Below, in pieces: positions 1-64,000 of a stretch of 64,000 nt of DNA. Each line of letters opens with the position of its first letter. Within the stretch, counting starts at the first letter, position 1. The notes under the pieces are model-generated. The model was given only the letters and a program-made list of their open reading frames with translations. It made no database searches and was not told where the DNA came from. The stretch spans positions 1 to 64,000 of the forward strand of contig QCBY01000003.1 of the NCBI GenBank assembly GCA_003279005.1, in the 5' to 3' direction. The translations under genes and the position numbers were made by a program. This DNA comes from Prochlorococcus sp. AG-347-J22 (GTDB lineage Bacteria > Cyanobacteriota > Cyanobacteriia > PCC-6307 > Cyanobiaceae).

Positions 1-1
1 A

Positions 2-712
2 TTTCTTGTTCAATTAGGAAGATTATTCACTAAGAAATGTATTTGCTGTTCGGACTATATTATGCAAGCTAGTCTTAAACACTTTAATCTGCCTAAAAAA
101 AACCTTTGCAGAGTCTATAATTGCTGTGACATAGAAAAGTTTAATTATTTTAAAAAACAATTTAATTTCAAACCTCATAAAATTTTAAAGTTAGGAATGG
201 TGGCAAGATTAGAGAAACATAAAGATCATGTAACTCTAATAAAATCAGTTGCTGAAATGAACAAGAATGGATTAAAAGTTATTGTAAGTATTATTGGAGA
301 TGGATCAAAAAGAAAAGAGTTAGAAAAACTCTGCATAGAGCTAGGATTAGAATCAATGATAAATTTTGTTGGAGCTAGTAGAGATATTCCTAAAATATTA
401 TCTAAATTAGATATTTTTGTTTTCTCTGCTAAAAAAGATGAGGGCTTTGGTATAGCTCTTGTTGAGGCAATGGTTGCAGGAATACCAATTTTGGCTTCAA
501 ATGTTGGTTCATGTCTTGAGATTCTAGATAATGGTAATTACGGAAAATTTTTTAAAAATGGTGATCATAAAGATTTAGCATTAAAAGTTTTAGAAATGAC
601 TCATGATCCCAAAAGTATTTATGAAAAAAGTTTAAAAGCAAGAAATTATGCTATTAGTAATTTTTCTATAGAAAAAATGGCTGATAATTATTTTGATTAT
701 TTGATGTTATGA
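2..712 (+). CDS. GT4-family glycosyltransferase, 5' partial
   Basis: The frame is open to the left edge of the window, so the start lies outside it; the ATG at 62 is probably internal because the 20 upstream codons continue the family pattern (a CCSDYI segment before the linker helix). The visible part is the C-terminal Rossmann domain of a GT-B enzyme: a GMVARLEKHKD segment opens the donor-binding domain and DEGFGIALVEAMVAGIP is the E-x7-E nucleotide-sugar motif. It should transfer a sugar from an NDP-sugar to a growing lipid-linked oligosaccharide on the cytoplasmic face. It overlaps the next gene by 4 bases (ATGA), so translation is likely coupled. Donor and acceptor cannot be read from the sequence. 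Confidence 0.85.
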   Translation, partial: FLVQLGRLFTKKCICCSDYIMQASLKHFNLPKKNLCRVYNCCDIEKFNYFKKQFNFKPHKILKLGMVARLEKHKDHVTLIKSVAEMNKNGLKVIVSIIGDGSKRKELEKLCIELGLESMINFVGASRDIPKILSKLDIFVFSAKKDEGFGIALVEAMVAGIPILASNVGSCLEILDNGNYGKFFKNGDHKDLALKVLEMTHDPKSIYEKSLKARNYAISNFSIEKMADNYFDYLML

Positions 713-1800
713 AAATAACAACTTTTCATATTTTAGACGGTATAAAAATTGGAGGGATAGAGAATCTTGCTCTTACTTTGTCTAGTGAAAATATTTCTAT
801 GGAACAAAATTATTTGATTAATTTGAATAAAAATATTAATAATTATTCTAGTTATTTTTCTAAAAAAAATAAATATAAAAATTTGAAGATAATTTCAGTT
901 GAAAGAAAAAAGGGAATTTTAATTATTCCATTGATAATAAAATTATTTTCAAAAAATAAACCCCATAAAGTGATTATTTATTTCAATAATATTACTTCTC
1001 TTTGGGTTGTTTTAGGAGCAAAACTTTCAGGAATAAATAACTTAGCTATTTGTGTTCAAAATGTAATTAAAAAATTATCTAATAAAGATTTAAAATTAAT
1101 TTTTTTAATGCGAATTTTTAATTTATTAAATGTAAAACTTGTTCCTTGTTCTGCAGCCATACGAAATTCTTTTTTGAATTTAAATAAAAAAATTAAATTT
1201 TGCGAAGTTATACCAAACTGTATAGATGTAAAAAGTTTTCAAAATGAAGTTCAGGAAAAAAGAAAATTTAGAAAAATAAATTCAACTAAAACAATTATTA
1301 TGGTAGCCAGATTAGATGAGATAAAGGATCAAGAAACTTTATTAAAAGCCTATGCAAAGATAAATAAAAAATGTAATTTAGTTTTAGTAGGAGATGGTAA
1401 TAAAAGGGGATATCTCGAAAGGATTGCATCTGAACTTGGACTTAATATAAAAAAAATATTTATAGGTTCAAAGTTAGATATTCCAGCTATGTTAGCTGAG
1501 GCAGATATTTTTGCATTTTCAACAACTTTATCAGAGGGATTCGGGATAGCTCTAATTGAAGCAATGGCAGCAAGAATGCCAATTATCGCAACTGATGTTC
1601 CGGCTTGTAGAGAAGTTTTGGATGATGGAAAAGCTGCAATTCTTATTCCAGTTGGAAGAGTCGACTTGTGGACTAATGCACTTAATCAAATAATTAGTTC
1701 TTCAACTACCCGAGATTTCTACGTTGAGAAGTCTATTCAAAACTTAAAAAATTATGATGTAAAAATTGTAAAACATAAATGGATCAATCTTTTTAAATAA
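709..1800 (+). CDS. GT4-family glycosyltransferase
   Basis: A 363-residue GT-B glycosyltransferase of near-full family length. The N-terminal half starts ILDGIKIGGIENLALTL, the typical acceptor-domain glycine turn. The C-terminal half has MVARLDEIKDQETLLKA and the E-x7-E donor motif in SEGFGIALIEAMAARMP. It closely resembles the gene before it in domain 2, so the pair may come from duplication or act on successive sugars. Start and stop overlap both neighbours (ATGA upstream, TAATG downstream), which indicates one operon. The coding sequence is very A+T-rich, with long A and T runs, more so than the core genes later in the window. Confidence 0.88.
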   Translation: MKITTFHILDGIKIGGIENLALTLSSENISMEQNYLINLNKNINNYSSYFSKKNKYKNLKIISVERKKGILIIPLIIKLFSKNKPHKVIIYFNNITSLWVVLGAKLSGINNLAICVQNVIKKLSNKDLKLIFLMRIFNLLNVKLVPCSAAIRNSFLNLNKKIKFCEVIPNCIDVKSFQNEVQEKRKFRKINSTKTIIMVARLDEIKDQETLLKAYAKINKKCNLVLVGDGNKRGYLERIASELGLNIKKIFIGSKLDIPAMLAEADIFAFSTTLSEGFGIALIEAMAARMPIIATDVPACREVLDDGKAAILIPVGRVDLWTNALNQIISSSTTRDFYVEKSIQNLKNYDVKIVKHKWINLFK

Positions 1801-2969
1801 TGAAAATAATAATAGTTTTAAGAAATATTGGTCCTTATCACAATTCTAGATTTGAATCATTAGTAAATGCAAATTTAAAAGTATATGCATTTGAGACAAG
1901 ACCTGAATCTCAAGAATATTTATGGAGTTCATCAAATAGTTGTAAATATCAAGTTATAAAATTTCCCAAATCTATTTATCCAGAAAAAGATATTTCAAAT
2001 AAAGAGATAGATAGTTTCTATAAAAAGAATATATCACTTATTAAACCAGATGCTATTGTTTCAGTTGGATGGGCAGATCGTACCTATCAAAGATTATTGA
2101 TATATGCCAATTCTAAAAAAATACCTTGTATTATTGTAAGTGATTCCATAATTAAAAAAGAAAATAATAAAAGTAGATTTTTTTTAAAAGAGATTTTAAA
2201 AAAATTTATTTTGAAAGGTTACAGTTCAGCTTTTGTAGCTGGGAAAGAGAGTAAAGAGTATTTAATAAGGCTAGGTTTTAAAGAAGAAAATATATTTTAT
2301 CCTTGGGATGTAGTTGATAATAGTTTTTTTGAAAAATTAACTTCAAAATCAAGGAAATCTAAATATAAATATTTTTTATGTGTAAGTCGTCTTTTAGAAA
2401 GAAAAAATCTTTTTAACCTTATTAAAAGTTTTTCAAATTATCAAAAAGAAGGTGGAATTTGGGGATTAAAAATTATAGGATCTGGAGATCTTTATTTAAA
2501 GTTAAAAAAATGTGCAGAAAATATAAACAATAACGAAAATATTGAAATAATAAATTGGTTACAGATTTCTGATTTAGTTGATTATTACAAAAATGCTTCA
2601 GCATTTATTCTTCCCAGCTATTTTGATAACTGGGGATTAGTAGTAAACGAAGCTATTTCTTCGGGATTACCTTGCATTGTTAGCCAAAATTGTGGATGTG
2701 CAGTAGATTTAATTAAAAATAACGAAACAGGTTTTGTATTCAATCCAAAAAAAAATTACGAATTGCAAAAATATATGAAAAAAGTTGAAAATCTTACAAA
2801 AGATGAACAATTAAAAATGATTTCACTTGCAAGAATTAATTTGAAAAATTATGATTTAGATATTTTCTCAAAGAACTTTAAAAAAGCTGTAGTTTTTTCA
2901 ATAAACAATCCGAGGAAATCACTTATTTCATCATTATTACTTAGATTAGTTTCTAATATATGTCCATAG
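1800..2969 (+). CDS. GT4-family glycosyltransferase
   Basis: 389 residues with GT-B architecture. The N-terminal region begins MKIIIVLRNIGPYHNSR; a middle segment, FVAGKESKEYLIRLG, corresponds to the inter-domain region of GT4 enzymes that probe for a second nucleotide-sugar site. The donor domain has FLCVSRLLERKNL followed by DNWGLVVNEAISSGLP, an E-x7-E variant with Asn in place of the usual Glu at the first position. The start shares a base with the preceding stop and the 3' end overlaps the next gene by 10 bases. Specificity unknown; role in surface polysaccharide assembly is inferred from context. Confidence 0.83.
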   Translation: MKIIIVLRNIGPYHNSRFESLVNANLKVYAFETRPESQEYLWSSSNSCKYQVIKFPKSIYPEKDISNKEIDSFYKKNISLIKPDAIVSVGWADRTYQRLLIYANSKKIPCIIVSDSIIKKENNKSRFFLKEILKKFILKGYSSAFVAGKESKEYLIRLGFKEENIFYPWDVVDNSFFEKLTSKSRKSKYKYFLCVSRLLERKNLFNLIKSFSNYQKEGGIWGLKIIGSGDLYLKLKKCAENINNNENIEIINWLQISDLVDYYKNASAFILPSYFDNWGLVVNEAISSGLPCIVSQNCGCAVDLIKNNETGFVFNPKKNYELQKYMKKVENLTKDEQLKMISLARINLKNYDLDIFSKNFKKAVVFSINNPRKSLISSLLLRLVSNICP

Positions 2970-4333
2970 ATTTTCTTTTTAATTTAAACCTTTCAGAACT
3001 TTCTTATTTCACAATCCTTTTAATAATATCTGTATGGGGTTTAGTAAATAATTATAGAAGTAAAAATTGGTTTAATTTTTTTAAGCCAACTACATTATTC
3101 GGAGCACTAATAATCTTTTATTGTTTGTTAGGTCCAATAATCTCATCTGGTCAATCAGATGGATCAATTATTTATAGAGCAGTCGAACATAGGGATTTTT
3201 ATGAAATTGGTTTGTTAGGAGCCCTTCTAACATATTTATCTTTTCAACTTGGTTTCAATTTTAAAAATAAATATTTAAAGATAAAAAAATTTGGTATGAA
3301 TAAATTAACAGATTATCGACTTACAACCAAGGATTATTTATTCATTCACAAATGGGGAGAAAGAATAATCTTATTTGCTCTATTCTGGCAATTTATTAAT
3401 TATGGAACAAGCTTACTTTCTAGAATAATTAGTCAATATACATCGTTAGATATTTCAGGAAGTATGGGATATCAAGGATTTGCTTCTAGTTGGATTGCCG
3501 CAACAAATAATTTCTTGATATTTGGTTTAGTTTTATTATTTATATGCTTATTAAACGGTATAAAAGAAAGAACCAAATTTATTTTTTACTTTCTAATAAC
3601 AGTTGGACTATATCTAAACTTAGGTTTCAGATATAGATTTTTAATATTATTTTTACCTTTGGCATTAATTTATTTCTTTTATAAAAAAATAAAACCTAGT
3701 GTAAGTTTATTGTTAAGTTTAATTTTATCGACGATGTTTCTTTTTGGATTTATCCAAAATGCGAGAATTTATAGTGATGGTTTGTATTTTGATCAATTTG
3801 CGAAGCAAAAATCATTAACAGATGATTCATTTGTGGAATTTTTATTAAAGGAAGCAACCTTTGACACTAATGTTTTTCATACATCTGCTGGGATTATATA
3901 TAAAATTCCTAAAGAATCTAATTATCCTGGATTAAAACCTATTTTAAATACCATAACATTACCCATACCAAGATTTTTATGGAAAAATAAACCAAGTGGA
4001 GAATATGCACAAAATGCTTATGTTTTAATTTATGATGGATATCTTTGGGAGGTTGGTTCGGCTCATCTTGGTTTCGCAGAATATTATTTAATAGGTGGAT
4101 GGACTGCTTTAATTGCGATTAACTTTTTTATTGGACTTTTTTTTAATAAATTATGGTATGAGTTTTTATTAAATTTTAATGATCCAATAGCTCAAATTAA
4201 ATATAGTTTATATTTTAGTTTTTTGTTTATAGTTTTTACAAGGGGATATTTACTTCAAACAACTCTCTTATATTTTACAATTTTTATACCTTTTCATTTT
4301 TTCGCGAATAAATGGAATAAAAGATATAGATAA
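2960..4333 (+). CDS. Wzy-like O-antigen/oligosaccharide polymerase, polytopic membrane protein
   Basis: 457 residues with about ten to twelve hydrophobic helices and a long extracytoplasmic segment around residues 270-360 that carries charged and Tyr-rich sequence. Such an arrangement, inside a run of glycosyltransferases, is typical of Wzy-type polymerases, which link undecaprenyl-PP repeat units in the periplasm. Family sequence conservation is poor, so the call rests on topology and neighbourhood rather than on motifs. Overlaps its upstream neighbour by 10 bases and shares one base with its downstream neighbour. A Wzx flippase is not seen in the window. It could instead be another membrane glycan enzyme. 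Confidence 0.6.
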   Translation: MSIDFLFNLNLSELSYFTILLIISVWGLVNNYRSKNWFNFFKPTTLFGALIIFYCLLGPIISSGQSDGSIIYRAVEHRDFYEIGLLGALLTYLSFQLGFNFKNKYLKIKKFGMNKLTDYRLTTKDYLFIHKWGERIILFALFWQFINYGTSLLSRIISQYTSLDISGSMGYQGFASSWIAATNNFLIFGLVLLFICLLNGIKERTKFIFYFLITVGLYLNLGFRYRFLILFLPLALIYFFYKKIKPSVSLLLSLILSTMFLFGFIQNARIYSDGLYFDQFAKQKSLTDDSFVEFLLKEATFDTNVFHTSAGIIYKIPKESNYPGLKPILNTITLPIPRFLWKNKPSGEYAQNAYVLIYDGYLWEVGSAHLGFAEYYLIGGWTALIAINFFIGLFFNKLWYEFLLNFNDPIAQIKYSLYFSFLFIVFTRGYLLQTTLLYFTIFIPFHFFANKWNKRYR

Positions 4334-5409
4334 TGAAAGTTTTACACATATCTTATTCTTATGACTTTAAGGATGGTGGCATAACTACTGTTGTTGAACA
4401 ATTAATAAGAGAACAGAAAAAAACTAAAATAAAAGTTGAATGGTTAGCAAGTAATCTTTTTGAAAATCCTTTTAAACGTAGAAAATTAATTAAAGAAATT
4501 TTGAAAATTAAGCCAACGATTGTTCATTTACACGGTCTTTGGAGAGTTCATACAAGAATCACTAACTATTTATTAAAAGCAAACATCCCATATGTTATTA
4601 CTCCTCATGGAATGTTGGATAGATGGGCTTTAAATCAATCACAAGTAAAAAAAATTATATCTTGGTATTTATGGGAAAAAAAAGCATTGCATAATAGCTC
4701 TTTTATTCAAGTACTTTCTTCTGGTGAACTGGAAGCTATAAAAAAAATAAATTCTGACTGGAAATATCATCTAATTTCAAATGGAATAGTTATGCCAGAA
4801 AAGAAAGACTTAAAGTTAAATCAATATCCAAAATCTTGGGAAAATAAAATTCCAAGAAATTCAAATGTTTTGCTTTTTTTAGGTAGATTCCATAAGAAAA
4901 AAGGGATTAATGAATTAATCAAGGCATGGAATGTTGTATCACAATATTCCTATAGTAAAAATTGGTGGCTGTGTTTTGTTGGTTCTGGAAATTTAAAGAT
5001 TCTTAAAAATTTTGATGGTCCCTCAGAAAATAAAAGAATTCTTGTTTCAAAGCCAGTTTTTGATTTAGAAAAAGAGAAAGTATTTCGAAATTCATCTGCT
5101 TTCATTCTCAGCTCTTTTTCAGAGGGATTACCGATGGCTGCTTTGGAGGCGATGTCATATGGTATCCCATGTTTAATAAGTGAAAACTGTAATCTTCTTG
5201 AAACTATAAACATTGGTGCTGCAATAAAAACAAATCCATCAGTAAATGAAATAATCAAATCTTTGAAATATTTAATTAAAATGACTGATAATGATAAAAA
5301 AAAGATTTCTAAACTTGCTTATAATTATGTTTCTCTTAATCATAATTGGTTTAAATTAACATCCCAATTAAATGATTTATATAGATCAGTTTGTGAAGAT
5401 ATTTTATGA
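4333..5409 (+). CDS. GT4-family glycosyltransferase
   Basis: 358 residues, GT-B fold. The N-terminal domain has HISYSYDFKDGGITTVVEQL and the sequence HLHGLW followed by TPHGMLDRWAL, a signature of a GT4 subfamily common in capsule and O-antigen loci. The donor domain has LFLGRFHKKKGINELI and FSEGLPMAALEAMSYGIP, an E-x7-E motif. It begins in the stop codon of the Wzy-like gene, so both are probably co-translated. After it there is a 65-base gap before the acetyltransferase, the longest gap in this operon. Donor sugar unknown. Confidence 0.87.
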   Translation: MKVLHISYSYDFKDGGITTVVEQLIREQKKTKIKVEWLASNLFENPFKRRKLIKEILKIKPTIVHLHGLWRVHTRITNYLLKANIPYVITPHGMLDRWALNQSQVKKIISWYLWEKKALHNSSFIQVLSSGELEAIKKINSDWKYHLISNGIVMPEKKDLKLNQYPKSWENKIPRNSNVLLFLGRFHKKKGINELIKAWNVVSQYSYSKNWWLCFVGSGNLKILKNFDGPSENKRILVSKPVFDLEKEKVFRNSSAFILSSFSEGLPMAALEAMSYGIPCLISENCNLLETINIGAAIKTNPSVNEIIKSLKYLIKMTDNDKKKISKLAYNYVSLNHNWFKLTSQLNDLYRSVCEDIL

Positions 5410-5474
5410 AAAATTTATGTATTATCAATATTCAAAGAGGTTTAATATAAATTAAAATAAAGAAAATATTAATA

Positions 5475-6026
5475 ATGAGACTTCAAAAATTAAATTTATA
5501 TGTAAAGAAAAAAAATGGAATTTCAAAAAAATTAGTAAAGTTAATTTGGGATTTTTTCGGGAAACCTTTTTTTTCTAGCTATCTTCCTGGAACATATTGG
5601 CGAAAGTTAATTTTAAGAATTTTCGGAGCTAAAATTGGTAAAGGAGGCAAAATAAAAACCAATATTAAAATTTCCGAACCATGGCATTTATCAATAGGAG
5701 ATCATTGTTGGATTGGAGAAAATGTATGGATAGATAATTTAGCTTTAGTCAAAATTGGAAATAGAGTTTGTATTTCTCAAGGAGTATATTTATGTACTGG
5801 AAACCATAATTTTAAAAAAGATTTATTTGATTTAATTTTAGAAAAAATTGTTATTGAAGATGATTGTTGGATAGCTGCAAAGTCAATCGTTGCACCTGGA
5901 TCCATATTAAAAAGAGGTTCTGTATCTTTTTTAGGTTCAGTAGTCTCAGGTATACTTAAAGAAGATGGGCTTTACAAAGGCAATCCAGCTAAGCTTTTAA
6001 AAATAAAAAATGATAACCTCAATTAA
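5475..6026 (+). CDS. WcaF-like hexapeptide-repeat acetyltransferase
   Basis: 183 residues. Residues about 60-165 show left-handed beta-helix hexapeptide repeats (IGDHCWIGENVWIDN, IGNRVCISQGVYLCTGNH, IEDDCWIAAKSIVAPGS), ending in GNPAKLLK, which is the usual C-terminus of the NodL/WcaF/Maa family. The N-terminal GTYWRKLILRIFGAKIG is typical of the colanic-acid acetyltransferase WcaF branch. His in the TGNHNF segment is the likely catalytic base. It should O-acetylate a sugar of the surface polymer using acetyl-CoA. Its 3' end overlaps the next gene by 17 bases. Confidence 0.86.
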   Translation: MRLQKLNLYVKKKNGISKKLVKLIWDFFGKPFFSSYLPGTYWRKLILRIFGAKIGKGGKIKTNIKISEPWHLSIGDHCWIGENVWIDNLALVKIGNRVCISQGVYLCTGNHNFKKDLFDLILEKIVIEDDCWIAAKSIVAPGSILKRGSVSFLGSVVSGILKEDGLYKGNPAKLLKIKNDNLN

Positions 6027-6810
6027 AATAATTGTCCCCACTTTAAATACATATTTAATTCTACCTAAGTTAATAAATTCATTAAAGGTTCAAACCTGGA
6101 AAGATTGGAATTTATTATTTGTTGATGGAGATTCAGATAAAAAACATACTAATTGGATTCAGTCTAAATGTTTATCTGACTCTCGATTAAATGTGATAAA
6201 ACAGGAGGAAAACTTTAGAGGAATATATGGGGCGATGAATCAGGGTTTTAAAACAATAGAAGACAATGAATTGGTACTTTTTTGGGGCTCAGACGATTGG
6301 GCTATATCTCCTTGTGTATTCGAAGATATAATTTTAAAAGTAAATGCCTACAAAAAGAAATATGATCTTATTGTTTGCAGAGGAAAATATATAGACTATA
6401 AATCAAAAAAAATAACAAGAAAAGCAAATTTTTTTAAAAATAAATTTTTAATTTCTCTTAATGGGGAAATGTTTAAGAAAAGTCTTTTTCTAGGAATGAC
6501 TCCGCCACATCAAGCTACATTTTTTAATAAAAATTCCTTTGATAAGTTGTCAAGCTTTTCGGAAAATTTCAAACTTGCTTCAGATTTGGATTATTTTCTT
6601 AAGTTTAGCTGCATTGATAACATATCAGTGTTAGTTCTTGATAATGAATTAGTTAATATGTCTAATAATGGTGTAAGTTCTAAAAAAAACTTTTTAAGGT
6701 TTAAAGAAGTATTGTATTCCTATAAAAATATATTTGGGATATTTTTTTTTGTACCCTATACTTTAAGATATATCAGAAAAATCACAATAAAATTATTTAA
6801 TATAGGATGA
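6010..6810 (+). CDS. GT2-family glycosyltransferase
   Basis: 266 residues with a GT-A fold: KIIVPTLNTYLILPKLINSL at the N-terminus, LFVDGDSDKKH as the nucleotide-binding strand, GIYGAMNQGF as the conserved mid-domain motif, and WGSDDW at about residue 95 as the metal-binding DxD equivalent. This is the WcaA-like branch often found beside WcaF-like acetyltransferases. It starts inside the 3' end of the acetyltransferase gene and overlaps the following SDR gene by 4 bases, so all three probably share one transcript. Sugar specificity cannot be told. Confidence 0.87.
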   Translation: MITSIKIIVPTLNTYLILPKLINSLKVQTWKDWNLLFVDGDSDKKHTNWIQSKCLSDSRLNVIKQEENFRGIYGAMNQGFKTIEDNELVLFWGSDDWAISPCVFEDIILKVNAYKKKYDLIVCRGKYIDYKSKKITRKANFFKNKFLISLNGEMFKKSLFLGMTPPHQATFFNKNSFDKLSSFSENFKLASDLDYFLKFSCIDNISVLVLDNELVNMSNNGVSSKKNFLRFKEVLYSYKNIFGIFFFVPYTLRYIRKITIKLFNIG

Positions 6811-7697
6811 ATATTTATCTATTTGGTAAAACCTCCCTATCTGGTGAAGTCTTTTATAAATATTTTAATTTAAAACAAAAAAAATATAAAATTTATTCTT
6901 TTTCTAGGGACGAAAAAAAAGGTTACAAAATTGATTTAAGCAATCCCAATTCTTTCTCTGTGATAAATAATGAGGAATTTATAATAATAAGTTTTGCGCC
7001 TATTTGGTACTTGGCTGATTTTTTAAATTATTTTTTTTATCAAGATAATTCTTGTTTAAAAAACCTAAGGGGAATTGTTGCTTGTTCCTCAACCTCAGCA
7101 ATAACTAAGAGATTCGAGTTTAATAGTTTTGATAAGAATTTGGCAAAAAAGTTATTATTATCTGAAAAAATTATAATGTCAATCACTGAAAAACTTAATA
7201 TTAATTGCCAGATAATTAGACCAACTATGATTTATGGTTCTTTTAAAGAGATGCAGGATAATAATATTTCAAGAATTTTATACTTTATGCGCCATTTAAA
7301 AATTGTTTTACTTCCATCTAATTCAGGTTTTAGACAACCTATTCATGCATATCAATTAGCAGAAGTAGTTTATTTTTTAATGATGAAATCAATTAAAGCA
7401 AATACTAAAGTTAATAATAATTTAATTAATTTAGGAGGAGATGTTATTTTAAATTATCATGAAATTATAAAATCATTAAAGAACTCAGTTGGTAAAGATG
7501 ATAATGCAAGAAAATGTCTAATAATAAAAATCCCAAATAGATTTTTCTTAACTTTAATACTTCCAGTTATGATTATTTCTCCGAAATCTTTCGCAGCATT
7601 ATCTAGAATATGTTCCAATTTATCTGGTTTCGAGAAAGCATCCAAAATTACTGGAAATAAACCTAGAAGTTTCCCTTTTTTAAAAGATTTCAACTAA
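6807..7697 (+). CDS. NAD(P)-dependent nucleotide-sugar SDR (WbpV/WbpK-like position)
   Basis: 296 residues, extended SDR fold. The N-terminal glycine motif is degenerate (LFGKTSLSG), and the usual Tyr-x3-Lys catalytic pair is not visible where expected; a SFDKNLAKKLLLSE segment sits there before IIRPTMIYG. The order SDR, WbpL-type transferase, WbpM-type dehydratase matches Pseudomonas aeruginosa O-antigen loci (wbpV or wbpK, wbpL, wbpM), where this SDR reduces the 4-keto sugar to UDP-QuiNAc or UDP-FucNAc. That role is inferred from gene order and family. Separated by only 2 bases from the next gene. Confidence 0.75.
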   Translation: MNIYLFGKTSLSGEVFYKYFNLKQKKYKIYSFSRDEKKGYKIDLSNPNSFSVINNEEFIIISFAPIWYLADFLNYFFYQDNSCLKNLRGIVACSSTSAITKRFEFNSFDKNLAKKLLLSEKIIMSITEKLNINCQIIRPTMIYGSFKEMQDNNISRILYFMRHLKIVLLPSNSGFRQPIHAYQLAEVVYFLMMKSIKANTKVNNNLINLGGDVILNYHEIIKSLKNSVGKDDNARKCLIIKIPNRFFLTLILPVMIISPKSFAALSRICSNLSGFEKASKITGNKPRSFPFLKDFN

Positions 7698-7699
7698 GT

Positions 7700-8686
7700 A
7701 TGATAAATATTATATATTTCGGTTATTTTTTTTTAGGTGCAACTTCTTCTTTAGTAATTTTAAAAAAGGGAAATAAATTTTTTGAAAAATATTTTCTAGA
7801 TAATCCTAATCAAAGAAGCTTACATATTCAGCCTGTGCCTAGTGCTGGAGGTCTATCTTTTATCATCCCTCTGATAATTTTTGATTTAATTTCATCTTAC
7901 TTTAATAATTTTGAGGGTGGCATTTCATTATCTTTATTATGCATACCTTTAATTTTTATAAGTTTTCTGGATGATTTAATAAAGGTAACTCCAATATATA
8001 GATATATTTTTCAATTATTGACTTCTTTTCTTATTTTAGGATTTAGTAATATCAATTTGTTTTTATGGAGTCCAATAATAGATATTATAATTTTCATTTT
8101 TTTAGTTATTTGTATTACCGCATCTATTAATTTTACAAATTTTATGGATGGGTCAGATGGATTGGTAACTGGAAGTATGATTGTTTACTTTATTATTATT
8201 AATTACAAATTAAATTCGGAGATATCCTTAATCATCCTTTTAGGCTCTTTAGCAACCTTTCTTTATTGGAATTGGAATCCGGCTAAAATTTTTATGGGAG
8301 ATATAGGAAGTACTTTCTTAGGTGTATATTTTATTGCAAACATACTACAATTTAATGATATTGATGAGATTTTAGGATTATTATTAACTGCGACCCCAAT
8401 TTATGGAGATGCTTTAGTTACTTTATTTAGGCGTTTTTTTAAAGGCTACAACATATTTAAAGCTCATAGACAGCATCTTTATCAAAGATTGTATCTTGGG
8501 AAATTATCAAAAAAACAAGTCGCTTTAATATATATTTTCCTTAGTTTAGTGATAGGAATTGTTTACATAAAATTAAGTATTTTTTACGAAATAGGAACTA
8601 TCTTTGCTTCTTTCTTTATAATGTATTTAATAGAAACAAAATATGCCGTGTCTTTTGAGGAAGCGATCAATAATAAATTAATTTGA
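7700..8686 (+). CDS. WecA/WbpL-type undecaprenyl-phosphate sugar-1-phosphate transferase
   Basis: 328 residues, about ten membrane helices, MraY/WecA superfamily. Visible motifs are the Asp pair in FLDDLIK (residues 89-95), NFMDGSDGL (147-155), MGDIGST (199-205) and a basic cytoplasmic loop AHRQHLYQRLY. It should start each lipid-linked repeat unit by placing a HexNAc-1-phosphate on undecaprenyl phosphate. It sits between an SDR and a WbpM-like dehydratase, and so probably uses the UDP-6-deoxy-HexNAc they make. The start is 2 bases after the SDR stop. Confidence 0.9.
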   Translation: MINIIYFGYFFLGATSSLVILKKGNKFFEKYFLDNPNQRSLHIQPVPSAGGLSFIIPLIIFDLISSYFNNFEGGISLSLLCIPLIFISFLDDLIKVTPIYRYIFQLLTSFLILGFSNINLFLWSPIIDIIIFIFLVICITASINFTNFMDGSDGLVTGSMIVYFIIINYKLNSEISLIILLGSLATFLYWNWNPAKIFMGDIGSTFLGVYFIANILQFNDIDEILGLLLTATPIYGDALVTLFRRFFKGYNIFKAHRQHLYQRLYLGKLSKKQVALIYIFLSLVIGIVYIKLSIFYEIGTIFASFFIMYLIETKYAVSFEEAINNKLI

Positions 8687-8701
8687 AATTTTTATTTTGC
8701 A

Positions 8702-10591
8702 ATGAATAGTTTTTTATTCTTGAAAATAACTTACCTATTGAGGTATTTACTTAATCTAAAAATCAAGTATAGAAAAATCTACTTCATATTTAGTGATCTT
8801 TTACTTTTGACTTTTTCATATGTATCTTCATTATGGTTATTAGATTTAGGTTACAACATTAAATATAAATATTTTTTGTTTTTTCTGTTTTTTACTTCAC
8901 TTTATTTAGTTTTCGGAAATTATTATAAAAATCTAACTAGATATTCTTCTAGTTTCGGATTTTATAAATTAGCAATTAAAAATACTCTATTAATTATTTC
9001 TATACAAATTGTATTTAAATTATTTTTTGGTTTTTATTCTTATCCATTTAAGTTTTGGTTGCTTTTGTGTTTTTTAAGCTCCTCTTTTACAATTGCATTT
9101 AGAGTTTTTATAAGAGATCTAATAACTTTTTTCAATATATCTCCTAGAAATAATGTAAGTAAAATTGCTATTTATGGTACTGGTCAAAGTGAAGTTTTAA
9201 TAAGTCAGCAAATTCTTTTAACAGGAACACATAATATTGTTGCATTTATCGATGATAATCCAGATTTAGAAAATAGAGATATAAATGGTATTAAAGTTAA
9301 ATCTTTAAAGCAAATATCTAATTTAGATTTTGATCAATTGCTTGTTTCAACTTTATCTATTAATTCAAATCAATGGTTGAATATTCTTAAACAAATAAAA
9401 ATAATAAAGCCTAGGATTAGAGTCTTAAAAATACCTTCAATTAATAGTATTGAAGATGGAATAGAAAAAATAGATTCACTTAAACCTATATCTTTAGATG
9501 ATCTATTATTTCGCGAAATTGTTCCTCCCAAGGAGAATTTGCTTGGTCCAGGAATTAAAGATAGAGTTGCATTAGTTACTGGGGCTGCTGGCTCTATTGG
9601 TAAAGAGCTAAGTCTACAAATTTTATCTTTAAAACCTTCAAAACTTATTGTTGTAGATTTTAGTGAACCTAATCTTTTTGAGCTTAAAAACCTTTTAATT
9701 AAAAATAACTTTCATAATCAGAAAATATATTGCGAATTAGGTAACACTGCTGATGATAAATTTATGCAAAATGTCTTTATAAAGCATAATCCTGATATTT
9801 TATTTCATGCTTCTGCCTACAAACATGTAACTTTATTAGAAGAGAATCAAATTGAGGCTGTAAAAAATAATATAAAATCTACCCTTAATATTTGTAAGCT
9901 TGCTTATAAATTTAATACCAAAAAAATTATACTAATTTCTTCTGATAAGGCTGTAAGACCAACAAGCCTTATGGGAGTTACTAAAAGAATTTCTGAATTA
10001 ATTGTAAGTAGTTTTGCAGAAAAATCTAAAACTACAAAGAATAAAGAAAAATTAGTATTTTCTATGGTGCGTTTCGGAAATGTTTTAGGTTCGTCAGGGT
10101 CAGTTGTTCCAATTTTTCAAAAACAAATAGAAGATGGAGGACCAGTAACTGTAACTGATCCTAGTGTAACTAGATACTTTATGACTATTTCTGAAGCGGC
10201 TTCTTTAGTTATTCAATCATCTGTTTTAGCGAAAGGAGAGGGCGAAGTTTTTTTATTAGATATGGGTAAGCCAATGCAAATAAAAAAGCTTGCAGAACAA
10301 ATGATACTTTTAAATGGTCTAAAAATTAAAAATGAAGAAAATCCTGATGGAGATATTGAAATTGTTTATAGAGGTTTAGGGTCTGGTGAAAAATTACACG
10401 AAGAATTATTAATTGATGGTAAATCAGAAAAGACTTCTCATCCCTTAATTTTTAAAGCAATTGAGAAATCCTTGGATTTCAATGATTTAAAAGAGAAACT
10501 TGATAATTTATACATTCATTTAAATAAAAATGAAATTAAAAAAACAATTGAAATTCTTAGGGAAATAATACCTGAATGGTTAAGAGAATAA
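8702..10591 (+). CDS. WbpM/CapD/PglF-type UDP-HexNAc 4,6-dehydratase, membrane-anchored
   Basis: 629 residues. Residues 20-140 hold about four membrane helices; a first Rossmann domain follows (IYGTGQSEV at 158-165), then the catalytic SDR domain with TGAAGSIG at 293-300, the ISSDKAVRP segment at about 412-420 and MGVTK at 424-428. In WbpM-type enzymes the catalytic Tyr is replaced by Met, which agrees with the Met in MGVTK. The reaction converts UDP-GlcNAc to the 4-keto-6-deoxy intermediate. Last gene of the plus-strand polysaccharide operon, followed by a convergent spacer with a perfect 18-base palindrome. Confidence 0.92.
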   Translation: MNSFLFLKITYLLRYLLNLKIKYRKIYFIFSDLLLLTFSYVSSLWLLDLGYNIKYKYFLFFLFFTSLYLVFGNYYKNLTRYSSSFGFYKLAIKNTLLIISIQIVFKLFFGFYSYPFKFWLLLCFLSSSFTIAFRVFIRDLITFFNISPRNNVSKIAIYGTGQSEVLISQQILLTGTHNIVAFIDDNPDLENRDINGIKVKSLKQISNLDFDQLLVSTLSINSNQWLNILKQIKIIKPRIRVLKIPSINSIEDGIEKIDSLKPISLDDLLFREIVPPKENLLGPGIKDRVALVTGAAGSIGKELSLQILSLKPSKLIVVDFSEPNLFELKNLLIKNNFHNQKIYCELGNTADDKFMQNVFIKHNPDILFHASAYKHVTLLEENQIEAVKNNIKSTLNICKLAYKFNTKKIILISSDKAVRPTSLMGVTKRISELIVSSFAEKSKTTKNKEKLVFSMVRFGNVLGSSGSVVPIFQKQIEDGGPVTVTDPSVTRYFMTISEAASLVIQSSVLAKGEGEVFLLDMGKPMQIKKLAEQMILLNGLKIKNEENPDGDIEIVYRGLGSGEKLHEELLIDGKSEKTSHPLIFKAIEKSLDFNDLKEKLDNLYIHLNKNEIKKTIEILREIIPEWLRE

Positions 10592-10635
10592 CTTCTTAAA
10601 AAAATTTTTTATCTAATTCAATATCATCTTGCTAT

Positions 10636-10653
10636 CTTAAAATCGATTTTAAG
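10636..10653. repeat. Perfect 18-bp palindrome in convergent spacer
   Basis: The sequence CTTAAAATCGATTTTAAG equals its own reverse complement. It lies between the convergent 3' ends of the WbpM-like gene and manC. No U-tract follows directly and there is no loop, so it is not a classical terminator; it might be a protein-binding site or a chance palindrome in AT-rich DNA. Confidence 0.5.
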
Positions 10654-10779
10654 TAATCGTTTAGATTTTATTATTTTACTTTATTTAGTAAATGTTTACA
10701 GGCATTAAACTCTATAAAACTATATAAATCTCTCACAACAAGTGAAGAATATTTTTTCTTTCATAATAAAAATCTTAAC

Positions 10780-12222
10780 TTAATTATTTATTCTCCCGTA
10801 ATCGTCTTTGAACCTCACAATATCATCCTCTCCAATATAATCTCCACTCTGAATTTCAATTAGAGTTAAATTAATTTTACCTGGATTACTTAATCTATGC
10901 TTTGAACCTAAAGGGATAAATGTACTTTGATTTTCGCTTAAAACTAAACTCTTATTGTCTATTTCTACTTTTGCAGTACCTTTAACTACTATCCAATGTT
11001 CAGTTCTATGATGATGCATTTGTAAGGAAAGTTTTGATCCAGGATTCACTTCAATGCTTTTAACAAGCCACTTTTCATTCTCTACTAAAGAAGTATATGA
11101 TCCCCATGGACGATATATCTTTCTATGAGTATTTATCTCTTTATATCCTTTTTTATCAAGTTTATTTAATACTTTTTTTATTTTGTTTAATTCATTTTTG
11201 TTAGCAGCAAGTATTGCATCAGCCGTCTCTACAAGTATTAAATTTTTTAAACCCAGAGTAACTAAAAGACTATTTTCACTCCTTATATAGCAATCACTTG
11301 ACCCCTCATTGAAAACTTTACCTTTAATCACATTACCTAAAGAATCTTTTTTTTCGTTATCCCATAATGATTCCCAATTACCAATATCACTCCATCCTGC
11401 ATCTAAAGGAAGAACTAAACCTAAATTAGTTTTTTCCATAACTGCGATATCTATTGGGACATTTGGAGATTTAGAAAAAGAATCTCCTTCAATTCTTATG
11501 AAATCGAGATCTCTAACACTATTACTTAGTGCTTCTTTACAAGACTCTAAAACTAAGGGCGCATATTTATTCAGCTCTTCAATAATTAAGCTATTTTTGA
11601 ATAAGAACATTCCACTATTCCAAGTATATTTTTTTGACTTAAAAAGTTTTTGAGCTAATTCTTTATTTGGCTTCTCGATAAATCTTTTAATCCGACTACC
11701 TTTAATATTATTTTTATCAAGAACAAATTCACTTTCTATATATCCATAAGCTGTCTCAGGGTGATTAGGGACTATTCCGAATGTGACTAAATTATTTTCT
11801 AAAGCAGCATTGCATCCTTGTTGTAAAACTTCTGTGAAAACATTTAGATCTCTTATTATATGATCAGCTGATAATATTAATAACAAAGGATCTTCTTGTT
11901 CTTCTTCTAAAGCTTTGATAGCACCCAGAGCAATTGCAGGAGCTGTGTTTTTGCCTTCATTTTCAAGTATTATCGCTTTTGGTTTTACATTTATATCTCT
12001 CATTTGTTGTGCCACTAAGAATCTATGTTCCTCGTTGCAAATAATAATTGGTTCAGTAATTCCACTTAAAAAAGATATTCGTTCTTGAGTCTGTTGTAAA
12101 AGTGACTTCTTATTATCTCCGTGAAGAGCTAAAAATTGTTTGGGATAACTTTGTCTTGAAAGAGGCCATAATCTAGATCCTTTTCCTCCACATAAGATTA
12201 TAGGAATTATTGTTTTTTCCAT
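10780..12222 (-). CDS. manC: Mannose-1-phosphate guanylyltransferase / mannose-6-phosphate isomerase
   Basis: 480 residues, the usual length for bifunctional type II GMP-PMI proteins. The N-terminal nucleotidyltransferase domain has GGKGSRLWPLSRQSYPKQFL at residues 12-31 and the FIEKP motif. The C-terminal cupin domain (about 365-480) has RPWGSY, QMHHHRTEHW and GDYIGEDDIVRFKDDYGR, the metal site and terminal motif of the isomerase. It converts mannose-1-P plus GTP to GDP-mannose, the substrate of Gmd encoded nearby. It is convergent with the plus-strand polysaccharide operon and followed upstream by a 485-base gap, so it probably has its own promoter. Confidence 0.96.
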   Translation of the reverse strand: MEKTIIPIILCGGKGSRLWPLSRQSYPKQFLALHGDNKKSLLQQTQERISFLSGITEPIIICNEEHRFLVAQQMRDINVKPKAIILENEGKNTAPAIALGAIKALEEEQEDPLLLILSADHIIRDLNVFTEVLQQGCNAALENNLVTFGIVPNHPETAYGYIESEFVLDKNNIKGSRIKRFIEKPNKELAQKLFKSKKYTWNSGMFLFKNSLIIEELNKYAPLVLESCKEALSNSVRDLDFIRIEGDSFSKSPNVPIDIAVMEKTNLGLVLPLDAGWSDIGNWESLWDNEKKDSLGNVIKGKVFNEGSSDCYIRSENSLLVTLGLKNLILVETADAILAANKNELNKIKKVLNKLDKKGYKEINTHRKIYRPWGSYTSLVENEKWLVKSIEVNPGSKLSLQMHHHRTEHWIVVKGTAKVEIDNKSLVLSENQSTFIPLGSKHRLSNPGKINLTLIEIQSGDYIGEDDIVRFKDDYGRINN

Positions 12223-12707
12223 TAATATTAAACTTCACTATTAAAATATTACTACAAAGATTTTTAATAACTCAATGAATAAAAGTTCATCTTTTGAAGA
12301 TTTACAGAATATTTTCTTCTAAATTACTATAAAATCAAGATTAAGTACATCGGATTAATAGATTTTTGATATCAATGTCTCTAAAATTTATATCAAAAAA
12401 AGAGTTTTATTTTTTTTCAAAAATTTTGATAAAAATATTTTAATTTTTAGTGATACTTTTACAAAGTAAAATTCCTAATTAATGAAATGAAAATTATTGA
12501 AAAGTATTAATTTCAAAAATAAAAATAGTAAATTTAAATTTCTTGAATATTTTAAAATTTTTATACCTTTTTATAATTTTAACGATTTGTATTTTGTCTT
12601 AATTCTTTCTTACTTCTGGCAGGAATAAATGTCTAATCTTTCGAAAAAAAAAGATTTTAAAAAATTTGCTATAAACAAACCTTATGATTGTTCCAAACTT
12701 ATTAAGC
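12223..12707. other. Gene-poor AT-rich spacer between manC and fcl
   Basis: 485 bases, extremely A+T-rich. It should contain the manC promoter on the minus strand. The only open frame with a ribosome-site-like AGGA in front is a 29-codon plus-strand frame from ATG 12629 to TAA 12718 (lysine-rich, starting MSNLSKKKDF), which runs into the 3' end of fcl; I cannot tell a remnant from chance. No RNA gene or repeat was recognised. Confidence 0.5.
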
Positions 12708-13703
12708 TTATCTTCTAAGTTTATTTTCTTTAAGTTCTTCCTTGTAATCTTTATAGGCAGTTAAGAGTCCTTCATTCAAAGATATTTTTGATTTCCAGCC
12801 TAATTTCTCTAATTTTGAAACATTCAATAGTTTTCTAAGTGTCCCATCGGGTTTTTCTTTGTTCCAAATAATATCTCCTTTAAATGAGGTGATATTAGCA
12901 ATCATCTCGGCAAGCTCTTTTATACTTAAATCGATTCCTGTCCCAACATTAAGCCAATTTAAGGGCTCTCCTAATTCATCTAAAGGGGCATCATTTTTAT
13001 TAGGATCCCAATTTTCTAAGGCAAAAATTGAAGCATCCGCAAGATCATCAACATGCATAAATTCTCTCTTTGGATTTCCTGATCCCCAACATTCTATATA
13101 TTGTTTTTGTTCTAGTTTGTGCGAATGAAATCTATCAAGAAAAGCTGGTAGGACGTGACTATTGGATGAATGATAATTATCGCCTTTACCATAGAGATTA
13201 GTTGGCATAAGGGATATTGCATCAAATCCATACTGTTTTCTTAATGACTGACATAATTTAATTCCACAAATCTTAGCTAATGCATAGCCTTCATTAGTTT
13301 GCTCAAGTGAACTTTTAAGCAATTCATCTTCTTTTATGGGTTGACTCGCATTCTTTGGATAAACGCAACTACTACCTAAAAAAAGTAATCTTCTTACATT
13401 ATTTTTCCATGCACCTTCAATAACATTATTTTGAATCTTTAAGTTATCTAATAGAAAATCAACTGGGTATGTTTTATTTGCCAATATCCCACCTACCTTG
13501 GCAGCAGCGAAAATCACTATATCTGGTTTATTTTTCTTAAACCATTTAAAGACTAGATCTGAGTCTTTGAGATCAAGTTTAGAACTATCAGGGAAAATTA
13601 AATTTTTGTACCCTAAATTATTTAACCTTCTTATTATGGCACTCCCAGCCATGCCACTTCCACCAGCTATAAAAATTTTATCTTGCTTATTTATTAGTGT
13701 CAT
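12708..13703 (-). CDS. fcl: GDP-L-fucose synthase
   Basis: 331 residues, extended SDR. IFIAGGSGMAGSAIIRRL is the NADP-binding glycine motif, LGSSCVYP carries the catalytic Ser region, YALAKICG is the Tyr-x3-Lys pair, and NLYGKGDNYHSSNSHVLPA is the GDP-sugar loop characteristic of GDP-fucose synthases. It epimerises and reduces GDP-4-keto-6-deoxy-mannose to GDP-L-fucose. It lies 16 bases downstream of gmd on the same strand, forming a two-gene pathway unit. The product is probably a donor for the polysaccharide made by the adjacent island. Confidence 0.96.
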   Translation of the reverse strand: MTLINKQDKIFIAGGSGMAGSAIIRRLNNLGYKNLIFPDSSKLDLKDSDLVFKWFKKNKPDIVIFAAAKVGGILANKTYPVDFLLDNLKIQNNVIEGAWKNNVRRLLFLGSSCVYPKNASQPIKEDELLKSSLEQTNEGYALAKICGIKLCQSLRKQYGFDAISLMPTNLYGKGDNYHSSNSHVLPAFLDRFHSHKLEQKQYIECWGSGNPKREFMHVDDLADASIFALENWDPNKNDAPLDELGEPLNWLNVGTGIDLSIKELAEMIANITSFKGDIIWNKEKPDGTLRKLLNVSKLEKLGWKSKISLNEGLLTAYKDYKEELKENKLRR

Positions 13704-13719
13704 CTAATATGAACCATTT

Positions 13720-14832
13720 TTATTCTTGAGGGCTATTTATTTGAAAACCAGATTTTTTTAAAATAGAGTCTTTCCTTGCTTCTTCTTTATCGGATTCTAT
13801 CATCTCCTTTATTAACTCTTCTAATGAAGTTTTTGGGGTCCAACCTAATTCTAGGGCTGCTTTTTTTGATTCGCCAAGAAGAAATTCAACTTCGGTGGGT
13901 CTAAAGTATCTGGGATCAACTCTAATAACTATTTCCATAGTATCAGCTCTTCTTCCTACTTCGTTTAATCCTTCTCCTTCCCAAATTATCCCAGCTTTCC
14001 CTTTATCACTCCATCCAAGATAACAAGCACTTAACTCAGCAAATTTTCTGATACTTTCTGCTCTCCCAGTCGAAATAACATAATCTTTTGGTTCTTCTTG
14101 TTGAAGCATTAGCCATTGCATTTCTACATAGTCTCTCGCATGTCCCCAATCCCTTTTTGAATTTAGATTTCCTAAGAAAAGAAGTTTTTCTAAACCTGCA
14201 TCTATTCTCGCAAGCCCCCTTGTGATCTTTCTTGTTATGAAAGTTTCCCCTCGCCTTGGACTTTCGTGATTAAAAAGAATCCCGTTACAAGCGTAAACAT
14301 CATATGCTTCTCTATAGTTTACCGTAATCCAATAGGCATATAATTTCGCAACACCATACGGACTTCTGGGATAGAAAGGTGTTTTTTCATTTTGAGGTGT
14401 TTCTTGAACTAGACCGTATAATTCACTTGTACTTGCTTGATATATTTTTGTTTTTTTTGAGAGACCTAATATTCGAACTGCTTCTAATATTCTTAAGGTA
14501 CCTAAAGCGTCACAGTTTGCTGTATATTCAGGTGTTTCAAAACTGACTGCTACATGACTCTGGGCTCCTAAATTATAAATTTCATCAGGGGATATATCTT
14601 TTATTAGTCTTAATAAGTTTGTACTATCAGTAAGGTCGCCATAATGCATGAAAAATCTTGGGTTGTTTTCATGTGGATCTTGATATAGATGATCTACCCT
14701 TTGTGTATTTAAGCTACTACTTCTCCTTTTGATTCCATGTACTTCATAGTTTTTATTTAAGAGGAATTCAACTAGATAACTCCCGTCTTGTCCAGTGACT
14801 CCAGTAATTAAAGCTTTTTTATCCATTATCAT
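13720..14832 (-). CDS. gmd: GDP-mannose 4,6-dehydratase
   Basis: 370 residues, typical length. The N-terminus has [19 protein letters not shown] (NADP site) and [19 protein letters not shown], highly specific to Gmd; [10 protein letters not shown] and [17 protein letters not shown] give the catalytic Thr, Glu, Tyr and Lys. It converts GDP-mannose to the 4-keto-6-deoxy sugar used by Fcl. Two ATGs occur close together (14832 and 14826); either is possible. With manC this gives the full route from mannose-1-P to GDP-L-fucose within 4 kb. Confidence 0.97.
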
Positions 14833-15037
14833 ATAAATTTTATTAATACTTTTTTAAAATGCATATCTCATTGTTTATTTAAATATAGATTCAATTATAT
14901 ATCTTCATAAAAGTGATTTCTATTCATCTAAATAAAAAGTTAATTTCTCTTTTAATCTCTTTCTTTTGAATTTTTCATAAGTGTTTCTTATCCGTAAGAG
15001 GAATTTTTAATATAAGGGACATTTCTTGAATTTATAC

Positions 15038-15110
<73 letters not shown>

Positions 15111-15596
15111 TTATGTTTCTCATTTCTTTAGTTAATCAGCTTTTCACTCAGTTAACAAAATCTTGGGAAAAAGAAACAAATATTTTATTTATAACCTTAT
15201 TATCTTAATACAGCCTTGCTCTTGCTACCAGTAATTTTTTAAATTTAAATACTACAGATAAAATTAATGTTATTAATATAAAATTTCTCCTAAATTATTT
15301 TCTTATTTCACTATTTCTAAAGTTATTCTTAATCCTTTTTTGGATAGATAATTTAAATCAAATCAATTAGGCATAGCTTTCAGGATATTTTTTTAATCAT
15401 ATATCTAATCATGAACTTCATAAATTAATAACTATCTTGAGTAAAGGGATTAAAAATTTAAGAGAATGATATTTATAAATTTTATTGGCTATAAAAAGGA
15501 AAATTTGATACATATCAATTTTTATAACAAGAAATTTTTGAAAAAATAAATTTATTTAGAATTAATATATAGAATTAAGAAAAATTTTTATTAATT
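15111..15596. other. Gene-poor AT-rich spacer
   Basis: 486 bases between tRNA-Arg and the HTH protein. I see no open frame with a credible ribosome site, no stable hairpin and no known RNA motif. It must hold the promoters of the tRNA (minus) and of the HTH gene (plus). It may be eroded sequence from the island border. Confidence 0.4.
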
Positions 15597-16283
15597 TTGG
15601 CTAAAAGGCTCACAGATAATCAAAAGGAAAAATTAACGGAAGAATTTATTAATGGAAAGAATATCAATGATTTAGTGGATGAATTTAAATCTACCAAATT
15701 AACAATCTCTAGATATTTAAAAAAAAATCTTGGAGCAAAAACCTACCAAAGTTTGATAGAGAAAAGTAAAACTTCCAAAAGTTTATTAGTTAATCAAGAA
15801 ATATCATCTTCAATGAAGAATGAAAATCTGAAGAATGATAAAGTCCTAAAAAAAGATATTTTTTATAAAGAAGCTGATAACTCAAATATTATTGAAGAAG
15901 AATCTAATTTTGCTTTAAATGACTTTGTGGAGGTTGCACCTCTAAATTATGAGATTGAAAATACTCCCCAAAAAGACTTATCTTCGATTCCTATTTCAGA
16001 TATAGAATTACCAAAAGTTGTTTTCATGATTGTTGATAAAAAAATTGAATTGCAAACAAAACTTCTTAATGATTATCCTGAGTGGCAATTCCTTTCAAAA
16101 GAAGAATTAGATAGAAATACAATACAAATATTTTATGATATGAAGATTGCAAAACGCTATTGTTCAAAAGAACAAAAAGTTATTAAAGTCCCAAACACTG
16201 CTGTATTTAGAATTGTCGCACCTCTTTTGATATCCAGAGGAATTTCAAGAATAGTTACTTCTGATAAATTGATAGCATTTTAG
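15597..16283 (+). CDS. Helix-turn-helix domain protein of unknown function
   Basis: 228 residues, TTG start, chosen because the conserved-looking MAKRLTDNQKEKL begins there and no ATG is near. Residues about 5-45 (TDNQKEKLTEEFINGKNIND, then a second helix and TKLTISRYLKKNLG) form a homeodomain-like HTH as in transposase or resolvase N-termini. A variable acidic linker (about 60-125) leads to a conserved C-terminal domain with LPKVVFMIVDKKIELQ and a VFRIVAPLLISRGISRIV ending. I do not recognise the C-terminal domain. It may be a DNA- or RNA-binding regulator; no target is evident. Confidence 0.75.
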   Translation: MAKRLTDNQKEKLTEEFINGKNINDLVDEFKSTKLTISRYLKKNLGAKTYQSLIEKSKTSKSLLVNQEISSSMKNENLKNDKVLKKDIFYKEADNSNIIEEESNFALNDFVEVAPLNYEIENTPQKDLSSIPISDIELPKVVFMIVDKKIELQTKLLNDYPEWQFLSKEELDRNTIQIFYDMKIAKRYCSKEQKVIKVPNTAVFRIVAPLLISRGISRIVTSDKLIAF

Positions 16284-16290
16284 AAATAAA

Positions 16291-16518
16291 TTATTTTTCC
16301 TTTTTTTTATAAAAATTTAGTGTGAAGAGGTTTCCAAAGAGAGACCCAGTTATAAAACTTGTCCCAGTTATGAATCCAACAGGCAAGGATACAGTTTTAT
16401 CTACTAATAAATCAAACTTACTTCTATTGCTATTATTCTGGATTCCTATAATTAAAATTATAAAAAGACAGGAATTGAAGGTAATTACAAAAAATATTTT
16501 TTTTATTAAGTAGGGCAT
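16291..16518 (-). CDS. Small two-helix membrane protein (LapA/DUF1049-like)
   Basis: 75 residues. Two hydrophobic helices (about 5-26 and 45-68) separated by a short polar segment, with a KFDLLVDKTVSLPVGFITGTSF passage, here split as polar turn then glycine-rich second helix, and a Lys-rich C-terminus. This is the layout of LapA-domain small membrane proteins. Convergent with the HTH gene (7 bases apart) and 27 bases downstream of rsmI. Function unknown; the strong helix pattern and tight packing argue that the frame is real. Confidence 0.72.
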   Translation of the reverse strand: MPYLIKKIFFVITFNSCLFIILIIGIQNNSNRSKFDLLVDKTVSLPVGFITGTSFITGSLFGNLFTLNFYKKKEK

Positions 16519-16545
16519 CTTATGAAGATTCTCTATTCCTATAAG

Positions 16546-17409
16546 TTAATATAAATTATAGATCATTTTTCGGGTGAGATTTTCTTTTTTTGCTAGGTAT
16601 TTTGAGGCGGCTGGTAAGCTAAGGCCTGCATCAATTAATGCATAAAGTTCTTTTTTGATAAGTGATTTATTAAAGTCTATTTTTTTAGATTTATTAATAC
16701 CTTTTATAACGATGGTGATTTCCCCCATAATTGTTTTCCCTTCAAAAAACTCTAAAACCATATTTATATTTTTTCCTATGTGCTCTTCAAATTTCTTCGT
16801 TAATTCTCTTGAAACTTGAATCTCTCTTTCACCTCCACAAAAATCTTTTAATTCTCTCAAAAGTTTATTAAGTCTTTGAGGAGATTCAAATAATATTGTT
16901 GTCTTTTCATTATTACTTATTTCTAAAAGAATTTTATTTCTTTCACTTTGTTTCTTTGGTAGAAAACCTTCAAAGATGAATTTAGATGATGGCATTCCAC
17001 TCGAAACAAGGGCTGTTATGGCTGCACAAGGACCTGGAATGCAGATAATGTCTACCCCTAGAGATTTTGCTTCGCAAACTAAATCTTCTCCAGGGTCACA
17101 AATACTAGGCATACCAGCATCACTAACTAAAGCAATAGATTTTCCTTCTTTTAAATGGTTTATTAAGAAAGGGATTTTTTTAAAAGAATTATTCTTATGA
17201 AAACTAATTAGATTATTTTTTATTCCAAATTTACTCATAATTTTTTTTGTTTGCCTTGTATCCTCACAAGCAACTAAAAAAACGTTCTTTATAATATTTA
17301 ATGCTCGCGATGATAGATCATTTAAATTACCAATTGGTGTTCCCACTAAATACAAAACACCATTTTCTGGTTCTTGATTTCTGTGCGATAATGAGATTTT
17401 ATTATTCAT
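16546..17409 (-). CDS. rsmI: 16S rRNA 2'-O-ribose (C1402) methyltransferase
   Basis: 287 residues, tetrapyrrole-methylase fold. Diagnostic segments are LYLVGTPIGNLNDLSSRAL near the N-terminus, CEDTRQTKKI, LVSDAGMPSICDPGEDLV and PGPCAAITALVSSGMPSSKF, all characteristic of RsmI. It uses S-adenosylmethionine to methylate the ribose of C1402 in the ribosomal P-site. The start codon is only 3 bases from the divergent start of the cysQ-like gene, so each promoter must lie inside the opposite coding region or translation starts further in. Confidence 0.96.
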   Translation of the reverse strand: MNNKISLSHRNQEPENGVLYLVGTPIGNLNDLSSRALNIIKNVFLVACEDTRQTKKIMSKFGIKNNLISFHKNNSFKKIPFLINHLKEGKSIALVSDAGMPSICDPGEDLVCEAKSLGVDIICIPGPCAAITALVSSGMPSSKFIFEGFLPKKQSERNKILLEISNNEKTTILFESPQRLNKLLRELKDFCGGEREIQVSRELTKKFEEHIGKNINMVLEFFEGKTIMGEITIVIKGINKSKKIDFNKSLIKKELYALIDAGLSLPAASKYLAKKENLTRKMIYNLY

Positions 17410-17412
17410 TAA

Positions 17413-18321
17413 GTGGTTAACTTACCAGAAGGGTTGGATATAAATTATCTTATCGATGATCTGAAAATTTTGAGCTGGGAGGCTGCGGATATTTTACTTA
17501 AATATTCGAAAATGCTCAAGAAATCAGACTATAAAACTAATATCATTAAAAATGGAGACGAGAAAGATCCTGTAACAATAGCTGATTTAGAGGTGAATGA
17601 TTTAATTCTCAAAAGAATGCAATGTAAATACCCAGATATCGGTTGGAAATTTTTGAGTGAGGAAAATGCAAAGGAGAATCTTAATAATTGTGATATCAAT
17701 TCTGATTGGGTTTGGATACTTGATCCTCTAGATGGTACAAAAGACTTTATCCAAGGAACAGGTAATTATGCAATGCATTTTGCCCTTAACTATAAAAAGA
17801 AACCTTTTCTAGGAGTTGTGCTTGTCCCAGAAAGAGACGAATTATGGATAGCAAATGGGGAAAATATTTGGTGCGATAGAAGAGAACATCCTAATCGAAA
17901 ATTAAATTCCTTTCCTAACAAAAGTTTTGATGATATGACTTTGGTGACGAGCAAAAATCATAATAATCCAATGTTAATGCATTTAATTGATATCTTAGGT
18001 TTTAAAAAAGTTGTAACTATGGGTAGCATTGGTTGCAAAATTGCTTCAATAATTAGAGGTGAAAGTGATATTTATATCTGTCTAAGCTTGCCCGGTAAAA
18101 GTTCACCAAAAGATTGGGATTTTGCTGCTCCAGAAGTCATTTTAAGAACAGCTGGTGGAGCCGTTACAAATTTAGAAAATGAGGAACTTTGCTATGAAAA
18201 ACACAATTTTAATCAGGGAGGAATAATTATTGCTTCAAATAATAAAAAAATGCATGAAGAAATATGTTTTAGGATAAAAGAAATTATTAAAAAAAATAAT
18301 ATTTATTCTTTTTCCTCTTAA
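17413..18321 (+). CDS. cysQ: CysQ-like 3'(2'),5'-bisphosphate nucleotidase / inositol monophosphatase family
   Basis: 302 residues, GTG start. Metal and substrate motifs of the IMPase superfamily are present in order: [13 protein letters not shown] (about 56-68), [20 protein letters not shown] (about 108-127) and [17 protein letters not shown] (about 236-252). The second motif with KDF rather than TNY favours the CysQ/PAP-phosphatase branch, which removes 3'-phosphoadenosine-5'-phosphate from sulfur assimilation. Its 3' end overlaps the convergent pnp stop by 4 bases. An in-frame TTG at 17434 is a possible alternative start. Confidence 0.9.
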
Positions 18322-20483
18322 TTAAGAGGAGCCACTGGAGTTGGGGTCGGTTCTGGATATGACATTCCTCCATTTTGGGCAACCCCTCTCAATGTGAGAT
18401 TTATTCTACCTCTGCTATCAATTTCTCTTACTCTGACAGTTACTTCATCTCCTTGTCTTACAACATCCTCAACTCTCTCGACTCTAGCCTCAGACAACTG
18501 AGAAATATGCACCATGCCCTCTTTCCCTGGAAGAATTTCTACAAATGCTCCGATAGGGATAATTCTGGTAACCACTCCCGAGAAGATCTCCCCTTCATGA
18601 ACTTTTCGAGTTAATCCCTCTATTATTTTTTGAGCTTCTTCAGCAGCAGCTCCATCATGAGAGGCAATAGTTACTATTCCTCCATCTTCTATATCAATTT
18701 TGGTATTAGTTCTCTCAGTTATGCCTTTGATAGTTCTACCCCCCGGACCAATAACCGTTCCGATAAGCTCTGGATCAATTCTGAAGCTTAAAAGTCTTGG
18801 AGCATGAGGTGATAATGATTCTTGAGGTTTATCAATTGCCTCTTGCATTTTTTCTAAAATATGTAATCTTGCTGGGCGAGCTTTTTTTATTGCATCAGAA
18901 ATTATAGAAACTGGCAAACCTGTAATTTTCATATCCATTTGTAATGCAGTTATGCCTTTTTCAGTTCCAGCAACTTTGAAATCCATATCTCCTAGGAAAT
19001 CCTCAATACCTTGAATGTCTGTAAGGATTCGAACCTCTTTACCTTCTTTAATTAAACCCATAGCAGTTCCACTAACAGGAGCTTTTAGAGGAACTCCTGC
19101 ATCAAGTAATGAAAGTGTACTTCCACATACTGATCCCATAGAGGTTGATCCATTTGAACTTAAAACCTCACTTACTACTCTAAGTACATATGGAAATGTT
19201 TCTTTACCAGGAAGTACGGGAATTATTGCTCTTTCTGCTAATGCACCATGCCCAATTTCTCTTCTCCCTGGAGTTCTCATGGGTCTTGTTTCACCAACTG
19301 AATAAGGTGGAAAATTATAGTGATGTAAGTAAGTTTTCTCAGTACTTGGATTTAAGTCATCCATCTCTTGAGCATCGCTAGGGGTCCCCAGTGTTGTGGT
19401 AGATAAAACTTGAGTTAAGCCCCTTTGAAATAATGCTGAGCCATGAACTCTTTTTGGAAGTATTCCAGCAGAAGCAGATATCTTTCTGACTTCGTCAAGA
19501 TCTCTCCCATCTACTCTTTTACCATCATTAATAATTTGCGCTCTCATTAATTTTTTTGTTAACTTTTTAAAGTCAGAATGTATTAGTTTTTCATCCTCAG
19601 TAGTTAGAACTTTTAAATGATTATCATTTTTAAGTGAATCAATTTTGGTTTGTACTTCAAGTTCTATTTTATCTAATTCAAGATCTCTCTCTTCTTTAGA
19701 TTGTTCAAATTTCTTTAAAACTTGATCTATTGATTTCGTGCAGTTTTTCTCTAAATATGTTGCTAATGATTTATCTTCTTCTGGTTCTGAAGGCTTAACC
19801 TGTTTTATTCCTAAGTCTTTAAGAAGATTTTCTTGAGCTTTAATTAGTTCGGTTACGGCCTCATAACCAAAATCTATAGCTTCAATAGTATCCTGTTCTG
19901 AAAGTTGATTAGCACCTGCCTCAATCATCACAATTCCTTCCGGAGATCCTGCTACAACAATATCCAGATCTCCTTTCTCAATTTCTCTGTAACTTGGATT
20001 TAAAATAAAGTCATCTCCTATTAGTCCAACTCTAACAGCAGCCATAGGCCCGTAAAATGGAATTTCTGCTAATAAAGTTGCAATAGAAGCTCCTGTAACT
20101 CCTAGAACATCTGCAGGTACTCTCTCATCTAGGGAGAGGCAAGAAGCAACTATTTGTATCTCATCTCTCATCCATGAAGGGAAAAGAGGCCTCATTGGCC
20201 TATCTATCAACCTTGCTATTAAAGTTGCTCTTTCAGGAGGTCTGCCTTCTCTTCTCATGAACCCACCAGGAATTCTTCCTGCAGCATATAGTTTTTCCTC
20301 GTAATCACATATCAGAGGTAAAAAGTCTGCGGGTTGTTTGTTTGTTGTTTTTGTCGCGGTAACTAATAAAGATGTGTCTCCACATTCGATCATTACAGCT
20401 CCTCCAGCTTGAGGAGCATATAGTCCTGTAGTTAGTCGTATCTCTCGTCCGTCAAACGTGATCGACGTATTTTTTCCTTCCAC
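18318..20483 (-). CDS. pnp: Polyribonucleotide nucleotidyltransferase (PNPase)
   Basis: 721 residues. Two RNase PH domains (about 10-220 and 320-550; second has [33 protein letters not shown], here noted only by its key HYNFP and GRREIGHG motifs), an all-alpha linker, a KH domain ([14 protein letters not shown]) and a C-terminal S1 domain ([19 protein letters not shown]). It degrades RNA 3' to 5' using phosphate and adds heteropolymeric tails in cyanobacteria. It is the distal gene of a long minus-strand run. A 192-base spacer separates it from rpsN and likely contains its own promoter. Confidence 0.98.
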
Positions 20484-20675
20484 TTTTTAAATTATAATTC
20501 TATACATAATTTATTCTTACATCTCATAGGTACATATTGAGTAAATTTTTTAAATAAGATTTCAAACTAATTCTAATAAAAATTTAAATAATTACTCTAA
20601 TATATTGGGATAACTAGTTTTTTTTCTAAAATATAAGAAATAATTAATTTATTAAAATCCACAAATTTTTTTTAA

Positions 20676-20978
20676 TTACCAACTAGATTTTACTACTCCA
20701 GGTAATTCACCATTATGAGCTCTTAATCTTAATTGATTTCTGCATAAACCAAAATCTCTATAAACTCCCCTCGGTTTACCTGTGGCCCAACATCTATTCC
20801 TAACTCTCGTTGGAGCTGAGTTCCTTGGAAGTCCTTGAATCTTTCTATGTATTTCTAACCTTTCCATAGGATCTTTAGCAGAATTAAATTCATCTAATAA
20901 TGATTTCCTTTTCGCAGCATATTTTTTTACTAGCTTTTTACGTTTTACCTCTCTAGCAATCATTGATTTTTTTGCCAT
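20676..20978 (-). CDS. rpsN: 30S ribosomal protein S14
   Basis: 100 residues, the long form without zinc-binding cysteines. [20 protein letters not shown] and the C-terminal [38 protein letters not shown] are diagnostic. S14 helps form the 30S head near the decoding region. As in many cyanobacteria it lies outside the main ribosomal-protein cluster, here between rseP and pnp. Confidence 0.98.
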
Positions 20979-21041
20979 TAAAAGTCTCTAAGTAAATATA
21001 AGATTTATTTTAGCAGCTAAACCATCAAAATTAAAAAAAAA

Positions 21042-22121
21042 CTACTGATTAAGCAATCTTTGAACTACAAGTAATTGGCTTGTATCTCTAATTATTAGCA
21101 AAACGCTAAGTCCCACTAAAAGAAAAAAGCTTGATTGTGTAACTGCTATTTGGATTTTAACTGGTACTGGTTTCCCCCTTAATCCTTCAATGAGAGTAAA
21201 AACAAGCTGACCTCCATCAAGAAGTGGTAATGGGAGAGAATTTAAAACTGCCAAATTTATTGAAATTAATGCAGCAAATAATAAAATCCCTGTTCCTCCC
21301 TGCTCAGATAACTGAGCTCCAATTTCAACAATTTTCACTGGCCCACTTAATTGTTGAGCTGTTGATGAGAAGTTCGTAATTAATCCTTTGTAACCTTGGA
21401 TCGTTTTGATTAATAGTGATGAAAACTCCTTATTTGTATATTGAAAAAGTTTACTAATGTTTTTAGTTTTTTTTGTTTCTTTTTTAATATTTGGCTGTAA
21501 CTGAGCTCCAATTGTGCCTTTCCCATCTATGATTTGAGGAATTAAAGTAAGGTTTTGATAAGAGTTTTCCCTCTCAATTTCTATAGATATTGGCTCTTCT
21601 GATGAACTTTGGATTTTTCTCACAAGAGAAGTCACTGCTTGATCCCCAACACCTAAAACATCCCCATCCATTTTTAATATTTTATCCCCTGCTTCTAAAC
21701 CGGCTTTAAAAGCAGCTTTTTCTGGTTGAGTAGCTAAAACCAAAATCCCTGGTTCTGGATCAAATGGTATACCAATGGTAGTTACGTTTAATATTAAAAT
21801 TGTATAAGCAAGTATTAAGTTGGCAAATACTCCGGCAGAAATAACAATTACTCTTTGAATTATTGGCCTATTTTTTAGAAGGTTTGGATCTTTTGGATCA
21901 ATGTTATTAATTTCCTCATCAGGGAAGGAAACAAAGCCTCCCAAAGGGAAAGCTCTAAAGGAATAAGTAATACCCCTAAATTTTTTTTGTATTATTGAAG
22001 GACCAAATCCAATAGAAAACCCATCAACGTATATGCCTTGAAATATTGCTGCAAGAAAATGACCCATTTCATGAAAGAAAATGAGAAATCCTAAAACTGT
22101 TATTGAGGTTAAAACATTCAT
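21042..22121 (-). CDS. rseP: RseP/S2P-type intramembrane zinc metalloprotease (M50)
   Basis: 359 residues. The HExxH zinc motif is at 17-21 (HEMGH) in the first membrane helix; SIGFGP follows. One PDZ domain lies at about 120-200 (AAFKAGLEAGDKILKMDGD), and the second metal ligand is in NSLPLPLLDGGQLVF at about residue 300. The protein cleaves transmembrane regulators within the membrane (regulated intramembrane proteolysis). Located 9 bases downstream of serS on the same strand, a common cyanobacterial arrangement. Confidence 0.95.
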   Translation of the reverse strand: MNVLTSITVLGFLIFFHEMGHFLAAIFQGIYVDGFSIGFGPSIIQKKFRGITYSFRAFPLGGFVSFPDEEINNIDPKDPNLLKNRPIIQRVIVISAGVFANLILAYTILILNVTTIGIPFDPEPGILVLATQPEKAAFKAGLEAGDKILKMDGDVLGVGDQAVTSLVRKIQSSSEEPISIEIERENSYQNLTLIPQIIDGKGTIGAQLQPNIKKETKKTKNISKLFQYTNKEFSSLLIKTIQGYKGLITNFSSTAQQLSGPVKIVEIGAQLSEQGGTGILLFAALISINLAVLNSLPLPLLDGGQLVFTLIEGLRGKPVPVKIQIAVTQSSFFLLVGLSVLLIIRDTSQLLVVQRLLNQ

Positions 22122-22130
22122 TTTTTTATA

Positions 22131-23408
22131 TTAGGCAGTTTTTATGAAAGATGAACCAAAGTATGGAACTAGAACATCAGGAATTTTTACACTCCCATCT
22201 GATTGTTGGCCGTTTTCAAGAATAGCTGCCATTGTTCTCCCTATAGCTAAACCACTTCCATTTAAAGTGTGAATATATGACGTTTTTTTATCAATTTTTG
22301 TTCTTATCGATGATCTACGAGCCTGAAAGTCTAAACAATTACTACAACTAGATATTTCTCGATAACATTTACTACTTGGTAGCCAAACCTCAAGATCGAA
22401 AGTTCTGCTAGAAGAAAATCCTAAATCTCCGGTGCAAATATCTACTACTCTATATGGTAAATTGAGTTTTTTTAAAATACTTTCTGCATCTGCCGTTATC
22501 TCTTTATGCGCCTCTAATGATTTATTAGGATCACTCAACCAATATAATTCAACCTTATTAAATTGATGAAGTCTTATTAAACCTTTTGTGTCCCTTCCAT
22601 AACTACCCGCCTCTCTCCTAAAACAAGGACTGAATGCAACATATTTCAAAGGTAAAATTTTTGGATCAATAATCTCATCTTTATGAAGAGCAGTTAGGGG
22701 TACTTCTGCAGTTGGAGAGAGCCATAAATCATCATTAGCACACTTGAAACTTTCATTTGAAAATTTAGGAAGTTGGCCAGATCCTTGAAGACTTTCTGAA
22801 TTAACTAATGCTGGAGGCATTAATTCTAAATACCCATTATTTGAATGCACATCTAGCATAAAATTAATTAGAGCCCTCTCCAATTTTGCCCCATTACCTT
22901 TAAGAGTGATAAAACGACTTTTTGCTATTTTGGTTGATTTTATGGAATCAAAAAGATCTAACTTTTCTCCTATTTCCCAGTGGGTTTTTAGATTATCTTT
23001 TTTGAGAGGATTTCCCCATTCTTTTATTTGAATATTATTGTTTTCATTTTCTCCAAGAGGTGCATCTTTACTTGGGAAATTTGGTAATTTTGAAATTTCA
23101 TCATGAAGTTTTTTATCTAATATTCTTTTTTTTTCTTCAAATTCAGAAACTTTTATTCTATATTTATTTCCCTTATCTTTTAATTTATTGAGTTCTTGAG
23201 AATTAGCTTTATTAGAATTTCTTATTTCTTGGCCAATTATTTTGCTTAATTTTTTACTCTCTGATTGAAGACTTGAAATCTTTATGTCAATTTCTTTTCT
23301 CTCTAAACTTAGTTTATGTATGAGAGGTATATTAAAAACTTTTCCTCTTAAGGATAAATTATCTTCCACAAATGTTGGATTTTCTCTTATCAATTTTTGA
23401 TCTAACAC
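22131..23408 (-). CDS. serS: Seryl-tRNA synthetase
   Basis: 425 residues. The N-terminal coiled coil (about 30-110) is the tRNA-binding arm. Class II motifs are visible: motif 2 [19 protein letters not shown] and motif 3 [18 protein letters not shown] near the C-terminus; [18 protein letters not shown] is the serine-adenylate region. It charges tRNA-Ser, one of which (CGA) is encoded in this window. Followed closely by rseP. Confidence 0.98.
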
Positions 23409-23532
23409 TCTTTTTAAAATTTTTTATATCCTAATAACATAGTTTATCTCAAATCATTATCACAGCTTTTTGATGAAAAATTAATTAAATAGTGGATAAC
23501 AATTTTTAATTATATTTTTTTAAATTAAAAAA

Positions 23533-24999
23533 TCATGAGGCAGAACGAGCTCTACCTGTTGAAGACCATTCTTTCAAGAAATCAATTTGCTCTTTGGCTG
23601 TTCGAGATAATGGTACTAATTCAGAAACAGCCTTAATTAAATCTTTTTCCATTAATTCTCTATTCTCAGAAAATGAAAAATGCATCCCCTCAATAACTGC
23701 TTGCTCAAGTTCTGCCCCTGAATAGCCATCTGTTCGATCAACTATTGTTGAAAGGGGGAAATTATAACTAGATCTTTTTTTCTTTAGATGTAGGTCAAGG
23801 ATACTGAATCTTTCTTCTGAATTAGGCAAATCAAGAAAAAATATTTCATCAAATCGGCCTTTTCTTAATAACTCTGCTGGAAGCTTATCGATTACATTAG
23901 CGGTAGCAATCACAAATACAGCTGATTCTTTTTCGGCCATCCAAGTTAGCAAACTAGCTAAAACTCTTTGACTAGTTCCCCCATCACTTCTCGCATCTCC
24001 ACCAAACCCTTTGTCAATTTCATCAATCCATAGGATGCAAGGTGACATTGCTTCTGCTCTTAAAATGGTCTCCCTTGTTCTTGCTTCGCTTGAGCCTACA
24101 AGACTTGAAAATAATCTTCCTACATCTAATCTAAGAAGAGGCATAGACCAACTTTGAGAAATAGACTTGGCAGTTAATGATTTTCCAGTACCTTGTGGCC
24201 CAACTAGTAAGACACCTTTAGGGATAGGAAGTCCGTATTCTCTTGCTTCTTTTGAAAATGCTTTGTACCTTTGATTGAGCCAAACTTTTAATACTTTTAA
24301 CCCTCCAATTTCACTCTGATTAGAAGTGCTTTCAAAAAATTCTAATATTTCACTTCTTGCGATGACTTGTTTCTTCTCTTCAAGTATATCCTTGATATCA
24401 ACTTTACTTATTTTCCCTCTTTGAGTAAGAGCTTTAGCCGTGACTTGCTTGAGCCTTGTTTCACTTAAACCACTTGATGCAATTGCAAGCTCGTTTAAGT
24501 CTTGTTCGCTTATTTCTGAATCAGTATTAATAGCAATTTGTTTTATAAGAGTTGTCAACTCGTCTAGATCAGGTAAGGGTAAGTTTATTATTGTAATTAA
24601 ATCATCAAGTTCTTGAGAAGTTGGTAATATATGTGAAGTAAGAATTAAGTTATGGCTTGTTTCTCTAAGAGAAAAATATAATTCTTTTATGGTTCTACTA
24701 ATTGATGGATCATCATAAAACTTATGAAAATCCTTTGCCAATAATATTGTTGGTAATTCAGCAGTTTGTTCTTTTATCCAATTAAGAGCTCCTAACGGAT
24801 TATTAGAAAACTTCCCATTTTCATTCAGTACTCCTTTGAGTCCATTAACACAATCCCAAGATACTAATCTCTTTATATTTAATCTCTTGCAGGATTGATT
24901 GAGAATTTTATGCAGTCTTTGTTCTTCTTTAGTTCTAATCCATAACAACGGAGTTCTAGATTTTATAAGTAATTCAAAATTTCTACTCCAAGAATCCAT
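23533..24999 (-). CDS. ycf46: Ycf46-type AAA ATPase
   Basis: 488 residues. The N-terminal half (about 1-235) is the family-specific region opening SWSRNFELLIKSRTPLLWIRTKEEQRL. The AAA module has Walker A GPQGTGKS at about 260, Walker B CILWIDEIDKGF at about 315, and arginine-finger and sensor regions (ELLRKGRFDEIFFLDLP). Ycf46 proteins occur in cyanobacteria and plastids of some algae; a link to CO2 uptake or photosynthetic regulation has been proposed for one homologue, but the substrate is unclear. It lies 21 bases downstream of yidC. Confidence 0.92.
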   Translation of the reverse strand: MDSWSRNFELLIKSRTPLLWIRTKEEQRLHKILNQSCKRLNIKRLVSWDCVNGLKGVLNENGKFSNNPLGALNWIKEQTAELPTILLAKDFHKFYDDPSISRTIKELYFSLRETSHNLILTSHILPTSQELDDLITIINLPLPDLDELTTLIKQIAINTDSEISEQDLNELAIASSGLSETRLKQVTAKALTQRGKISKVDIKDILEEKKQVIARSEILEFFESTSNQSEIGGLKVLKVWLNQRYKAFSKEAREYGLPIPKGVLLVGPQGTGKSLTAKSISQSWSMPLLRLDVGRLFSSLVGSSEARTRETILRAEAMSPCILWIDEIDKGFGGDARSDGGTSQRVLASLLTWMAEKESAVFVIATANVIDKLPAELLRKGRFDEIFFLDLPNSEERFSILDLHLKKKRSSYNFPLSTIVDRTDGYSGAELEQAVIEGMHFSFSENRELMEKDLIKAVSELVPLSRTAKEQIDFLKEWSSTGRARSAS

Positions 25000-25020
25000 T
25001 ATCTTTTAAAAAGAGAAAAA

Positions 25021-26160
25021 CTATTTTTTATTATTAGGTTCAAATGGTAGTCTTTTGTCTGATATGTTGGCAGTAGAAGGTACTACTTTATTTTTGCCTG
25101 CTAATTGCTCATCAAGAATTTTTTGTAAATTTGCTGGAAGAGCTTCTTTGTTTAAAAGAAAAGTCTGAAAAGCTTGGAAGATATTAGCTACAACCATATA
25201 AAGTAATACTCCAGCTGGTAATGGAAAAAACAAGAACATGCCTGTAATCATTACTGGAGTAATTTTATTTGCAGTAGATTGTTGGGCATTTGAAGGCATT
25301 CCTTGACTAGATAAAACCTGAGAAAGAAGCAAGGTTAATCCAAAAGCTCCGACTAATGTAGCTATGTCCCAATTTATTGAACCATCTACGTAAAACCCAA
25401 CCTGACCAAGTGCTTTGATAAACAAAAATCCACTCTTTGCTGCTAGACCAGGAATTTTAGCTTCAATTGTTGCATCTCCTGGTTTAATAGCAGTAACTAA
25501 ACCATCTTGAGAAACCTTAATATTTTCGGCGCCTTTTGAGACCGTCCAGGTAGGAAGAAATTTTGAACCGTTATCGTATTTTGAGAGAATTTCTGAATAG
25601 CTGTTCCCATTAGTTGTTTGCAAGTTTATCTTTACGGATTCTTCAGTACCTAACTTAGTGCCATTAGGTAATGTGGCAATTACAGGGAAATGGGATTTTT
25701 CTGTTACAAATATAGAATGTCTTGGAGATTTGTAGGGTTTTGGGTCAATGGCTGCTATTTGTTCTTGTGGTAAAACTTTTAGGTTGATGTTGTAAGGAAC
25801 ATCAGCGAATGGTGATCCTCTTAGGGTCGCAAATAAGGCAAATAAAACTGGCATCTGAACTATTAAAGGCAAACATCCTGCAAGAGGACTTCCAAATTCA
25901 TTCATTAATTTGCCTAGTTCTTCTTGTTGTTTTTTTGGATCACCTGAGAATTTTGACTTTATCTCTGCTTGCCTTTTTTGCATTACAGGTTGAGCTATTT
26001 TCATTCTTCTAGCACTTCTTATAGATCCTGCGCTTAGAGGAAAAAGGGCAATTCTTATTACGACAGTTAGTGCAACAATTGCTAATCCATAACTTGGGAC
26101 TAATCCGTAGAAAAAATCCAGAATCGGGATTAGTAATTTTTCTGAAATGAACCCGATCAC
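25021..26160 (-). CDS. yidC: YidC/Oxa1/Alb3 membrane protein insertase with an Ig-like insertion
   Basis: 379 residues. Core helices: about 15-40, 92-113 ([15 protein letters not shown]), 262-284 and 303-330 ([19 protein letters not shown]), all recognisable Oxa1-family segments. It inserts thylakoid and plasma membrane proteins, alone or with Sec. Between the second and third core helices (about 140-250) there is a long extracytoplasmic insertion whose second half (TWTV, then [20 protein letters not shown]) looks like a bacterial Ig-like group 2 domain. Gene order rpmH, rnpA, PH-domain gene, yidC is conserved in many bacteria. Confidence 0.95.
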
Positions 26161-26232
26161 AATATTAAAAGAATTTTGATTTTATTTGAAACTTCATTTT
26201 ACAGGATAAAAACACTTTTGTAATTAATCTAA

Positions 26233-26646
26233 TTAGGATTTAGTTGCAAATCCTTCAACCTCATTTAAATTTGCTGTCTGCGATCTTTTGACCATATTTT
26301 CCTCGATAAACTTTTGTTTTTCTCTAAATAAAGGTAAAGATTTCATTTCGACTTTTGAACCATCATTAAGAATGAGAACCATATCTCCATATGACCCGAA
26401 GCCTCTTGGGATAGATCTAACCTCTTCAATATTGGTTAATGATACCTGTGTTTTACTTTTCCCGAACCAGCCCCCTTCAATAGTAATCCGTTTGTTGGTG
26501 ATCTTATATCTTAACCACAAAGCTCTTACTAATGCTGCAAAAGTAAATGGGAGACCTAAGAGGGTTAAGCCTGCAAATAAATTTATTATTAAATCACTTT
26601 TAGCTGGACCACCCTCATAAAAGGATTCTTCATTTATGCTAATCAT
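26233..26646 (-). CDS. Bacterial PH-domain membrane protein
   Basis: 137 residues. Two hydrophobic stretches near residues 20-48 are followed by a PH-like domain beginning YKITNKRITIEGGWFGKSKTQVSL, with NIEEVRSIPRGFGSYGDMVL. This bPH2/YdbT-like family is often found between rnpA and yidC in cyanobacteria. It overlaps rnpA by 4 bases, so co-translation is likely. A role with YidC or in membrane-protein biogenesis is suggested only by position. Confidence 0.85.
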   Translation of the reverse strand: MISINEESFYEGGPAKSDLIINLFAGLTLLGLPFTFAALVRALWLRYKITNKRITIEGGWFGKSKTQVSLTNIEEVRSIPRGFGSYGDMVLILNDGSKVEMKSLPLFREKQKFIEENMVKRSQTANLNEVEGFATKS

Positions 26647-27029
26647 TTAAAGAGACCTGACTTGAAAATTAGGTGTTGAAATTCCTCCAATAGTTTGAAT
26701 TTGTCATTGAAAGATACACCAGACTTAAGGTTAACAAGTAACCAATAAGGTTTGTGGTTCTTCTCTTGACTAAAATTTTTTAATAAATAATCCTGTAATA
26801 CGCGCTTAAATTTATTTCTTACAACTGCTTTTTTTGAAACTTTCTTACTTACAGCTATGGCAATTTTAAAATTATTTAAGCTATGAATATTTTTATGAGA
26901 CATAAGAATATTTGGGTTTGATTTCGCTATTTTGAAAGTCATAAATTTGCCGTGATATTTAACAGAATTTTTATGAATATAATTAAAAGTCCTATGACCT
27001 TTTAAACGCATAGCTTTGGGCAAGGCCAT
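26643..27029 (-). CDS. rnpA: Ribonuclease P protein component
   Basis: 128 residues, basic. MALPKAMRLKGHRTFNYIHK gives the conserved N-terminus and KAVVRNKFKRVLQDYLLKNF the RNR motif (RN..KR) that contacts the RNase P RNA. It assists the catalytic RNA in 5' tRNA processing. It lies 16 bases downstream of rpmH, in the ancient rpmH-rnpA order. The RNA subunit gene is not in this window. Confidence 0.96.
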   Translation of the reverse strand: MALPKAMRLKGHRTFNYIHKNSVKYHGKFMTFKIAKSNPNILMSHKNIHSLNNFKIAIAVSKKVSKKAVVRNKFKRVLQDYLLKNFSQEKNHKPYWLLVNLKSGVSFNDKFKLLEEFQHLIFKSGLFK

Positions 27030-27045
27030 TATTATTGCTTAATTA

Positions 27046-27183
27046 TTAAACAGCGATTCTCTCTCTACCTCTTTTCCTTCTGCTTTTAATAACCCTTCTT
27101 CCAGTATGAGAACGCATTCTTACCCTAAAGCCTGATACACGCTTTCTTTTTCTTGATGTTCCGCCAAATGTTCTTTTAGTCAT
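27046..27183 (-). CDS. rpmH: 50S ribosomal protein L34
   Basis: A 45-residue basic protein beginning [20 protein letters not shown] and ending [10 protein letters not shown], with [15 protein letters not shown] in the middle; this is the full L34 sequence. Upstream of rnpA, as in most bacteria. It is too short for a 60-residue cut-off and is easily overlooked. Confidence 0.98.
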
Positions 27184-27213
27184 TGTTTTATATGCTCTTT
27201 AACAATTTATCAT

Positions 27214-27783
27214 CTAATCGATCACTAAAGTAGAACTACCCAAATATCTTGAAACGGAATCCCCTCCAAAATACTGTCCATAAGAATGAAATTGGTATAA
27301 GCCAGACCTTCTTGGATTAAATACTTTGAATACTATTGCATAACTTTTTTTGTTGCTAGGAATCGGACTGTAAGGAAAAATATCTAATGAAGTTTTATCT
27401 TCGTTAAGTTCAATATCAGCAGGTATATCTGCAATACATTTGGTACGAGTTTCATAGCCTCCTATATTTACTTGGCAAAGATTTATTTTTTCTTCTTTAA
27501 GAGTTGATTTGAAAGTTTCAGGTATTTTCATAGTTAGTTTTATGAGATCTGATTTTCTATCAGAGGGCCTTAAAAAGAAAAAAATTGTATTCCTAGCTCT
27601 TCTTTCATTACTTTTTTGAAACCATTTTAATCTTCTATAACCTGAATCTTGATCCCATTGAAATTCTAATCCTGCGTTAACTTTAATGTTTTGTAAAAGT
27701 GGAATTGAAAAAAAGAGTGGTGAAAGTAATAGGAATTTAACAATTTTAGAATTTTTAAAAAATTTTTTGTATTGGTGCTTCAT
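27214..27783 (-). CDS. DUF2808 secreted protein
   Basis: 189 residues. A signal peptide is visible: basic start MKHQYKKFFKNSKIVKF, hydrophobic core, probable cleavage before AGLEFQWD. The mature part has LTMKIPETFKSTLKEEKINL, a cysteine pair (about 88 and 101), and the ending YQFHSYGQYFGGDSVSRYLG, which is characteristic of cyanobacterial DUF2808 proteins. Function unknown; presumably periplasmic or lumenal. A 68-base gap separates it from aroH upstream. Confidence 0.85.
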   Translation of the reverse strand: MKHQYKKFFKNSKIVKFLLLSPLFFSIPLLQNIKVNAGLEFQWDQDSGYRRLKWFQKSNERRARNTIFFFLRPSDRKSDLIKLTMKIPETFKSTLKEEKINLCQVNIGGYETRTKCIADIPADIELNEDKTSLDIFPYSPIPSNKKSYAIVFKVFNPRRSGLYQFHSYGQYFGGDSVSRYLGSSTLVID

Positions 27784-27851
27784 TGTCTTTTTTGAAATGA
27801 ATAATTAGGTTTCCTGTAGTTAATAGTGTACATTAAGACTTTTTTAAAAGA

Positions 27852-28235
27852 TTAACTTCTATCGTTCCTTAAATTTGAGGCGCCCCTCAAGTACGGATGA
27901 TTAATTGAGCAGCCAGTGGGTAAAGTAACTAATGCCATTAATCTAATACAAAAATTAAGATCATTTGGAAGATACATTTGTTGGCAATCTAAAAAAGCAA
28001 CTGAATCAAATCCAAAACGTTTCCTTACTATAGAGGCTGGAAAGCACGCGTCTAAGTCTCTTGTTACGGTAAATGTTATTGATAAAATCTTTTTTGGATC
28101 CAAACTATTTCGCGAAATTAATTCATCTATTAACTCAACTACTGAATTCTCAATCTCTTTTAATGTATTTCCGCTTGAAGTTGTGGCTCCTCTAATAGCA
28201 GTAACATTTTGACTTTCAAAATAATTCTTAATCAT
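27852..28235 (-). CDS. aroH: Chorismate mutase, AroH class
   Basis: 127 residues, the length of the trimeric AroH-class enzyme. TAIRGATTSSGNT carries the conserved active-site Arg (residue 15), and FCIRLMALV the second (residue 98). It converts chorismate to prephenate for Phe and Tyr synthesis. Oddity: where Bacillus AroH has the Cys-x-x-Glu pair, this sequence reads LDCQQM, so the key Glu appears as Gln86. It is followed 8 bases upstream by sppA. Fold assignment is secure; activity relies on the family. Confidence 0.92.
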   Translation of the reverse strand: MIKNYFESQNVTAIRGATTSSGNTLKEIENSVVELIDELISRNSLDPKKILSITFTVTRDLDACFPASIVRKRFGFDSVAFLDCQQMYLPNDLNFCIRLMALVTLPTGCSINHPYLRGASNLRNDRS

Positions 28236-28243
28236 TTTTAAGT

Positions 28244-29053
28244 TTAAGGTTTATATAACCAAAGAATTTTATTAGTTGAATTTACTTCAAAAAATATATA
28301 TTGAATAATCTTCTCAATAATTTTACTTCCAGGTATGAGCCCTAGTATTTTCTTCTTTTTCTTACCAAAAGTTACAGGTTGTATTTTTGGATCGAGCTTC
28401 ACCATCTCTGCTGCAAGCTCCCTTGCGACAAACTCATCTCCAATTTTGTCAACTAATCCAAGATCTTTTGCTTGTGATCCAGTAAAAATTCTTCCATCAG
28501 CAAACTTCTTTACATCTTCAATCAGTAAATTTCTTCCCTCTGCCACAGCTTCAGTAAATTGTTTATAGCTCTCATCAATTAATCCTTGTAAGAGATCTCT
28601 CCCTTCATCACTTAAAGGTTTATCGGGTGAGAGTATATCTTTATAAATCCCACTCTTTACTGTTTCGAACTTAATTCCTATTTTATTCAGAAGTTCAGAC
28701 AAATTATTTCCTCTTATTATTACGCCAATAGAACCCGTTATGGTTCCAGGGTTAGCTACAATTTTATCAGAGGCTACTCCAATATAAACTCCACCAGAAG
28801 CTGATATGTTTCCAAAACTGGCTATTACTTTACAGCCTTTGTCTTTTAATCGTTTAATAGCAGAGTATATTTCTTGGCTATCACCGACGGTGCCCCCGGG
28901 AGAGTCAATTCTTAATATTAGTGCTGGGAATTCCCTATCCTCAATTTGTTTGAGAGCTTTGAGGACTGAAACTCTTGTTGAACTAGTGATTGGCTCATCA
29001 ATTACTATACGAGCCATTCTTTTTTTTGACTTTCGTCTAAAAGGCCAAATCAT
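28244..29053 (-). CDS. sppA: SppA-type signal peptide peptidase / protease IV (short form)
   Basis: 269 residues, the single-domain S49 form. LILRIDSPGGTVGDSQEIY and SASGGVYIGVASDKIVANPGTITGSIGVI hold the conserved region with the nucleophilic Ser in the SASGG segment; a catalytic Lys is expected further on (DKIGDE region). A membrane anchor is weak: the N-terminus is short and basic (MIWPFRRKSKKR), and a hydrophobic patch sits at the C-terminus. It removes residual signal peptides, and in cyanobacteria related proteins have been linked to light acclimation. Just upstream of aroH. Confidence 0.93.
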   Translation of the reverse strand: MIWPFRRKSKKRMARIVIDEPITSSTRVSVLKALKQIEDREFPALILRIDSPGGTVGDSQEIYSAIKRLKDKGCKVIASFGNISASGGVYIGVASDKIVANPGTITGSIGVIIRGNNLSELLNKIGIKFETVKSGIYKDILSPDKPLSDEGRDLLQGLIDESYKQFTEAVAEGRNLLIEDVKKFADGRIFTGSQAKDLGLVDKIGDEFVARELAAEMVKLDPKIQPVTFGKKKKKILGLIPGSKIIEKIIQYIFFEVNSTNKILWLYKP

Positions 29054-29106
29054 TCTTTTAAGGTACTAATTATAAATCTACTTTAAAAAGATTATCAGCA
29101 GACCTA

Positions 29107-30048
29107 ATGAATTCAATCCTAAATTGGTTTTTAATGATACTCCCTTTTGCACTATGGGGGACTTCAATGGCAGCAATGACACCTCTAGTATCTAGTGCTG
29201 GACCTGATTTTGTTGCGTTATTGAGATTACTGCCTGCGGGAATCCTTGTTCTTATTACAACATATTTAGCTAAAAGAGATTTAAAAATTTATAAGTGCGA
29301 TTTGAAGTGGTTCTTAGTTTTTACAATAGTAGACGCAACTTTTTTTCAATTATTTTTAACATATGGGATTTCAGAAACAGGTGCTGGGCTTGGTTCTGTT
29401 TTGATTGATTCTCAACCTTTATTGGTAGCACTCTTGGCAAGGGCAATTTTTGGTAATTTAATTAATCCAATTGGATGGCTTGGTTTACTTTTTGGTTTGG
29501 GGGGAATAGTTTTTTTAGGAGTTCCAGAAGAACTTTTGGGAAATTGGTGGTTAATGTCTGAACAGAATATTAGTGATATTTCATTTAACGTTGGAGAATT
29601 ATGGATGCTTGGAGCATCCCTTGCAATGGCCTTAGGAACAATTTTGATAAAATTCGCATGTACTAAAAGTGATCCAGTTGCAGTGACTGGTTGGCATATG
29701 GTTTTAGGTAGTTTTCCTCTCATTATCAAACATTGCTTGCAAACAAATTTTCAATTGGTTCCAAATTGGTCAATATTTGATTGGGGATTGATGTCATTTG
29801 CAAGTATCTTTGGAGGTGCTTTGGCATATGGATTGTTTTTTTATTTTGCAAATAATAAAGAAATAACGGGGTTTAGCACTCTTGCATTCTTAACCCCAAT
29901 ATTTGCACTTCTTACAGGGGGCGTTTTCTTAAATGAGAGATTAACAATCATTCAATGGATAGGAGTAGTTTTTGTACTATTGTCAGTCTTCTTTGTCAGC
30001 CAGAGAAAGTCTTTATGGGAAATTTCAAATACTAATACTAATATCTAA
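29107..30048 (+). CDS. EamA/DMT-superfamily permease
   Basis: 313 residues with ten predicted hydrophobic helices in two EamA repeats (about 5-140 and 165-300; first repeat opens LPFALWGTSMAAMTPLV, second has LGASLAMALGTILIKFA). Such proteins export or import small metabolites; the substrate cannot be deduced. It is divergent from sppA and 29 bases upstream of the pterin-glucosyltransferase-like gene on the same strand, so they may be co-transcribed. Confidence 0.88.
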   Translation: MNSILNWFLMILPFALWGTSMAAMTPLVSSAGPDFVALLRLLPAGILVLITTYLAKRDLKIYKCDLKWFLVFTIVDATFFQLFLTYGISETGAGLGSVLIDSQPLLVALLARAIFGNLINPIGWLGLLFGLGGIVFLGVPEELLGNWWLMSEQNISDISFNVGELWMLGASLAMALGTILIKFACTKSDPVAVTGWHMVLGSFPLIIKHCLQTNFQLVPNWSIFDWGLMSFASIFGGALAYGLFFYFANNKEITGFSTLAFLTPIFALLTGGVFLNERLTIIQWIGVVFVLLSVFFVSQRKSLWEISNTNTNI

Positions 30049-30077
30049 TTAAACAGCATTGGAAAATAGTTTTACGA

Positions 30078-31169
30078 ATGCATATAGTTTTAATCAGTAC
30101 TCCTATTGGTTTCCTTGGAAGTGGTAAAGGTGGCGGAGTTGAGTTAACTCTTAGTTCGTTAGTAAATGGTTTGCTGGCTAAAGGACACACATTAGATGTA
30201 GTGGCTCCAAAAAATTCAAAATTGTTGGAAGCTAGTAAAAAAGTAAAACTGCATTTTGTTGAAGGAAAGGAGCAAGAAAGCTGGCAACATCAAGATTATT
30301 ACTCTTTGGTAACTATCACTAGTAATTCACTTTTGTCTGGAATGATCGAAAAAGCAATAACAATTGGGAAAAAAGCAGATATAATTTTGAATTTTTCCTA
30401 CGATTGGCTACCAATTTGGATGACTCTAAATATAGATATTCCAATTGCGCATATTATCAGTATGGGTTCTGAAAGTTTTGCGATTAGTAATTTAATTTCA
30501 GATGTTTACTCCAAATATCCTTATAATTTTGCTTTTCATTCAAAGACACAAGCTTCCGATTATCCTTTTATTGAAAATCCAATTGTTGTTGGAAATGGAT
30601 TTAAATTAAGTAATTATATCTTTCAAGATTCTAAGGATGGCCCACTTGGTTGGGTAGGAAGAATAGCACCTGAAAAGGGTTTAGAGGATGCAGCATATGT
30701 AGCAAATGCATTAGGAGAAAAACTAAACGTTTGGGGAATTGTTCAAGATGAGTCATATGCCTTGAAAATAGAAAAATTGTGCTCTCCAGGGATATTAGTG
30801 TGGAAGGGTTTTTTAGAAACAGATAAGTTACAAAAAGAACTTGGAACTTGTAGAGCCTTAATAAACACCCCTAAGTGGAACGAGGCCTACGGAAATGTAG
30901 TAGTAGAAGCTTTGGCATGTGGGGTACCTGTTGTAGCCTATAAAAGGGGTGGCCCTGGTGAAATCATTCAACATGGCAAAACAGGTTTTCTAGCAAAGCC
31001 AGATGATAAACGAAGCCTCTTAGAGTACTTGAGGATTATCAATAAAATTGATCGAAAGTGTTGTAGAGAGTGGGTAGAGAAAAATGCTTCTTCAAATATA
31101 TTCGCTAGTAAAGTTGTGAATTGGCTTAATAAGGTTATTAAGGATAATCAATCTAAAAATTTTCCCTAA
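30078..31169 (+). CDS. GT4 glycosyltransferase, likely UDP-glucose:tetrahydrobiopterin glucosyltransferase
   Basis: 363 residues. The N-terminus ISTPIGFLGSGKGGGVELTL, the middle NFSYDWLPIW and PIAHIISMGS, and LGWVGRIAPEKGLEDA match, as I recall it, the Synechococcus elongatus enzyme BGluT, which glucosylates tetrahydrobiopterin. The donor motif is WNEAYGNVVVEALACGVP. The product in cyanobacteria is a pterin glucoside, proposed to act in UV or phototaxis responses or as an antioxidant. No pterin synthesis genes are adjacent. If the match is wrong it remains a standard GT4 enzyme. Confidence 0.78.
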   Translation: MHIVLISTPIGFLGSGKGGGVELTLSSLVNGLLAKGHTLDVVAPKNSKLLEASKKVKLHFVEGKEQESWQHQDYYSLVTITSNSLLSGMIEKAITIGKKADIILNFSYDWLPIWMTLNIDIPIAHIISMGSESFAISNLISDVYSKYPYNFAFHSKTQASDYPFIENPIVVGNGFKLSNYIFQDSKDGPLGWVGRIAPEKGLEDAAYVANALGEKLNVWGIVQDESYALKIEKLCSPGILVWKGFLETDKLQKELGTCRALINTPKWNEAYGNVVVEALACGVPVVAYKRGGPGEIIQHGKTGFLAKPDDKRSLLEYLRIINKIDRKCCREWVEKNASSNIFASKVVNWLNKVIKDNQSKNFP

Positions 31170-31422
31170 ATGATACTTTTTAAATTTAATAAAGGCTTAA
31201 GTTTCAAAACAAATCTAATTGCTACTAATAAGTTCTTTTTTATAGTTATTTATAAATATTTATTGATACAGGAAGGAGCATTGTTCAAAAATTAAATATT
31301 GATTGTTAATTATCTTGGAATTTATTTTGTGTGAAGAGTCAAAAAAATGATCTAAACGCTTAAGCAGCTAATTTACCAAGTAATGGTTTTAAGCTTATTG
31401 GAAAAATAAACAGGTGGAAATT

Positions 31423-31674
31423 TTAACAAAGCTTTTTTTTAAGCATTTCATTTTTAAGATCATCCAAACTACATTTATTAGGAATTTCTACATTATCAAG
31501 ATTTTCAAGCAACTCTAAATCAATAACTGAGTCTTCTGCTAGAAAACTAAAAACCTCATTAATACTTATCCCCATATCTCTAGCCATTTCTGAAATAAGC
31601 CTTAAAGTATCTCTTCTCACAGAAATTTTAAGATCTACAGGAACATATTCATTTTTAGGATTTACTGACTTCAT
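31423..31674 (-). CDS. Small protein, possibly ribbon-helix-helix
   Basis: 83 residues. The segment VPVDLKISVRRDTLRLISEM followed by ARDMGISINEVFSFLAEDSV fits strand-helix-helix of CopG/RHH-type DNA-binding proteins: alternating hydrophobics in the strand, then two amphipathic helices separated by GIS. The C-terminal third is acidic. No toxin-like partner is adjacent, so it is not an evident antitoxin. Flanked by a 253-base and a 116-base spacer. Probably a conserved picocyanobacterial protein; function unknown. Confidence 0.6.
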   Translation of the reverse strand: MKSVNPKNEYVPVDLKISVRRDTLRLISEMARDMGISINEVFSFLAEDSVIDLELLENLDNVEIPNKCSLDDLKNEMLKKKLC

Positions 31675-31790
31675 ACTATAAATCTTAAGACATTATGTAG
31701 TTATCCGGACATTTTATTTACAATATTCATTAAACATGTATCAACATTTAATAAAAAATTACATATTTTTAGTAATGAGTATGGTTTTAT

Positions 31791-32708
31791 TTAGAAAATA
31801 TTTAGTAGAAATGCTGAAATGGGGATTGTAATTATTGAAATTAAAGTTGTTGTAAAAAGAATTTGTGAGGCAATCTTTTGATTAGTTTTATATGCTTCAG
31901 CCATCAAAATGGTTGAGACAGCAGATGGAGTTCCAGCTTGAAGGACAACTGCTGAAGTCTCGTTAAGATCAAAATTTAAAATTTTACTCACAATAAAAAT
32001 AATTAGAGGCAAAATAAGCAACTTTAATATTATTGAATATTTAATCCCTTCATCAAATTTAGAAAATCTTGCTTTGTTATTTGTGATTATTCCAAGTCTC
32101 GTACCAACAATAACAATTGCAAGGAAAATTACTATTCTTGCTGGGATCCACAGGTAATCACCCAAAATCCTTTCCAAACCAAAAAAATATACGATTAAAA
32201 CACCTATTATTCCTCTTGAGGCAGGACTGTTTAATATCGCTTTTAAAAGTTCCTTAAAATTAATGGTGGTATTTAAGTCTTCTTTTTTTTGAAGAAAGAA
32301 TGGTCCAAAAATCCATGCAAAGAGAGTTGTACCTAAATCAAAACCTATTGTAAAATTAATTGTGTTTGTAGGGAGAAGGGCTATAGCAATTGGGATTCCA
32401 AGAAAAGAAGTATTACCTATTAAACCAGCTAACTGGAAGGAATAGTTAGGCAATTTTGTTTTAAAAAATGAAAAATTATTAATTAGAACTATCAAAAATC
32501 CAATAGAGAAAAAAGCAATTACAGCAGTTTTGATTAAATCTGTATCAATTCCTTCTTTTAATAGAAGGCCCATAACACTTAAAGGGATACCATATCTAAT
32601 AAGAGGAAGAGCAATAGATTCAGAAAGCTTTGGTTTTCTTTTTCCAATAAAAAAACCAAAAATTAAAAAAGGAATAATATTTATAAAGAGAGCGTAAATA
32701 GTATTAAT
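31791..32708 (-). CDS. AEC-family permease, start uncertain (non-ATG)
   Basis: The first ATG is at 32573 and gives 260 residues, which is short for the auxin-efflux-carrier family (about 300, ten helices). The same frame is open upstream to a stop at 32709-32711 and encodes a clear first helix (IYALFINIIPFLIFGFFIG) and KRKPKLSESIALPLIRYGIP, consistent with a family N-terminus. No ATG, GTG or TTG lies in that extension; an ATT at 32708 is the first codon after the stop. GFDLGTTLFAWIFGPF and QAGTPSAVSTILMAEAY are typical AEC segments. Substrate unknown. Confidence 0.8.
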   Translation of the reverse strand: MNTIYALFINIIPFLIFGFFIGKRKPKLSESIALPLIRYGIPLSVMGLLLKEGIDTDLIKTAVIAFFSIGFLIVLINNFSFFKTKLPNYSFQLAGLIGNTSFLGIPIAIALLPTNTINFTIGFDLGTTLFAWIFGPFFLQKKEDLNTTINFKELLKAILNSPASRGIIGVLIVYFFGLERILGDYLWIPARIVIFLAIVIVGTRLGIITNNKARFSKFDEGIKYSIILKLLILPLIIFIVSKILNFDLNETSAVVLQAGTPSAVSTILMAEAYKTNQKIASQILFTTTLISIITIPISAFLLNIF

Positions 32709-32777
32709 TTATTTTTAATAGAATTATCTTACCTTTTTTGTATTAGTGTTATGCACTTTTTTTTAAGCAAATTAAAT

Positions 32778-33008
32778 TTAAATAATTTTCCAAACCGCAT
32801 TTTCCGGAATCAAAGGAGTTTTTGTTAAATCTTCAGGTTCTTTTGTTAGAACACGCCAATTTGGTACTCTACAAGTAACATATGAAGGGCTTTCAATCAA
32901 TATTCCAGGCTTTTCATCAAAAGTGCAACTAAAACCTTCTTTCCAATATCCCCCCTCGTTAAGACTTCCTTTAAACCAAACCCAGCATTTTGAAGTTTTC
33001 AAAGCCAA
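32778..33008 (-). CDS. Conserved small protein of unknown function
   Basis: 76 residues, rich in Trp (five) and aromatic residues, with three Cys, pattern KCWVWFKGSLNEGGYWKEGF, ESPSYVTCRVPNWRV and a C-terminal ENAVWKII. No signal peptide or membrane helix. The unusual composition, so unlike a chance frame in AT-rich DNA, supports a real gene. I do not recognise the family. It is an isolated minus-strand gene between the AEC permease and the SemiSWEET gene. Confidence 0.72.
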   Translation of the reverse strand: MALKTSKCWVWFKGSLNEGGYWKEGFSCTFDEKPGILIESPSYVTCRVPNWRVLTKEPEDLTKTPLIPENAVWKII

Positions 33009-33088
33009 ATTAATATTTAACTTATATTAATAGTGATTTAAACATTTTTGAGGAAATTAATACTTTTACATTTATTAACTATCACTTA

Positions 33089-33367
33089 CTAATATTTTCT
33101 TGCGTAATAAATTTTTGAAATTAATATAAAAAAATTTAACAAAAGGGTAATTATATTTGCAATTAAGATAGGTGATGATGATATAGCGTACCCATAGATG
33201 ATCCAAGATCCTACTCCGCTCATAAACATTATCAAAGTTAATAAAGAGACATCATCAGCTTTTTTAGTCTTTAAGGTTTTAATTAGTTGAGGTAAAAATG
33301 CTGCTGTAGTCAAAATTGCTGCAAAATATCCAAAAAATTCAACATTCAGAGAATACATTATCTGCAT
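33089..33367 (-). CDS. SemiSWEET (MtN3/saliva-type) sugar transporter
   Basis: 92 residues with three hydrophobic helices, a single triple-helix-bundle unit. FGYFAAILTTAAFLPQLIKT carries the PQ motif, KKADDVSLLTLIMF the conserved loop, and GVGSWIIYGY the second and third helix junction with the usual Trp and Tyr. SemiSWEETs dimerise and carry mono- or disaccharides down gradients. Its start overlaps the end of the peroxiredoxin-like gene by 10 bases, so translation is probably coupled. The substrate is not known. Confidence 0.9.
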   Translation of the reverse strand: MQIMYSLNVEFFGYFAAILTTAAFLPQLIKTLKTKKADDVSLLTLIMFMSGVGSWIIYGYAISSSPILIANIITLLLNFFILISKIYYARKY

Positions 33368-34092
33368 TTCTTAAATAAAAAAGATAAGGGATTTCCCATT
33401 TCAGAGGAATAACCGAGGACATCATTGGCAAAATAGTTATAAATAATTTGGTCTTTATCATCTAGAAGAAATGAAGCCCCTCTTTGAGGTAGATATTTAT
33501 TATCAAGGATATAATCATTCCAGTTTTGAATAATTTCTAACATATTATTTAATCTATAAGTAGCTAATTCAAAAGGCCTTAGATAACCATCTCCAAAAGT
33601 GTTTTTGAAGATGACACCAGAAAATTTAATTAAATTAAAGAAGTTTATATTATCTTCATCATGAAAAATTTGTTTTGATTTTCTATCACCCGTATATCCT
33701 CTTATGACCTCCTTTATAGTTTTAAATGAATTTATACCTGATAGCATTATCAACATATTGATCCAACCTCCAAAACCTATATCTACCCCTTCAGAAACCA
33801 TAAGGTCTTGGTGAATTTTATTGTCACAAACTACTTTTAAATTTTTTTTGGAAAATCCTGTAAAATTACAAAATTTTTCTTTACCGACTTCATTGCCTAT
33901 TGCTATTGCAAAAATATCAATGTTTTTATAGATATTACTATTAATAAATTTTTGTAAATCTATTGCATATTCAAAACTATCAAAATCACCCAAGAGTCCC
34001 AATAAAACTATTAATTTATATTTTTTTGAACCCGAAAAGTTAAAGTCTTTAATCAATTTATTGAGTGTTTTTTTTTGATTATTAGTAAGCAT
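33358..34092 (-). CDS. Peroxiredoxin-like (AhpC/TSA-2) family protein
   Basis: 244 residues. The sequence LLGDFDSFEYAIDLQKFI, the FCNFTGF segment, WINMLIMLSGINSFKTIKEV, IRGYTGDRKSKQIF and GYLRPFELATYRLNNMLEII followed by LPQRGASFLLDD follow a cyanobacterial thioredoxin-fold family annotated AhpC/TSA. The peroxidatic Cys position near the N-terminus reads GDFDSFE with no Cys, so classical peroxidase activity is doubtful. It is divergent from isiB with 141 bases between. Function unknown. Confidence 0.8.
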   Translation of the reverse strand: MLTNNQKKTLNKLIKDFNFSGSKKYKLIVLLGLLGDFDSFEYAIDLQKFINSNIYKNIDIFAIAIGNEVGKEKFCNFTGFSKKNLKVVCDNKIHQDLMVSEGVDIGFGGWINMLIMLSGINSFKTIKEVIRGYTGDRKSKQIFHDEDNINFFNLIKFSGVIFKNTFGDGYLRPFELATYRLNNMLEIIQNWNDYILDNKYLPQRGASFLLDDKDQIIYNYFANDVLGYSSEMGNPLSFLFKKCR

Positions 34093-34139
34093 GAATAGTT
34101 TGTTATTAAATTAAAGTACTTGGATAAACTGTATCTAAC

Positions 34140-34161
34140 GTAAATTTGTATAAAAATTTAC
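34140..34161. promoter_or_regulatory. Perfect inverted repeat upstream of isiB, candidate operator
   Basis: Arms GTAAATTT and AAATTTAC (8 bp each) flank a 6-bp spacer GTATAA. It lies 72 bases before the isiB start and 47 bases before the divergent peroxiredoxin-like start. Its size fits a dimeric regulator site. It does not match the classical Fur box well, and AT-rich DNA makes such repeats less rare, so the assignment is tentative. Confidence 0.4.
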
Positions 34162-34233
34162 ATGAAAAAGTTTTTATAGAAATTTATTTATCTTGTTTTA
34201 ATTTTATGATTTTAAAGTAAACAATATCAAGTT

Positions 34234-34758
34234 ATGACAGTAGGAATTTATTACGCAACTACAACAGGAAAAACTGAAGACGTAGCTGATCGCCTTCATA
34301 ATTTTATTTCTTCAGCAGAAGCACCTAAGGATGTTTCCGATGTTGATGATCTATCTGAGTTTGAAGGCCTTGATGGAATTATTTGTGGCATTCCCACATG
34401 GAACACAGGAGCAGACGAGGAAAGGTCTGGAACTGCTTGGGACTCAATATTAGAAGATATTGGTGAGTTAAGTTTGTCAGGGAAAAAGGTCGCTATCTTT
34501 GGCTTAGGGGACTCATCTACCTATACAGAGAATTATTGCGATGCAATGGAAGAATTGCATAGTTATTTCGCAAAAGCAGGAGCCGATATGGTTGGCTATG
34601 TTAACAAGTCTTCTTATACTTTTGATGAATCAAAGAGCGTTATAGGAGAGAACTTTTGTGGATTACCACTTGATGAAGATAGTGAATCTGATTTAACTGA
34701 TTCTCGATTAGAAACATGGGCGTCTCAATTAAAAGGAGAAATACCATCATTGGCGTAA
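34234..34758 (+). CDS. isiB: Flavodoxin
   Basis: 174 residues, long-chain flavodoxin. The phosphate loop TTTGKTEDVAD (about 9-19), the IPTWNTGADEERSG loop (about 54-67) and FGLGDSSTYTENYCDAM near residue 95 are the FMN-binding motifs. It replaces ferredoxin in photosynthetic electron transfer when iron is scarce. The next gene on the same strand is a Pcb antenna, 145 bases on; isiB-pcb neighbours are known in low-light Prochlorococcus, where the pair responds to iron stress. A perfect inverted repeat lies upstream. Confidence 0.97.
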   Translation: MTVGIYYATTTGKTEDVADRLHNFISSAEAPKDVSDVDDLSEFEGLDGIICGIPTWNTGADEERSGTAWDSILEDIGELSLSGKKVAIFGLGDSSTYTENYCDAMEELHSYFAKAGADMVGYVNKSSYTFDESKSVIGENFCGLPLDEDSESDLTDSRLETWASQLKGEIPSLA

Positions 34759-34903
34759 GGCCTTTTAAAAAAATTTGGGTTTACTTTGTAACATTTGTTC
34801 TCCTCGGGTATGTTTTTTTTACAAAAGTATTTAAAACCTGTAAAGATCTTGTAAAAATCAGTCGAAATAGCAATAAGCTCAATTTGCTGTTTATTTAAAT
34901 CAA

Positions 34904-35962
34904 GTGTTACAAAACTACGGAAAAACTGATGTTACCTATGACTGGTATGCAGGAAATTCTGGTGTTGTTGGCCGTTCAGGTAAATTCATAGCTGCTCATG
35001 CTGCTCATGCAGGATTAATGATGTTCTGGGCAGGAGCTTTTGGATTATTTGAATTAGCTCGTTATGACGCCAGCATTCCAATGGGTGCTCAGAAAGCAAT
35101 TGTTTTACCTCACCTAGCAGGTATTGGGATTGGTGGAATAGAAAATGGAGTTATTACAGAACCATACGGAATTGTTGTAATTTGTACATTGCATCTTATT
35201 TTCTCAGCCGTATTAGGTGCTGGAGGATTATTGCATTCCAACAAATTTGCAGGCGATCTTGGAGATTATCCAGAAAATAGTAAGCCACAAAAATTTGACT
35301 TTGAGTGGGATGATCCAGATAAATTGACTTTCATACTTGGACATCATCTAATTTTCTTAGGTATTGGAGCAATAATGTTTGTGGAATGGGCTCGCATTCA
35401 CGGAATTTATGATCCTGCTATTGGTTCAACAAGACAAGTTATTTACAATTTAGATATCTCTGCTATTTGGAATCATCAATTCGATTTCCTTAAAATTGAT
35501 AGTTTAGAAGATATTATGGGTGGTCATGCTTTTGTGGCATTTTTAACTATCATCGGTGGAGTTTTCCATATTTGTACAAAACAATTTGGAGAATATACAG
35601 AATTCAAGGGTAAAGGATTGCTTGGTGCCGAGGCGATTCTTTCTTATTCAGTAGTCGGTGTTTCCTTTATGGCATTTATCGCAGCATTTTGGTGTGCTTC
35701 TAATACAACTATTTATCCTGTTGATCTTTATGGGGAACCATTAAAGCTTCAATTTGAGTTTGCTCCTTATTTTACTGATACTGTAGATTTGGGTTCAGGA
35801 GTATATAGTTCAAGAGCATGGCTTGCTAATGGACACTTCTATTTAGGATTCTTTTTCTTACAAGGGCATTTATGGCATGCGCTAAGAGCTATGGGCTTTG
35901 ATTTTAAGAAAATTGGACAAGCCTTTGACAATATGGAAAATACAAAAATTACACAAAATTAG
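34904..35962 (+). CDS. pcb: Pcb divinyl-chlorophyll a/b antenna protein, iron-stress (IsiA-like) type
   Basis: 352 residues, GTG start giving MLQNYGKTDVTYDWYAGNSG. Six membrane helices of the CP43/IsiA/Pcb family with conserved His ligands (FIAAHAAHAGLMMFWAGAF; ILGHHLIFLG; EDIMGGHAFVAFL; FFLQGHLWHALRAMGFDF). It lacks the long lumenal loop of CP43. Family members bind divinyl chlorophylls and ring photosystem I or II. From memory the sequence is closer to the iron-induced Pcb of low-light strains than to the main high-light PcbA, and its place beside isiB agrees. Followed by a strong terminator. Confidence 0.93.
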   Translation: MLQNYGKTDVTYDWYAGNSGVVGRSGKFIAAHAAHAGLMMFWAGAFGLFELARYDASIPMGAQKAIVLPHLAGIGIGGIENGVITEPYGIVVICTLHLIFSAVLGAGGLLHSNKFAGDLGDYPENSKPQKFDFEWDDPDKLTFILGHHLIFLGIGAIMFVEWARIHGIYDPAIGSTRQVIYNLDISAIWNHQFDFLKIDSLEDIMGGHAFVAFLTIIGGVFHICTKQFGEYTEFKGKGLLGAEAILSYSVVGVSFMAFIAAFWCASNTTIYPVDLYGEPLKLQFEFAPYFTDTVDLGSGVYSSRAWLANGHFYLGFFFLQGHLWHALRAMGFDFKKIGQAFDNMENTKITQN

Positions 35963-35976
35963 TTTTTTTATTTTTT

Positions 35977-36009
35977 AAAAAAACCTCTCCTACAAAGAGA
36001 GGTTTTTTT
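35977..36009 (+). terminator. Rho-independent terminator after pcb
   Basis: A 13-bp stem, AAAAAAACCTCTC with GAGAGGTTTTTTT, encloses the 7-base loop CTACAAA and ends in a seven-T run. It starts 14 bases after the pcb stop, so it closes the isiB-pcb unit. Confidence 0.9.
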
Positions 36010-36038
36010 GTAGAATTGCCTTGTATTTTAAAAAATTA

Positions 36039-36692
36039 ATGGAGAATTTAAAGGAAATTAATTGTAAGGAAATTTTTCGAAAAGCTTATGAAAATAGGTA
36101 TACCTGGAAGCATGACTTTAGTGGTTACCAAGGTAAATGTGTTTTTATATCCAATAATAATACTTATGAAGGTGACTTTATTTTATCTAAAGACTTTAAA
36201 CCACAAATTCAAAAAATTAATGACGACAAAATTGTTAAAAGTATTGCCTCTCAATTGTTTGAAGTATGTATACATAGAGTAAAGAGACAATTCCAATCTG
36301 TGCATTCAGAAAATTATTTTAATTTAATTAAAAGTTCTAAAAGCGGAATAGAAATGAAAGTTGTAGGTAAAAATGAGGGAGATAAATATAGAATTAAGAA
36401 TGAATGTATTAATATGGTGTATAGAAAAATTCATGGAACTATAATTGAAATTTTTGTTGAAGAATTCTTAGATACAGGTATAGGTTTCCTCAGTAAAAAA
36501 TACAGCAGTCAACAAATTGATCCTGAGACCCTTGTGCCTAAATCACAAAAAATGGAATACCAGGATAAATTTATCAATATAGGTAAAGAGGGTTATTGGA
36601 TTTTAAATTCGAGAACAATAAAATACTTAAACCAAAATCAAGAAGAAGAAATACAAAGGTTTGTTTTCGAGGATCTATCTTTATTGAACTAA
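36039..36692 (+). CDS. DUF3386 family protein
   Basis: 217 residues from the ATG at 36039; an upstream in-frame TTG at 36021 would add six residues but is less likely. FRKAYENRYTWKHDFSGYQG, SIASQLFEVCIHRVKRQF, VYRKIHGTIIEIFVEEFLDTG and GFLSKKYSSQQIDPETL match the cyanobacterial DUF3386 family, which is soluble and of unknown function. It follows the pcb terminator, so it has its own promoter or relies on read-through. It ends 6 bases from a convergent small gene. Confidence 0.88.
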   Translation: MENLKEINCKEIFRKAYENRYTWKHDFSGYQGKCVFISNNNTYEGDFILSKDFKPQIQKINDDKIVKSIASQLFEVCIHRVKRQFQSVHSENYFNLIKSSKSGIEMKVVGKNEGDKYRIKNECINMVYRKIHGTIIEIFVEEFLDTGIGFLSKKYSSQQIDPETLVPKSQKMEYQDKFINIGKEGYWILNSRTIKYLNQNQEEEIQRFVFEDLSLLN

Positions 36693-36698
36693 GATTTT

Positions 36699-36944
36699 TT
36701 ATTCAACCAATCTGAATCCCTTATCAAGTAGTTTTTGATAAAGGAGTCTTGCTCTAAAGGCTAAAATTTGTTCTTCATTTTCATTACTAATTACATGAAA
36801 ATAATTATTATCTAGCTTATTTTTGCTGAAACATACATTTGCTTCTCCTAATCTTAAAGTCCAATTTTCTTCCTTAGCTAAATGCTGATTAGGGCCAAGA
36901 TCCCAAGGACATTTTTCAGGATATTTTTCTCTTTTAGAACCCAT
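36699..36944 (-). CDS. Conserved small protein of unknown function
   Basis: 81 residues. The N-terminus KREKYPEKCPWDLGPNQHLAK, a central NWTLRLGEANVCFSKN, and a helical C-terminal EEQILAFRARLLYQKLLDKG are well mixed in composition, unlike a shadow frame. Two Cys, no membrane helix, no signal peptide. I do not recognise the family. Convergent with the DUF3386 gene. Confidence 0.68.
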   Translation of the reverse strand: MGSKREKYPEKCPWDLGPNQHLAKEENWTLRLGEANVCFSKNKLDNNYFHVISNENEEQILAFRARLLYQKLLDKGFRLVE

Positions 36945-37041
36945 ATTTTTAATTTTAACTATCCAATAGTAGTAAAATTTTAAAAGTATGGCTATAGATC
37001 CTGATTTTAAAATTTGTCCGACATTGTTTTGAGTGAATTAT

Positions 37042-37680
37042 TTACTCTTTAGTGGCAATTAAACAATAAAAAGGATCTTTGTTTGAAAAATTAAAGAAAT
37101 TAAGGTTTGGTTGATTAAACTTTTTAATAATTTTTGGTTCATTAAATCCGTTTGTGATTAATACTTTTCTTACATATTTGACTCTTTCCTCTTCAGTAGA
37201 AGCAGTCCATATATTAGGAGCTTTATGCCAAAAGGCTCTATTTGAAAAAGAAATTATCATCTTTCCATGGGGACTCAAAATTCTTACTATTTCTTTAGTT
37301 AAATTTTCTGGATATTGTAAATATTGCCATGCAGCCACCATTAAACAATAGTCAATGCTTTCGTTCTCTAGAGGAATTTCTTGTTTTAAATTGAAATTTT
37401 GTATCCAATAAGTATCAAAAATTTTATTTTTCTCAAGTTCTTGTTTGTTTAATCCATGTCCAATAACTTTTTTATATTTTTTCTCTTCAGGTAAATAACT
37501 ATCCCAACTGGACATTAGATCAAGGATAGTTGAATTATCTGTAATTTCATTTTTATAGACAGTTGATAAATATTGTCTGAAATTTGCATCTAGATGATAG
37601 ACAAATTTTGGGACTGAATAAAATTTTTCATCATTACTCTCATCAATTTTTTTTCTTTGATAATTATTTAAAACTTCCAA
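37042..37680 (-). CDS. Class I SAM-dependent methyltransferase
   Basis: 212 residues. TILDLMSSWDSYLP is the SAM-binding motif I in its DLMSSWxSxLP form, VIGHGLNKQELEKN gives motif II, and ESIDYCLMVAAWQYLQYPENL is motif IV. This form is shared with a family found in plants and cyanobacteria whose substrate is unknown. RILSPHGKMIISFSNRAFWHKAPNIW follows typical post-motif sequence. Isolated on the minus strand; small-molecule methylation is likely but the target is not known. Confidence 0.85.
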   Translation of the reverse strand: MEVLNNYQRKKIDESNDEKFYSVPKFVYHLDANFRQYLSTVYKNEITDNSTILDLMSSWDSYLPEEKKYKKVIGHGLNKQELEKNKIFDTYWIQNFNLKQEIPLENESIDYCLMVAAWQYLQYPENLTKEIVRILSPHGKMIISFSNRAFWHKAPNIWTASTEEERVKYVRKVLITNGFNEPKIIKKFNQPNLNFFNFSNKDPFYCLIATKE

Positions 37681-37823
37681 AACAATACTATGAAATTTAC
37701 TATAAATTTAATAAATAGAATTTAAAATCGTGTCCTATAAAAATTTAATTAATTAAGGATTTTTAAAAAACCTAGACATCTATTCAAAAAAAGTTAAATT
37801 ATTAATTAATAATTTAATTAAAA

Positions 37824-37994
37824 ATGATTGAATTCAAAAGGAGCAAAAAAAGTAGATCTAAAAATGCCCTTTTCAATCCCTATAAAAACGGAATAAGTTC
37901 ATATGATATGGCATATCTTTCATCAAAAAAAGTTTTAAAAACAAAAACTGTTCATATACAAAGTGATTACGAAAAAGATTATTTAGCTGCATAA
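37824..37994 (+). CDS. Small basic protein upstream of the tautomerase gene
   Basis: A 56-residue frame starting MIEFKRSKKSRSKNALFNPY and ending YEKDYLAA. It is lysine- and serine-rich at the start, with a tyrosine-rich second half. It ends 2 bases before the tautomerase ATG, an operon-like spacing. No motif is recognised. The balanced composition and the spacing favour a real gene. Confidence 0.6.
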   Translation: MIEFKRSKKSRSKNALFNPYKNGISSYDMAYLSSKKVLKTKTVHIQSDYEKDYLAA

Positions 37995-37996
37995 AT

Positions 37997-38329
37997 ATGC
38001 CTTATATTAATTTTTCTACTTCAAAAAAAGTAGAAGATAAGAAAAAATTACTTGCAGAACTTACAACATTAATTTCATCTCTAACAAATAAATCAAAAAG
38101 ATTTGTTATGGCTAAATTAGAGGATAATTCCGAAATGTATTTTGAAGATGAAAGCCCCTGTTGTTTTTTAGAAATAAAATCAATAGGTTCTCTAAACCCT
38201 TCCGAAATGGCAGAACCTTTATGTAATTTTGTTTATGAAAAAATTGGTATCCCAGTAGATAAAATTTATATTTGTTTTGAAGATGTTTCTGCTGAAATGT
38301 GGGGATGGAATGGCAGGACATTCGGATAA
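37997..38329 (+). CDS. MIF-like tautomerase
   Basis: 110 residues, full length for macrophage migration inhibitory factor homologues. The N-terminal Pro2 (MPYINFSTSKK) is the catalytic base after Met removal. FVMAKLEDNSEMYFEDESPCCFLEIKSIG and VPVDKIYICFEDVSAEMWGWNGRTF fit the two beta-alpha-beta halves; the C-terminal GWNG is typical. Marine cyanobacterial homologues have phenylpyruvate tautomerase activity. The physiological role is unknown. Two bases after a small basic gene and 28 bases before DUF1824. Confidence 0.93.
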   Translation: MPYINFSTSKKVEDKKKLLAELTTLISSLTNKSKRFVMAKLEDNSEMYFEDESPCCFLEIKSIGSLNPSEMAEPLCNFVYEKIGIPVDKIYICFEDVSAEMWGWNGRTFG

Positions 38330-38357
38330 CTTTACTTGATTAAAAAAAAATTAATTC

Positions 38358-38744
38358 ATGGATATAGTTTCTCTAAATGACTTAAACGGCTTAAGATCAG
38401 CACCTGAATTAAGAAAAAGTCAAATAAAAAAATTATTTATAGAGTTGGATAAAAATATTAAAAATGCTGATTGGATAACGATAGGAATAATGGCACCTTC
38501 TGAAAATGAGGCTAGTGGAGCATTGCAAACAATTACTAAAAAATATGTCTCAATTAAATTTAGGGATTTGGATTACATCCATGAAGATGGGAGTGTTTTT
38601 TTAAAGGCTAATCAAAAAACTGGAAATGTTTACATTAGAACTGAAAATGGTCTTGGAGAGGGAATTTTATTAACATGTCAGTATGACGAAGATCCTGAAG
38701 AGTCTAGAACTTTTGGACCATTGCCATTAGATTTTTTTACCTAA
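38358..38744 (+). CDS. DUF1824 family protein
   Basis: 128 residues. ADWITIGIMAPSENEASGAL, the RDLDYIHEDGSVFLKANQKTGNVYIRTENGLGEGILLTCQ region (key features: KANQ..G..Y.R...GLGEG) and DEDPEESRTFGPLPLDFF are characteristic of cyanobacterial DUF1824. It is soluble, with no known function. It lies in a plus-strand run from the small basic gene to glyQ with short gaps, but nothing links their functions. Confidence 0.9.
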   Translation: MDIVSLNDLNGLRSAPELRKSQIKKLFIELDKNIKNADWITIGIMAPSENEASGALQTITKKYVSIKFRDLDYIHEDGSVFLKANQKTGNVYIRTENGLGEGILLTCQYDEDPEESRTFGPLPLDFFT

Positions 38745-38759
38745 ATTAATCTCTGATTT

Positions 38760-38915
38760 ATGTTTTTATCAAAAATTTTGAAATTCGACACTTTTTTTAC
38801 AGGAGAACTTGTTCAGACACTTGAACTCATAGTGACTTTTGTTAGTTTATGTGGGATTGTTTTTTTCTTGCTTTTGACGGCTGATAATAAAAAATATTTT
38901 CAGAAACAGAAATAA
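38760..38915 (+). CDS. Small single-helix membrane protein
   Basis: A 51-residue frame starting MFLSKILKFDTFFTGELVQT with one hydrophobic helix (about 22-40, LELIVTFVSLCGIVFFLLLT) and a basic, polar C-terminus. The topology rule (positive end inside) is met. It lies between DUF1824 and glyQ on the same strand, 15 bases after DUF1824. I do not recognise it, though size and layout are like small thylakoid subunits. Confidence 0.58.
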   Translation: MFLSKILKFDTFFTGELVQTLELIVTFVSLCGIVFFLLLTADNKKYFQKQK

Positions 38916-39003
38916 AAATTTTTCAAAAATATATTTTAATTTTCTTTTAAATAAGGTTTGTTATTGTTATCGAGTGCTTTTTTTATCGTAACTTTTTAAT
39001 TTA

Positions 39004-39903
39004 ATGTTTTTTCAGGATATAATTCAAAACTTAAATAAATTCTGGTCTGATGAGGGTTGTTTGATTATGCAACCTTATGACACTGAAAAAGGCGCAGGAA
39101 CTATGAATCCTCATACTTTTCTAAGAGCAATTGGCCCAGAACCTTGGAGTGTTGCTTATGCTGAACCTTGTAGGAGACCTACTGATGGCAGATTTGGAGA
39201 TAATCCAAATAGGGCTCAACATTATTTTCAATATCAAGTGATTATAAAACCATCTCCTGATGGAATTCAAGAAAAATATCTTTCTTCTTTGGAGTTTTTA
39301 GGAATTGATCCTAAAGAACATGACATAAGATTTGTTGAAGATAATTGGGAGTCTCCTACTCTTGGCGCCTGGGGTGTGGGTTGGGAGGTCTGGTTAGATG
39401 GAATGGAGGTAACGCAATTTACTTATTTCCAACAATGTGGAGGTGTTGATTGTAACCCAATTCCTATTGAGATAACTTACGGAATAGAGAGGATTGCGAC
39501 GTTTTTGCAAGATAAAGAGAGTATCTGGGATCTAGATTGGAATAAAGATTTTAATTACAGTGACATCTGGCTGCAATTTGAAAAAAATCAATGTGAATTT
39601 AACTTTAGAAAATCAAATCCTGATAATATAAGGCAACTATTTGCACTATACCAAGAAGAAGCTAATTCTCTCGTTGAAAAAAAACTAACTTTTCCTGCTT
39701 TGGATTTTGTTTTAAAGTGTAGTCACTGTTTCAATCTGCTGGATGCTAGAGGAGTTATTTCAGTTACAGATCGTGCTCAATACATAGAAAAAATTCGAAA
39801 ATTAGCGAGAAAAGTAGCATCTTCATGGATGGAAGAAAGAGAGTTATTAAACTTTCCTTTATTGAAAAAAGAAAATATGAATACGAAACAGAATCAAGTA
39901 TAA
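39004..39903 (+). CDS. glyQ: Glycyl-tRNA synthetase alpha subunit
   Basis: 299 residues, the usual alpha-subunit length. [59 protein letters not shown] and [19 protein letters not shown] are diagnostic of the alpha2-beta2 class. It holds the catalytic site and works with GlyS, whose gene is not in the window, as is normal for cyanobacteria where the two are unlinked. Followed by a 100-base spacer before the porin. Confidence 0.98.
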
Positions 39904-40003
39904 AATGTTACGCTGACTTGAATCTATTTAGTCTACCTCAAAAAGTTACGCCCGATACAATGTAATTACCCAATGTTATGGGCATTTTTCAGTGTGAGGT
40001 AAA

Positions 40004-41284
40004 ATGAAACTTTTCCAACAAATGTTGGTTGCTACTGCTTCTGTAGGCTTAATTGCTCCTATAACTGCACAAGCTTCCGACGTTATTAATATCCAAGGGA
40101 TGAATGACTACAGTCGTAGTAAAAAATCATCCACTAAAAGATATTTCGACAGTAAAACATTCGTTAATAAAGCTAACGAAGATATCGCAACACTCAAAGA
40201 GAGTAAGCAGGAATTAGAAATACTTCAAAATAACTTTGAAGCTGGTTCTTTTTCAGATACTACTTCCATGGACGGTAAAGTAGTATTCACAATTGGTGCG
40301 TTAAATCATGAAGACAAAGATGCTGGTTTAACTGAAAGCACAATGGCTACCTATATGGTGCAAAGTAACCTTAATACAAGTTTCACTGGTGATGACAACC
40401 TTTACATTAGATTAAAATCTGGTAATGCAACTAATTGGTTAAAATCTTATAGTTACGGAACATATTTATCTTCTGCTAAAGGAAACACTGACGCTCTAAA
40501 GGTAGACAAGATTTGGTACACTTTCCCAGTTGGAGATCATACATTTTGGGTTGGACCAAAAATCGAAAACTACTATATGCATGGTACTACTCCATCCTTA
40601 TATAAACCTATAACTAAGCAATTCACTCTCGGCGGTAATGGTGCTGCTTATGGTGCAAGTACTAGCCCAGGAGTAGGTTGGGCTTATAAGTTCGATAACG
40701 GACTGGCTATTAGTTCTAATGTCGCTAGTAAACTCGGTCATACCACTACTGGTATGTTAACCAATGAATCTGATACTAGTTGGGCAACTCAAATTGGTTA
40801 TACAAAGCCTACTTACTCGGCTTCCTTCATCGTTAACAGAAAGACCAATGGATGGACGGACTCTTACTACACAACTCCATTAGGTAAATTAAGACCAAAT
40901 AGTGGGGATAGTTACAACTATGGTTTGAGAGGCTGGTGGAGACCTGAAGATTCTGGTAGTGTAGTTCCTTCAGTATCTCTAGGTTATGATTACTCTACTA
41001 TTGCGCAGACACCTTATGATACTGACGCTTATTTCGTAGGTTTAACATGGCAAGACGCATTTACACCTGATGATAGAATTGGTTTAGCTTTAGGTCAGCC
41101 TCAAACAAGAGAGGATGAAACAGTTGATCCAATAGTTTGGGAAGCTTATTACTCTTACAAACTTAATGATTCTGTTACTATGACTCCTGCAATATTTGGA
41201 GGAACAAGTAGATTCGGAGGAGAAAATGGTAGAAGTGGCAGAGATCATCAAGGTGCCGTTCTAGAAACAACCTTTAAGTTCTAA
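40004..41284 (+). CDS. som: Som-like outer-membrane porin without a visible SLH domain
   Basis: 426 residues. The signal peptide MKLFQQMLVATASVGLIAPITAQA, with cleavage near residue 24, is nearly invariant in Som porins. A coiled-coil stretch (about 50-80) precedes a barrel rich in alternating Tyr, Thr and Gly (WVGPKIENYYM; GWAYKFDNGLAIS; FTPDDRIGLALGQPQ), ending with the C-terminal Phe typical of outer-membrane barrels. Most cyanobacterial Som proteins carry an SLH domain after the signal; none is visible here. A good SD (GAGGT) lies 5 bases before the ATG. Two tandem terminators follow. Confidence 0.9.
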   Translation: MKLFQQMLVATASVGLIAPITAQASDVINIQGMNDYSRSKKSSTKRYFDSKTFVNKANEDIATLKESKQELEILQNNFEAGSFSDTTSMDGKVVFTIGALNHEDKDAGLTESTMATYMVQSNLNTSFTGDDNLYIRLKSGNATNWLKSYSYGTYLSSAKGNTDALKVDKIWYTFPVGDHTFWVGPKIENYYMHGTTPSLYKPITKQFTLGGNGAAYGASTSPGVGWAYKFDNGLAISSNVASKLGHTTTGMLTNESDTSWATQIGYTKPTYSASFIVNRKTNGWTDSYYTTPLGKLRPNSGDSYNYGLRGWWRPEDSGSVVPSVSLGYDYSTIAQTPYDTDAYFVGLTWQDAFTPDDRIGLALGQPQTREDETVDPIVWEAYYSYKLNDSVTMTPAIFGGTSRFGGENGRSGRDHQGAVLETTFKF

Positions 41285-41293
41285 CAAAAAAAT

Positions 41294-41319
41294 AAAAAAC
41301 ATCTGCATAGATGTTTTTT
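41294..41319 (+). terminator. Terminator hairpin after som (first)
   Basis: An 11-bp stem AAAAAACATCT / AGATGTTTTTT with loop GCAT and a six-T run, 9 bases after the porin stop. Because A and T runs flank it on both sides it could also serve the opposite strand. Confidence 0.85.
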
Positions 41320-41327
41320 ATCCTTAT

Positions 41328-41355
41328 AAAACCGCTTATTTAAGCGGTTTTTTTT
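41328..41355. terminator. Terminator hairpin between som and the convergent small gene (second)
   Basis: A 10-bp stem AAAACCGCTT / AAGCGGTTTT with a short loop (ATTT) and a nine-T run. It is 8 bases beyond the first hairpin and may act in either direction, separating som from the minus-strand gene. Confidence 0.85.
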
Positions 41356-41374
41356 TATTCAAAATTTATGAATT

Positions 41375-41614
41375 TTACCAACAATTTTCTCCTTCACCAA
41401 TTGGAATACAAGCACTAGATTTCGCCGCCTCATCTGCTAACTTTTGGGCATCTTTATCTAAAATAAAATCCGCATCGATGCTCATATCAGTATTCCATTC
41501 TTTCAATCCTCCTAAATCATTTTCTCCTGCTTTAACATTATTAGAATCTGAGGCGGTAATTGCTAATAGACTTGTTGCAGCAATAAATAATGCGATCGAA
41601 CCTCTCTTTGACAT
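41375..41614 (-). CDS. Small secreted protein with paired C-terminal cysteines
   Basis: 79 residues when started at the ATG at 41614; a longer open frame reaches 41701 but would run into the dioxygenase gene and lacks a better start. The signal peptide MSKRGSIALFIAATSLLAIT with likely cleavage before AGENDLGG is clear. The mature part is short and acidic (KEWNTDMSIDADFIL) and ends CIPIGEGENCW with two Cys that could pair. Unknown function; it lies between the porin and the PKHD dioxygenase in an iron-linked neighbourhood. Confidence 0.7.
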   Translation of the reverse strand: MSKRGSIALFIAATSLLAITASDSNNVKAGENDLGGLKEWNTDMSIDADFILDKDAQKLADEAAKSSACIPIGEGENCW

Positions 41615-41690
41615 TTTCAAGATAAAACTATACTTTCTACATAATAAATATTTGAGGAACTTTTTTCTATGATGTGTATAAAATGTTTCT

Positions 41691-42356
41691 TTAGTTACCA
41701 AGTAATCTTAGGAAATTTGAATAAGATTTAAAAATATTGTCAAGTTCGTCTGATCTCCCATGTTTAGCTAATAATCCTTTGGCACCTGCATCAAGATCAA
41801 ATAAATATTCTCTTTCTTCGATAGACTTAACATAACTTTCAATCCATCCTACGCATACTAATCTTTCACCATCTTTAACTTCTTTCACTGAATGCAAGTA
41901 TGTACTTGGATAGATTATTATCTCTCCAGCATCTAGCTTTAACTCTTTCTCTAAATTCATTGTTTCAATTAATAATTCACCTCCCTGATAATTGTCCTTA
42001 TTACTTAGCGAAATTGTAAAAGATAAATCCGACCTCCCGGAAGACATAAATGGGTTGTCAATATGCCTGCCATAATGCATACTTTTTAATGATTTTGTAA
42101 ACATAATTCCATGGATTAATTTTGGTAAAGCAAAGCTTTTAATTAATGGATTGGAAATGATCTTTTTTCTAATTAATTGAGAATATTTCTTTGATACATC
42201 AGAATTTCTATTTAATTGCAAATTTTCTTTAATTTTCGATGCATGACTTCCAGCTGTTTTTTTTCCATCTTCCCAAAGTTCATTTTGTTTATTTAAATTA
42301 TGTTTTAATATCTGTAATTCTTCTTCATTTAAAAGCTTAAAAGTAAGAAAATTCAT
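41691..42356 (-). CDS. piuC: PKHD-type Fe(II)/2-oxoglutarate dioxygenase (PiuC-like)
   Basis: 221 residues. The metal facial triad is visible: His98 and Asp100 (GRHID) and His155 (STYLHSV), with Arg165 as 2-oxoglutarate ligand (GERLVCVGW). The family conserves GGELLIET and the LKLDAGEIIIYPST loop, both present. PiuC-type hydroxylases are iron-stress-linked proteins of unknown substrate. The gene is divergent from futA with a 102-base gap, consistent with shared iron control. Confidence 0.93.
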   Translation of the reverse strand: MNFLTFKLLNEEELQILKHNLNKQNELWEDGKKTAGSHASKIKENLQLNRNSDVSKKYSQLIRKKIISNPLIKSFALPKLIHGIMFTKSLKSMHYGRHIDNPFMSSGRSDLSFTISLSNKDNYQGGELLIETMNLEKELKLDAGEIIIYPSTYLHSVKEVKDGERLVCVGWIESYVKSIEEREYLFDLDAGAKGLLAKHGRSDELDNIFKSYSNFLRLLGN

Positions 42357-42458
42357 TTTGATTATAAAAAATGATACAAGATGATGTAAGGAAAATATCT
42401 TTTAAAATCCTTGTGCTTTGAATACATATAAAGTAACCATAGATACTTTTTAGAAAAA

Positions 42459-43481
42459 GTGCAAAAATTTAAAAAATTAATCCGCTTAGCCTTAACTTTT
42501 TCATTATTTTTTAATGTGAATTTGCCTGCGAATTCAACTGAAAAAGAAGTTAAAGTTTATTCAGGTAGGCATTACAATACTGATAGAGAGGTTTATAAAA
42601 AATTTGCAGAAGAAACTGGTATTAAAGTTAGGCTTATTGAAGCAGCAGGTATATCTTTAATAGAGAGATTAAGAAGAGAAGGAAAAAATTCTCAGGCTGA
42701 TTTAATTTTACTTGTTGACGCAGCCAGAATAACTAATGCTGCTAAGGCAGATTTGCTTCAAAAAATTGAATCATCTAGTCTAGAAAATGATGTTCCTGTT
42801 GGATTAAAAGACCCTAGGAAAAAATGGTATGCATTGACAAGAAGAGTAAGGGTTATGGTTGCCAATCCAAAAGTTGTAGATGTAAGCAAAATTAAGGATT
42901 ATACAGATTTAGCTGATCCATCCTTAAAAGGAAAAGTCTGTTTAAGGAATAGAAAGAGTCCATATAATCAATCTTTAGTGGCAAATCAAATTGTTAATAA
43001 AGGTCAGGAGGCTACCAAAATATGGTTAAAAGGAATGATTTCTAATGTTTCAAAACCTTTTTTCCCCGGGGATATTTCAATAATTAGAGCAGTTTCAAAA
43101 AAGAAATGTGGTGTTGGTATAGTTAATCACTACTATGTTGCAAGAATGCTTGCAGGTGTTAATGGAAGAAGAGATACTTTATATGCCAGAAAAACATCTG
43201 TTATTACACCTTATCCAGCACATGTAAACATTAGTGCGGGAGGAGTCGCTAAATATGCCACAAATAAAGCTGAAGCTATTAAACTTCTCGAGTTCCTTGC
43301 ATCTCCTGAGGGTAGTAAGGGATTAGCTGCCCCTACTTTTGAACATCCATTAAAAGAGATTAATCAAAATCAGATTGTAAAAAACTTTGGTGAATTCACT
43401 CCGGATGGCGTTAGTGTAGAAGAACTGGGAGATAATAATTCAATAGCTATAAAAATGATGAAAGAAGCTGGTTGGGATTAG
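42459..43481 (+). CDS. futA: Ferric iron ABC transporter, substrate-binding protein
   Basis: 340 residues, GTG start. A signal peptide (MQKFKKLIRLALTFSLFFNV, cleaved near PANS) precedes the binding lobes. EVKVYSGRHYNTDREVYKKF is diagnostic of the FutA/IdiA family; HYNTD supplies His and Tyr ligands, and GIVNHYYVARML carries the C-terminal Tyr pair. It binds Fe(III) in the periplasm and hands it to FutB/FutC, not in this window. Divergent from piuC, near isiB, it forms part of an iron-response neighbourhood. Confidence 0.95.
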   Translation: MQKFKKLIRLALTFSLFFNVNLPANSTEKEVKVYSGRHYNTDREVYKKFAEETGIKVRLIEAAGISLIERLRREGKNSQADLILLVDAARITNAAKADLLQKIESSSLENDVPVGLKDPRKKWYALTRRVRVMVANPKVVDVSKIKDYTDLADPSLKGKVCLRNRKSPYNQSLVANQIVNKGQEATKIWLKGMISNVSKPFFPGDISIIRAVSKKKCGVGIVNHYYVARMLAGVNGRRDTLYARKTSVITPYPAHVNISAGGVAKYATNKAEAIKLLEFLASPEGSKGLAAPTFEHPLKEINQNQIVKNFGEFTPDGVSVEELGDNNSIAIKMMKEAGWD

Positions 43482-43533
43482 AGAGTAAGATATAAATTTA
43501 ATTTAAATCTTATTTCATATAGGATTAAATTAC

Positions 43534-43618
43534 GGAGAGGTGGCTGAGTGGTCGAAAGCGAACGATTCGAAATCGTTTAACAGGAGACTGTTCGTGGGTT
43601 CGAATCCCACCCTCTCCG
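43534..43618 (+). tRNA. tRNA-Ser (anticodon CGA)
   Basis: 85 nt with a long variable arm. The acceptor stem is GGAGAGG with CCTCTCC, discriminator G. The anticodon stem AACGA/TCGTT closes loop TTCGAAA, giving CGA. The T-loop is TTCGAAT within GTGGG/CCCAC. It reads TCG Ser codons, rare in AT-rich genomes. No encoded CCA. Confidence 0.95.
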
Positions 43619-43894
43619 TTTTATATTTTCCTTTTTAAGCAAAAGTCCATGTATGTCTTAAATATTTTACAATGACTGTCCTGCAGTTCTTAAATTAATT
43701 CAATATAAAATAATTTGTATTTTTTTGATCATAATGGTTGCGAGGAGTTGCCTTTGTGCTCCTAGATGAACAAATTTATTAACTAAAGCAGATCTAGTGC
43801 CTATGGTTATTTGATTTCTAAGTTAGATTGATTGATATAGTTTTTGGGGAGTATTATTAAGGTATTAATTTGGCGAATCTGAAGATTTTTCTAA

Positions 43895-44863
43895 ATGAGG
43901 TTATTTTTTTATATATTTGTATTTAGTCAATTTTTGAATTCGCTAGTTGTTTTCGCGGAGAAAGCTAAAAAAGATTTTCGTGAATTCAATTCAATTAAAT
44001 GGGAGAAAGTTCAAGAAAAAAAATCAAATAATCTAAAAACAATTATTTGGAAATCTTATAAGGATGATGAAAGTTATTTTAAAAATGAAATTGACGCAAG
44101 TCCAGAGATAAAAAAATTAAATGATTATAGAAATGAAAATAAAGATAAGGATATAAATATATCTCAATTAACTCTTAATAAAAGAAATAGATTACTTACT
44201 CATGGTGGAATTACAGTAAGCAATGCTTTGATACCAAAGGCTGGGACCTCACAAATAAATTTTAATTATGACTTTAAAGGAAATTTGTTTAGCTTTTATG
44301 GTTATTCTTTCTCAGATTTATTTCAATTAGAACTAAGTGCTGGATCTTTTAATGATGTGAATTTGGTCAATAATAAACTTTCAAGTTTGCAGAGGACATA
44401 TTTAAATAAGAAAAATTTAAACTATAAAATAGGAGGCAAATACTTAATTTTTAGTCCACAAGATTATGAATCTTTTTGGATCTCATTAAGAACATCCTTG
44501 GGAAGTAATGATCAGATTAATCAAGGTTACTTAATCACTGAAATGATAAATACTTTTAGATTTAATGATACGGTTGCCTTTAATATTAGTCCAAAGTACT
44601 TTTTTAGCGATATTTCTAGTTTTGGGGGGGTTGGAGTATCAAGTTATATAAATTTATTAGATAGTTTGCAACTTATTCCTGAAATAAATGTTCCACTCAA
44701 CAATGATTCAAATTTAAGTTCTTCATTAGGATTAAGATATTCGTTTCAACCTGGGAAATCTATTGATTTATATTATTCTAATGCAGCTGGTGTTCAAGAT
44801 ATTGGACAACTTCTTGAAGATAAAGAATTTCGATTTGGTATAAAATTAAATTTTTTATACTAG
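43895..44863 (+). CDS. Probable outer-membrane beta-barrel protein
   Basis: 322 residues. A signal peptide (MRLFFYIFVFSQFLNSLVVF, cleaved near AEKAK) is followed by a charged, Lys-rich linker (about 25-105) and a barrel-like region with alternating aromatic and polar strands (GTSQINFNYDFKGNLFSFYG, FQLELSAGSFND, FWISLRTSLGSND), ending in an aromatic residue (KLNFLY). Probably located in the outer membrane; family not recognised. It may be specific to picocyanobacteria. It sits 13 bases from the convergent ferredoxin gene. Confidence 0.75.
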   Translation: MRLFFYIFVFSQFLNSLVVFAEKAKKDFREFNSIKWEKVQEKKSNNLKTIIWKSYKDDESYFKNEIDASPEIKKLNDYRNENKDKDINISQLTLNKRNRLLTHGGITVSNALIPKAGTSQINFNYDFKGNLFSFYGYSFSDLFQLELSAGSFNDVNLVNNKLSSLQRTYLNKKNLNYKIGGKYLIFSPQDYESFWISLRTSLGSNDQINQGYLITEMINTFRFNDTVAFNISPKYFFSDISSFGGVGVSSYINLLDSLQLIPEINVPLNNDSNLSSSLGLRYSFQPGKSIDLYYSNAAGVQDIGQLLEDKEFRFGIKLNFLY

Positions 44864-44876
44864 ATAACTTAATAAA

Positions 44877-45128
44877 TTAGATTTCCCAAAATGGATCTGT
44901 AGTAAAAGAAACTTTTAATAAGCATTTTTTACCCTTTTTAATATTACTTATACAAGCTCTTACAGTATCTCCATTCACATCTATTTCACAGGCTCCACAG
45001 CTTCCAGTCAAACAACCAGTAGGAATTACTATGCCTGCCTTTTCAGCAACTAAGAACCAATCATCCCCTTCATTGGCATATGTCTCAACGTTATTTGGCC
45101 ATTTGATTTTAATTTTTGATTGTTTCAA
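44877..45128 (-). CDS. Plant-type [2Fe-2S] ferredoxin, divergent
   Basis: 83 residues. The four cluster Cys are at 39, 44, 47 and 59, in the plant-type pattern C-x4-C-x2-C with the last 12 residues on. It is shorter than photosynthetic ferredoxin (about 97) and ends in an unusual FTTDPFWEI. Its start overlaps the cobQ stop by 4 bases, so it is probably co-translated with cobyric acid synthase. It may serve a dedicated electron-transfer partner rather than photosystem I. Confidence 0.88.
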   Translation of the reverse strand: MKQSKIKIKWPNNVETYANEGDDWFLVAEKAGIVIPTGCLTGSCGACEIDVNGDTVRACISNIKKGKKCLLKVSFTTDPFWEI

Positions 45129-46654
45129 ATTAAAAGCGATGAAATATTAAAGTGTTTATTAAATTCATTTGCGAGATTATCAATAATCGATTCACGTTTC
45201 ATTTTATAAGATCTTGTTTTTTTGTCTAATAAAGGTAAGTTTTTACTCTTTCTAATTAAGTCTATATAGTAATCTCTCCAGTCATCATTTTCAAAGATCC
45301 CATGAATATATGTACCTGCTATAGTTCCCCCTTGAATATTCTCTTTATACCACCCAAGATTTATGTCCTTAAAAATAGGCTTGATATTCGAGGTGTCTTT
45401 TCTACTTTCTAATTCAGTTACTCCATTATGTATCTCAAATCCATTGACATGCGCTGATTGCGGCCAAATCGATTCAGATTTTATTTGTCTTGTTATCTTA
45501 TTTTTTAGAAATGTTGTTTTTAATGGTAGTAATCCAATTCCCTTAATCGATTGTTCTAAATTAACTTTTGATCCTTCTTTAAAAAATGGGTCCTCAAGAA
45601 CTGTTCCTAACATTTGTAGCCCTCCACATATCCCAAAAATATTTCCATTATTATTTGAATAATTTTTGATATCTTTTGATAGGCCAGTCTTTTTTAGAAA
45701 TAATTGATCTTTGATTGTCTGTTTACTTCCTGGAAGAATAAGAAAATCAAATTGATTTAGGTTTTGGGACTCTACTACCCATTTAACTAATAGAGATTCT
45801 TCATTTTCGAACGGATCAAAATCTGAAAAGTTACTAATAGATGGCAATTTTATAATTCCAACCTTTATTTCTGGTTTGGATGTATGCGATTTTCTCTCTA
45901 ATAAATCTAAAGAATCTTCTGGAGGAAATCTATCATCTAACCAAGGAATTATTCCTAAAACGGGAATTTTGGTTTTATTTTCTATCCATTTTTTCCCTTC
46001 TTCGAATAATGAAAGATCCCCTCTAAATCTATTTATTAAAATGCCTTTAATTAGTTTTTTTTCTTCAGGTTTCAGCAACTCAAGAGTACCTATTATTTGA
46101 GCAAATACACCTCCCCTTTCAATATCAGTAACCAAAATGCAATTTGCCCCCAAATACTTTGCGATTCTTAAATTAGTAAGATCCCTATGAATTAAGTTCA
46201 TCTCAACGGGACTACCCGCTCCTTCGATAATCAAACGACAATTTGGGTTTCGCGAATAAATGTAATTTAAACTTTTTTTAATAACTTCCCATCCTGGGAT
46301 AAACCAATCTTTGTAATAATCTTTGGCTGTTGTAATACCTTTACTTTCCCCTAAATGAATGACTTCACTCGTTAAATTTCCTTGTGGCTTTAATAGAATT
46401 GGATTCATCTCTGAAGAAGGAACAATTCCGCATGCAAATGCTTGCAATGCTTGTGAATATGCCATCTCTCCACCATTGCGATCAACCCATGCGTTGTTAC
46501 TCATATTTTGTCCTTTAAAAGGTATGGGTTTTTCTCCAAGATTTTTGAGAAGTCTGCAAATTGCTGTAACTGTTAATGATTTACCCGCTCCACTAGATGT
46601 TCCTAAAACCATAATGGGTTTATTTTTAGGACTATAATTTTTTGTTAATTCCAT
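45125..46654 (-). CDS. cobQ: Cobyric acid synthase
   Basis: 509 residues. The N-terminal ATP-binding domain has VLGTSSGAGKSLTVTAICRL and FKGQNMSNNAWV; the C-terminal class I glutamine amidotransferase-like domain has GNIFGICGGLQMLG with the nucleophile Cys (in the GICGG turn), and a His in GTYIHGIFEND. It amidates four carboxyl groups of adenosylcobyrinic acid a,c-diamide. Prochlorococcus makes a B12-like cobamide, so the presence is expected. Overlaps the downstream ferredoxin gene by 4 bases. Confidence 0.97.
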   Translation of the reverse strand: MELTKNYSPKNKPIMVLGTSSGAGKSLTVTAICRLLKNLGEKPIPFKGQNMSNNAWVDRNGGEMAYSQALQAFACGIVPSSEMNPILLKPQGNLTSEVIHLGESKGITTAKDYYKDWFIPGWEVIKKSLNYIYSRNPNCRLIIEGAGSPVEMNLIHRDLTNLRIAKYLGANCILVTDIERGGVFAQIIGTLELLKPEEKKLIKGILINRFRGDLSLFEEGKKWIENKTKIPVLGIIPWLDDRFPPEDSLDLLERKSHTSKPEIKVGIIKLPSISNFSDFDPFENEESLLVKWVVESQNLNQFDFLILPGSKQTIKDQLFLKKTGLSKDIKNYSNNNGNIFGICGGLQMLGTVLEDPFFKEGSKVNLEQSIKGIGLLPLKTTFLKNKITRQIKSESIWPQSAHVNGFEIHNGVTELESRKDTSNIKPIFKDINLGWYKENIQGGTIAGTYIHGIFENDDWRDYYIDLIRKSKNLPLLDKKTRSYKMKRESIIDNLANEFNKHFNISSLLI

Positions 46655-46721
46655 TCGTAATTGATATTAAATTTTTAATTTAATAACCTGCAAGTTAAAC
46701 TATAAATTATTTAAAAATTTA

Positions 46722-47348
46722 GTGTTAATTCTAGCTTCTGCTTCTCAATCCAGAAAGAAATTACTAGAAAATTCTCAAATTGAATTTATTCAAATACCAA
46801 GTAATTTTGATGAGGCCTCTGTGAAAGAGAAAGATATTTCTAATATGGCTCTCGAATTGTCATCTCAAAAAGCTAATAATATATTGCGTAATATCAAAAA
46901 ATTAGATTTGCCAAAAGAATTTAACTATAGTTCGTGGGAAATTCTTGGTTGTGATTCAATATTTGAATTTAATGGTATTGCTTTTGGAAAGCCATCAGAT
47001 AAAGAAGAGGCTTTCATCAGATGGAAAATGATGTCGGGGAAATTTGGTTTTCTACATACTGGCCATACTCTCCTATTAGGAAATCTGGATTTATCTTCAA
47101 AAGTAATTAATGTGTCTAAAAAAATTAAAAAGATAGTAAGTTCTAAAGTATATTTTTCTAAATTACATGATGAAGAAATAAAAAATTATGTAGATTCTCT
47201 TGAACCACTATATTGTGCTGGAGGTTTTGCTTTAGAAGGAAGAGGAGGTAAATATATTGAAAAGATTGAAGGTTGTTTTAGTAATGTTATGGGTTTAAGT
47301 TTGCCCTGGCTTAGAGAAAGTTTAATTAATGAAGGAATTTTTACATAA
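46722..47348 (+). CDS. maf: Maf-like nucleoside triphosphate pyrophosphatase
   Basis: 208 residues, GTG start. [17 protein letters not shown] is the Maf signature at the N-terminus; [28 protein letters not shown] and the [10 protein letters not shown] ending agree. The conserved DEASVKE segment (usual DExxVK) is present. It hydrolyses non-canonical or modified NTPs. It is divergent from cobQ (67-base gap), with a strong terminator for psbC directly after its stop. Confidence 0.94.
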
Positions 47349-47373
47349 AAAAAGCCCTACAAAAAGTAGGGCT
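47346..47373 (-). terminator. Rho-independent terminator of psbDC (minus strand)
   Basis: On the minus strand an 8-bp stem AGCCCTAC/GTAGGGCT with a TTTTT loop is followed by eight T. It lies 20 bases after the psbC stop and next to the maf stop. The poly-T side identifies the minus strand as the one terminated; the plus strand has no U-tract after the stem. Confidence 0.9.
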
Positions 47374-47393
47374 ATGAAATATAAAATTTAGAA

Positions 47394-48776
47394 TTAATCT
47401 AAATCTGTCATTTCTAAAGCTGGTTCACTCTTTCTGTCGATTCCTTTTTCGAAACCGGCAGCGGCTGCTCTAGCACGACCTGCATGCCAAAGGTGACCGA
47501 TGAATGTAAACCATCCTAGGAAGAATTGAGCAGCAGCTAACCATTGTCTTAGATTTACAAAGTTAACAGCGTTAGGCTCAGTAATAATGCCTCCAACAGA
47601 GTTGATAGAAGCATTAGGTGCATGAGTCATGTATTCAGCGGCTCTTCTTACTTGCCAGGGCTGAATATCATTTTGAATTTTCTCAAGGCTCAATCCGTTA
47701 GGTCCTCTAAGAGGTTCTAACCATGGTCCTCTGAAATCCCAAAATCTCATTGTTTCACCACCAAATATAATTTCACCTGTAGGAGATCTCATGAGATATT
47801 TTCCTAGTCCAGTTGGTCCCATAGTCGAACCTACATTAGCTCCAATTCTTTGATCTCTCACAAGGAAAGTAAAGCTTTGAGCCTGAGAAGCTTCAGCGTT
47901 GGTTGGCCCGTAAAATTCTGAAGGATAAGCTGTGTTGTTAAACCAAATAAATGTAGAAGCAATAAAACTTGCAACACATATTCCGCCTAATGCATAACTT
48001 AGAAGTCCTTCACCATTCCAAATGAATGCTCTTCTTGCCCAACCAAAGGGTTTTGTGAAAATATGGAACAAACCACCAATTATGGCAGTTATACCAACGT
48101 ACACGTGGCCTCCAACAATGTCTTCAATTGAGTTGACACCAATTATTGAACCAGCACCACCCCAGGGAGATCTAAATAAATATCCAAGTATTACTCTTGG
48201 ATCAAGTGTTGGACTAACTAGTCTGACTTCTCCTCCTCCAGGTGCCCATGTATCATAAGCTCCTCCAACAAACATCCAATCGAAAACGAAGAAAAGAGCA
48301 CCAACTCCCAATACAATTAGGTGGTAACCCAATATATTAGTCATTTGATTCTTATCTCTCCAATCTGTTGAAAAGAAAGGAAAATCAGCTTCAAGTTTTT
48401 CAGGGCCAGCTAATGAGTGGTAAATACCACCAAAACCTAAAACTGCTGAAGAAATTAAATGCATTACACCTGCAACAAAGAAGGGGTAAACATCAGTTAC
48501 TTCTCCACCCGGGCCTATTCCAAACCCAAACATTGCAACGTGAGGCATACAAATTAAGCCTTGTTCCCACATTGGCTTGTCGAATGTGAAATGACTTACT
48601 TCGAATAACATCATTGCTCCAGCCCAAAAAACTATTAGGCCAGAGTGTGCAATGTGAGCTCCAAGTAAACGACCAGATAAATTAATTAATCTGGCGTTAC
48701 CTACATACCAAGCGTAACCAGTTTCTTCAATACTCTGATTAGGAGCTCTTAGTAAACTATTAAAGGGCGTTTCCAC
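47394..48776 (-). CDS. psbC: Photosystem II CP43 chlorophyll protein
   Basis: 460 residues from the GTG at 48776. This start was chosen because [20 protein letters not shown] is the conserved N-terminus and a strong SD (GAGGAGG) lies 9 bases upstream; a frame open to 48803 gives nine extra residues that CP43 lacks. Six membrane helices and the large lumenal loop are complete, including the [18 protein letters not shown] segment with Glu and Arg near the Mn cluster. CP43 is a core antenna of photosystem II. It overlaps psbD by 17 bases, as in cyanobacteria and chloroplasts. Confidence 0.98.
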
Positions 48777-49836
48777 GTGGTAGAACCTCCTCAGGGAATA
48801 CAAAATTTTCGTGTGGTTGATCCACAGAAGACATCCATGCTCGCATACCTTCGTTTAAAAGAATATTCTTTGTGTAGAAAGTTTCAAATTCAGGGTCTTC
48901 AGCAGCACGAATCTCTTGGCTAACGAAATCGTAAGCTCTTAGGTTAAGTGCTAAACCAACAATGCCGATTGAAGATGTCCACATACCCATAACAGGTACA
49001 AATAACATCAAGAAGTGGAGGAAACGCTTGTTAGAAAAAGCAATACCAAAAATTTGGCTCCAGAATCTATTCGCTGTAATCATTGAATAAGTTTCTTCTT
49101 CTTGTGTTGGATCAAAAGCTCTAAATGTTGAACTCTGAACTTTTCCATCAGTGTAAATACTTGTATCTTCATACAAAGTGTTTTGCACTGTAGCTCCGTG
49201 AATAGCGCATAGAAGTGCTCCACCGAGAATTCCAGCAACGCCCATCATGTGAAATGGGTTTAAAGTTATATTGTGAAAACCTTGAATAAACAGTATGTAA
49301 CGGAAAATTGCTGCAACACCGAATGAAGGAGCGAAGAACCAACTATGCTGTCCTAAAGGATAAATAAGGAAAATACTTGTAAATACTGCAATTACTGCTG
49401 AGAAAGCTAAAGCGTTGTAAGGTCTTATTCCAACAAGGCCAGCAATTTCAAACTGACGAAGCATAAAGCCGATAAGGCCAAATACTCCATGTAATGCAAC
49501 GAAGTTCCAGAGGCCACCTAATTGTAGCCATCTTACAAAACTTCCTTGGGCTTCAGGGCCCCATAAAAATAGAAGACTGTGTCCCATGGCATCTCCAGGG
49601 GTACTAACAGCTGCTGTTAAAAAATTACAACCTTCAAGGTAGGAGCTTGCAACTCCATGTGTGTACCAAGAGGTTACAAATGTTGTTCCGACAAACCAAC
49701 CACCTATAGCAAGATATGCACAAGGTAAAAGAAGAAGTCCGGACCAACCAATAAATACAAACCGGTCGCGCTTCAACCAATCGTCAAGGACATCAAACCA
49801 TCCTCTCTGTGGGGCGCTTCCAACGGCGATCGTCAT
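48760..49836 (-). CDS. psbD: Photosystem II D2 reaction-centre protein
   Basis: 358 residues, five membrane helices. Opens [20 protein letters not shown]; conserved segments include [60 protein letters not shown] and [16 protein letters not shown], carrying the pheophytin, P680 and non-haem-iron ligands. The protein ends [10 protein letters not shown] within the psbC start region. It forms the D1-D2 heterodimer. The 185-base spacer to divergent ycf4 holds the promoter for psbDC. Confidence 0.99.
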
Positions 49837-49971
49837 GAGAAATCGTTTTTAGCTTCGGGATACGCAGTGACTGTAACAAAGATTGAGAGTAAAGTGGGGA
49901 AATATTTGTATATATGAAATGCCTTGTAAAGCTTTCCTGACTTTTTTGAATAAAAATAGGTAATAATACTC

Positions 49972-49977
49972 TATAAT
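49972..49977 (+). promoter_or_regulatory. Candidate -10 box for ycf4
   Basis: A perfect TATAAT lies 45 bases before the ycf4 start in the spacer shared with psbD. A TTGAAT at 49946 could be the -35 but the 20-base distance is long, so only the -10 is offered. Confidence 0.4.
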
Positions 49978-50021
49978 TATTATCCAGATTAATTGGAAAG
50001 GGTTATTAAAATAAATTTATT

Positions 50022-50057
50022 ATGGAATCAAATATGGAATCAAATATGGAATCAAAT
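50022..50057 (+). repeat. 12-bp tandem repeat, three copies, at the ycf4 start
   Basis: The unit ATGGAATCAAAT occurs three times in succession without mismatch, encoding MESN each time. Each copy begins with an ATG in frame, so it looks like slippage duplication of the start region and may alter initiation. Confidence 0.95.
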
Positions 50058-50603
50058 CTTTCATCTTTTAATAAAATTGAACAAAAAATCAACGGCTCGA
50101 GAAAAATATCAAATTATTTAGTTGGTGGGATGCTTACAATTGGAGGTTTGGGTTTTATATTGGCTGCCATTTCAAGTTATACAGGAAGAGATCTACTACC
50201 TTTAGGTAATCCTTCATCTTTACTTTTTATTCCTCAAGGAATAATTATGGGTGCTTATGGCTTAATAGCCAATTTGTTAAACATATACCTATGGTATTTG
50301 GTATTAATAAATTTTGGTTCAGGTTACAATTCTTTTGATAAAAGTTCCAAATCTGTTGAAATCACTAGAAAAGGACTTTTTAAAGATGTTAAAGTCGAAT
50401 TAAAATTTGATGAAATTAAATCTGTGAAATTAGATATAAGTGAGGGATTCAACCCAAGAAGAAGAATCGCATTAGTTCTTAAAGGTAAAAAGAAAGCTCT
50501 TCCTCTAAGTGGAGCAGGAGAACTTAAGCCTTTACTTCAAGTTGAAGAGGAAGGTGCAAAACTAGCTAAGTTTTTAAATGTAAATTTGGAGGGTTTAAAA
50601 TAA
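50022..50603 (+). CDS. ycf4: Photosystem I assembly protein Ycf4
   Basis: 193 residues. Two membrane helices (about 33-55 and 72-100) and the conserved LLFIPQGIIMGAYGLIANLLN plus VEITRKGLFKD and RRRIALVLKGKKKALPLSG identify Ycf4. It helps assemble photosystem I. The N-terminus is a triple repeat MESNMESNMESN made by three copies of a 12-bp unit, so the native start could be the first, second or third ATG. Its stop overlaps the likely start region of the following lipoprotein gene. Confidence 0.95.
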   Translation: MESNMESNMESNLSSFNKIEQKINGSRKISNYLVGGMLTIGGLGFILAAISSYTGRDLLPLGNPSSLLFIPQGIIMGAYGLIANLLNIYLWYLVLINFGSGYNSFDKSSKSVEITRKGLFKDVKVELKFDEIKSVKLDISEGFNPRRRIALVLKGKKKALPLSGAGELKPLLQVEEEGAKLAKFLNVNLEGLK

Positions 50604-50605
50604 TA
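50588..50605 (+). promoter_or_regulatory. Strong Shine-Dalgarno ahead of ATA codons (start of the lipoprotein gene)
   Basis: GGAGGG at 50588-50593 is followed after 6 bases by ATA (50600) and ATA (50603), both in frame with the lipoprotein sequence. The spacing is ideal for initiation there and there is no ATG, GTG or TTG in the interval up to 50651. Confidence 0.55.
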
Positions 50606-51259
50606 AGATTTTATTTATTAAGACCATTTTTACTTTTTAAGATATTTTTATTGCTAGTTACAGGGTGCAGTTACAAGAATGCTTTAGATTCTTATTATTA
50701 TTGCGAAAAACTTAATCTCAATTGTATAAAAGAGAATCGAATAGTATCTTTCAAGACTTCAAAAGGAGATTTTGATGTAAAGCTATATGGGGAAAATAAT
50801 CCAGTCACAGTAAATAATTTCATCAGAAATGTAAAAAAAAATATTTATAAAAATAAAAGGTTTTATAAAATAATTAATTTTTCTCAAGTTCAATTAATTT
50901 ATTCAGGTATTAATCCAGAAAATAATTATTACAAAAAAGAAAATCAATATCTAAATAAACTCACACGAGATATTCCCTTGGAAATAAAGTTAAATAATGA
51001 AATTGAACCCAAATATGGATACCAAATCTTAGATCCTTCGAAAATTATTAACCTTAAAAATTTTTTTGAAAAGGGTTCATTAGCAATGGTAAAAAGTGGA
51101 AGAAGGAATTCATCATCCACTGAGTTTTTCTTTGTAACTAATAAATTTCCAGAATTAGATGGAAGGTACTCAATATTTGGGAAGGTAATTAAAGGAATTG
51201 AAATTTTAGATAAAATAGATAAGGAAGATTTGATTTTTGAAATCATAATTTTTAATTAA
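50600..51259 (+). CDS. Lipoprotein cyclophilin-type peptidyl-prolyl isomerase, non-standard start
   Basis: About 219 residues if started at ATA 50600. The first standard start is TTG at 50651, but that would cut a lipoprotein signal: upstream codons read [20 protein letters not shown] followed by a TGC lipobox, with the lipid-carrying Cys in LVTGCS. The body is a cyclophilin domain ([61 protein letters not shown]), with several active-site aromatics present but the catalytic Arg not obvious. Probably an extracytoplasmic folding helper. The 3' end overlaps the convergent ilvN by 4 bases. Confidence 0.75.
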
Positions 51260-51780
51260 ATCTCCAAAGAATATTTGTTTATTTTTAACATTTCAGTATT
51301 GACCCCCGATGATCTCTTTAGAGCGACCTTCCCTGTCCTTGCTATCTCAAGAATTCCGTATGGTTCAAGTAGCTTTTCTAATGCTACTAGTTTGCCTGGA
51401 TCTCCTACTACCTCGAGTGTTAAAGCAATATCAGAGACATCTACAACTTTCGCTCTGAATATTTGAACTATATCCAATATATTACTTCTCGTATCTTCTT
51501 TAGATGAAACTTTAAGAAGCATTAATTCTCTTTCAACAGCAGCAAGGCTAGTAAAATCAACGACTCCAAGAACATTAAATAATTTGTTTAGTTGTTTTGT
51601 CATTTGTTGAAGGGTTTCATTATCACCTTCTACGACCATTGTTAATCTCGATATTCCTTTAGATTCGGCAGGCCCAACAGCAAGACTATCAATATTGAAA
51701 CCTCTTCTAGCAAAAAGACCTGAGATTCTACTTAATGCTCCTGATTCGTCTTCAACAAGCACAGATAATGTATGTTTCAT
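51256..51780 (-). CDS. ilvN: Acetolactate synthase small (regulatory) subunit
   Basis: 174 residues. The N-terminal ACT domain ([27 protein letters not shown], noted by its key ESGALSRI and RRGFNI motifs) binds valine for feedback control; the second ACT-like domain follows at about 85-160 with [21 protein letters not shown], key motif [11 protein letters not shown]. It regulates the large subunit, which is not in the window. It starts 4 bases inside the end of an upstream alpha/beta hydrolase gene, so they are probably co-transcribed. Confidence 0.96.
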
Positions 51781-52802
51781 ATTTTAAAGGGTTTTAAATC
51801 GCTAATCCATTCATGAGAAATTTTATTAAATAGTGAAGGATCTTCATCATGTATACAATGACCTGAATTGGTTATTATTTTTAATTCTACCCATCTATGA
51901 AAATTTGCAATCTTTTTACCAAGAAATAAAGGTATGAAATTATCTTTTTCTCCCCATATTAATAAAAAAGGGACTTCTTTTGAAAGACTTAGTTGTTCTA
52001 AAAGGTAAGAAGCTTTTAATTTGTTCCCCCTGGTTAACATGCCAATGCACATAGCTCTTAATGATCTTGCAGCAGTCTTTCTTAAAACTGGTTTACTTAT
52101 AATATCAATTAATTCTTTGTCTATATTTTCTTTTTTAAAATAGGCAAAATTAAGTCCTATTCGAATTATTCCAAATTTATTTATCAAAAAAAGAATTATT
52201 TCTAAGGGAAAAATCTTAAAAAATAAATATATAAATTTAATTTTAAATTTCTTTAAAATGGATTTTATTTTTGATCTGCTTTCATTAATTACCAGCGGAT
52301 CTGGCAAAGGCGACGCGATAACTGACAAAATTTCATTTTTTAAATAAACTGCACATGTTAAGGCTACTAAAGAACCCAAAGAATTTCCTATTAAAATTAT
52401 TTTTTTTGAACAGTTAGGCCTTACTATTTGTTGAATAAAATCACTGACCTGATTACACCAAACTCCATTATCTAATTTACCAATCTCTCTTATTCCTGGT
52501 TGCGCTGAATTTCCAAAACCAATTAAATCTATTGAGTAAACGCAATACCCTTTCTTTGCAAAGTAACTTGAGTTTTTTCTCCAATGTTTACTACTTGCTC
52601 CGAACCCGTGAAGCAAGATTATAGGATGCTTATTTTCTTTGCCTTTAACACTCCAAAAAATTCTGAATCCGTTCCAATTCCAGAAATTAAAATCATCATT
52701 ATTTTCTAATGTGTAATCACAATTCATATGAATTAATCTATAACTCCCTTTTAAAAATTTAAAGATATTTGCATTATTTATTTTTTTAACAAAAAAATGC
52801 AA
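51777..52802 (-). CDS. Alpha/beta hydrolase
   Basis: 341 residues. [20 protein letters not shown] is the oxyanion-hole region, [16 protein letters not shown] the nucleophile elbow (GNSLG with catalytic Ser), [19 protein letters not shown] contains the catalytic Asp, and [13 protein letters not shown] the His. It matches cyanobacterial and plastid hydrolases near pheophytinase-like proteins, though the actual substrate is unknown. Its 3' end overlaps ilvN by 4 bases. The long N-terminal extension (about 1-45) is rich in Lys and Asn and not conserved. Confidence 0.88.
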
Positions 52803-52838
52803 ATTAACGTTAAATTATAATAATTGATTAAGTTTCCT

Positions 52839-52937
52839 ATGGCTAAAGAAATTTTTAGTATTGCCGCTGTTTTTTGGATATTGATACCAATTGGGTTGGT
52901 TGGTGGTGCTTTATTATTAAAATTTCAGGGAGATTGA
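52839..52937 (+). CDS. petM: Cytochrome b6f complex subunit VII (PetM)
   Basis: 32 residues beginning [20 protein letters not shown] and ending KFQGD, one membrane helix; this is a near-perfect PetM. It stabilises the cytochrome b6f complex in the thylakoid. It is divergent from the alpha/beta hydrolase and 58 bases upstream of ycf39. Too short for most gene finders. Confidence 0.96.
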
Positions 52938-52995
52938 TTCTCACGAATACCATTTAAAGTGAGTTATTCTCTACAGATTAAGTACATCCTTAGGT

Positions 52996-53958
52996 ATGAA
53001 GATTCTCTTAGTAGGTGCAACTGGAACTCTTGGAAGACAGATAGCAAAGCAGGCTATTGAGGAGGGCCATGAAGTAAGATGTCTTGTTAGAAATCCAAGG
53101 AAGGCTTCTTTCCTCCAAGAATGGGGATGTGAGCTTACGAAAGGGAATTTACTTAATTCCGGTGATATAGATTATGCTCTCCAAGATATTGAAGTAGTTA
53201 TTGATAGTGCTACTGGTAGACCTGAAGATTCCAAAAGTATATATGAAACTGATTGGGATGGGAAACTAAATCTTTTTAATGCTTGTGAATCGAAAAAGAT
53301 AAAAAGGGTTATTTTTCTATCAATACTATTAACAGAAAAGTTTAGAAATGTGCCTTTAATGGATATTAAATACTGTACTGAAAAACTTTTAGAGAAATCT
53401 AATTTCGACTATACAATTTTCAAATGTGCAGCTTTTATGCAAGGTGTTATTAGTCAATTTGCTATTCCTGTGCTAGATAGTCAAGCCGTCTGGATGAGTG
53501 GTACTCCAACTAAAATCGCGTACATGAACACGCAAGATATGGCAAAAATTATTATTACTTCAATAAACAATCCTAAGTCTTATAAGCTTTCACTACCTCT
53601 AGTCGGTCCTAAAGCTTGGGATTCTGATGAAGTAATTTCTTTATGTGAGAAATATAGTAATAAGAAAGCAAAGATTTTTAGAGTTTCACCCTTTTTGATA
53701 AAAGTCACCCAAAGTGTAGTCTCATTTTTTCAAGATGCATTAAATGTTTCTGAGAGATTGGCCTTTGCTGAAGTTACTAGTAGTGGAATTGCATTAGACT
53801 CTGATATGAGCAATACTTATGAGGTATTAGATCTCAAGAAAGAAGAAATTACATCTCTTGAAAGTTACATTAAAGAATATTATCAACAGATTTTAAAAAG
53901 ACTTAAAGAAATGGAAGCTGATCTAAACGTCGAAGAAAAAAAGAGACTTCCATTTTGA
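52996..53958 (+). CDS. ycf39: Ycf39-type NmrA-like SDR, photosystem II assembly factor
   Basis: 320 residues. MKILLVGATGTLGRQIAKQA is the NAD(P) motif; the absence of the usual Tyr-x3-Lys pair and the KYCTEKLLEKSNFDYTIFKC, GVISQFAIPVLDSQAVW segments match Ycf39, an atypical SDR. In cyanobacteria it works with HliD and chlorophyll synthase to supply chlorophyll to D1 during PSII assembly. It follows petM on the same strand. Confidence 0.93.
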   Translation: MKILLVGATGTLGRQIAKQAIEEGHEVRCLVRNPRKASFLQEWGCELTKGNLLNSGDIDYALQDIEVVIDSATGRPEDSKSIYETDWDGKLNLFNACESKKIKRVIFLSILLTEKFRNVPLMDIKYCTEKLLEKSNFDYTIFKCAAFMQGVISQFAIPVLDSQAVWMSGTPTKIAYMNTQDMAKIIITSINNPKSYKLSLPLVGPKAWDSDEVISLCEKYSNKKAKIFRVSPFLIKVTQSVVSFFQDALNVSERLAFAEVTSSGIALDSDMSNTYEVLDLKKEEITSLESYIKEYYQQILKRLKEMEADLNVEEKKRLPF

Positions 53959-54010
53959 AGTTGCATTAAACTAATTTTATAGTATATTTGTACTATCTAT
54001 AAATTTTTTT

Positions 54011-54223
54011 ATGTCAATCTCTAAATCTAAAAATCTTGAACGTAAATTAAATAATATCGCCCAAGAAGCAACAAACGAACTTAATAATGTTTGTGGATCA
54101 TCTTTATGGGAGAGTTTAGGATTCATGTTTTTCGATCAATTAGAGAATCCTGAAAAAATTGCAAAGGCAAATTTTTATTATGGTCAGCTCCAAATAATAA
54201 ATGAGATTAAATTTTTTATATAA
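54011..54223 (+). CDS. Conserved small soluble protein
   Basis: 70 residues: MSISKSKNLERKLNNIAQEA begins an amphipathic helix, followed by NELNNVCGSSLWESLGFMFF and a KANFYYGQLQIINEI helix. Well-mixed composition suggests a true gene, probably all-helical. I do not recognise it. It lies between ycf39 and infA, 52 and 81 bases away. Confidence 0.6.
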   Translation: MSISKSKNLERKLNNIAQEATNELNNVCGSSLWESLGFMFFDQLENPEKIAKANFYYGQLQIINEIKFFI

Positions 54224-54304
54224 ATTCAAATTCTTTGTAATTATCTTGTGATAATTTTTGTTTATTATTTTCTGATAATATAAATTTAGAAAATAAATTT
54301 TTTA

Positions 54305-54571
54305 ATGATCGAAACATCTGGAGTAATAGAAAAAGAGCAAGGTAATGGTTTTTATTTGGTCACTTTAGAACAACCAGAAGGTCACCAATGTTTATGCCGA
54401 GCAGCAGGAAAATTAACTAAATTTAGAATTAAATTATTAGCCGGAGATAAAGTATTAGTAGAAATAAGTCCTTATGATCTTACTAGAGGCAGGATTACTT
54501 ACCGGGAGAGAAATGCAGGCGGCAGCGGCCCAAAACCTGGAAATTCTAAGAATAGTGTAAGAAGGAAATAA
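54305..54571 (+). CDS. infA: Translation initiation factor IF-1
   Basis: 88 residues, S1/OB-fold. MIETSGVIEKEQGNGFYLVT differs from the canonical start but AAGKLTKFRIKLLAGDKVLVEISPYDLTRGRITYR (key KLTKFRI, GDKVLVE, YDLTRGRI) is IF-1. The C-terminal GGSGPKPGNSKNSVRRK tail is extra. It stands alone, away from the ribosomal-protein cluster, and might be a second infA copy. It ends 16 bases from the convergent NTRC gene. Confidence 0.93.
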   Translation: MIETSGVIEKEQGNGFYLVTLEQPEGHQCLCRAAGKLTKFRIKLLAGDKVLVEISPYDLTRGRITYRERNAGGSGPKPGNSKNSVRRK

Positions 54572-54587
54572 ATAATTATAAATTTAT

Positions 54588-55964
54588 TTAGATAATCTCT
54601 TTTATGGCTTCTTTGAATTCACTGCGTTGTTTAACACCTTGCCACTGTTTTTTTAATAATTTATCTTTAAATAATTGTATTGTAGGAGTCCCATTTATTC
54701 CTGCTTGTTTGGCAATTTCTTGATCTTTATCAATATCAATTTCTATACCTTGTACTGCTCCTGCAAATTCATTGATTACTCTTTTAAGTTGAGGTTTTAA
54801 AACATGGCAAGGGCCACAGCTTGGAGAACTAAAAATAACTAGAATGGGGTTTTTACTCTCATGATAAAGTTTCCTCAGTGCATAACTACCTTTTTGCCAT
54901 TCAGAGTTTGAATCGAAAGTTTCTTCATTTGTCTCCTCTTCATTAAAACTTGACGTAGATAATTTTTTTTCTGGTTCCGCTGTTTCTCTAACAATTATTT
55001 TTGATAAATTTTTCTCTGCCAACCATCGCTCGGCTGCTAATGCTGCCATGCAGCCTGTCCCAGCAGCTGTAACCCCTTGACGCCACTCAGAATCTACAAC
55101 ATCACCAGCTGCAAATATACCTTCTATAGAAGTTTCTGGTCTGCCTGAATTACATGCAATATATCCTTTTTTGTCCAATTCAATTTTATTACCTAAAAAC
55201 TTTGTATTCGGTGTGTGTCCTATAGCATAAAAAAGTCCTTTAACTTTAATTTCCATTTTTCTTTTTTGTGAATTAATGGTTTCCACATTTTCAAGCCAAT
55301 CTGTACCATTCGCTTTCTCTACTCTTGTGTTCCAGTGTATTTGAATCTTTTCATTAGCTTTCACTCTATCTATCATTGCAGCGCTAGCTCTTAATTTTTC
55401 CGATCTAACAAGTAAATGAACCTTGCTGCCGTATTTTGTGAGATATGCCGCTTCTTCACATGCAGAATCTCCGCCTCCAATTACTGCTAATTCTTCATCT
55501 CTAAACTGTGGGGTTGCTCCATCACAAATTGCGCACGCACTTATACCTTTGCTCCAAAATTTATCTTCATTTACAACACCTAATCTATTAGCACTTGCGC
55601 CAGTTGCGATAATAATTGAATTTGATTTAATAATGCCTTCTAAAGTTTTAAGCTCAAAAGGACGTTTGCTTGTATCAATTGAGATTACATCGCTTTCATA
55701 TAAATTTGTTCCCCATCTTTCTGCTTGAGCCTTCATTAAATCCATTAATTCGGGTCCTAATACTCCATCAGGAAATCCTGGAAAGTTTTCAACAAAAGTA
55801 GTTGTCATTAATTGACCTCCCGGAATTCCACCAGAATTAAATCCTGTTACTAAAAGAGGTTGAAGGTTTGCTCTGGATGCATAGATTGCAGCAGTATAAC
55901 CTGCGGGACCAGAACCAATTATTACTATATTTTCTATGCTGTCTTGTTGCCCTTTTGTTTCCAT
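54588..55964 (-). CDS. ntrC: NADPH-dependent thioredoxin reductase C (NTR-thioredoxin fusion)
   Basis: 458 residues. The reductase half has FAD motif [18 protein letters not shown] (about 14-31), the redox pair Cys144-x-x-Cys147 (CAICDG) and NADPH motif [16 protein letters not shown] linker of about 50 residues leads to a thioredoxin domain with active site Cys383-Gly-Pro-Cys386 and a cis-Pro (GTPTIQLF). NTRC supplies reducing power to 2-Cys peroxiredoxins and chloroplast-type targets. The gene symbol is that of the plant enzyme, not the nitrogen regulator. Confidence 0.95.
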
Positions 55965-56023
55965 TTAGTTATTTGCTTTAGTTCTAATATTAATAAATTA
56001 ACCTTACTTATGGAGGTCGGATT

Positions 56024-56260
56024 TCACTCGATTAATTTCTCATTTATCTTTTGATCTAGCAATTCTTTTAATTCATTAGGGAAATTTAATACAGAATTTT
56101 TTAAATTTTCGTTTTCTTCACCAATATGCAATATCCATTCTCTGAATTCCTCTGCAATTGCATAACTATCTTCATATTTTTCAAGAGTATCCATCACAGA
56201 TATTCTGTTTGTAGCCCAACATGTTGCTACATCAATTCTCTTTCTTAAAAAACTAGACAT
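56024..56260 (-). CDS. Small protein of unknown function
   Basis: 78 residues. MSSFLRKRIDVATCWATNRI and the EDSYAIAEEFREWILHIGEE helix suggest a helical soluble protein with many acidic residues. No signal peptide or membrane segment. Family not recognised. It lies downstream of NTRC on the same strand, with 156 empty bases before the next gene upstream. Confidence 0.62.
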   Translation of the reverse strand: MSSFLRKRIDVATCWATNRISVMDTLEKYEDSYAIAEEFREWILHIGEENENLKNSVLNFPNELKELLDQKINEKLIE

Positions 56261-56416
56261 TCACACTCATAGACTTGTTAATAAGATAAACACAAGAATT
56301 GCTTAACACGTTGTCTAATAAGTTACAACTTTGTACTTTCAAACAATAATTTAAGAATTAGTTAATATTTACCCCTTAAATTGCTATAAATATAAAAAAA
56401 ATGTAAAGAATTCGTC

Positions 56417-56995
56417 TTAAACAGCCTCTGTATGATTAACAAGAAGCCTTTCAACTTCGTCAAATCCTTCTTTTGCTGAATTAATTGCAAGCTCCTCGCT
56501 AACTTTTTCTTCCATAACTAATTTAGAAGATATTTTCCTTAAAAGAGTTTCTTTTTTTTCTCTTAGTGAGATAACTATTTCCTCTTCGATAATAGACTTT
56601 ATAGCTTTAGAAATAATTTTTTTATCATTTGCTTCTTCAAATGTTCCCTGTACAAGTTCTTGGATGAATAACCTATGTACTTCACTACTTCTCAGGAAAC
56701 TTTCAGTAGCATTGATAATGCCTTCAACAAGAGCTTCATCAGGTTCAGAATCATTTTCTGCTAATTTAAATTCCCAATCAAGATGTCTTCTTTGCCAGCC
56801 AGAAGAATGAAGGCTAGGCATTACTGTTTGAGAATAAGTGTCAACTGACATTTCGTAAATCCTTTCAGCTAGTTTTTCACACCAATCTTTCCCGTGCTTT
56901 TCTAAGTTTCTTTGCATGGTTTGCCTTGGAACAGCATGGCCGCCATGATGACTATGACAAACTCCATCTGGGCATTCGATAGCTTTTAAACTCAT
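56417..56995 (-). CDS. His/Cys-rich conserved protein of unknown function
   Basis: 192 residues. The N-terminus is striking: Cys8, Cys13, His14, His16, His17 and His20 lie in ECPDGVCHSHHGGHAVPR, a probable metal-binding motif. The rest is mostly helical, with WCEKLAERIYEMSVDTYSQ, WQRRHLDWEFKLAEND and a C-terminal coiled-coil-like region. I do not recognise the family. It is divergent from pntA with 112 bases between. Confidence 0.75.
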   Translation of the reverse strand: MSLKAIECPDGVCHSHHGGHAVPRQTMQRNLEKHGKDWCEKLAERIYEMSVDTYSQTVMPSLHSSGWQRRHLDWEFKLAENDSEPDEALVEGIINATESFLRSSEVHRLFIQELVQGTFEEANDKKIISKAIKSIIEEEIVISLREKKETLLRKISSKLVMEEKVSEELAINSAKEGFDEVERLLVNHTEAV

Positions 56996-57107
56996 TAGGT
57001 TATTAATACTTATATTTTTTTAATAGCCATGATCTTGAAAAAAGAAAATATATTTTTAACAAAACTCAAACTCCAAGACTTTTGACTTTATTCAAATTAT
57101 CTTTAGT

Positions 57108-58259
57108 ATGTTTAAAAAATACTATAAATTGACAAATATACTAATTCCTATTGAAACAGCCTCTGGAGAGAAAAGAGTTTCAGCTACTCCAGGAGCTGTA
57201 AAAAAATTAAAGGGTCTTGGATGTGAAGTTTTTGTAGAAAGTTCAGCTGGAGAACTATCAGGGTTTAATGACACTTCATATCAAGAATCTGGAGGTGAAA
57301 TTGTTAGTAAATCTAATGAAGGTATTTGGAAGAAGGCGGATGTTGTTTTTTGTGTTCAAACTCCTTCTGAAAAGAATTTAGAAAAGTTACAAAAAGGGGC
57401 AATTTTGTTAGGTCTTTTAGATCCACATGGCAATGAAAAACTTCGTGACACAATTATTAGTAAAAAGATCTCAGCTTTATCAATGGAATTACTTCCAAGG
57501 ATTAGTAGAGCTCAATCATCAGATGTCCTTTCCTCTCAAGCCAATATCGCAGGGTATAAAGCAGTTCTTTTGGCTGCAAGTGAACTGGATAGATATTTCC
57601 CAATGTTGATGACTGCTGCAGGAACGGTACAGCCTGCGAAAGTTGTTGTTCTGGGTGGAGGAGTCGCAGGATTGCAGGCAGTTGCCACTGCAAAAAGATT
57701 AGGAGCTATTGTATTTGTGTCAGATATTAGGCCAGCGGTAAAAGAACAAGTTGAGTCTTTAGGTGCAAGATTTATAGAACTTCCTGAAATTGATGAAAAA
57801 CCTGGAGAATTAGGTGGTTATGCAAAAGCAGTTACCCCTGAATTTCTTTCTAAACAAAAAGCTACTTTAACTAAATATTTATCTGAAGCTGATGTTGCTA
57901 TTTGTACAGCGCAAGTTTTGGGTAAAAAGGCCCCTGTTTTAATAGACTCTCCAATGCTTGAAAAGATGAGGTCTGGTTCGGTAGTAATTGATTTGGCAGT
58001 TTCACAAGGAGGTAATTGCGAAGGAACAAAATCAAATGAAACTATCATTAAAGATGGTATAAAACTTATAGGAGCTGGTGAATTACCCTCATCAGTTCCT
58101 TATGATGCGAGCTCACTTTATGCTAAGAATTTAACATCTTTAATTACACCTTTTATAAAAGATGGTGTTATTAAATTAGATAAAGAGGATGAGCTTATAT
58201 CTGGATGTTTATTAAGCGATGAAGGAGTTGTCCTTCAAAATAAAGTTTTTGAAAATTGA
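57108..58259 (+). CDS. pntA: NAD(P) transhydrogenase subunit alpha part 1
   Basis: 383 residues. ILIPIETASGEKRVSATPGA is the N-terminal signature; VVVLGGGVAGLQAVATAKRLGA is the NAD-binding motif. This is the soluble NAD domain (dI). With PntA2 and PntB it forms the proton-translocating enzyme that makes NADPH. The order of three consecutive genes is as in Rhodospirillum and cyanobacteria. The MFKKYYK extension before LTNILIP may be part of the protein or a start artefact. Confidence 0.96.
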   Translation: MFKKYYKLTNILIPIETASGEKRVSATPGAVKKLKGLGCEVFVESSAGELSGFNDTSYQESGGEIVSKSNEGIWKKADVVFCVQTPSEKNLEKLQKGAILLGLLDPHGNEKLRDTIISKKISALSMELLPRISRAQSSDVLSSQANIAGYKAVLLAASELDRYFPMLMTAAGTVQPAKVVVLGGGVAGLQAVATAKRLGAIVFVSDIRPAVKEQVESLGARFIELPEIDEKPGELGGYAKAVTPEFLSKQKATLTKYLSEADVAICTAQVLGKKAPVLIDSPMLEKMRSGSVVIDLAVSQGGNCEGTKSNETIIKDGIKLIGAGELPSSVPYDASSLYAKNLTSLITPFIKDGVIKLDKEDELISGCLLSDEGVVLQNKVFEN

Positions 58260-58271
58260 GGTTTTAAAATT

Positions 58272-58565
58272 ATGTCTTTTATAAATCTTCTATGGGTCCT
58301 ACTGCTTGGAAGTTTATTAGGTCTTGAGTTGATTGGAAAAGTTCCTCCAACTCTTCATACTCCTCTTATGAGTGGAGCTAATGCAATTTCAGGAATAACA
58401 ATGTTGGCTGCATTAACTTTAATTGTCAAAGCAGGAGGTAACGTGCCACTTTTAATAATTGGTTCAGTTTCTCTTGGGTTTGCTCTTTTCAATGTTGTTG
58501 GAGGTTTCTTTGTAACTGATCGAATGCTCGCAATGTTTAACCGTAAACCATCAAGTAAGAAGTAA
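58272..58565 (+). CDS. pntA2: NAD(P) transhydrogenase subunit alpha part 2
   Basis: 97 residues with three hydrophobic helices and the segment KVPPTLHTPLMSGANAISGI, a conserved proton-channel region of dII. It forms the membrane part of the alpha chain; a 12-base gap precedes it and a 9-base gap follows. Its position between pntA1 and pntB completes the three-gene unit. Confidence 0.95.
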   Translation: MSFINLLWVLLLGSLLGLELIGKVPPTLHTPLMSGANAISGITMLAALTLIVKAGGNVPLLIIGSVSLGFALFNVVGGFFVTDRMLAMFNRKPSSKK

Positions 58566-58574
58566 TTATTAAGT

Positions 58575-60014
58575 ATGAATCTACCTGTCATCATCAAATT
58601 CGTTATTGACCTACTAGCTGTACTTTTGTTGGCTTTGGGAATAAAAGGATTATCAAAAGTAAAATCAGCAAGAGAAGCCAATAGACTAGCTGCATTTGCA
58701 ATGTCGTTATCAGTAATAGGATTACTATCCTATTATTTGGGTACATCTGGAATTGCTATTCAGTCTTGGATTTGGATAATAATTGGATCAATAATAGGTA
58801 GTTTGTTCGGAGCAATACTTGCAAAAAAAGTACCGATGACCTCCATGCCTGAAACAGTTGCCTTGTTTAATGGTTGTGGTGGTATGTCATCTCTTTTAGT
58901 GGCATTAGGAGTAGCTATTTTTCCTATATCTAATACTCCTGAAAATTTTGATTTTTTTAAGTCACTGATTAACGAAGTTTCAATATCTGTTTCTATATTT
59001 GTTGGTGCCATAACTTTCACCGGTTCAATTGTGGCAATGGCAAAGTTGCAGGGTTGGTTGTCAACTCCAGGATGGACTCAGAGCAAAGTTAGACATTTTG
59101 TAAATATTGTTTTTGCAGTTGCTTCCTTGATTGCCTTTTTTGATTTGATAAATGGCAATACAAGTACTATTTGGCTTTTAGTTATAGTTTCTTCTTTATT
59201 AGGTATAGGAGTTACTTTGCCAATTGGTGGAGCTGATATGCCAGTCGTTATATCTTTATTAAATAGCTATTCAGGGATTGCAGCAGCATCGGCAGGTTTC
59301 GTTGTAGATAGTCAGCTTTTGATAGTAGCAGGCGCAATGGTTGGAGCGGCAGGTCTAATACTTACTCAAGTAATGTGCAAGGGCATGAATAGATCATTGG
59401 TCTCAGTTCTTTTTGGAGGATCTTTATCTGCACAAAGCACAACCTCTTCTGGTTCAGGAGAATATACAAATATAACTTCTTGCAGTGTTGAAGAATGTGC
59501 ATTGACTTTAGAGGCAGCCAACAAGGTAATTATTGTTCCTGGTTATGGTCTAGCAGTAGCTCAAGCCCAACATACTTTGAGGGAAGTGACAAAAAAACTA
59601 GAGCAAAATGGTATTGAAGTTGTTTATGCAATACATCCTGTAGCAGGGAGGATGCCTGGACATATGAATGTACTTTTAGCAGAAGCAGATGTTCCTTACG
59701 AACAACTTAAAGAGATGGACGTTGTAAATCCTGATTTTCCAGCAACGGATGTTGTTTTAGTTTTAGGAGCAAATGATGTGGTTAATCCTCAAGCTAAAAA
59801 CGATAGCTCTTCTCCTTTATATGGCATGCCAGTTCTTGATGTGCAGGAAGCAAGAACGGTATTTGTAATTAAACGAGGTATGAGTGCAGGTTACTCTGGA
59901 ATAAAAAATGATTTATTTGACCTGCCAAATACCTCCATGGTCTTTGGTGATGCAAAAAAGGTACTGAATGATTTGATTGGAGAGTTAAAGGATCTTGGTG
60001 TTGGGGAGAAATAA
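58575..60014 (+). CDS. pntB: NAD(P) transhydrogenase subunit beta
   Basis: 479 residues. About eight membrane helices in the first 260 residues (FNGCGGMSSLLVALGVAIF; GGADMPVVISLLNSYSGIAAA) and the NADP-binding domain III at the C-terminus (IVPGYGLAVAQAQHTLREV; HPVAGRMPGHMNVLLAEADV; VLVLGANDVVNPQAK). It uses the proton gradient to reduce NADP+ from NADH. Its end overlaps the next gene by 20 bases. Confidence 0.97.
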   Translation: MNLPVIIKFVIDLLAVLLLALGIKGLSKVKSAREANRLAAFAMSLSVIGLLSYYLGTSGIAIQSWIWIIIGSIIGSLFGAILAKKVPMTSMPETVALFNGCGGMSSLLVALGVAIFPISNTPENFDFFKSLINEVSISVSIFVGAITFTGSIVAMAKLQGWLSTPGWTQSKVRHFVNIVFAVASLIAFFDLINGNTSTIWLLVIVSSLLGIGVTLPIGGADMPVVISLLNSYSGIAAASAGFVVDSQLLIVAGAMVGAAGLILTQVMCKGMNRSLVSVLFGGSLSAQSTTSSGSGEYTNITSCSVEECALTLEAANKVIIVPGYGLAVAQAQHTLREVTKKLEQNGIEVVYAIHPVAGRMPGHMNVLLAEADVPYEQLKEMDVVNPDFPATDVVLVLGANDVVNPQAKNDSSSPLYGMPVLDVQEARTVFVIKRGMSAGYSGIKNDLFDLPNTSMVFGDAKKVLNDLIGELKDLGVGEK

Positions 60015-61080
60015 TAGTAAATCTTTTAGTTTTTCAGATTACTTAAAAAATAAGCCATTTCGAGAAGTCTTACCTTGGATAGGTGGCGACTTACAAACTT
60101 TGAGAGATACTTTTGTTATTGATTTTGGTAAATCAAAAAAAAATAAAAAAATATTCTTTCCGATTAATAAAATTCTTTCTAAAAAATTTGAATGTGATTA
60201 TCTTCTAGGATTTTTAGAATTACCTGAAGACGTAAACTCTCTTAGAGGTTTTGTAATCGTTACACATGGTTTAGGCGGCTCAACTAAACGGTTTGGTTTA
60301 AGAAGAATCTCTAGGAAATTAGCAAATAATGGTTTTGGAGTTCTTAAATTAAATCTAAGAGGATCTGGATCTGCGAGATATTTAGCTAAAGGAAATTATT
60401 GTGCTAGATGCTCCAGTGATGTTATTTCAGCAATAAATTATTTTAAAAAATTCATTAATTTAGAGTTTAAAGATCTCATTAAGATGAATAATATTCCAAT
60501 TTATGGAGTTGGATTATCTTTAGGCGGAACAATTCTTTTAAATGCCTGTTTAGATTTTGATGAAAACAAAGGAGAAAAACTTTTTGATGGCCTAGCCTGC
60601 GTGAGTAGTCCTTTAGATTTATCATCATGCAGTCTCTGTATTGAAAAATCAAGAAATTATATCTACCAAAAATGGCTACTTCACCGCTTAAAAAGTCAGT
60701 TATGGAAGGGATTTAATGATGAAGGCAAAATTCTTAATAACGGGAAATTAAGAAAAAAAATTAGAAATTTAAAAAGTATAAGGGAATTTGATCAGAAATT
60801 TACAGCTCCTTGTTGGGGATTTAATTCTTTAGAAGATTATTATGTTGAAGCTTCTCCAATATTTAGAATCCAAAACTCAATAAAAAAATTACCTCAAATG
60901 CTTTTTATTCATGCCAAAGATGATCCTTGGGTTCCATATAAGGATACTTTAAATTTAAGAAAAGAATCTATTGATAAATTTACTATTTTTATAACTGAAA
61001 AAGGAGGTCATAATGGTTTTCATTCTATTAATGGCTGCTGGTCAGACGAAGTCGTGAAGAACTGGTTTATGAGTATCTAG
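59995..61080 (+). CDS. YheT-like alpha/beta hydrolase
   Basis: 361 residues, TTG start at 59995 inside the end of pntB (a later TTG at 60001 is possible). VIVTHGLGGSTKRFGLRRISR, NLRGSGSARYL, YGVGLSLGGTILLNACL (nucleophile Ser in GLSLGG), MLFIHAKDDPWVPY (Asp) and GGHNGFHSIN (His) give the hydrolase triad. YheT/ABHD1-type proteins probably act on lipids or esters. Substrate unknown. Overlap with pntB suggests it belongs to that transcript. Confidence 0.87.
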   Translation: MVLGRNNSKSFSFSDYLKNKPFREVLPWIGGDLQTLRDTFVIDFGKSKKNKKIFFPINKILSKKFECDYLLGFLELPEDVNSLRGFVIVTHGLGGSTKRFGLRRISRKLANNGFGVLKLNLRGSGSARYLAKGNYCARCSSDVISAINYFKKFINLEFKDLIKMNNIPIYGVGLSLGGTILLNACLDFDENKGEKLFDGLACVSSPLDLSSCSLCIEKSRNYIYQKWLLHRLKSQLWKGFNDEGKILNNGKLRKKIRNLKSIREFDQKFTAPCWGFNSLEDYYVEASPIFRIQNSIKKLPQMLFIHAKDDPWVPYKDTLNLRKESIDKFTIFITEKGGHNGFHSINGCWSDEVVKNWFMSI

Positions 61081-61411
61081 GACTATTTAAAAATGGTGTT
61101 TTTTTTAAAATCCATTTTTCTATTGGCTTACCGTTAATAATATGTGATGTAAAAATTTCTGAAATTTTTTCTGGGGAAACTTTCTCGTACCAAATTCCAT
61201 CAGGCCAAATGAGAAGAATTGGGCCGTTCTTACATATCCTTAAACAGTCAGCTTTTGATCTTAATATATGAACGTTTTTTGTACAGGGATCATTCTCAAA
61301 TTTTTTTAAAGTCTTTTTCAGACATTCCCATGTTTTTTGACCTTCATTGCCTTTAAAGCATTTCTGTTTTGTGGGTGTTGCGCATAGTAGAAGATGCTTT
61401 TTAATATTCAC
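61067..61411 (-). CDS. Thioredoxin-like [2Fe-2S] ferredoxin domain protein
   Basis: 114 residues. Cys10 and Cys18 near the N-terminus plus Cys56 and Cys60 (ADCLRICKNGPILLIWPDG) match the [2Fe-2S] thioredoxin-like ferredoxin pattern; Cys30 and Cys43 are extra. It probably transfers electrons in the cytosol; partner unknown. It lies 2 bases from dxr on the same strand and overlaps the convergent hydrolase by 14 bases. Confidence 0.88.
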   Translation of the reverse strand: MNIKKHLLLCATPTKQKCFKGNEGQKTWECLKKTLKKFENDPCTKNVHILRSKADCLRICKNGPILLIWPDGIWYEKVSPEKISEIFTSHIINGKPIEKWILKKTPFLNSPRYS

Positions 61412-61413
61412 TT

Positions 61414-62643
61414 TTATCCAATACTTATGTATTTTTTCCCTTTTTTAATTTCTTGCTTAACGAAAAGTCTGGCCCAATTGTCTACTTCAAGAATATCCTC
61501 CAATTCGGGACTCAAATTCAAATTTTCCATATGTGATTCACAAGCTTTACTTATAAATATTGGAATTTCTTGAAAAGAAATTTTTTCTTTAAGAAATTGT
61601 TCAACAGCCATTTCATTAGCAGCATTTAAGACTGCAGGCATAGTGCCAGAAGATTTTCCTGCGGCATAGGCAAGTCCCATGCATGGATATTTAAACTCGT
61701 CTGGCTCTTTAAAAGTTAATTTTCCAATTTCACTTAGATTTAATCTTTTCCAATTTGTTTTAAATCTTTCCGGCCAACTCATCGCATATAAAATAGGTAG
61801 CTTCATATCTGGCCAACCTAATTGAGCTAATACTGAAGAATCTTCCATCTCAATCATTGAATGAATAATACTTTGAGGGTGGATTACTATTTCGATATTT
61901 TCGTAAGAGGTCCCAAATAAATAATGAGCTTCTATAACTTCTAATCCTTTATTCATAAGAGTTGCAGAATCTACAGTTATTTTTTTCCCCATATCCCAAT
62001 TAGGATGTGAAGTCGCATCTTCCACTGTGACATGCTTTAAATCCTCAACGGCCCAATCTCTGAAAGCACCTCCAGAAGCTGTTAAATGTATAGCTTTTAA
62101 ACCCTTAGGTATCTCTCCTGTTGAAAAATCTGTATTTTCATAATTAGGTGATCCTTGTAAACACTGAAAGATAGCAGAGTGTTCTGAATCAGCAGGTAAA
62201 AGCCTACTATTATTTTTTTTTAATGCAGGAACAACAATTGGCCCTGCCGCAATTAAAGTTTCTTTGTTAGCAAGTGCAATATTTTTCCCCGCATTAATTG
62301 CCGACATTGTTGGGATTAAGCCTGCACAGCCTACTATCCCGGTTACCACAGTATCAGCCTTATCCCAGGCTGCAACTGCGTTAATCCCCTGCTTCCCGCC
62401 CAAAACTAAGGGAGCACTATCCAAATCTAAGTTGTTTATATTATCTTTTAAATCTTCTATAAGATTTTCATCCTCAATTGCAACCACCTCTGGTTTATGT
62501 GTTTTAACTTGTTCAGTTAATAAATTAATATTTCTTCCTGCAGAAAAAGCTACGGCTTTAAACTTATCAGGCTGCTCACTAGCTATTTCGAGAGTTTGAG
62601 TCCCTATTGAACCAGTTGAACCGAGCACAGTAATGTATTTCAA
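61414..62643 (-). CDS. dxr: 1-deoxy-D-xylulose-5-phosphate reductoisomerase
   Basis: 409 residues. [20 protein letters not shown] is the NADPH motif; [15 protein letters not shown] and [16 protein letters not shown] give the metal site (Asp, Glu) and the substrate loop; [11 protein letters not shown] is also diagnostic. It makes 2-C-methyl-D-erythritol 4-phosphate, committing carbon to the MEP isoprenoid pathway (phytol, carotenoids, quinones). It is followed by the thioredoxin-like ferredoxin gene and lies 82 bases from cysS on the same strand. Ferredoxin-coupled steps occur later in this pathway, but nothing links the neighbour to it. Confidence 0.98.
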
Positions 62644-62725
62644 TTTTCTCTGATATTTCTAATATCTTCCCATTTAAAGGTGTATTTAAAAAACAAAAAT
62701 TTCAAATTGGTTTTTTTCTTAAAAT

Positions 62726-64000
62726 TTAGACCCTTATCCATGTTGTTATTTCCTTTGATTGATCAATAAGTTCAATACCTTTTTCTTTTAACAAATTCCT
62801 GATTTCATCTGCCTTCGCATAATTCTTTTCATTTTTTGCTTTAAATCTTTCATTAATAAACGATGATATTTCTTCTTCTGTTATTTTACTTTCTTTTACT
62901 AAAACCTCTTTTTTAAGACCAAGCACCTCAGTTAACTCTTCAAGAGTTTTAAAATTCCCGAGTAGAAAAAATTTTTCATTTAGGTCTATTTCAAAACTTT
63001 CTATTCTTTGAAATTGGTTTAAAAAGTTTTTTAATGGTTTCGCTAAATCATAAATAATTGCAATAGCTCCTGCTGTATTAAGGTCATTACCCATAGCTTC
63101 AGAAAATTTAAGCTTTTTTTGAGATAATTCAAAACTTATTTTCTCTTTATATTTTTCTTTGATAGATTCAATCTTATCAATAGATTCAAAAGCACCTTTT
63201 GTAATGTCCATGAAAGAAAGGGCTATATTAATGATTTTCCAGGCTTCTGAAGCACTTTTTAAAGCCTCTTCAGTAAAATCAAGTGGTTTTCTATAATTTA
63301 CAGTCATAACAAAATATCGCAAAGTCATTGGGCTTATGCCTGAATTTATTAGTTCTCTAATAGTTTTAAAATTTTTCAGGGATTTACTCATCTTCTTTCC
63401 ATTTACATTGACCATCCCATTATGTAACCAATAATTTGCTAGTTTTTTGCCATTTGCTGCTTCTGATTGGGCTATTTCATTTTCATGATGTGGAAAAATC
63501 AAATCAGAACCACCTAAATGGATATCAATAGTATCTCCTAATTCATCTTTAACCATCGCCGAACATTCAATATGCCATCCTGGCCTACCTCTACCCCATG
63601 GCGAATCAAAATATGGTTCATCCTCTTTGGCTTTTTTCCATAAAGCAAAATCTTGAGGATTAAGTTTTTTATCATTTTCCTCATTATCTAGTCTTCCTTG
63701 CTGATTGATATTTTGTTCTTGTATATTTTGATTACTTAGCTTTCCATAATTTTTATTTTTAAAAACAGAATAATAAACATCACCATCCTTAGAATATGCA
63801 TAACCTTTATCCTCAAGAATTGTAATGAACGAGCAGATATTGCATATATGATTCGTTGCTCTTGGCATACTATCTGGACGCATTATCCCTAAAGAATCCA
63901 TATCTTTATGAAATTCACTAATATTCTTTTCAGATACTTCCTTCATTGAACTGCTTTCCTCTTTGGCTCTTTTTAAAATCTTGTCATCGATATCTGTAAA
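62726..64000 (-). CDS. cysS: Cysteinyl-tRNA synthetase, 5' partial
   Basis: The frame is open to the right edge of the window, so the N-terminus with the HIGH motif is outside; an ATG at 63946 is internal. Seen: FTDIDDKILKRA at the edge, WHIECSAMVKDELGDTIDIH with zinc Cys, HHENEIAQSEAANGK, and NGKKMSKSLKNFKTIREL (the KMSKS motif). The insert between, with NQNIQEQNINQQGRLDN, is longer and Asn/Gln-rich. It charges tRNA-Cys. Confidence 0.96.
   Translation of the reverse strand, partial: FTDIDDKILKRAKEESSSMKEVSEKNISEFHKDMDSLGIMRPDSMPRATNHICNICSFITILEDKGYAYSKDGDVYYSVFKNKNYGKLSNQNIQEQNINQQGRLDNEENDKKLNPQDFALWKKAKEDEPYFDSPWGRGRPGWHIECSAMVKDELGDTIDIHLGGSDLIFPHHENEIAQSEAANGKKLANYWLHNGMVNVNGKKMSKSLKNFKTIRELINSGISPMTLRYFVMTVNYRKPLDFTEEALKSASEAWKIINIALSFMDITKGAFESIDKIESIKEKYKEKISFELSQKKLKFSEAMGNDLNTAGAIAIIYDLAKPLKNFLNQFQRIESFEIDLNEKFFLLGNFKTLEELTEVLGLKKEVLVKESKITEEEISSFINERFKAKNEKNYAKADEIRNLLKEKGIELIDQSKEITTWIRV

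Follow-up and report, generated by a model that had tools for sequence, protein, structure and literature searches.

Where does translation of the cyclophilin gene that follows ycf4 in Prochlorococcus begin, when its first standard start codon lies inside the signal peptide and a strong Shine-Dalgarno (SD) sequence stands in front of ATA? The gene is located in a stretch of 64,000 nucleotides (the window), which is positions 1–64000 of contig 3 in an incomplete genome assembly (36 contigs totalling 1.41 Mb; completeness 86%). The nearest named loci are those of Prochlorococcus single-cell genomes, and the genome size and low G+C suggest that the genus of the window (g1) is the high-light clade. 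On the forward strand, ycf4 (50022–50603) encodes a photosystem I assembly protein of 193 amino acids (Pfam Ycf4, E 1e-55; NCBIfam PRK02542, above its cut-off) and ends with the stop codon TAA at 50601–50603. The cyclophilin gene (50600–51259) follows directly on the same strand, in the −1 frame relative to ycf4, and comprises, when read from the ATA at 50600–50602, 219 codons plus the stop codon TAA at 51257–51259. The SD, GGAGGG (50588–50593), lies within the ycf4 codons TTG GAG GGT. It is followed by TTTAAA, giving a spacing of 6 nt between GGAGGG and ATA (7 nt from the GGAGG core to AUA), by the ATA at 50600–50602, by a second ATA at 50603–50605, and then by the codons AGA TTT TAT TTA TTA AGA CCA TTT TTA CTT TTT AAG ATA TTT TTA TTG CTA GTT ACA GGG TGC. 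The nearest in-frame stop 5′ of ATA 50600 is the TAA at 50567–50569, and there is no ATG, GTG or TTG between the two.

The product belongs by profile to the cyclophilins: residues 47–207 match PF00160 with 101.5 bits, compared with a curated cut-off of 21.7 (Pfam Pro_isomerase, 7e-29). Its best relative in the PDB, as found by phmmer, is the cyanobacterial/thylakoid cyclophilin Alr5059 (PDB 7a73, entry 7a73_A; 9.3e-15). The two proteins are alike in belonging to the cyclophilin fold family, but the Prochlorococcus protein is short, has a single domain and carries a lipoprotein signal. This signal peptide (50600–50668) has a basic n-region (R3, R8), a hydrophobic core and a V-T-G-C lipobox, with the Cys codon at 50666–50668, i.e., the elements of a type II signal as read directly from the sequence. 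The mature product is probably a lipid-anchored cyclophilin of the lumen or the periplasm, if lipidation and location are as such a signal would predict.

Whether the ATA is a peculiarity of one genome can be seen from the same junction in related genomes. In all, 130 loci of the genus were read: the window, the 29 best-match loci and 100 loci fetched from the listed matches. A search of 266 genomes of the genus gave some match in 257, partly weak ones to other cyclophilins, and the 130 loci are the better part of these; being mutually related and taken from the top of the hit lists, they are neither independent nor random. In 128 of the 130 loci, an ATA that begins one base upstream of the ycf4 stop is in the reading frame of an intact cyclophilin; of the other two loci, one has GTA at this codon and one has a broken frame. 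Thus, the GGAGGG at good spacing before an in-frame ATA at the ycf4 stop, to which the first-pass annotation had drawn attention, is a feature of the genus. That annotation had spoken of an ATA pair: the first ATA (50600) is the conserved one, and the second is not, codon 2 being ATA in 3 and AAA in 102 of the 129 in-frame loci. At the GTA locus (L034, genome G073), AGGAAG is followed by an in-frame TTG 15 nt downstream of the GTA, which is plausible as a replacement start. In the only frame-broken copy (L165, genome G118), one base is missing from the run of A residues after ATA, which fits a sequencing error, a real mutation or transcript slippage alike.

The first-pass annotation had proposed that the ATA may be a decayed ATG, and that orthologous junctions be inspected for ATG at this codon. 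A change of one base from ATA to ATG would indeed restore a standard start, and the genome is AT-rich. However, neither ATG nor GTG nor TTG was found at this position among the 130 same-genus loci, which come from separate genomes. Ten named Prochlorococcus single-cell genomes share the junction (nine with ATA, one with GTA), as do one-contig genomes such as G033 and G023 (loci L017 and L032), which together argue against an assembly error. Recent decay in the window genome, or a sequencing error, is exceedingly improbable given the 128 ATA loci, and both were rejected; an earlier ATG, if ever present, was lost before the genus diversified. A count in the 266 genomes, which is rough because a few listed matches fall outside the junction, gives the SD plus ATA pattern in 193 genomes, including 82 of the 87 most complete ones. 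The corresponding pattern with NTG at the SD gave 10 matches in the 266 genomes, 8 of them away from the known ycf4–cyclophilin junction of the genome concerned and 2 in genomes in which no junction was found.

It could also be imagined that the gene is decaying throughout the genus and is weakly translated or not at all, since a standard start has been lost and one locus is broken. A decaying gene, however, would not be expected to keep its frame in 129 of 130 loci, nor to have its differences concentrated at third codon positions. In 4075 equal-length pairs, variation per codon is highest at the third position both in the leader (0.189, compared with 0.136 and 0.096 for the other two) and in the mature part (0.198, compared with 0.093 and 0.069), which implies constraint on the gene at the level of the protein. 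Together with the SD, which is locked as described below, these data make decay of the gene very unlikely. The ATA start at the 128 loci looks like a feature that has been kept, rather than a sequencing error or the mark of a broken gene.

The sequence TGGAGGG is present in all 129 in-frame loci, within the part of ycf4 that encodes LEGLK. The Glu codon of this motif is GAG in 130/130 loci, compared with 161 of 902 Glu codons (18%) in the body of ycf4 of the same loci, and the Leu codon preceding it ends in G in all 130 (TTG in 127, CTG in 3). In other genera, the homologous Glu codon is GAA in 34/40 loci. No reason at the level of the Ycf4 protein is apparent for the choice of GAG, and an SD for the next gene is a natural one. 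The pattern at these synonymous sites of ycf4 therefore indicates that the SD is under selection and is locked in place there. Chance is far from accounting for this, or for the in-frame ATA at 128 of 130 loci. The anti-SD of 16S rRNA, GGATCACCTCCT, was found in all six complete-type genomes of the genus that were examined; the incomplete window assembly gave no match to it.

An SD of this kind would place the ribosome on the ATA; the first canonical start in the window is TTG at 50651–50653, codon 18 of the reading frame, 5 residues before the Cys. As the first-pass annotation noted, and as the frame reading bears out, it falls inside the signal. Translation from this TTG would give a protein without a signal peptide, and many loci of the genus have TTG at this Leu codon or at one close by. 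When present, though, a canonical start between ATA and Cys usually stands 3–7 residues before the Cys (107 of 115 loci), and 14 of the 129 in-frame loci have none at all in this interval, for which reason TTG 50651 was rejected as the main start. Beginning at the TTG would also leave unexplained the conserved SD, the basic n-region and the hydrophobic codons upstream. The net charge of codons 2–10, counted from ATA, is +1 to +4 in 129/129 loci, as a signal peptide requires, and in 127 of them a Cys follows the start by 18–22 residues; in the other two the first Cys counted lies earlier, within the leader. A lipoprotein signal following ATA, as had been proposed at first pass, is thus well supported by comparison, and initiation at the TTG is highly improbable.

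The possible starting point can also be limited from the 5′ side. None of the 129 in-frame loci has a canonical start upstream of ATA, and in 99 of them there is an in-frame stop 15 nt 5′ of it, which limits the start to the codons TTT/GGA/GGG/NNT/AAA/ATA or to a later one; among these, ATA alone is both a single base away from ATG and shared by all 99 loci. Only 3 of the 129 in-frame loci have a canonical start 15 residues or more ahead of the Cys, compared with 60/60 loci from other genera. The junction therefore has what marks an SD-driven non-AUG (AUA or AUU) start: an SD that is strong and stands at the usual distance, no canonical start, and conservation in relatives.

Instead of a second initiation, the ribosome might slip by −1 at the Lys codon that precedes the ycf4 stop (T TTA AAA TAA) and produce a Ycf4–cyclophilin fusion, with the SD-like GGAGGG stimulating the shift. 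The cyclophilin frame is exactly −1 relative to ycf4, the heptamer T TTA AAA precedes the stop in the window, and re-pairing of a single tRNA on A-AAA or A-AAG could occur in 123 of 129 loci. Conservation of a slippery heptamer is lacking, however: the full heptamer context, GGGTTTAAA, occurs in only 38/129 loci, and 6/129 loci have G-AAA or A-AGA, which allow no re-pairing, with the gene still intact. In the dnaX frameshift, the SD is about 10 nt upstream of the slip site, whereas here it abuts the slip site. Furthermore, a separate, positively charged n-region is conserved directly after ATA. Frameshifting is, on these grounds, unlikely.

One caution concerns the codon itself, as ATA is partly forced by the end of ycf4: any last codon of the form xxA followed by TAA or TAG yields ATA, whatever the cyclophilin needs. 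The last ycf4 codon is AAA in 127 of the 128 loci in which it encodes Lys, and AAA likewise predominates (often at 92–96%) at the other conserved Lys positions of ycf4, which makes the final A by itself weak evidence; the case rests on the frame, the SD and the absence of other starts. The RNA around ATA is nothing special, i.e., it is not unusually unstructured (z about 0). It is, nevertheless, highly probable on this comparative evidence that ATA 50600 is the true start, an AUA start placed by the SD and probably coupled to the upstream stop, from which a cyclophilin lipoprotein with a basic, hydrophobic signal would be made. The proposal made at first pass, that a strong SD directs initiation at the ATA over the ycf4 stop, is in this respect well supported.

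How would the ribosome use such a codon? A 30S subunit would be set on the AUA by the GGAGG core, which lies within the last codons of ycf4. Ribosomes ending ycf4 at UAA would probably be held by this SD and restart one base back, on AUAA, in the manner of AUGA couplings. The arrangement has the anatomy of a termination–reinitiation pair, in which the start touches or overlaps the upstream stop (here ATA 50600–50602 over TAA 50601–50603, and likewise in the other ATA loci). In the AUGA/UAAUG couplings treated in the available part of PMC12548453, the start also lies over the upstream stop with the SD inside the upstream gene; the Prochlorococcus start differs in being AUA (AUAA), and its likeness to these couplings is one of anatomy. 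Perhaps, the AUA start keeps the output of cyclophilin low and tied to that of Ycf4.

In other genera, the stop of ycf4 is overlapped at the same −1 place by ATGA, GTGA or TTGA in 4/40 loci (L075, L069, L071, L081), and in many loci an ATG is found a few bases downstream of the ycf4 stop. The placement of a start touching the end of ycf4 thus appears to be old. In the related genus g56, TTG stands 11 nt before the ycf4 stop in 24/24 loci (L044, L063–L065, L194–L213), in a frame relation to ycf4 that differs from that in g1, and the ancestral codon consequently cannot be read from it. An origin of the g1 junction from an ATGA overlap, by a change of TGA to TAA, was considered and found unsupported, given this TTG at −11 in another frame and a g1 ycf4 that is one codon longer (LEGLK) than most.

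Is the cyclophilin gene alone in this? Two 400-kb stretches of genomes G033 and G022 were compared in 20-kb pieces. The survey is noisy (at least 93 and at least 106 candidates in its two passes, mostly antisense or overlapping frames) and gives no count of such genes. Two candidates besides the cyclophilin were picked by eye and followed in orthologues; both are conserved genes without a canonical start before their conserved N-terminus in the comparison of G033 with G022. The first encodes a secreted protein of about 120 amino acids (L216:11483–11845 in G033; orthologues L254–L283). In g1, the codon after its AAGGAG (or AAGGG/CGGAG) is ATT in 28/30 loci, ATC in one and GTT in one, the GTT copy being that of the window's own genome (L261), with a TTG two codons later. 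In other genera, a canonical start is nearby in 19/19 loci, and ATG is at the homologous place in 15/19, including 7/7 loci of g56. A simple reading of these sequences would be that ATG changed to ATT in the ancestor of g1. The second (L231:6625–6993 in G033; L284–L313) follows a sodN-like gene and resembles a signal peptidase gene, probably that of SodX; in 30/30 g1 loci it lacks a canonical start ahead of the catalytic SM motif. Several other genera (loci L334–L357) lack one as well, and the gene may be read from an ATT or by a frameshift out of the gene before it. Thus, with the conserved SD–ATT of a second gene standing in place of the ATG of sister genera, AUA and AUU starts seem to be tolerated in the genus.

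In Escherichia coli, infC and pcnB have AUU starts, and the AUU of infC serves autoregulation. The Prochlorococcus case would resemble these in the use of an inefficient AUH start for regulation. It differs in that infC of g1 (L315–L333), tried as a positive control for an AUU start, begins with ATG in all 15 loci that were readable among the 20 fetched; the classical IF3 feedback codon, and with it AUU autoregulation, is therefore absent in the genus.

Possibly, a group of conserved genes in g1 Prochlorococcus retains AUA and AUU starts for a purpose, with selection maintaining AUAA and avoiding AUGA, one base change away, at the cyclophilin, so that the lipoprotein would be made only by inefficient, stop-coupled re-initiation and the SD would have been strengthened to compensate; we put this forward tentatively, as somewhat less than an even chance. 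A TGA stop of ycf4 would turn the ATA into ATG, and among the 130 ycf4 genes of g1 the stop is TAA in 126, TAG in 4 and TGA in none, compared with TGA in 15/40 loci of other genera. The absence of TGA is compatible with avoidance of AUG, but may be plain stop-codon preference, as g56 also has no TGA in its 24 loci.

The closest known parallel is in Staphylococcus aureus, where, according to the part of PMC13009471 available, ccpN, infC and citZ start with AUA and cvfC1 with AUU, as shown by Ribo-Ret and luciferase. That part of the paper also states that an extended SD is said to direct the start of infC, cvfC1 and ccpN, that the non-canonical start is conserved for cvfC1 and ccpN, and that AUA/AUU starts give about 10% of the output of AUG, rising to as much as 30% for ccpN in rich medium; a paper on the E. 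coli pcnB start is among those it cites. The systems are alike in having conserved AUA/AUU starts with a strong or extended SD. Compared with the S. aureus genes in this source, the Prochlorococcus case, in a cyanobacterium, is deduced from sequence comparison, and its start lies inside the end of the upstream gene, overlapping its stop. No earlier description of an AUA or other non-canonical start in Prochlorococcus was found in the literature searched, which mostly excludes subscription journals and was judged in part from the titles and abstract openings of the matches listed, and no title among the matches listed indicates ribosome profiling of Prochlorococcus. The portions available of PMC11497404 and PMC6778093 hold nothing bearing on AUA starts, and that of PMC5009743 has no passage on Prochlorococcus.

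If this reading is true, the conserved AUA starts that were reported in S. aureus in 2026 would have a counterpart in cyanobacteria, with the overlap of an upstream stop as an added element. In one of Earth's most abundant phototrophs, standard gene callers would misplace the start of a conserved lipoprotein, or drop its signal, and the starts of other genes would very likely be misplaced too. With more than 100 related genomes, the genus would offer a natural set for comparing AUA initiation, SD strength and stop–start overlap, and would raise the question of whether streamlined genomes keep weak starts for regulation.
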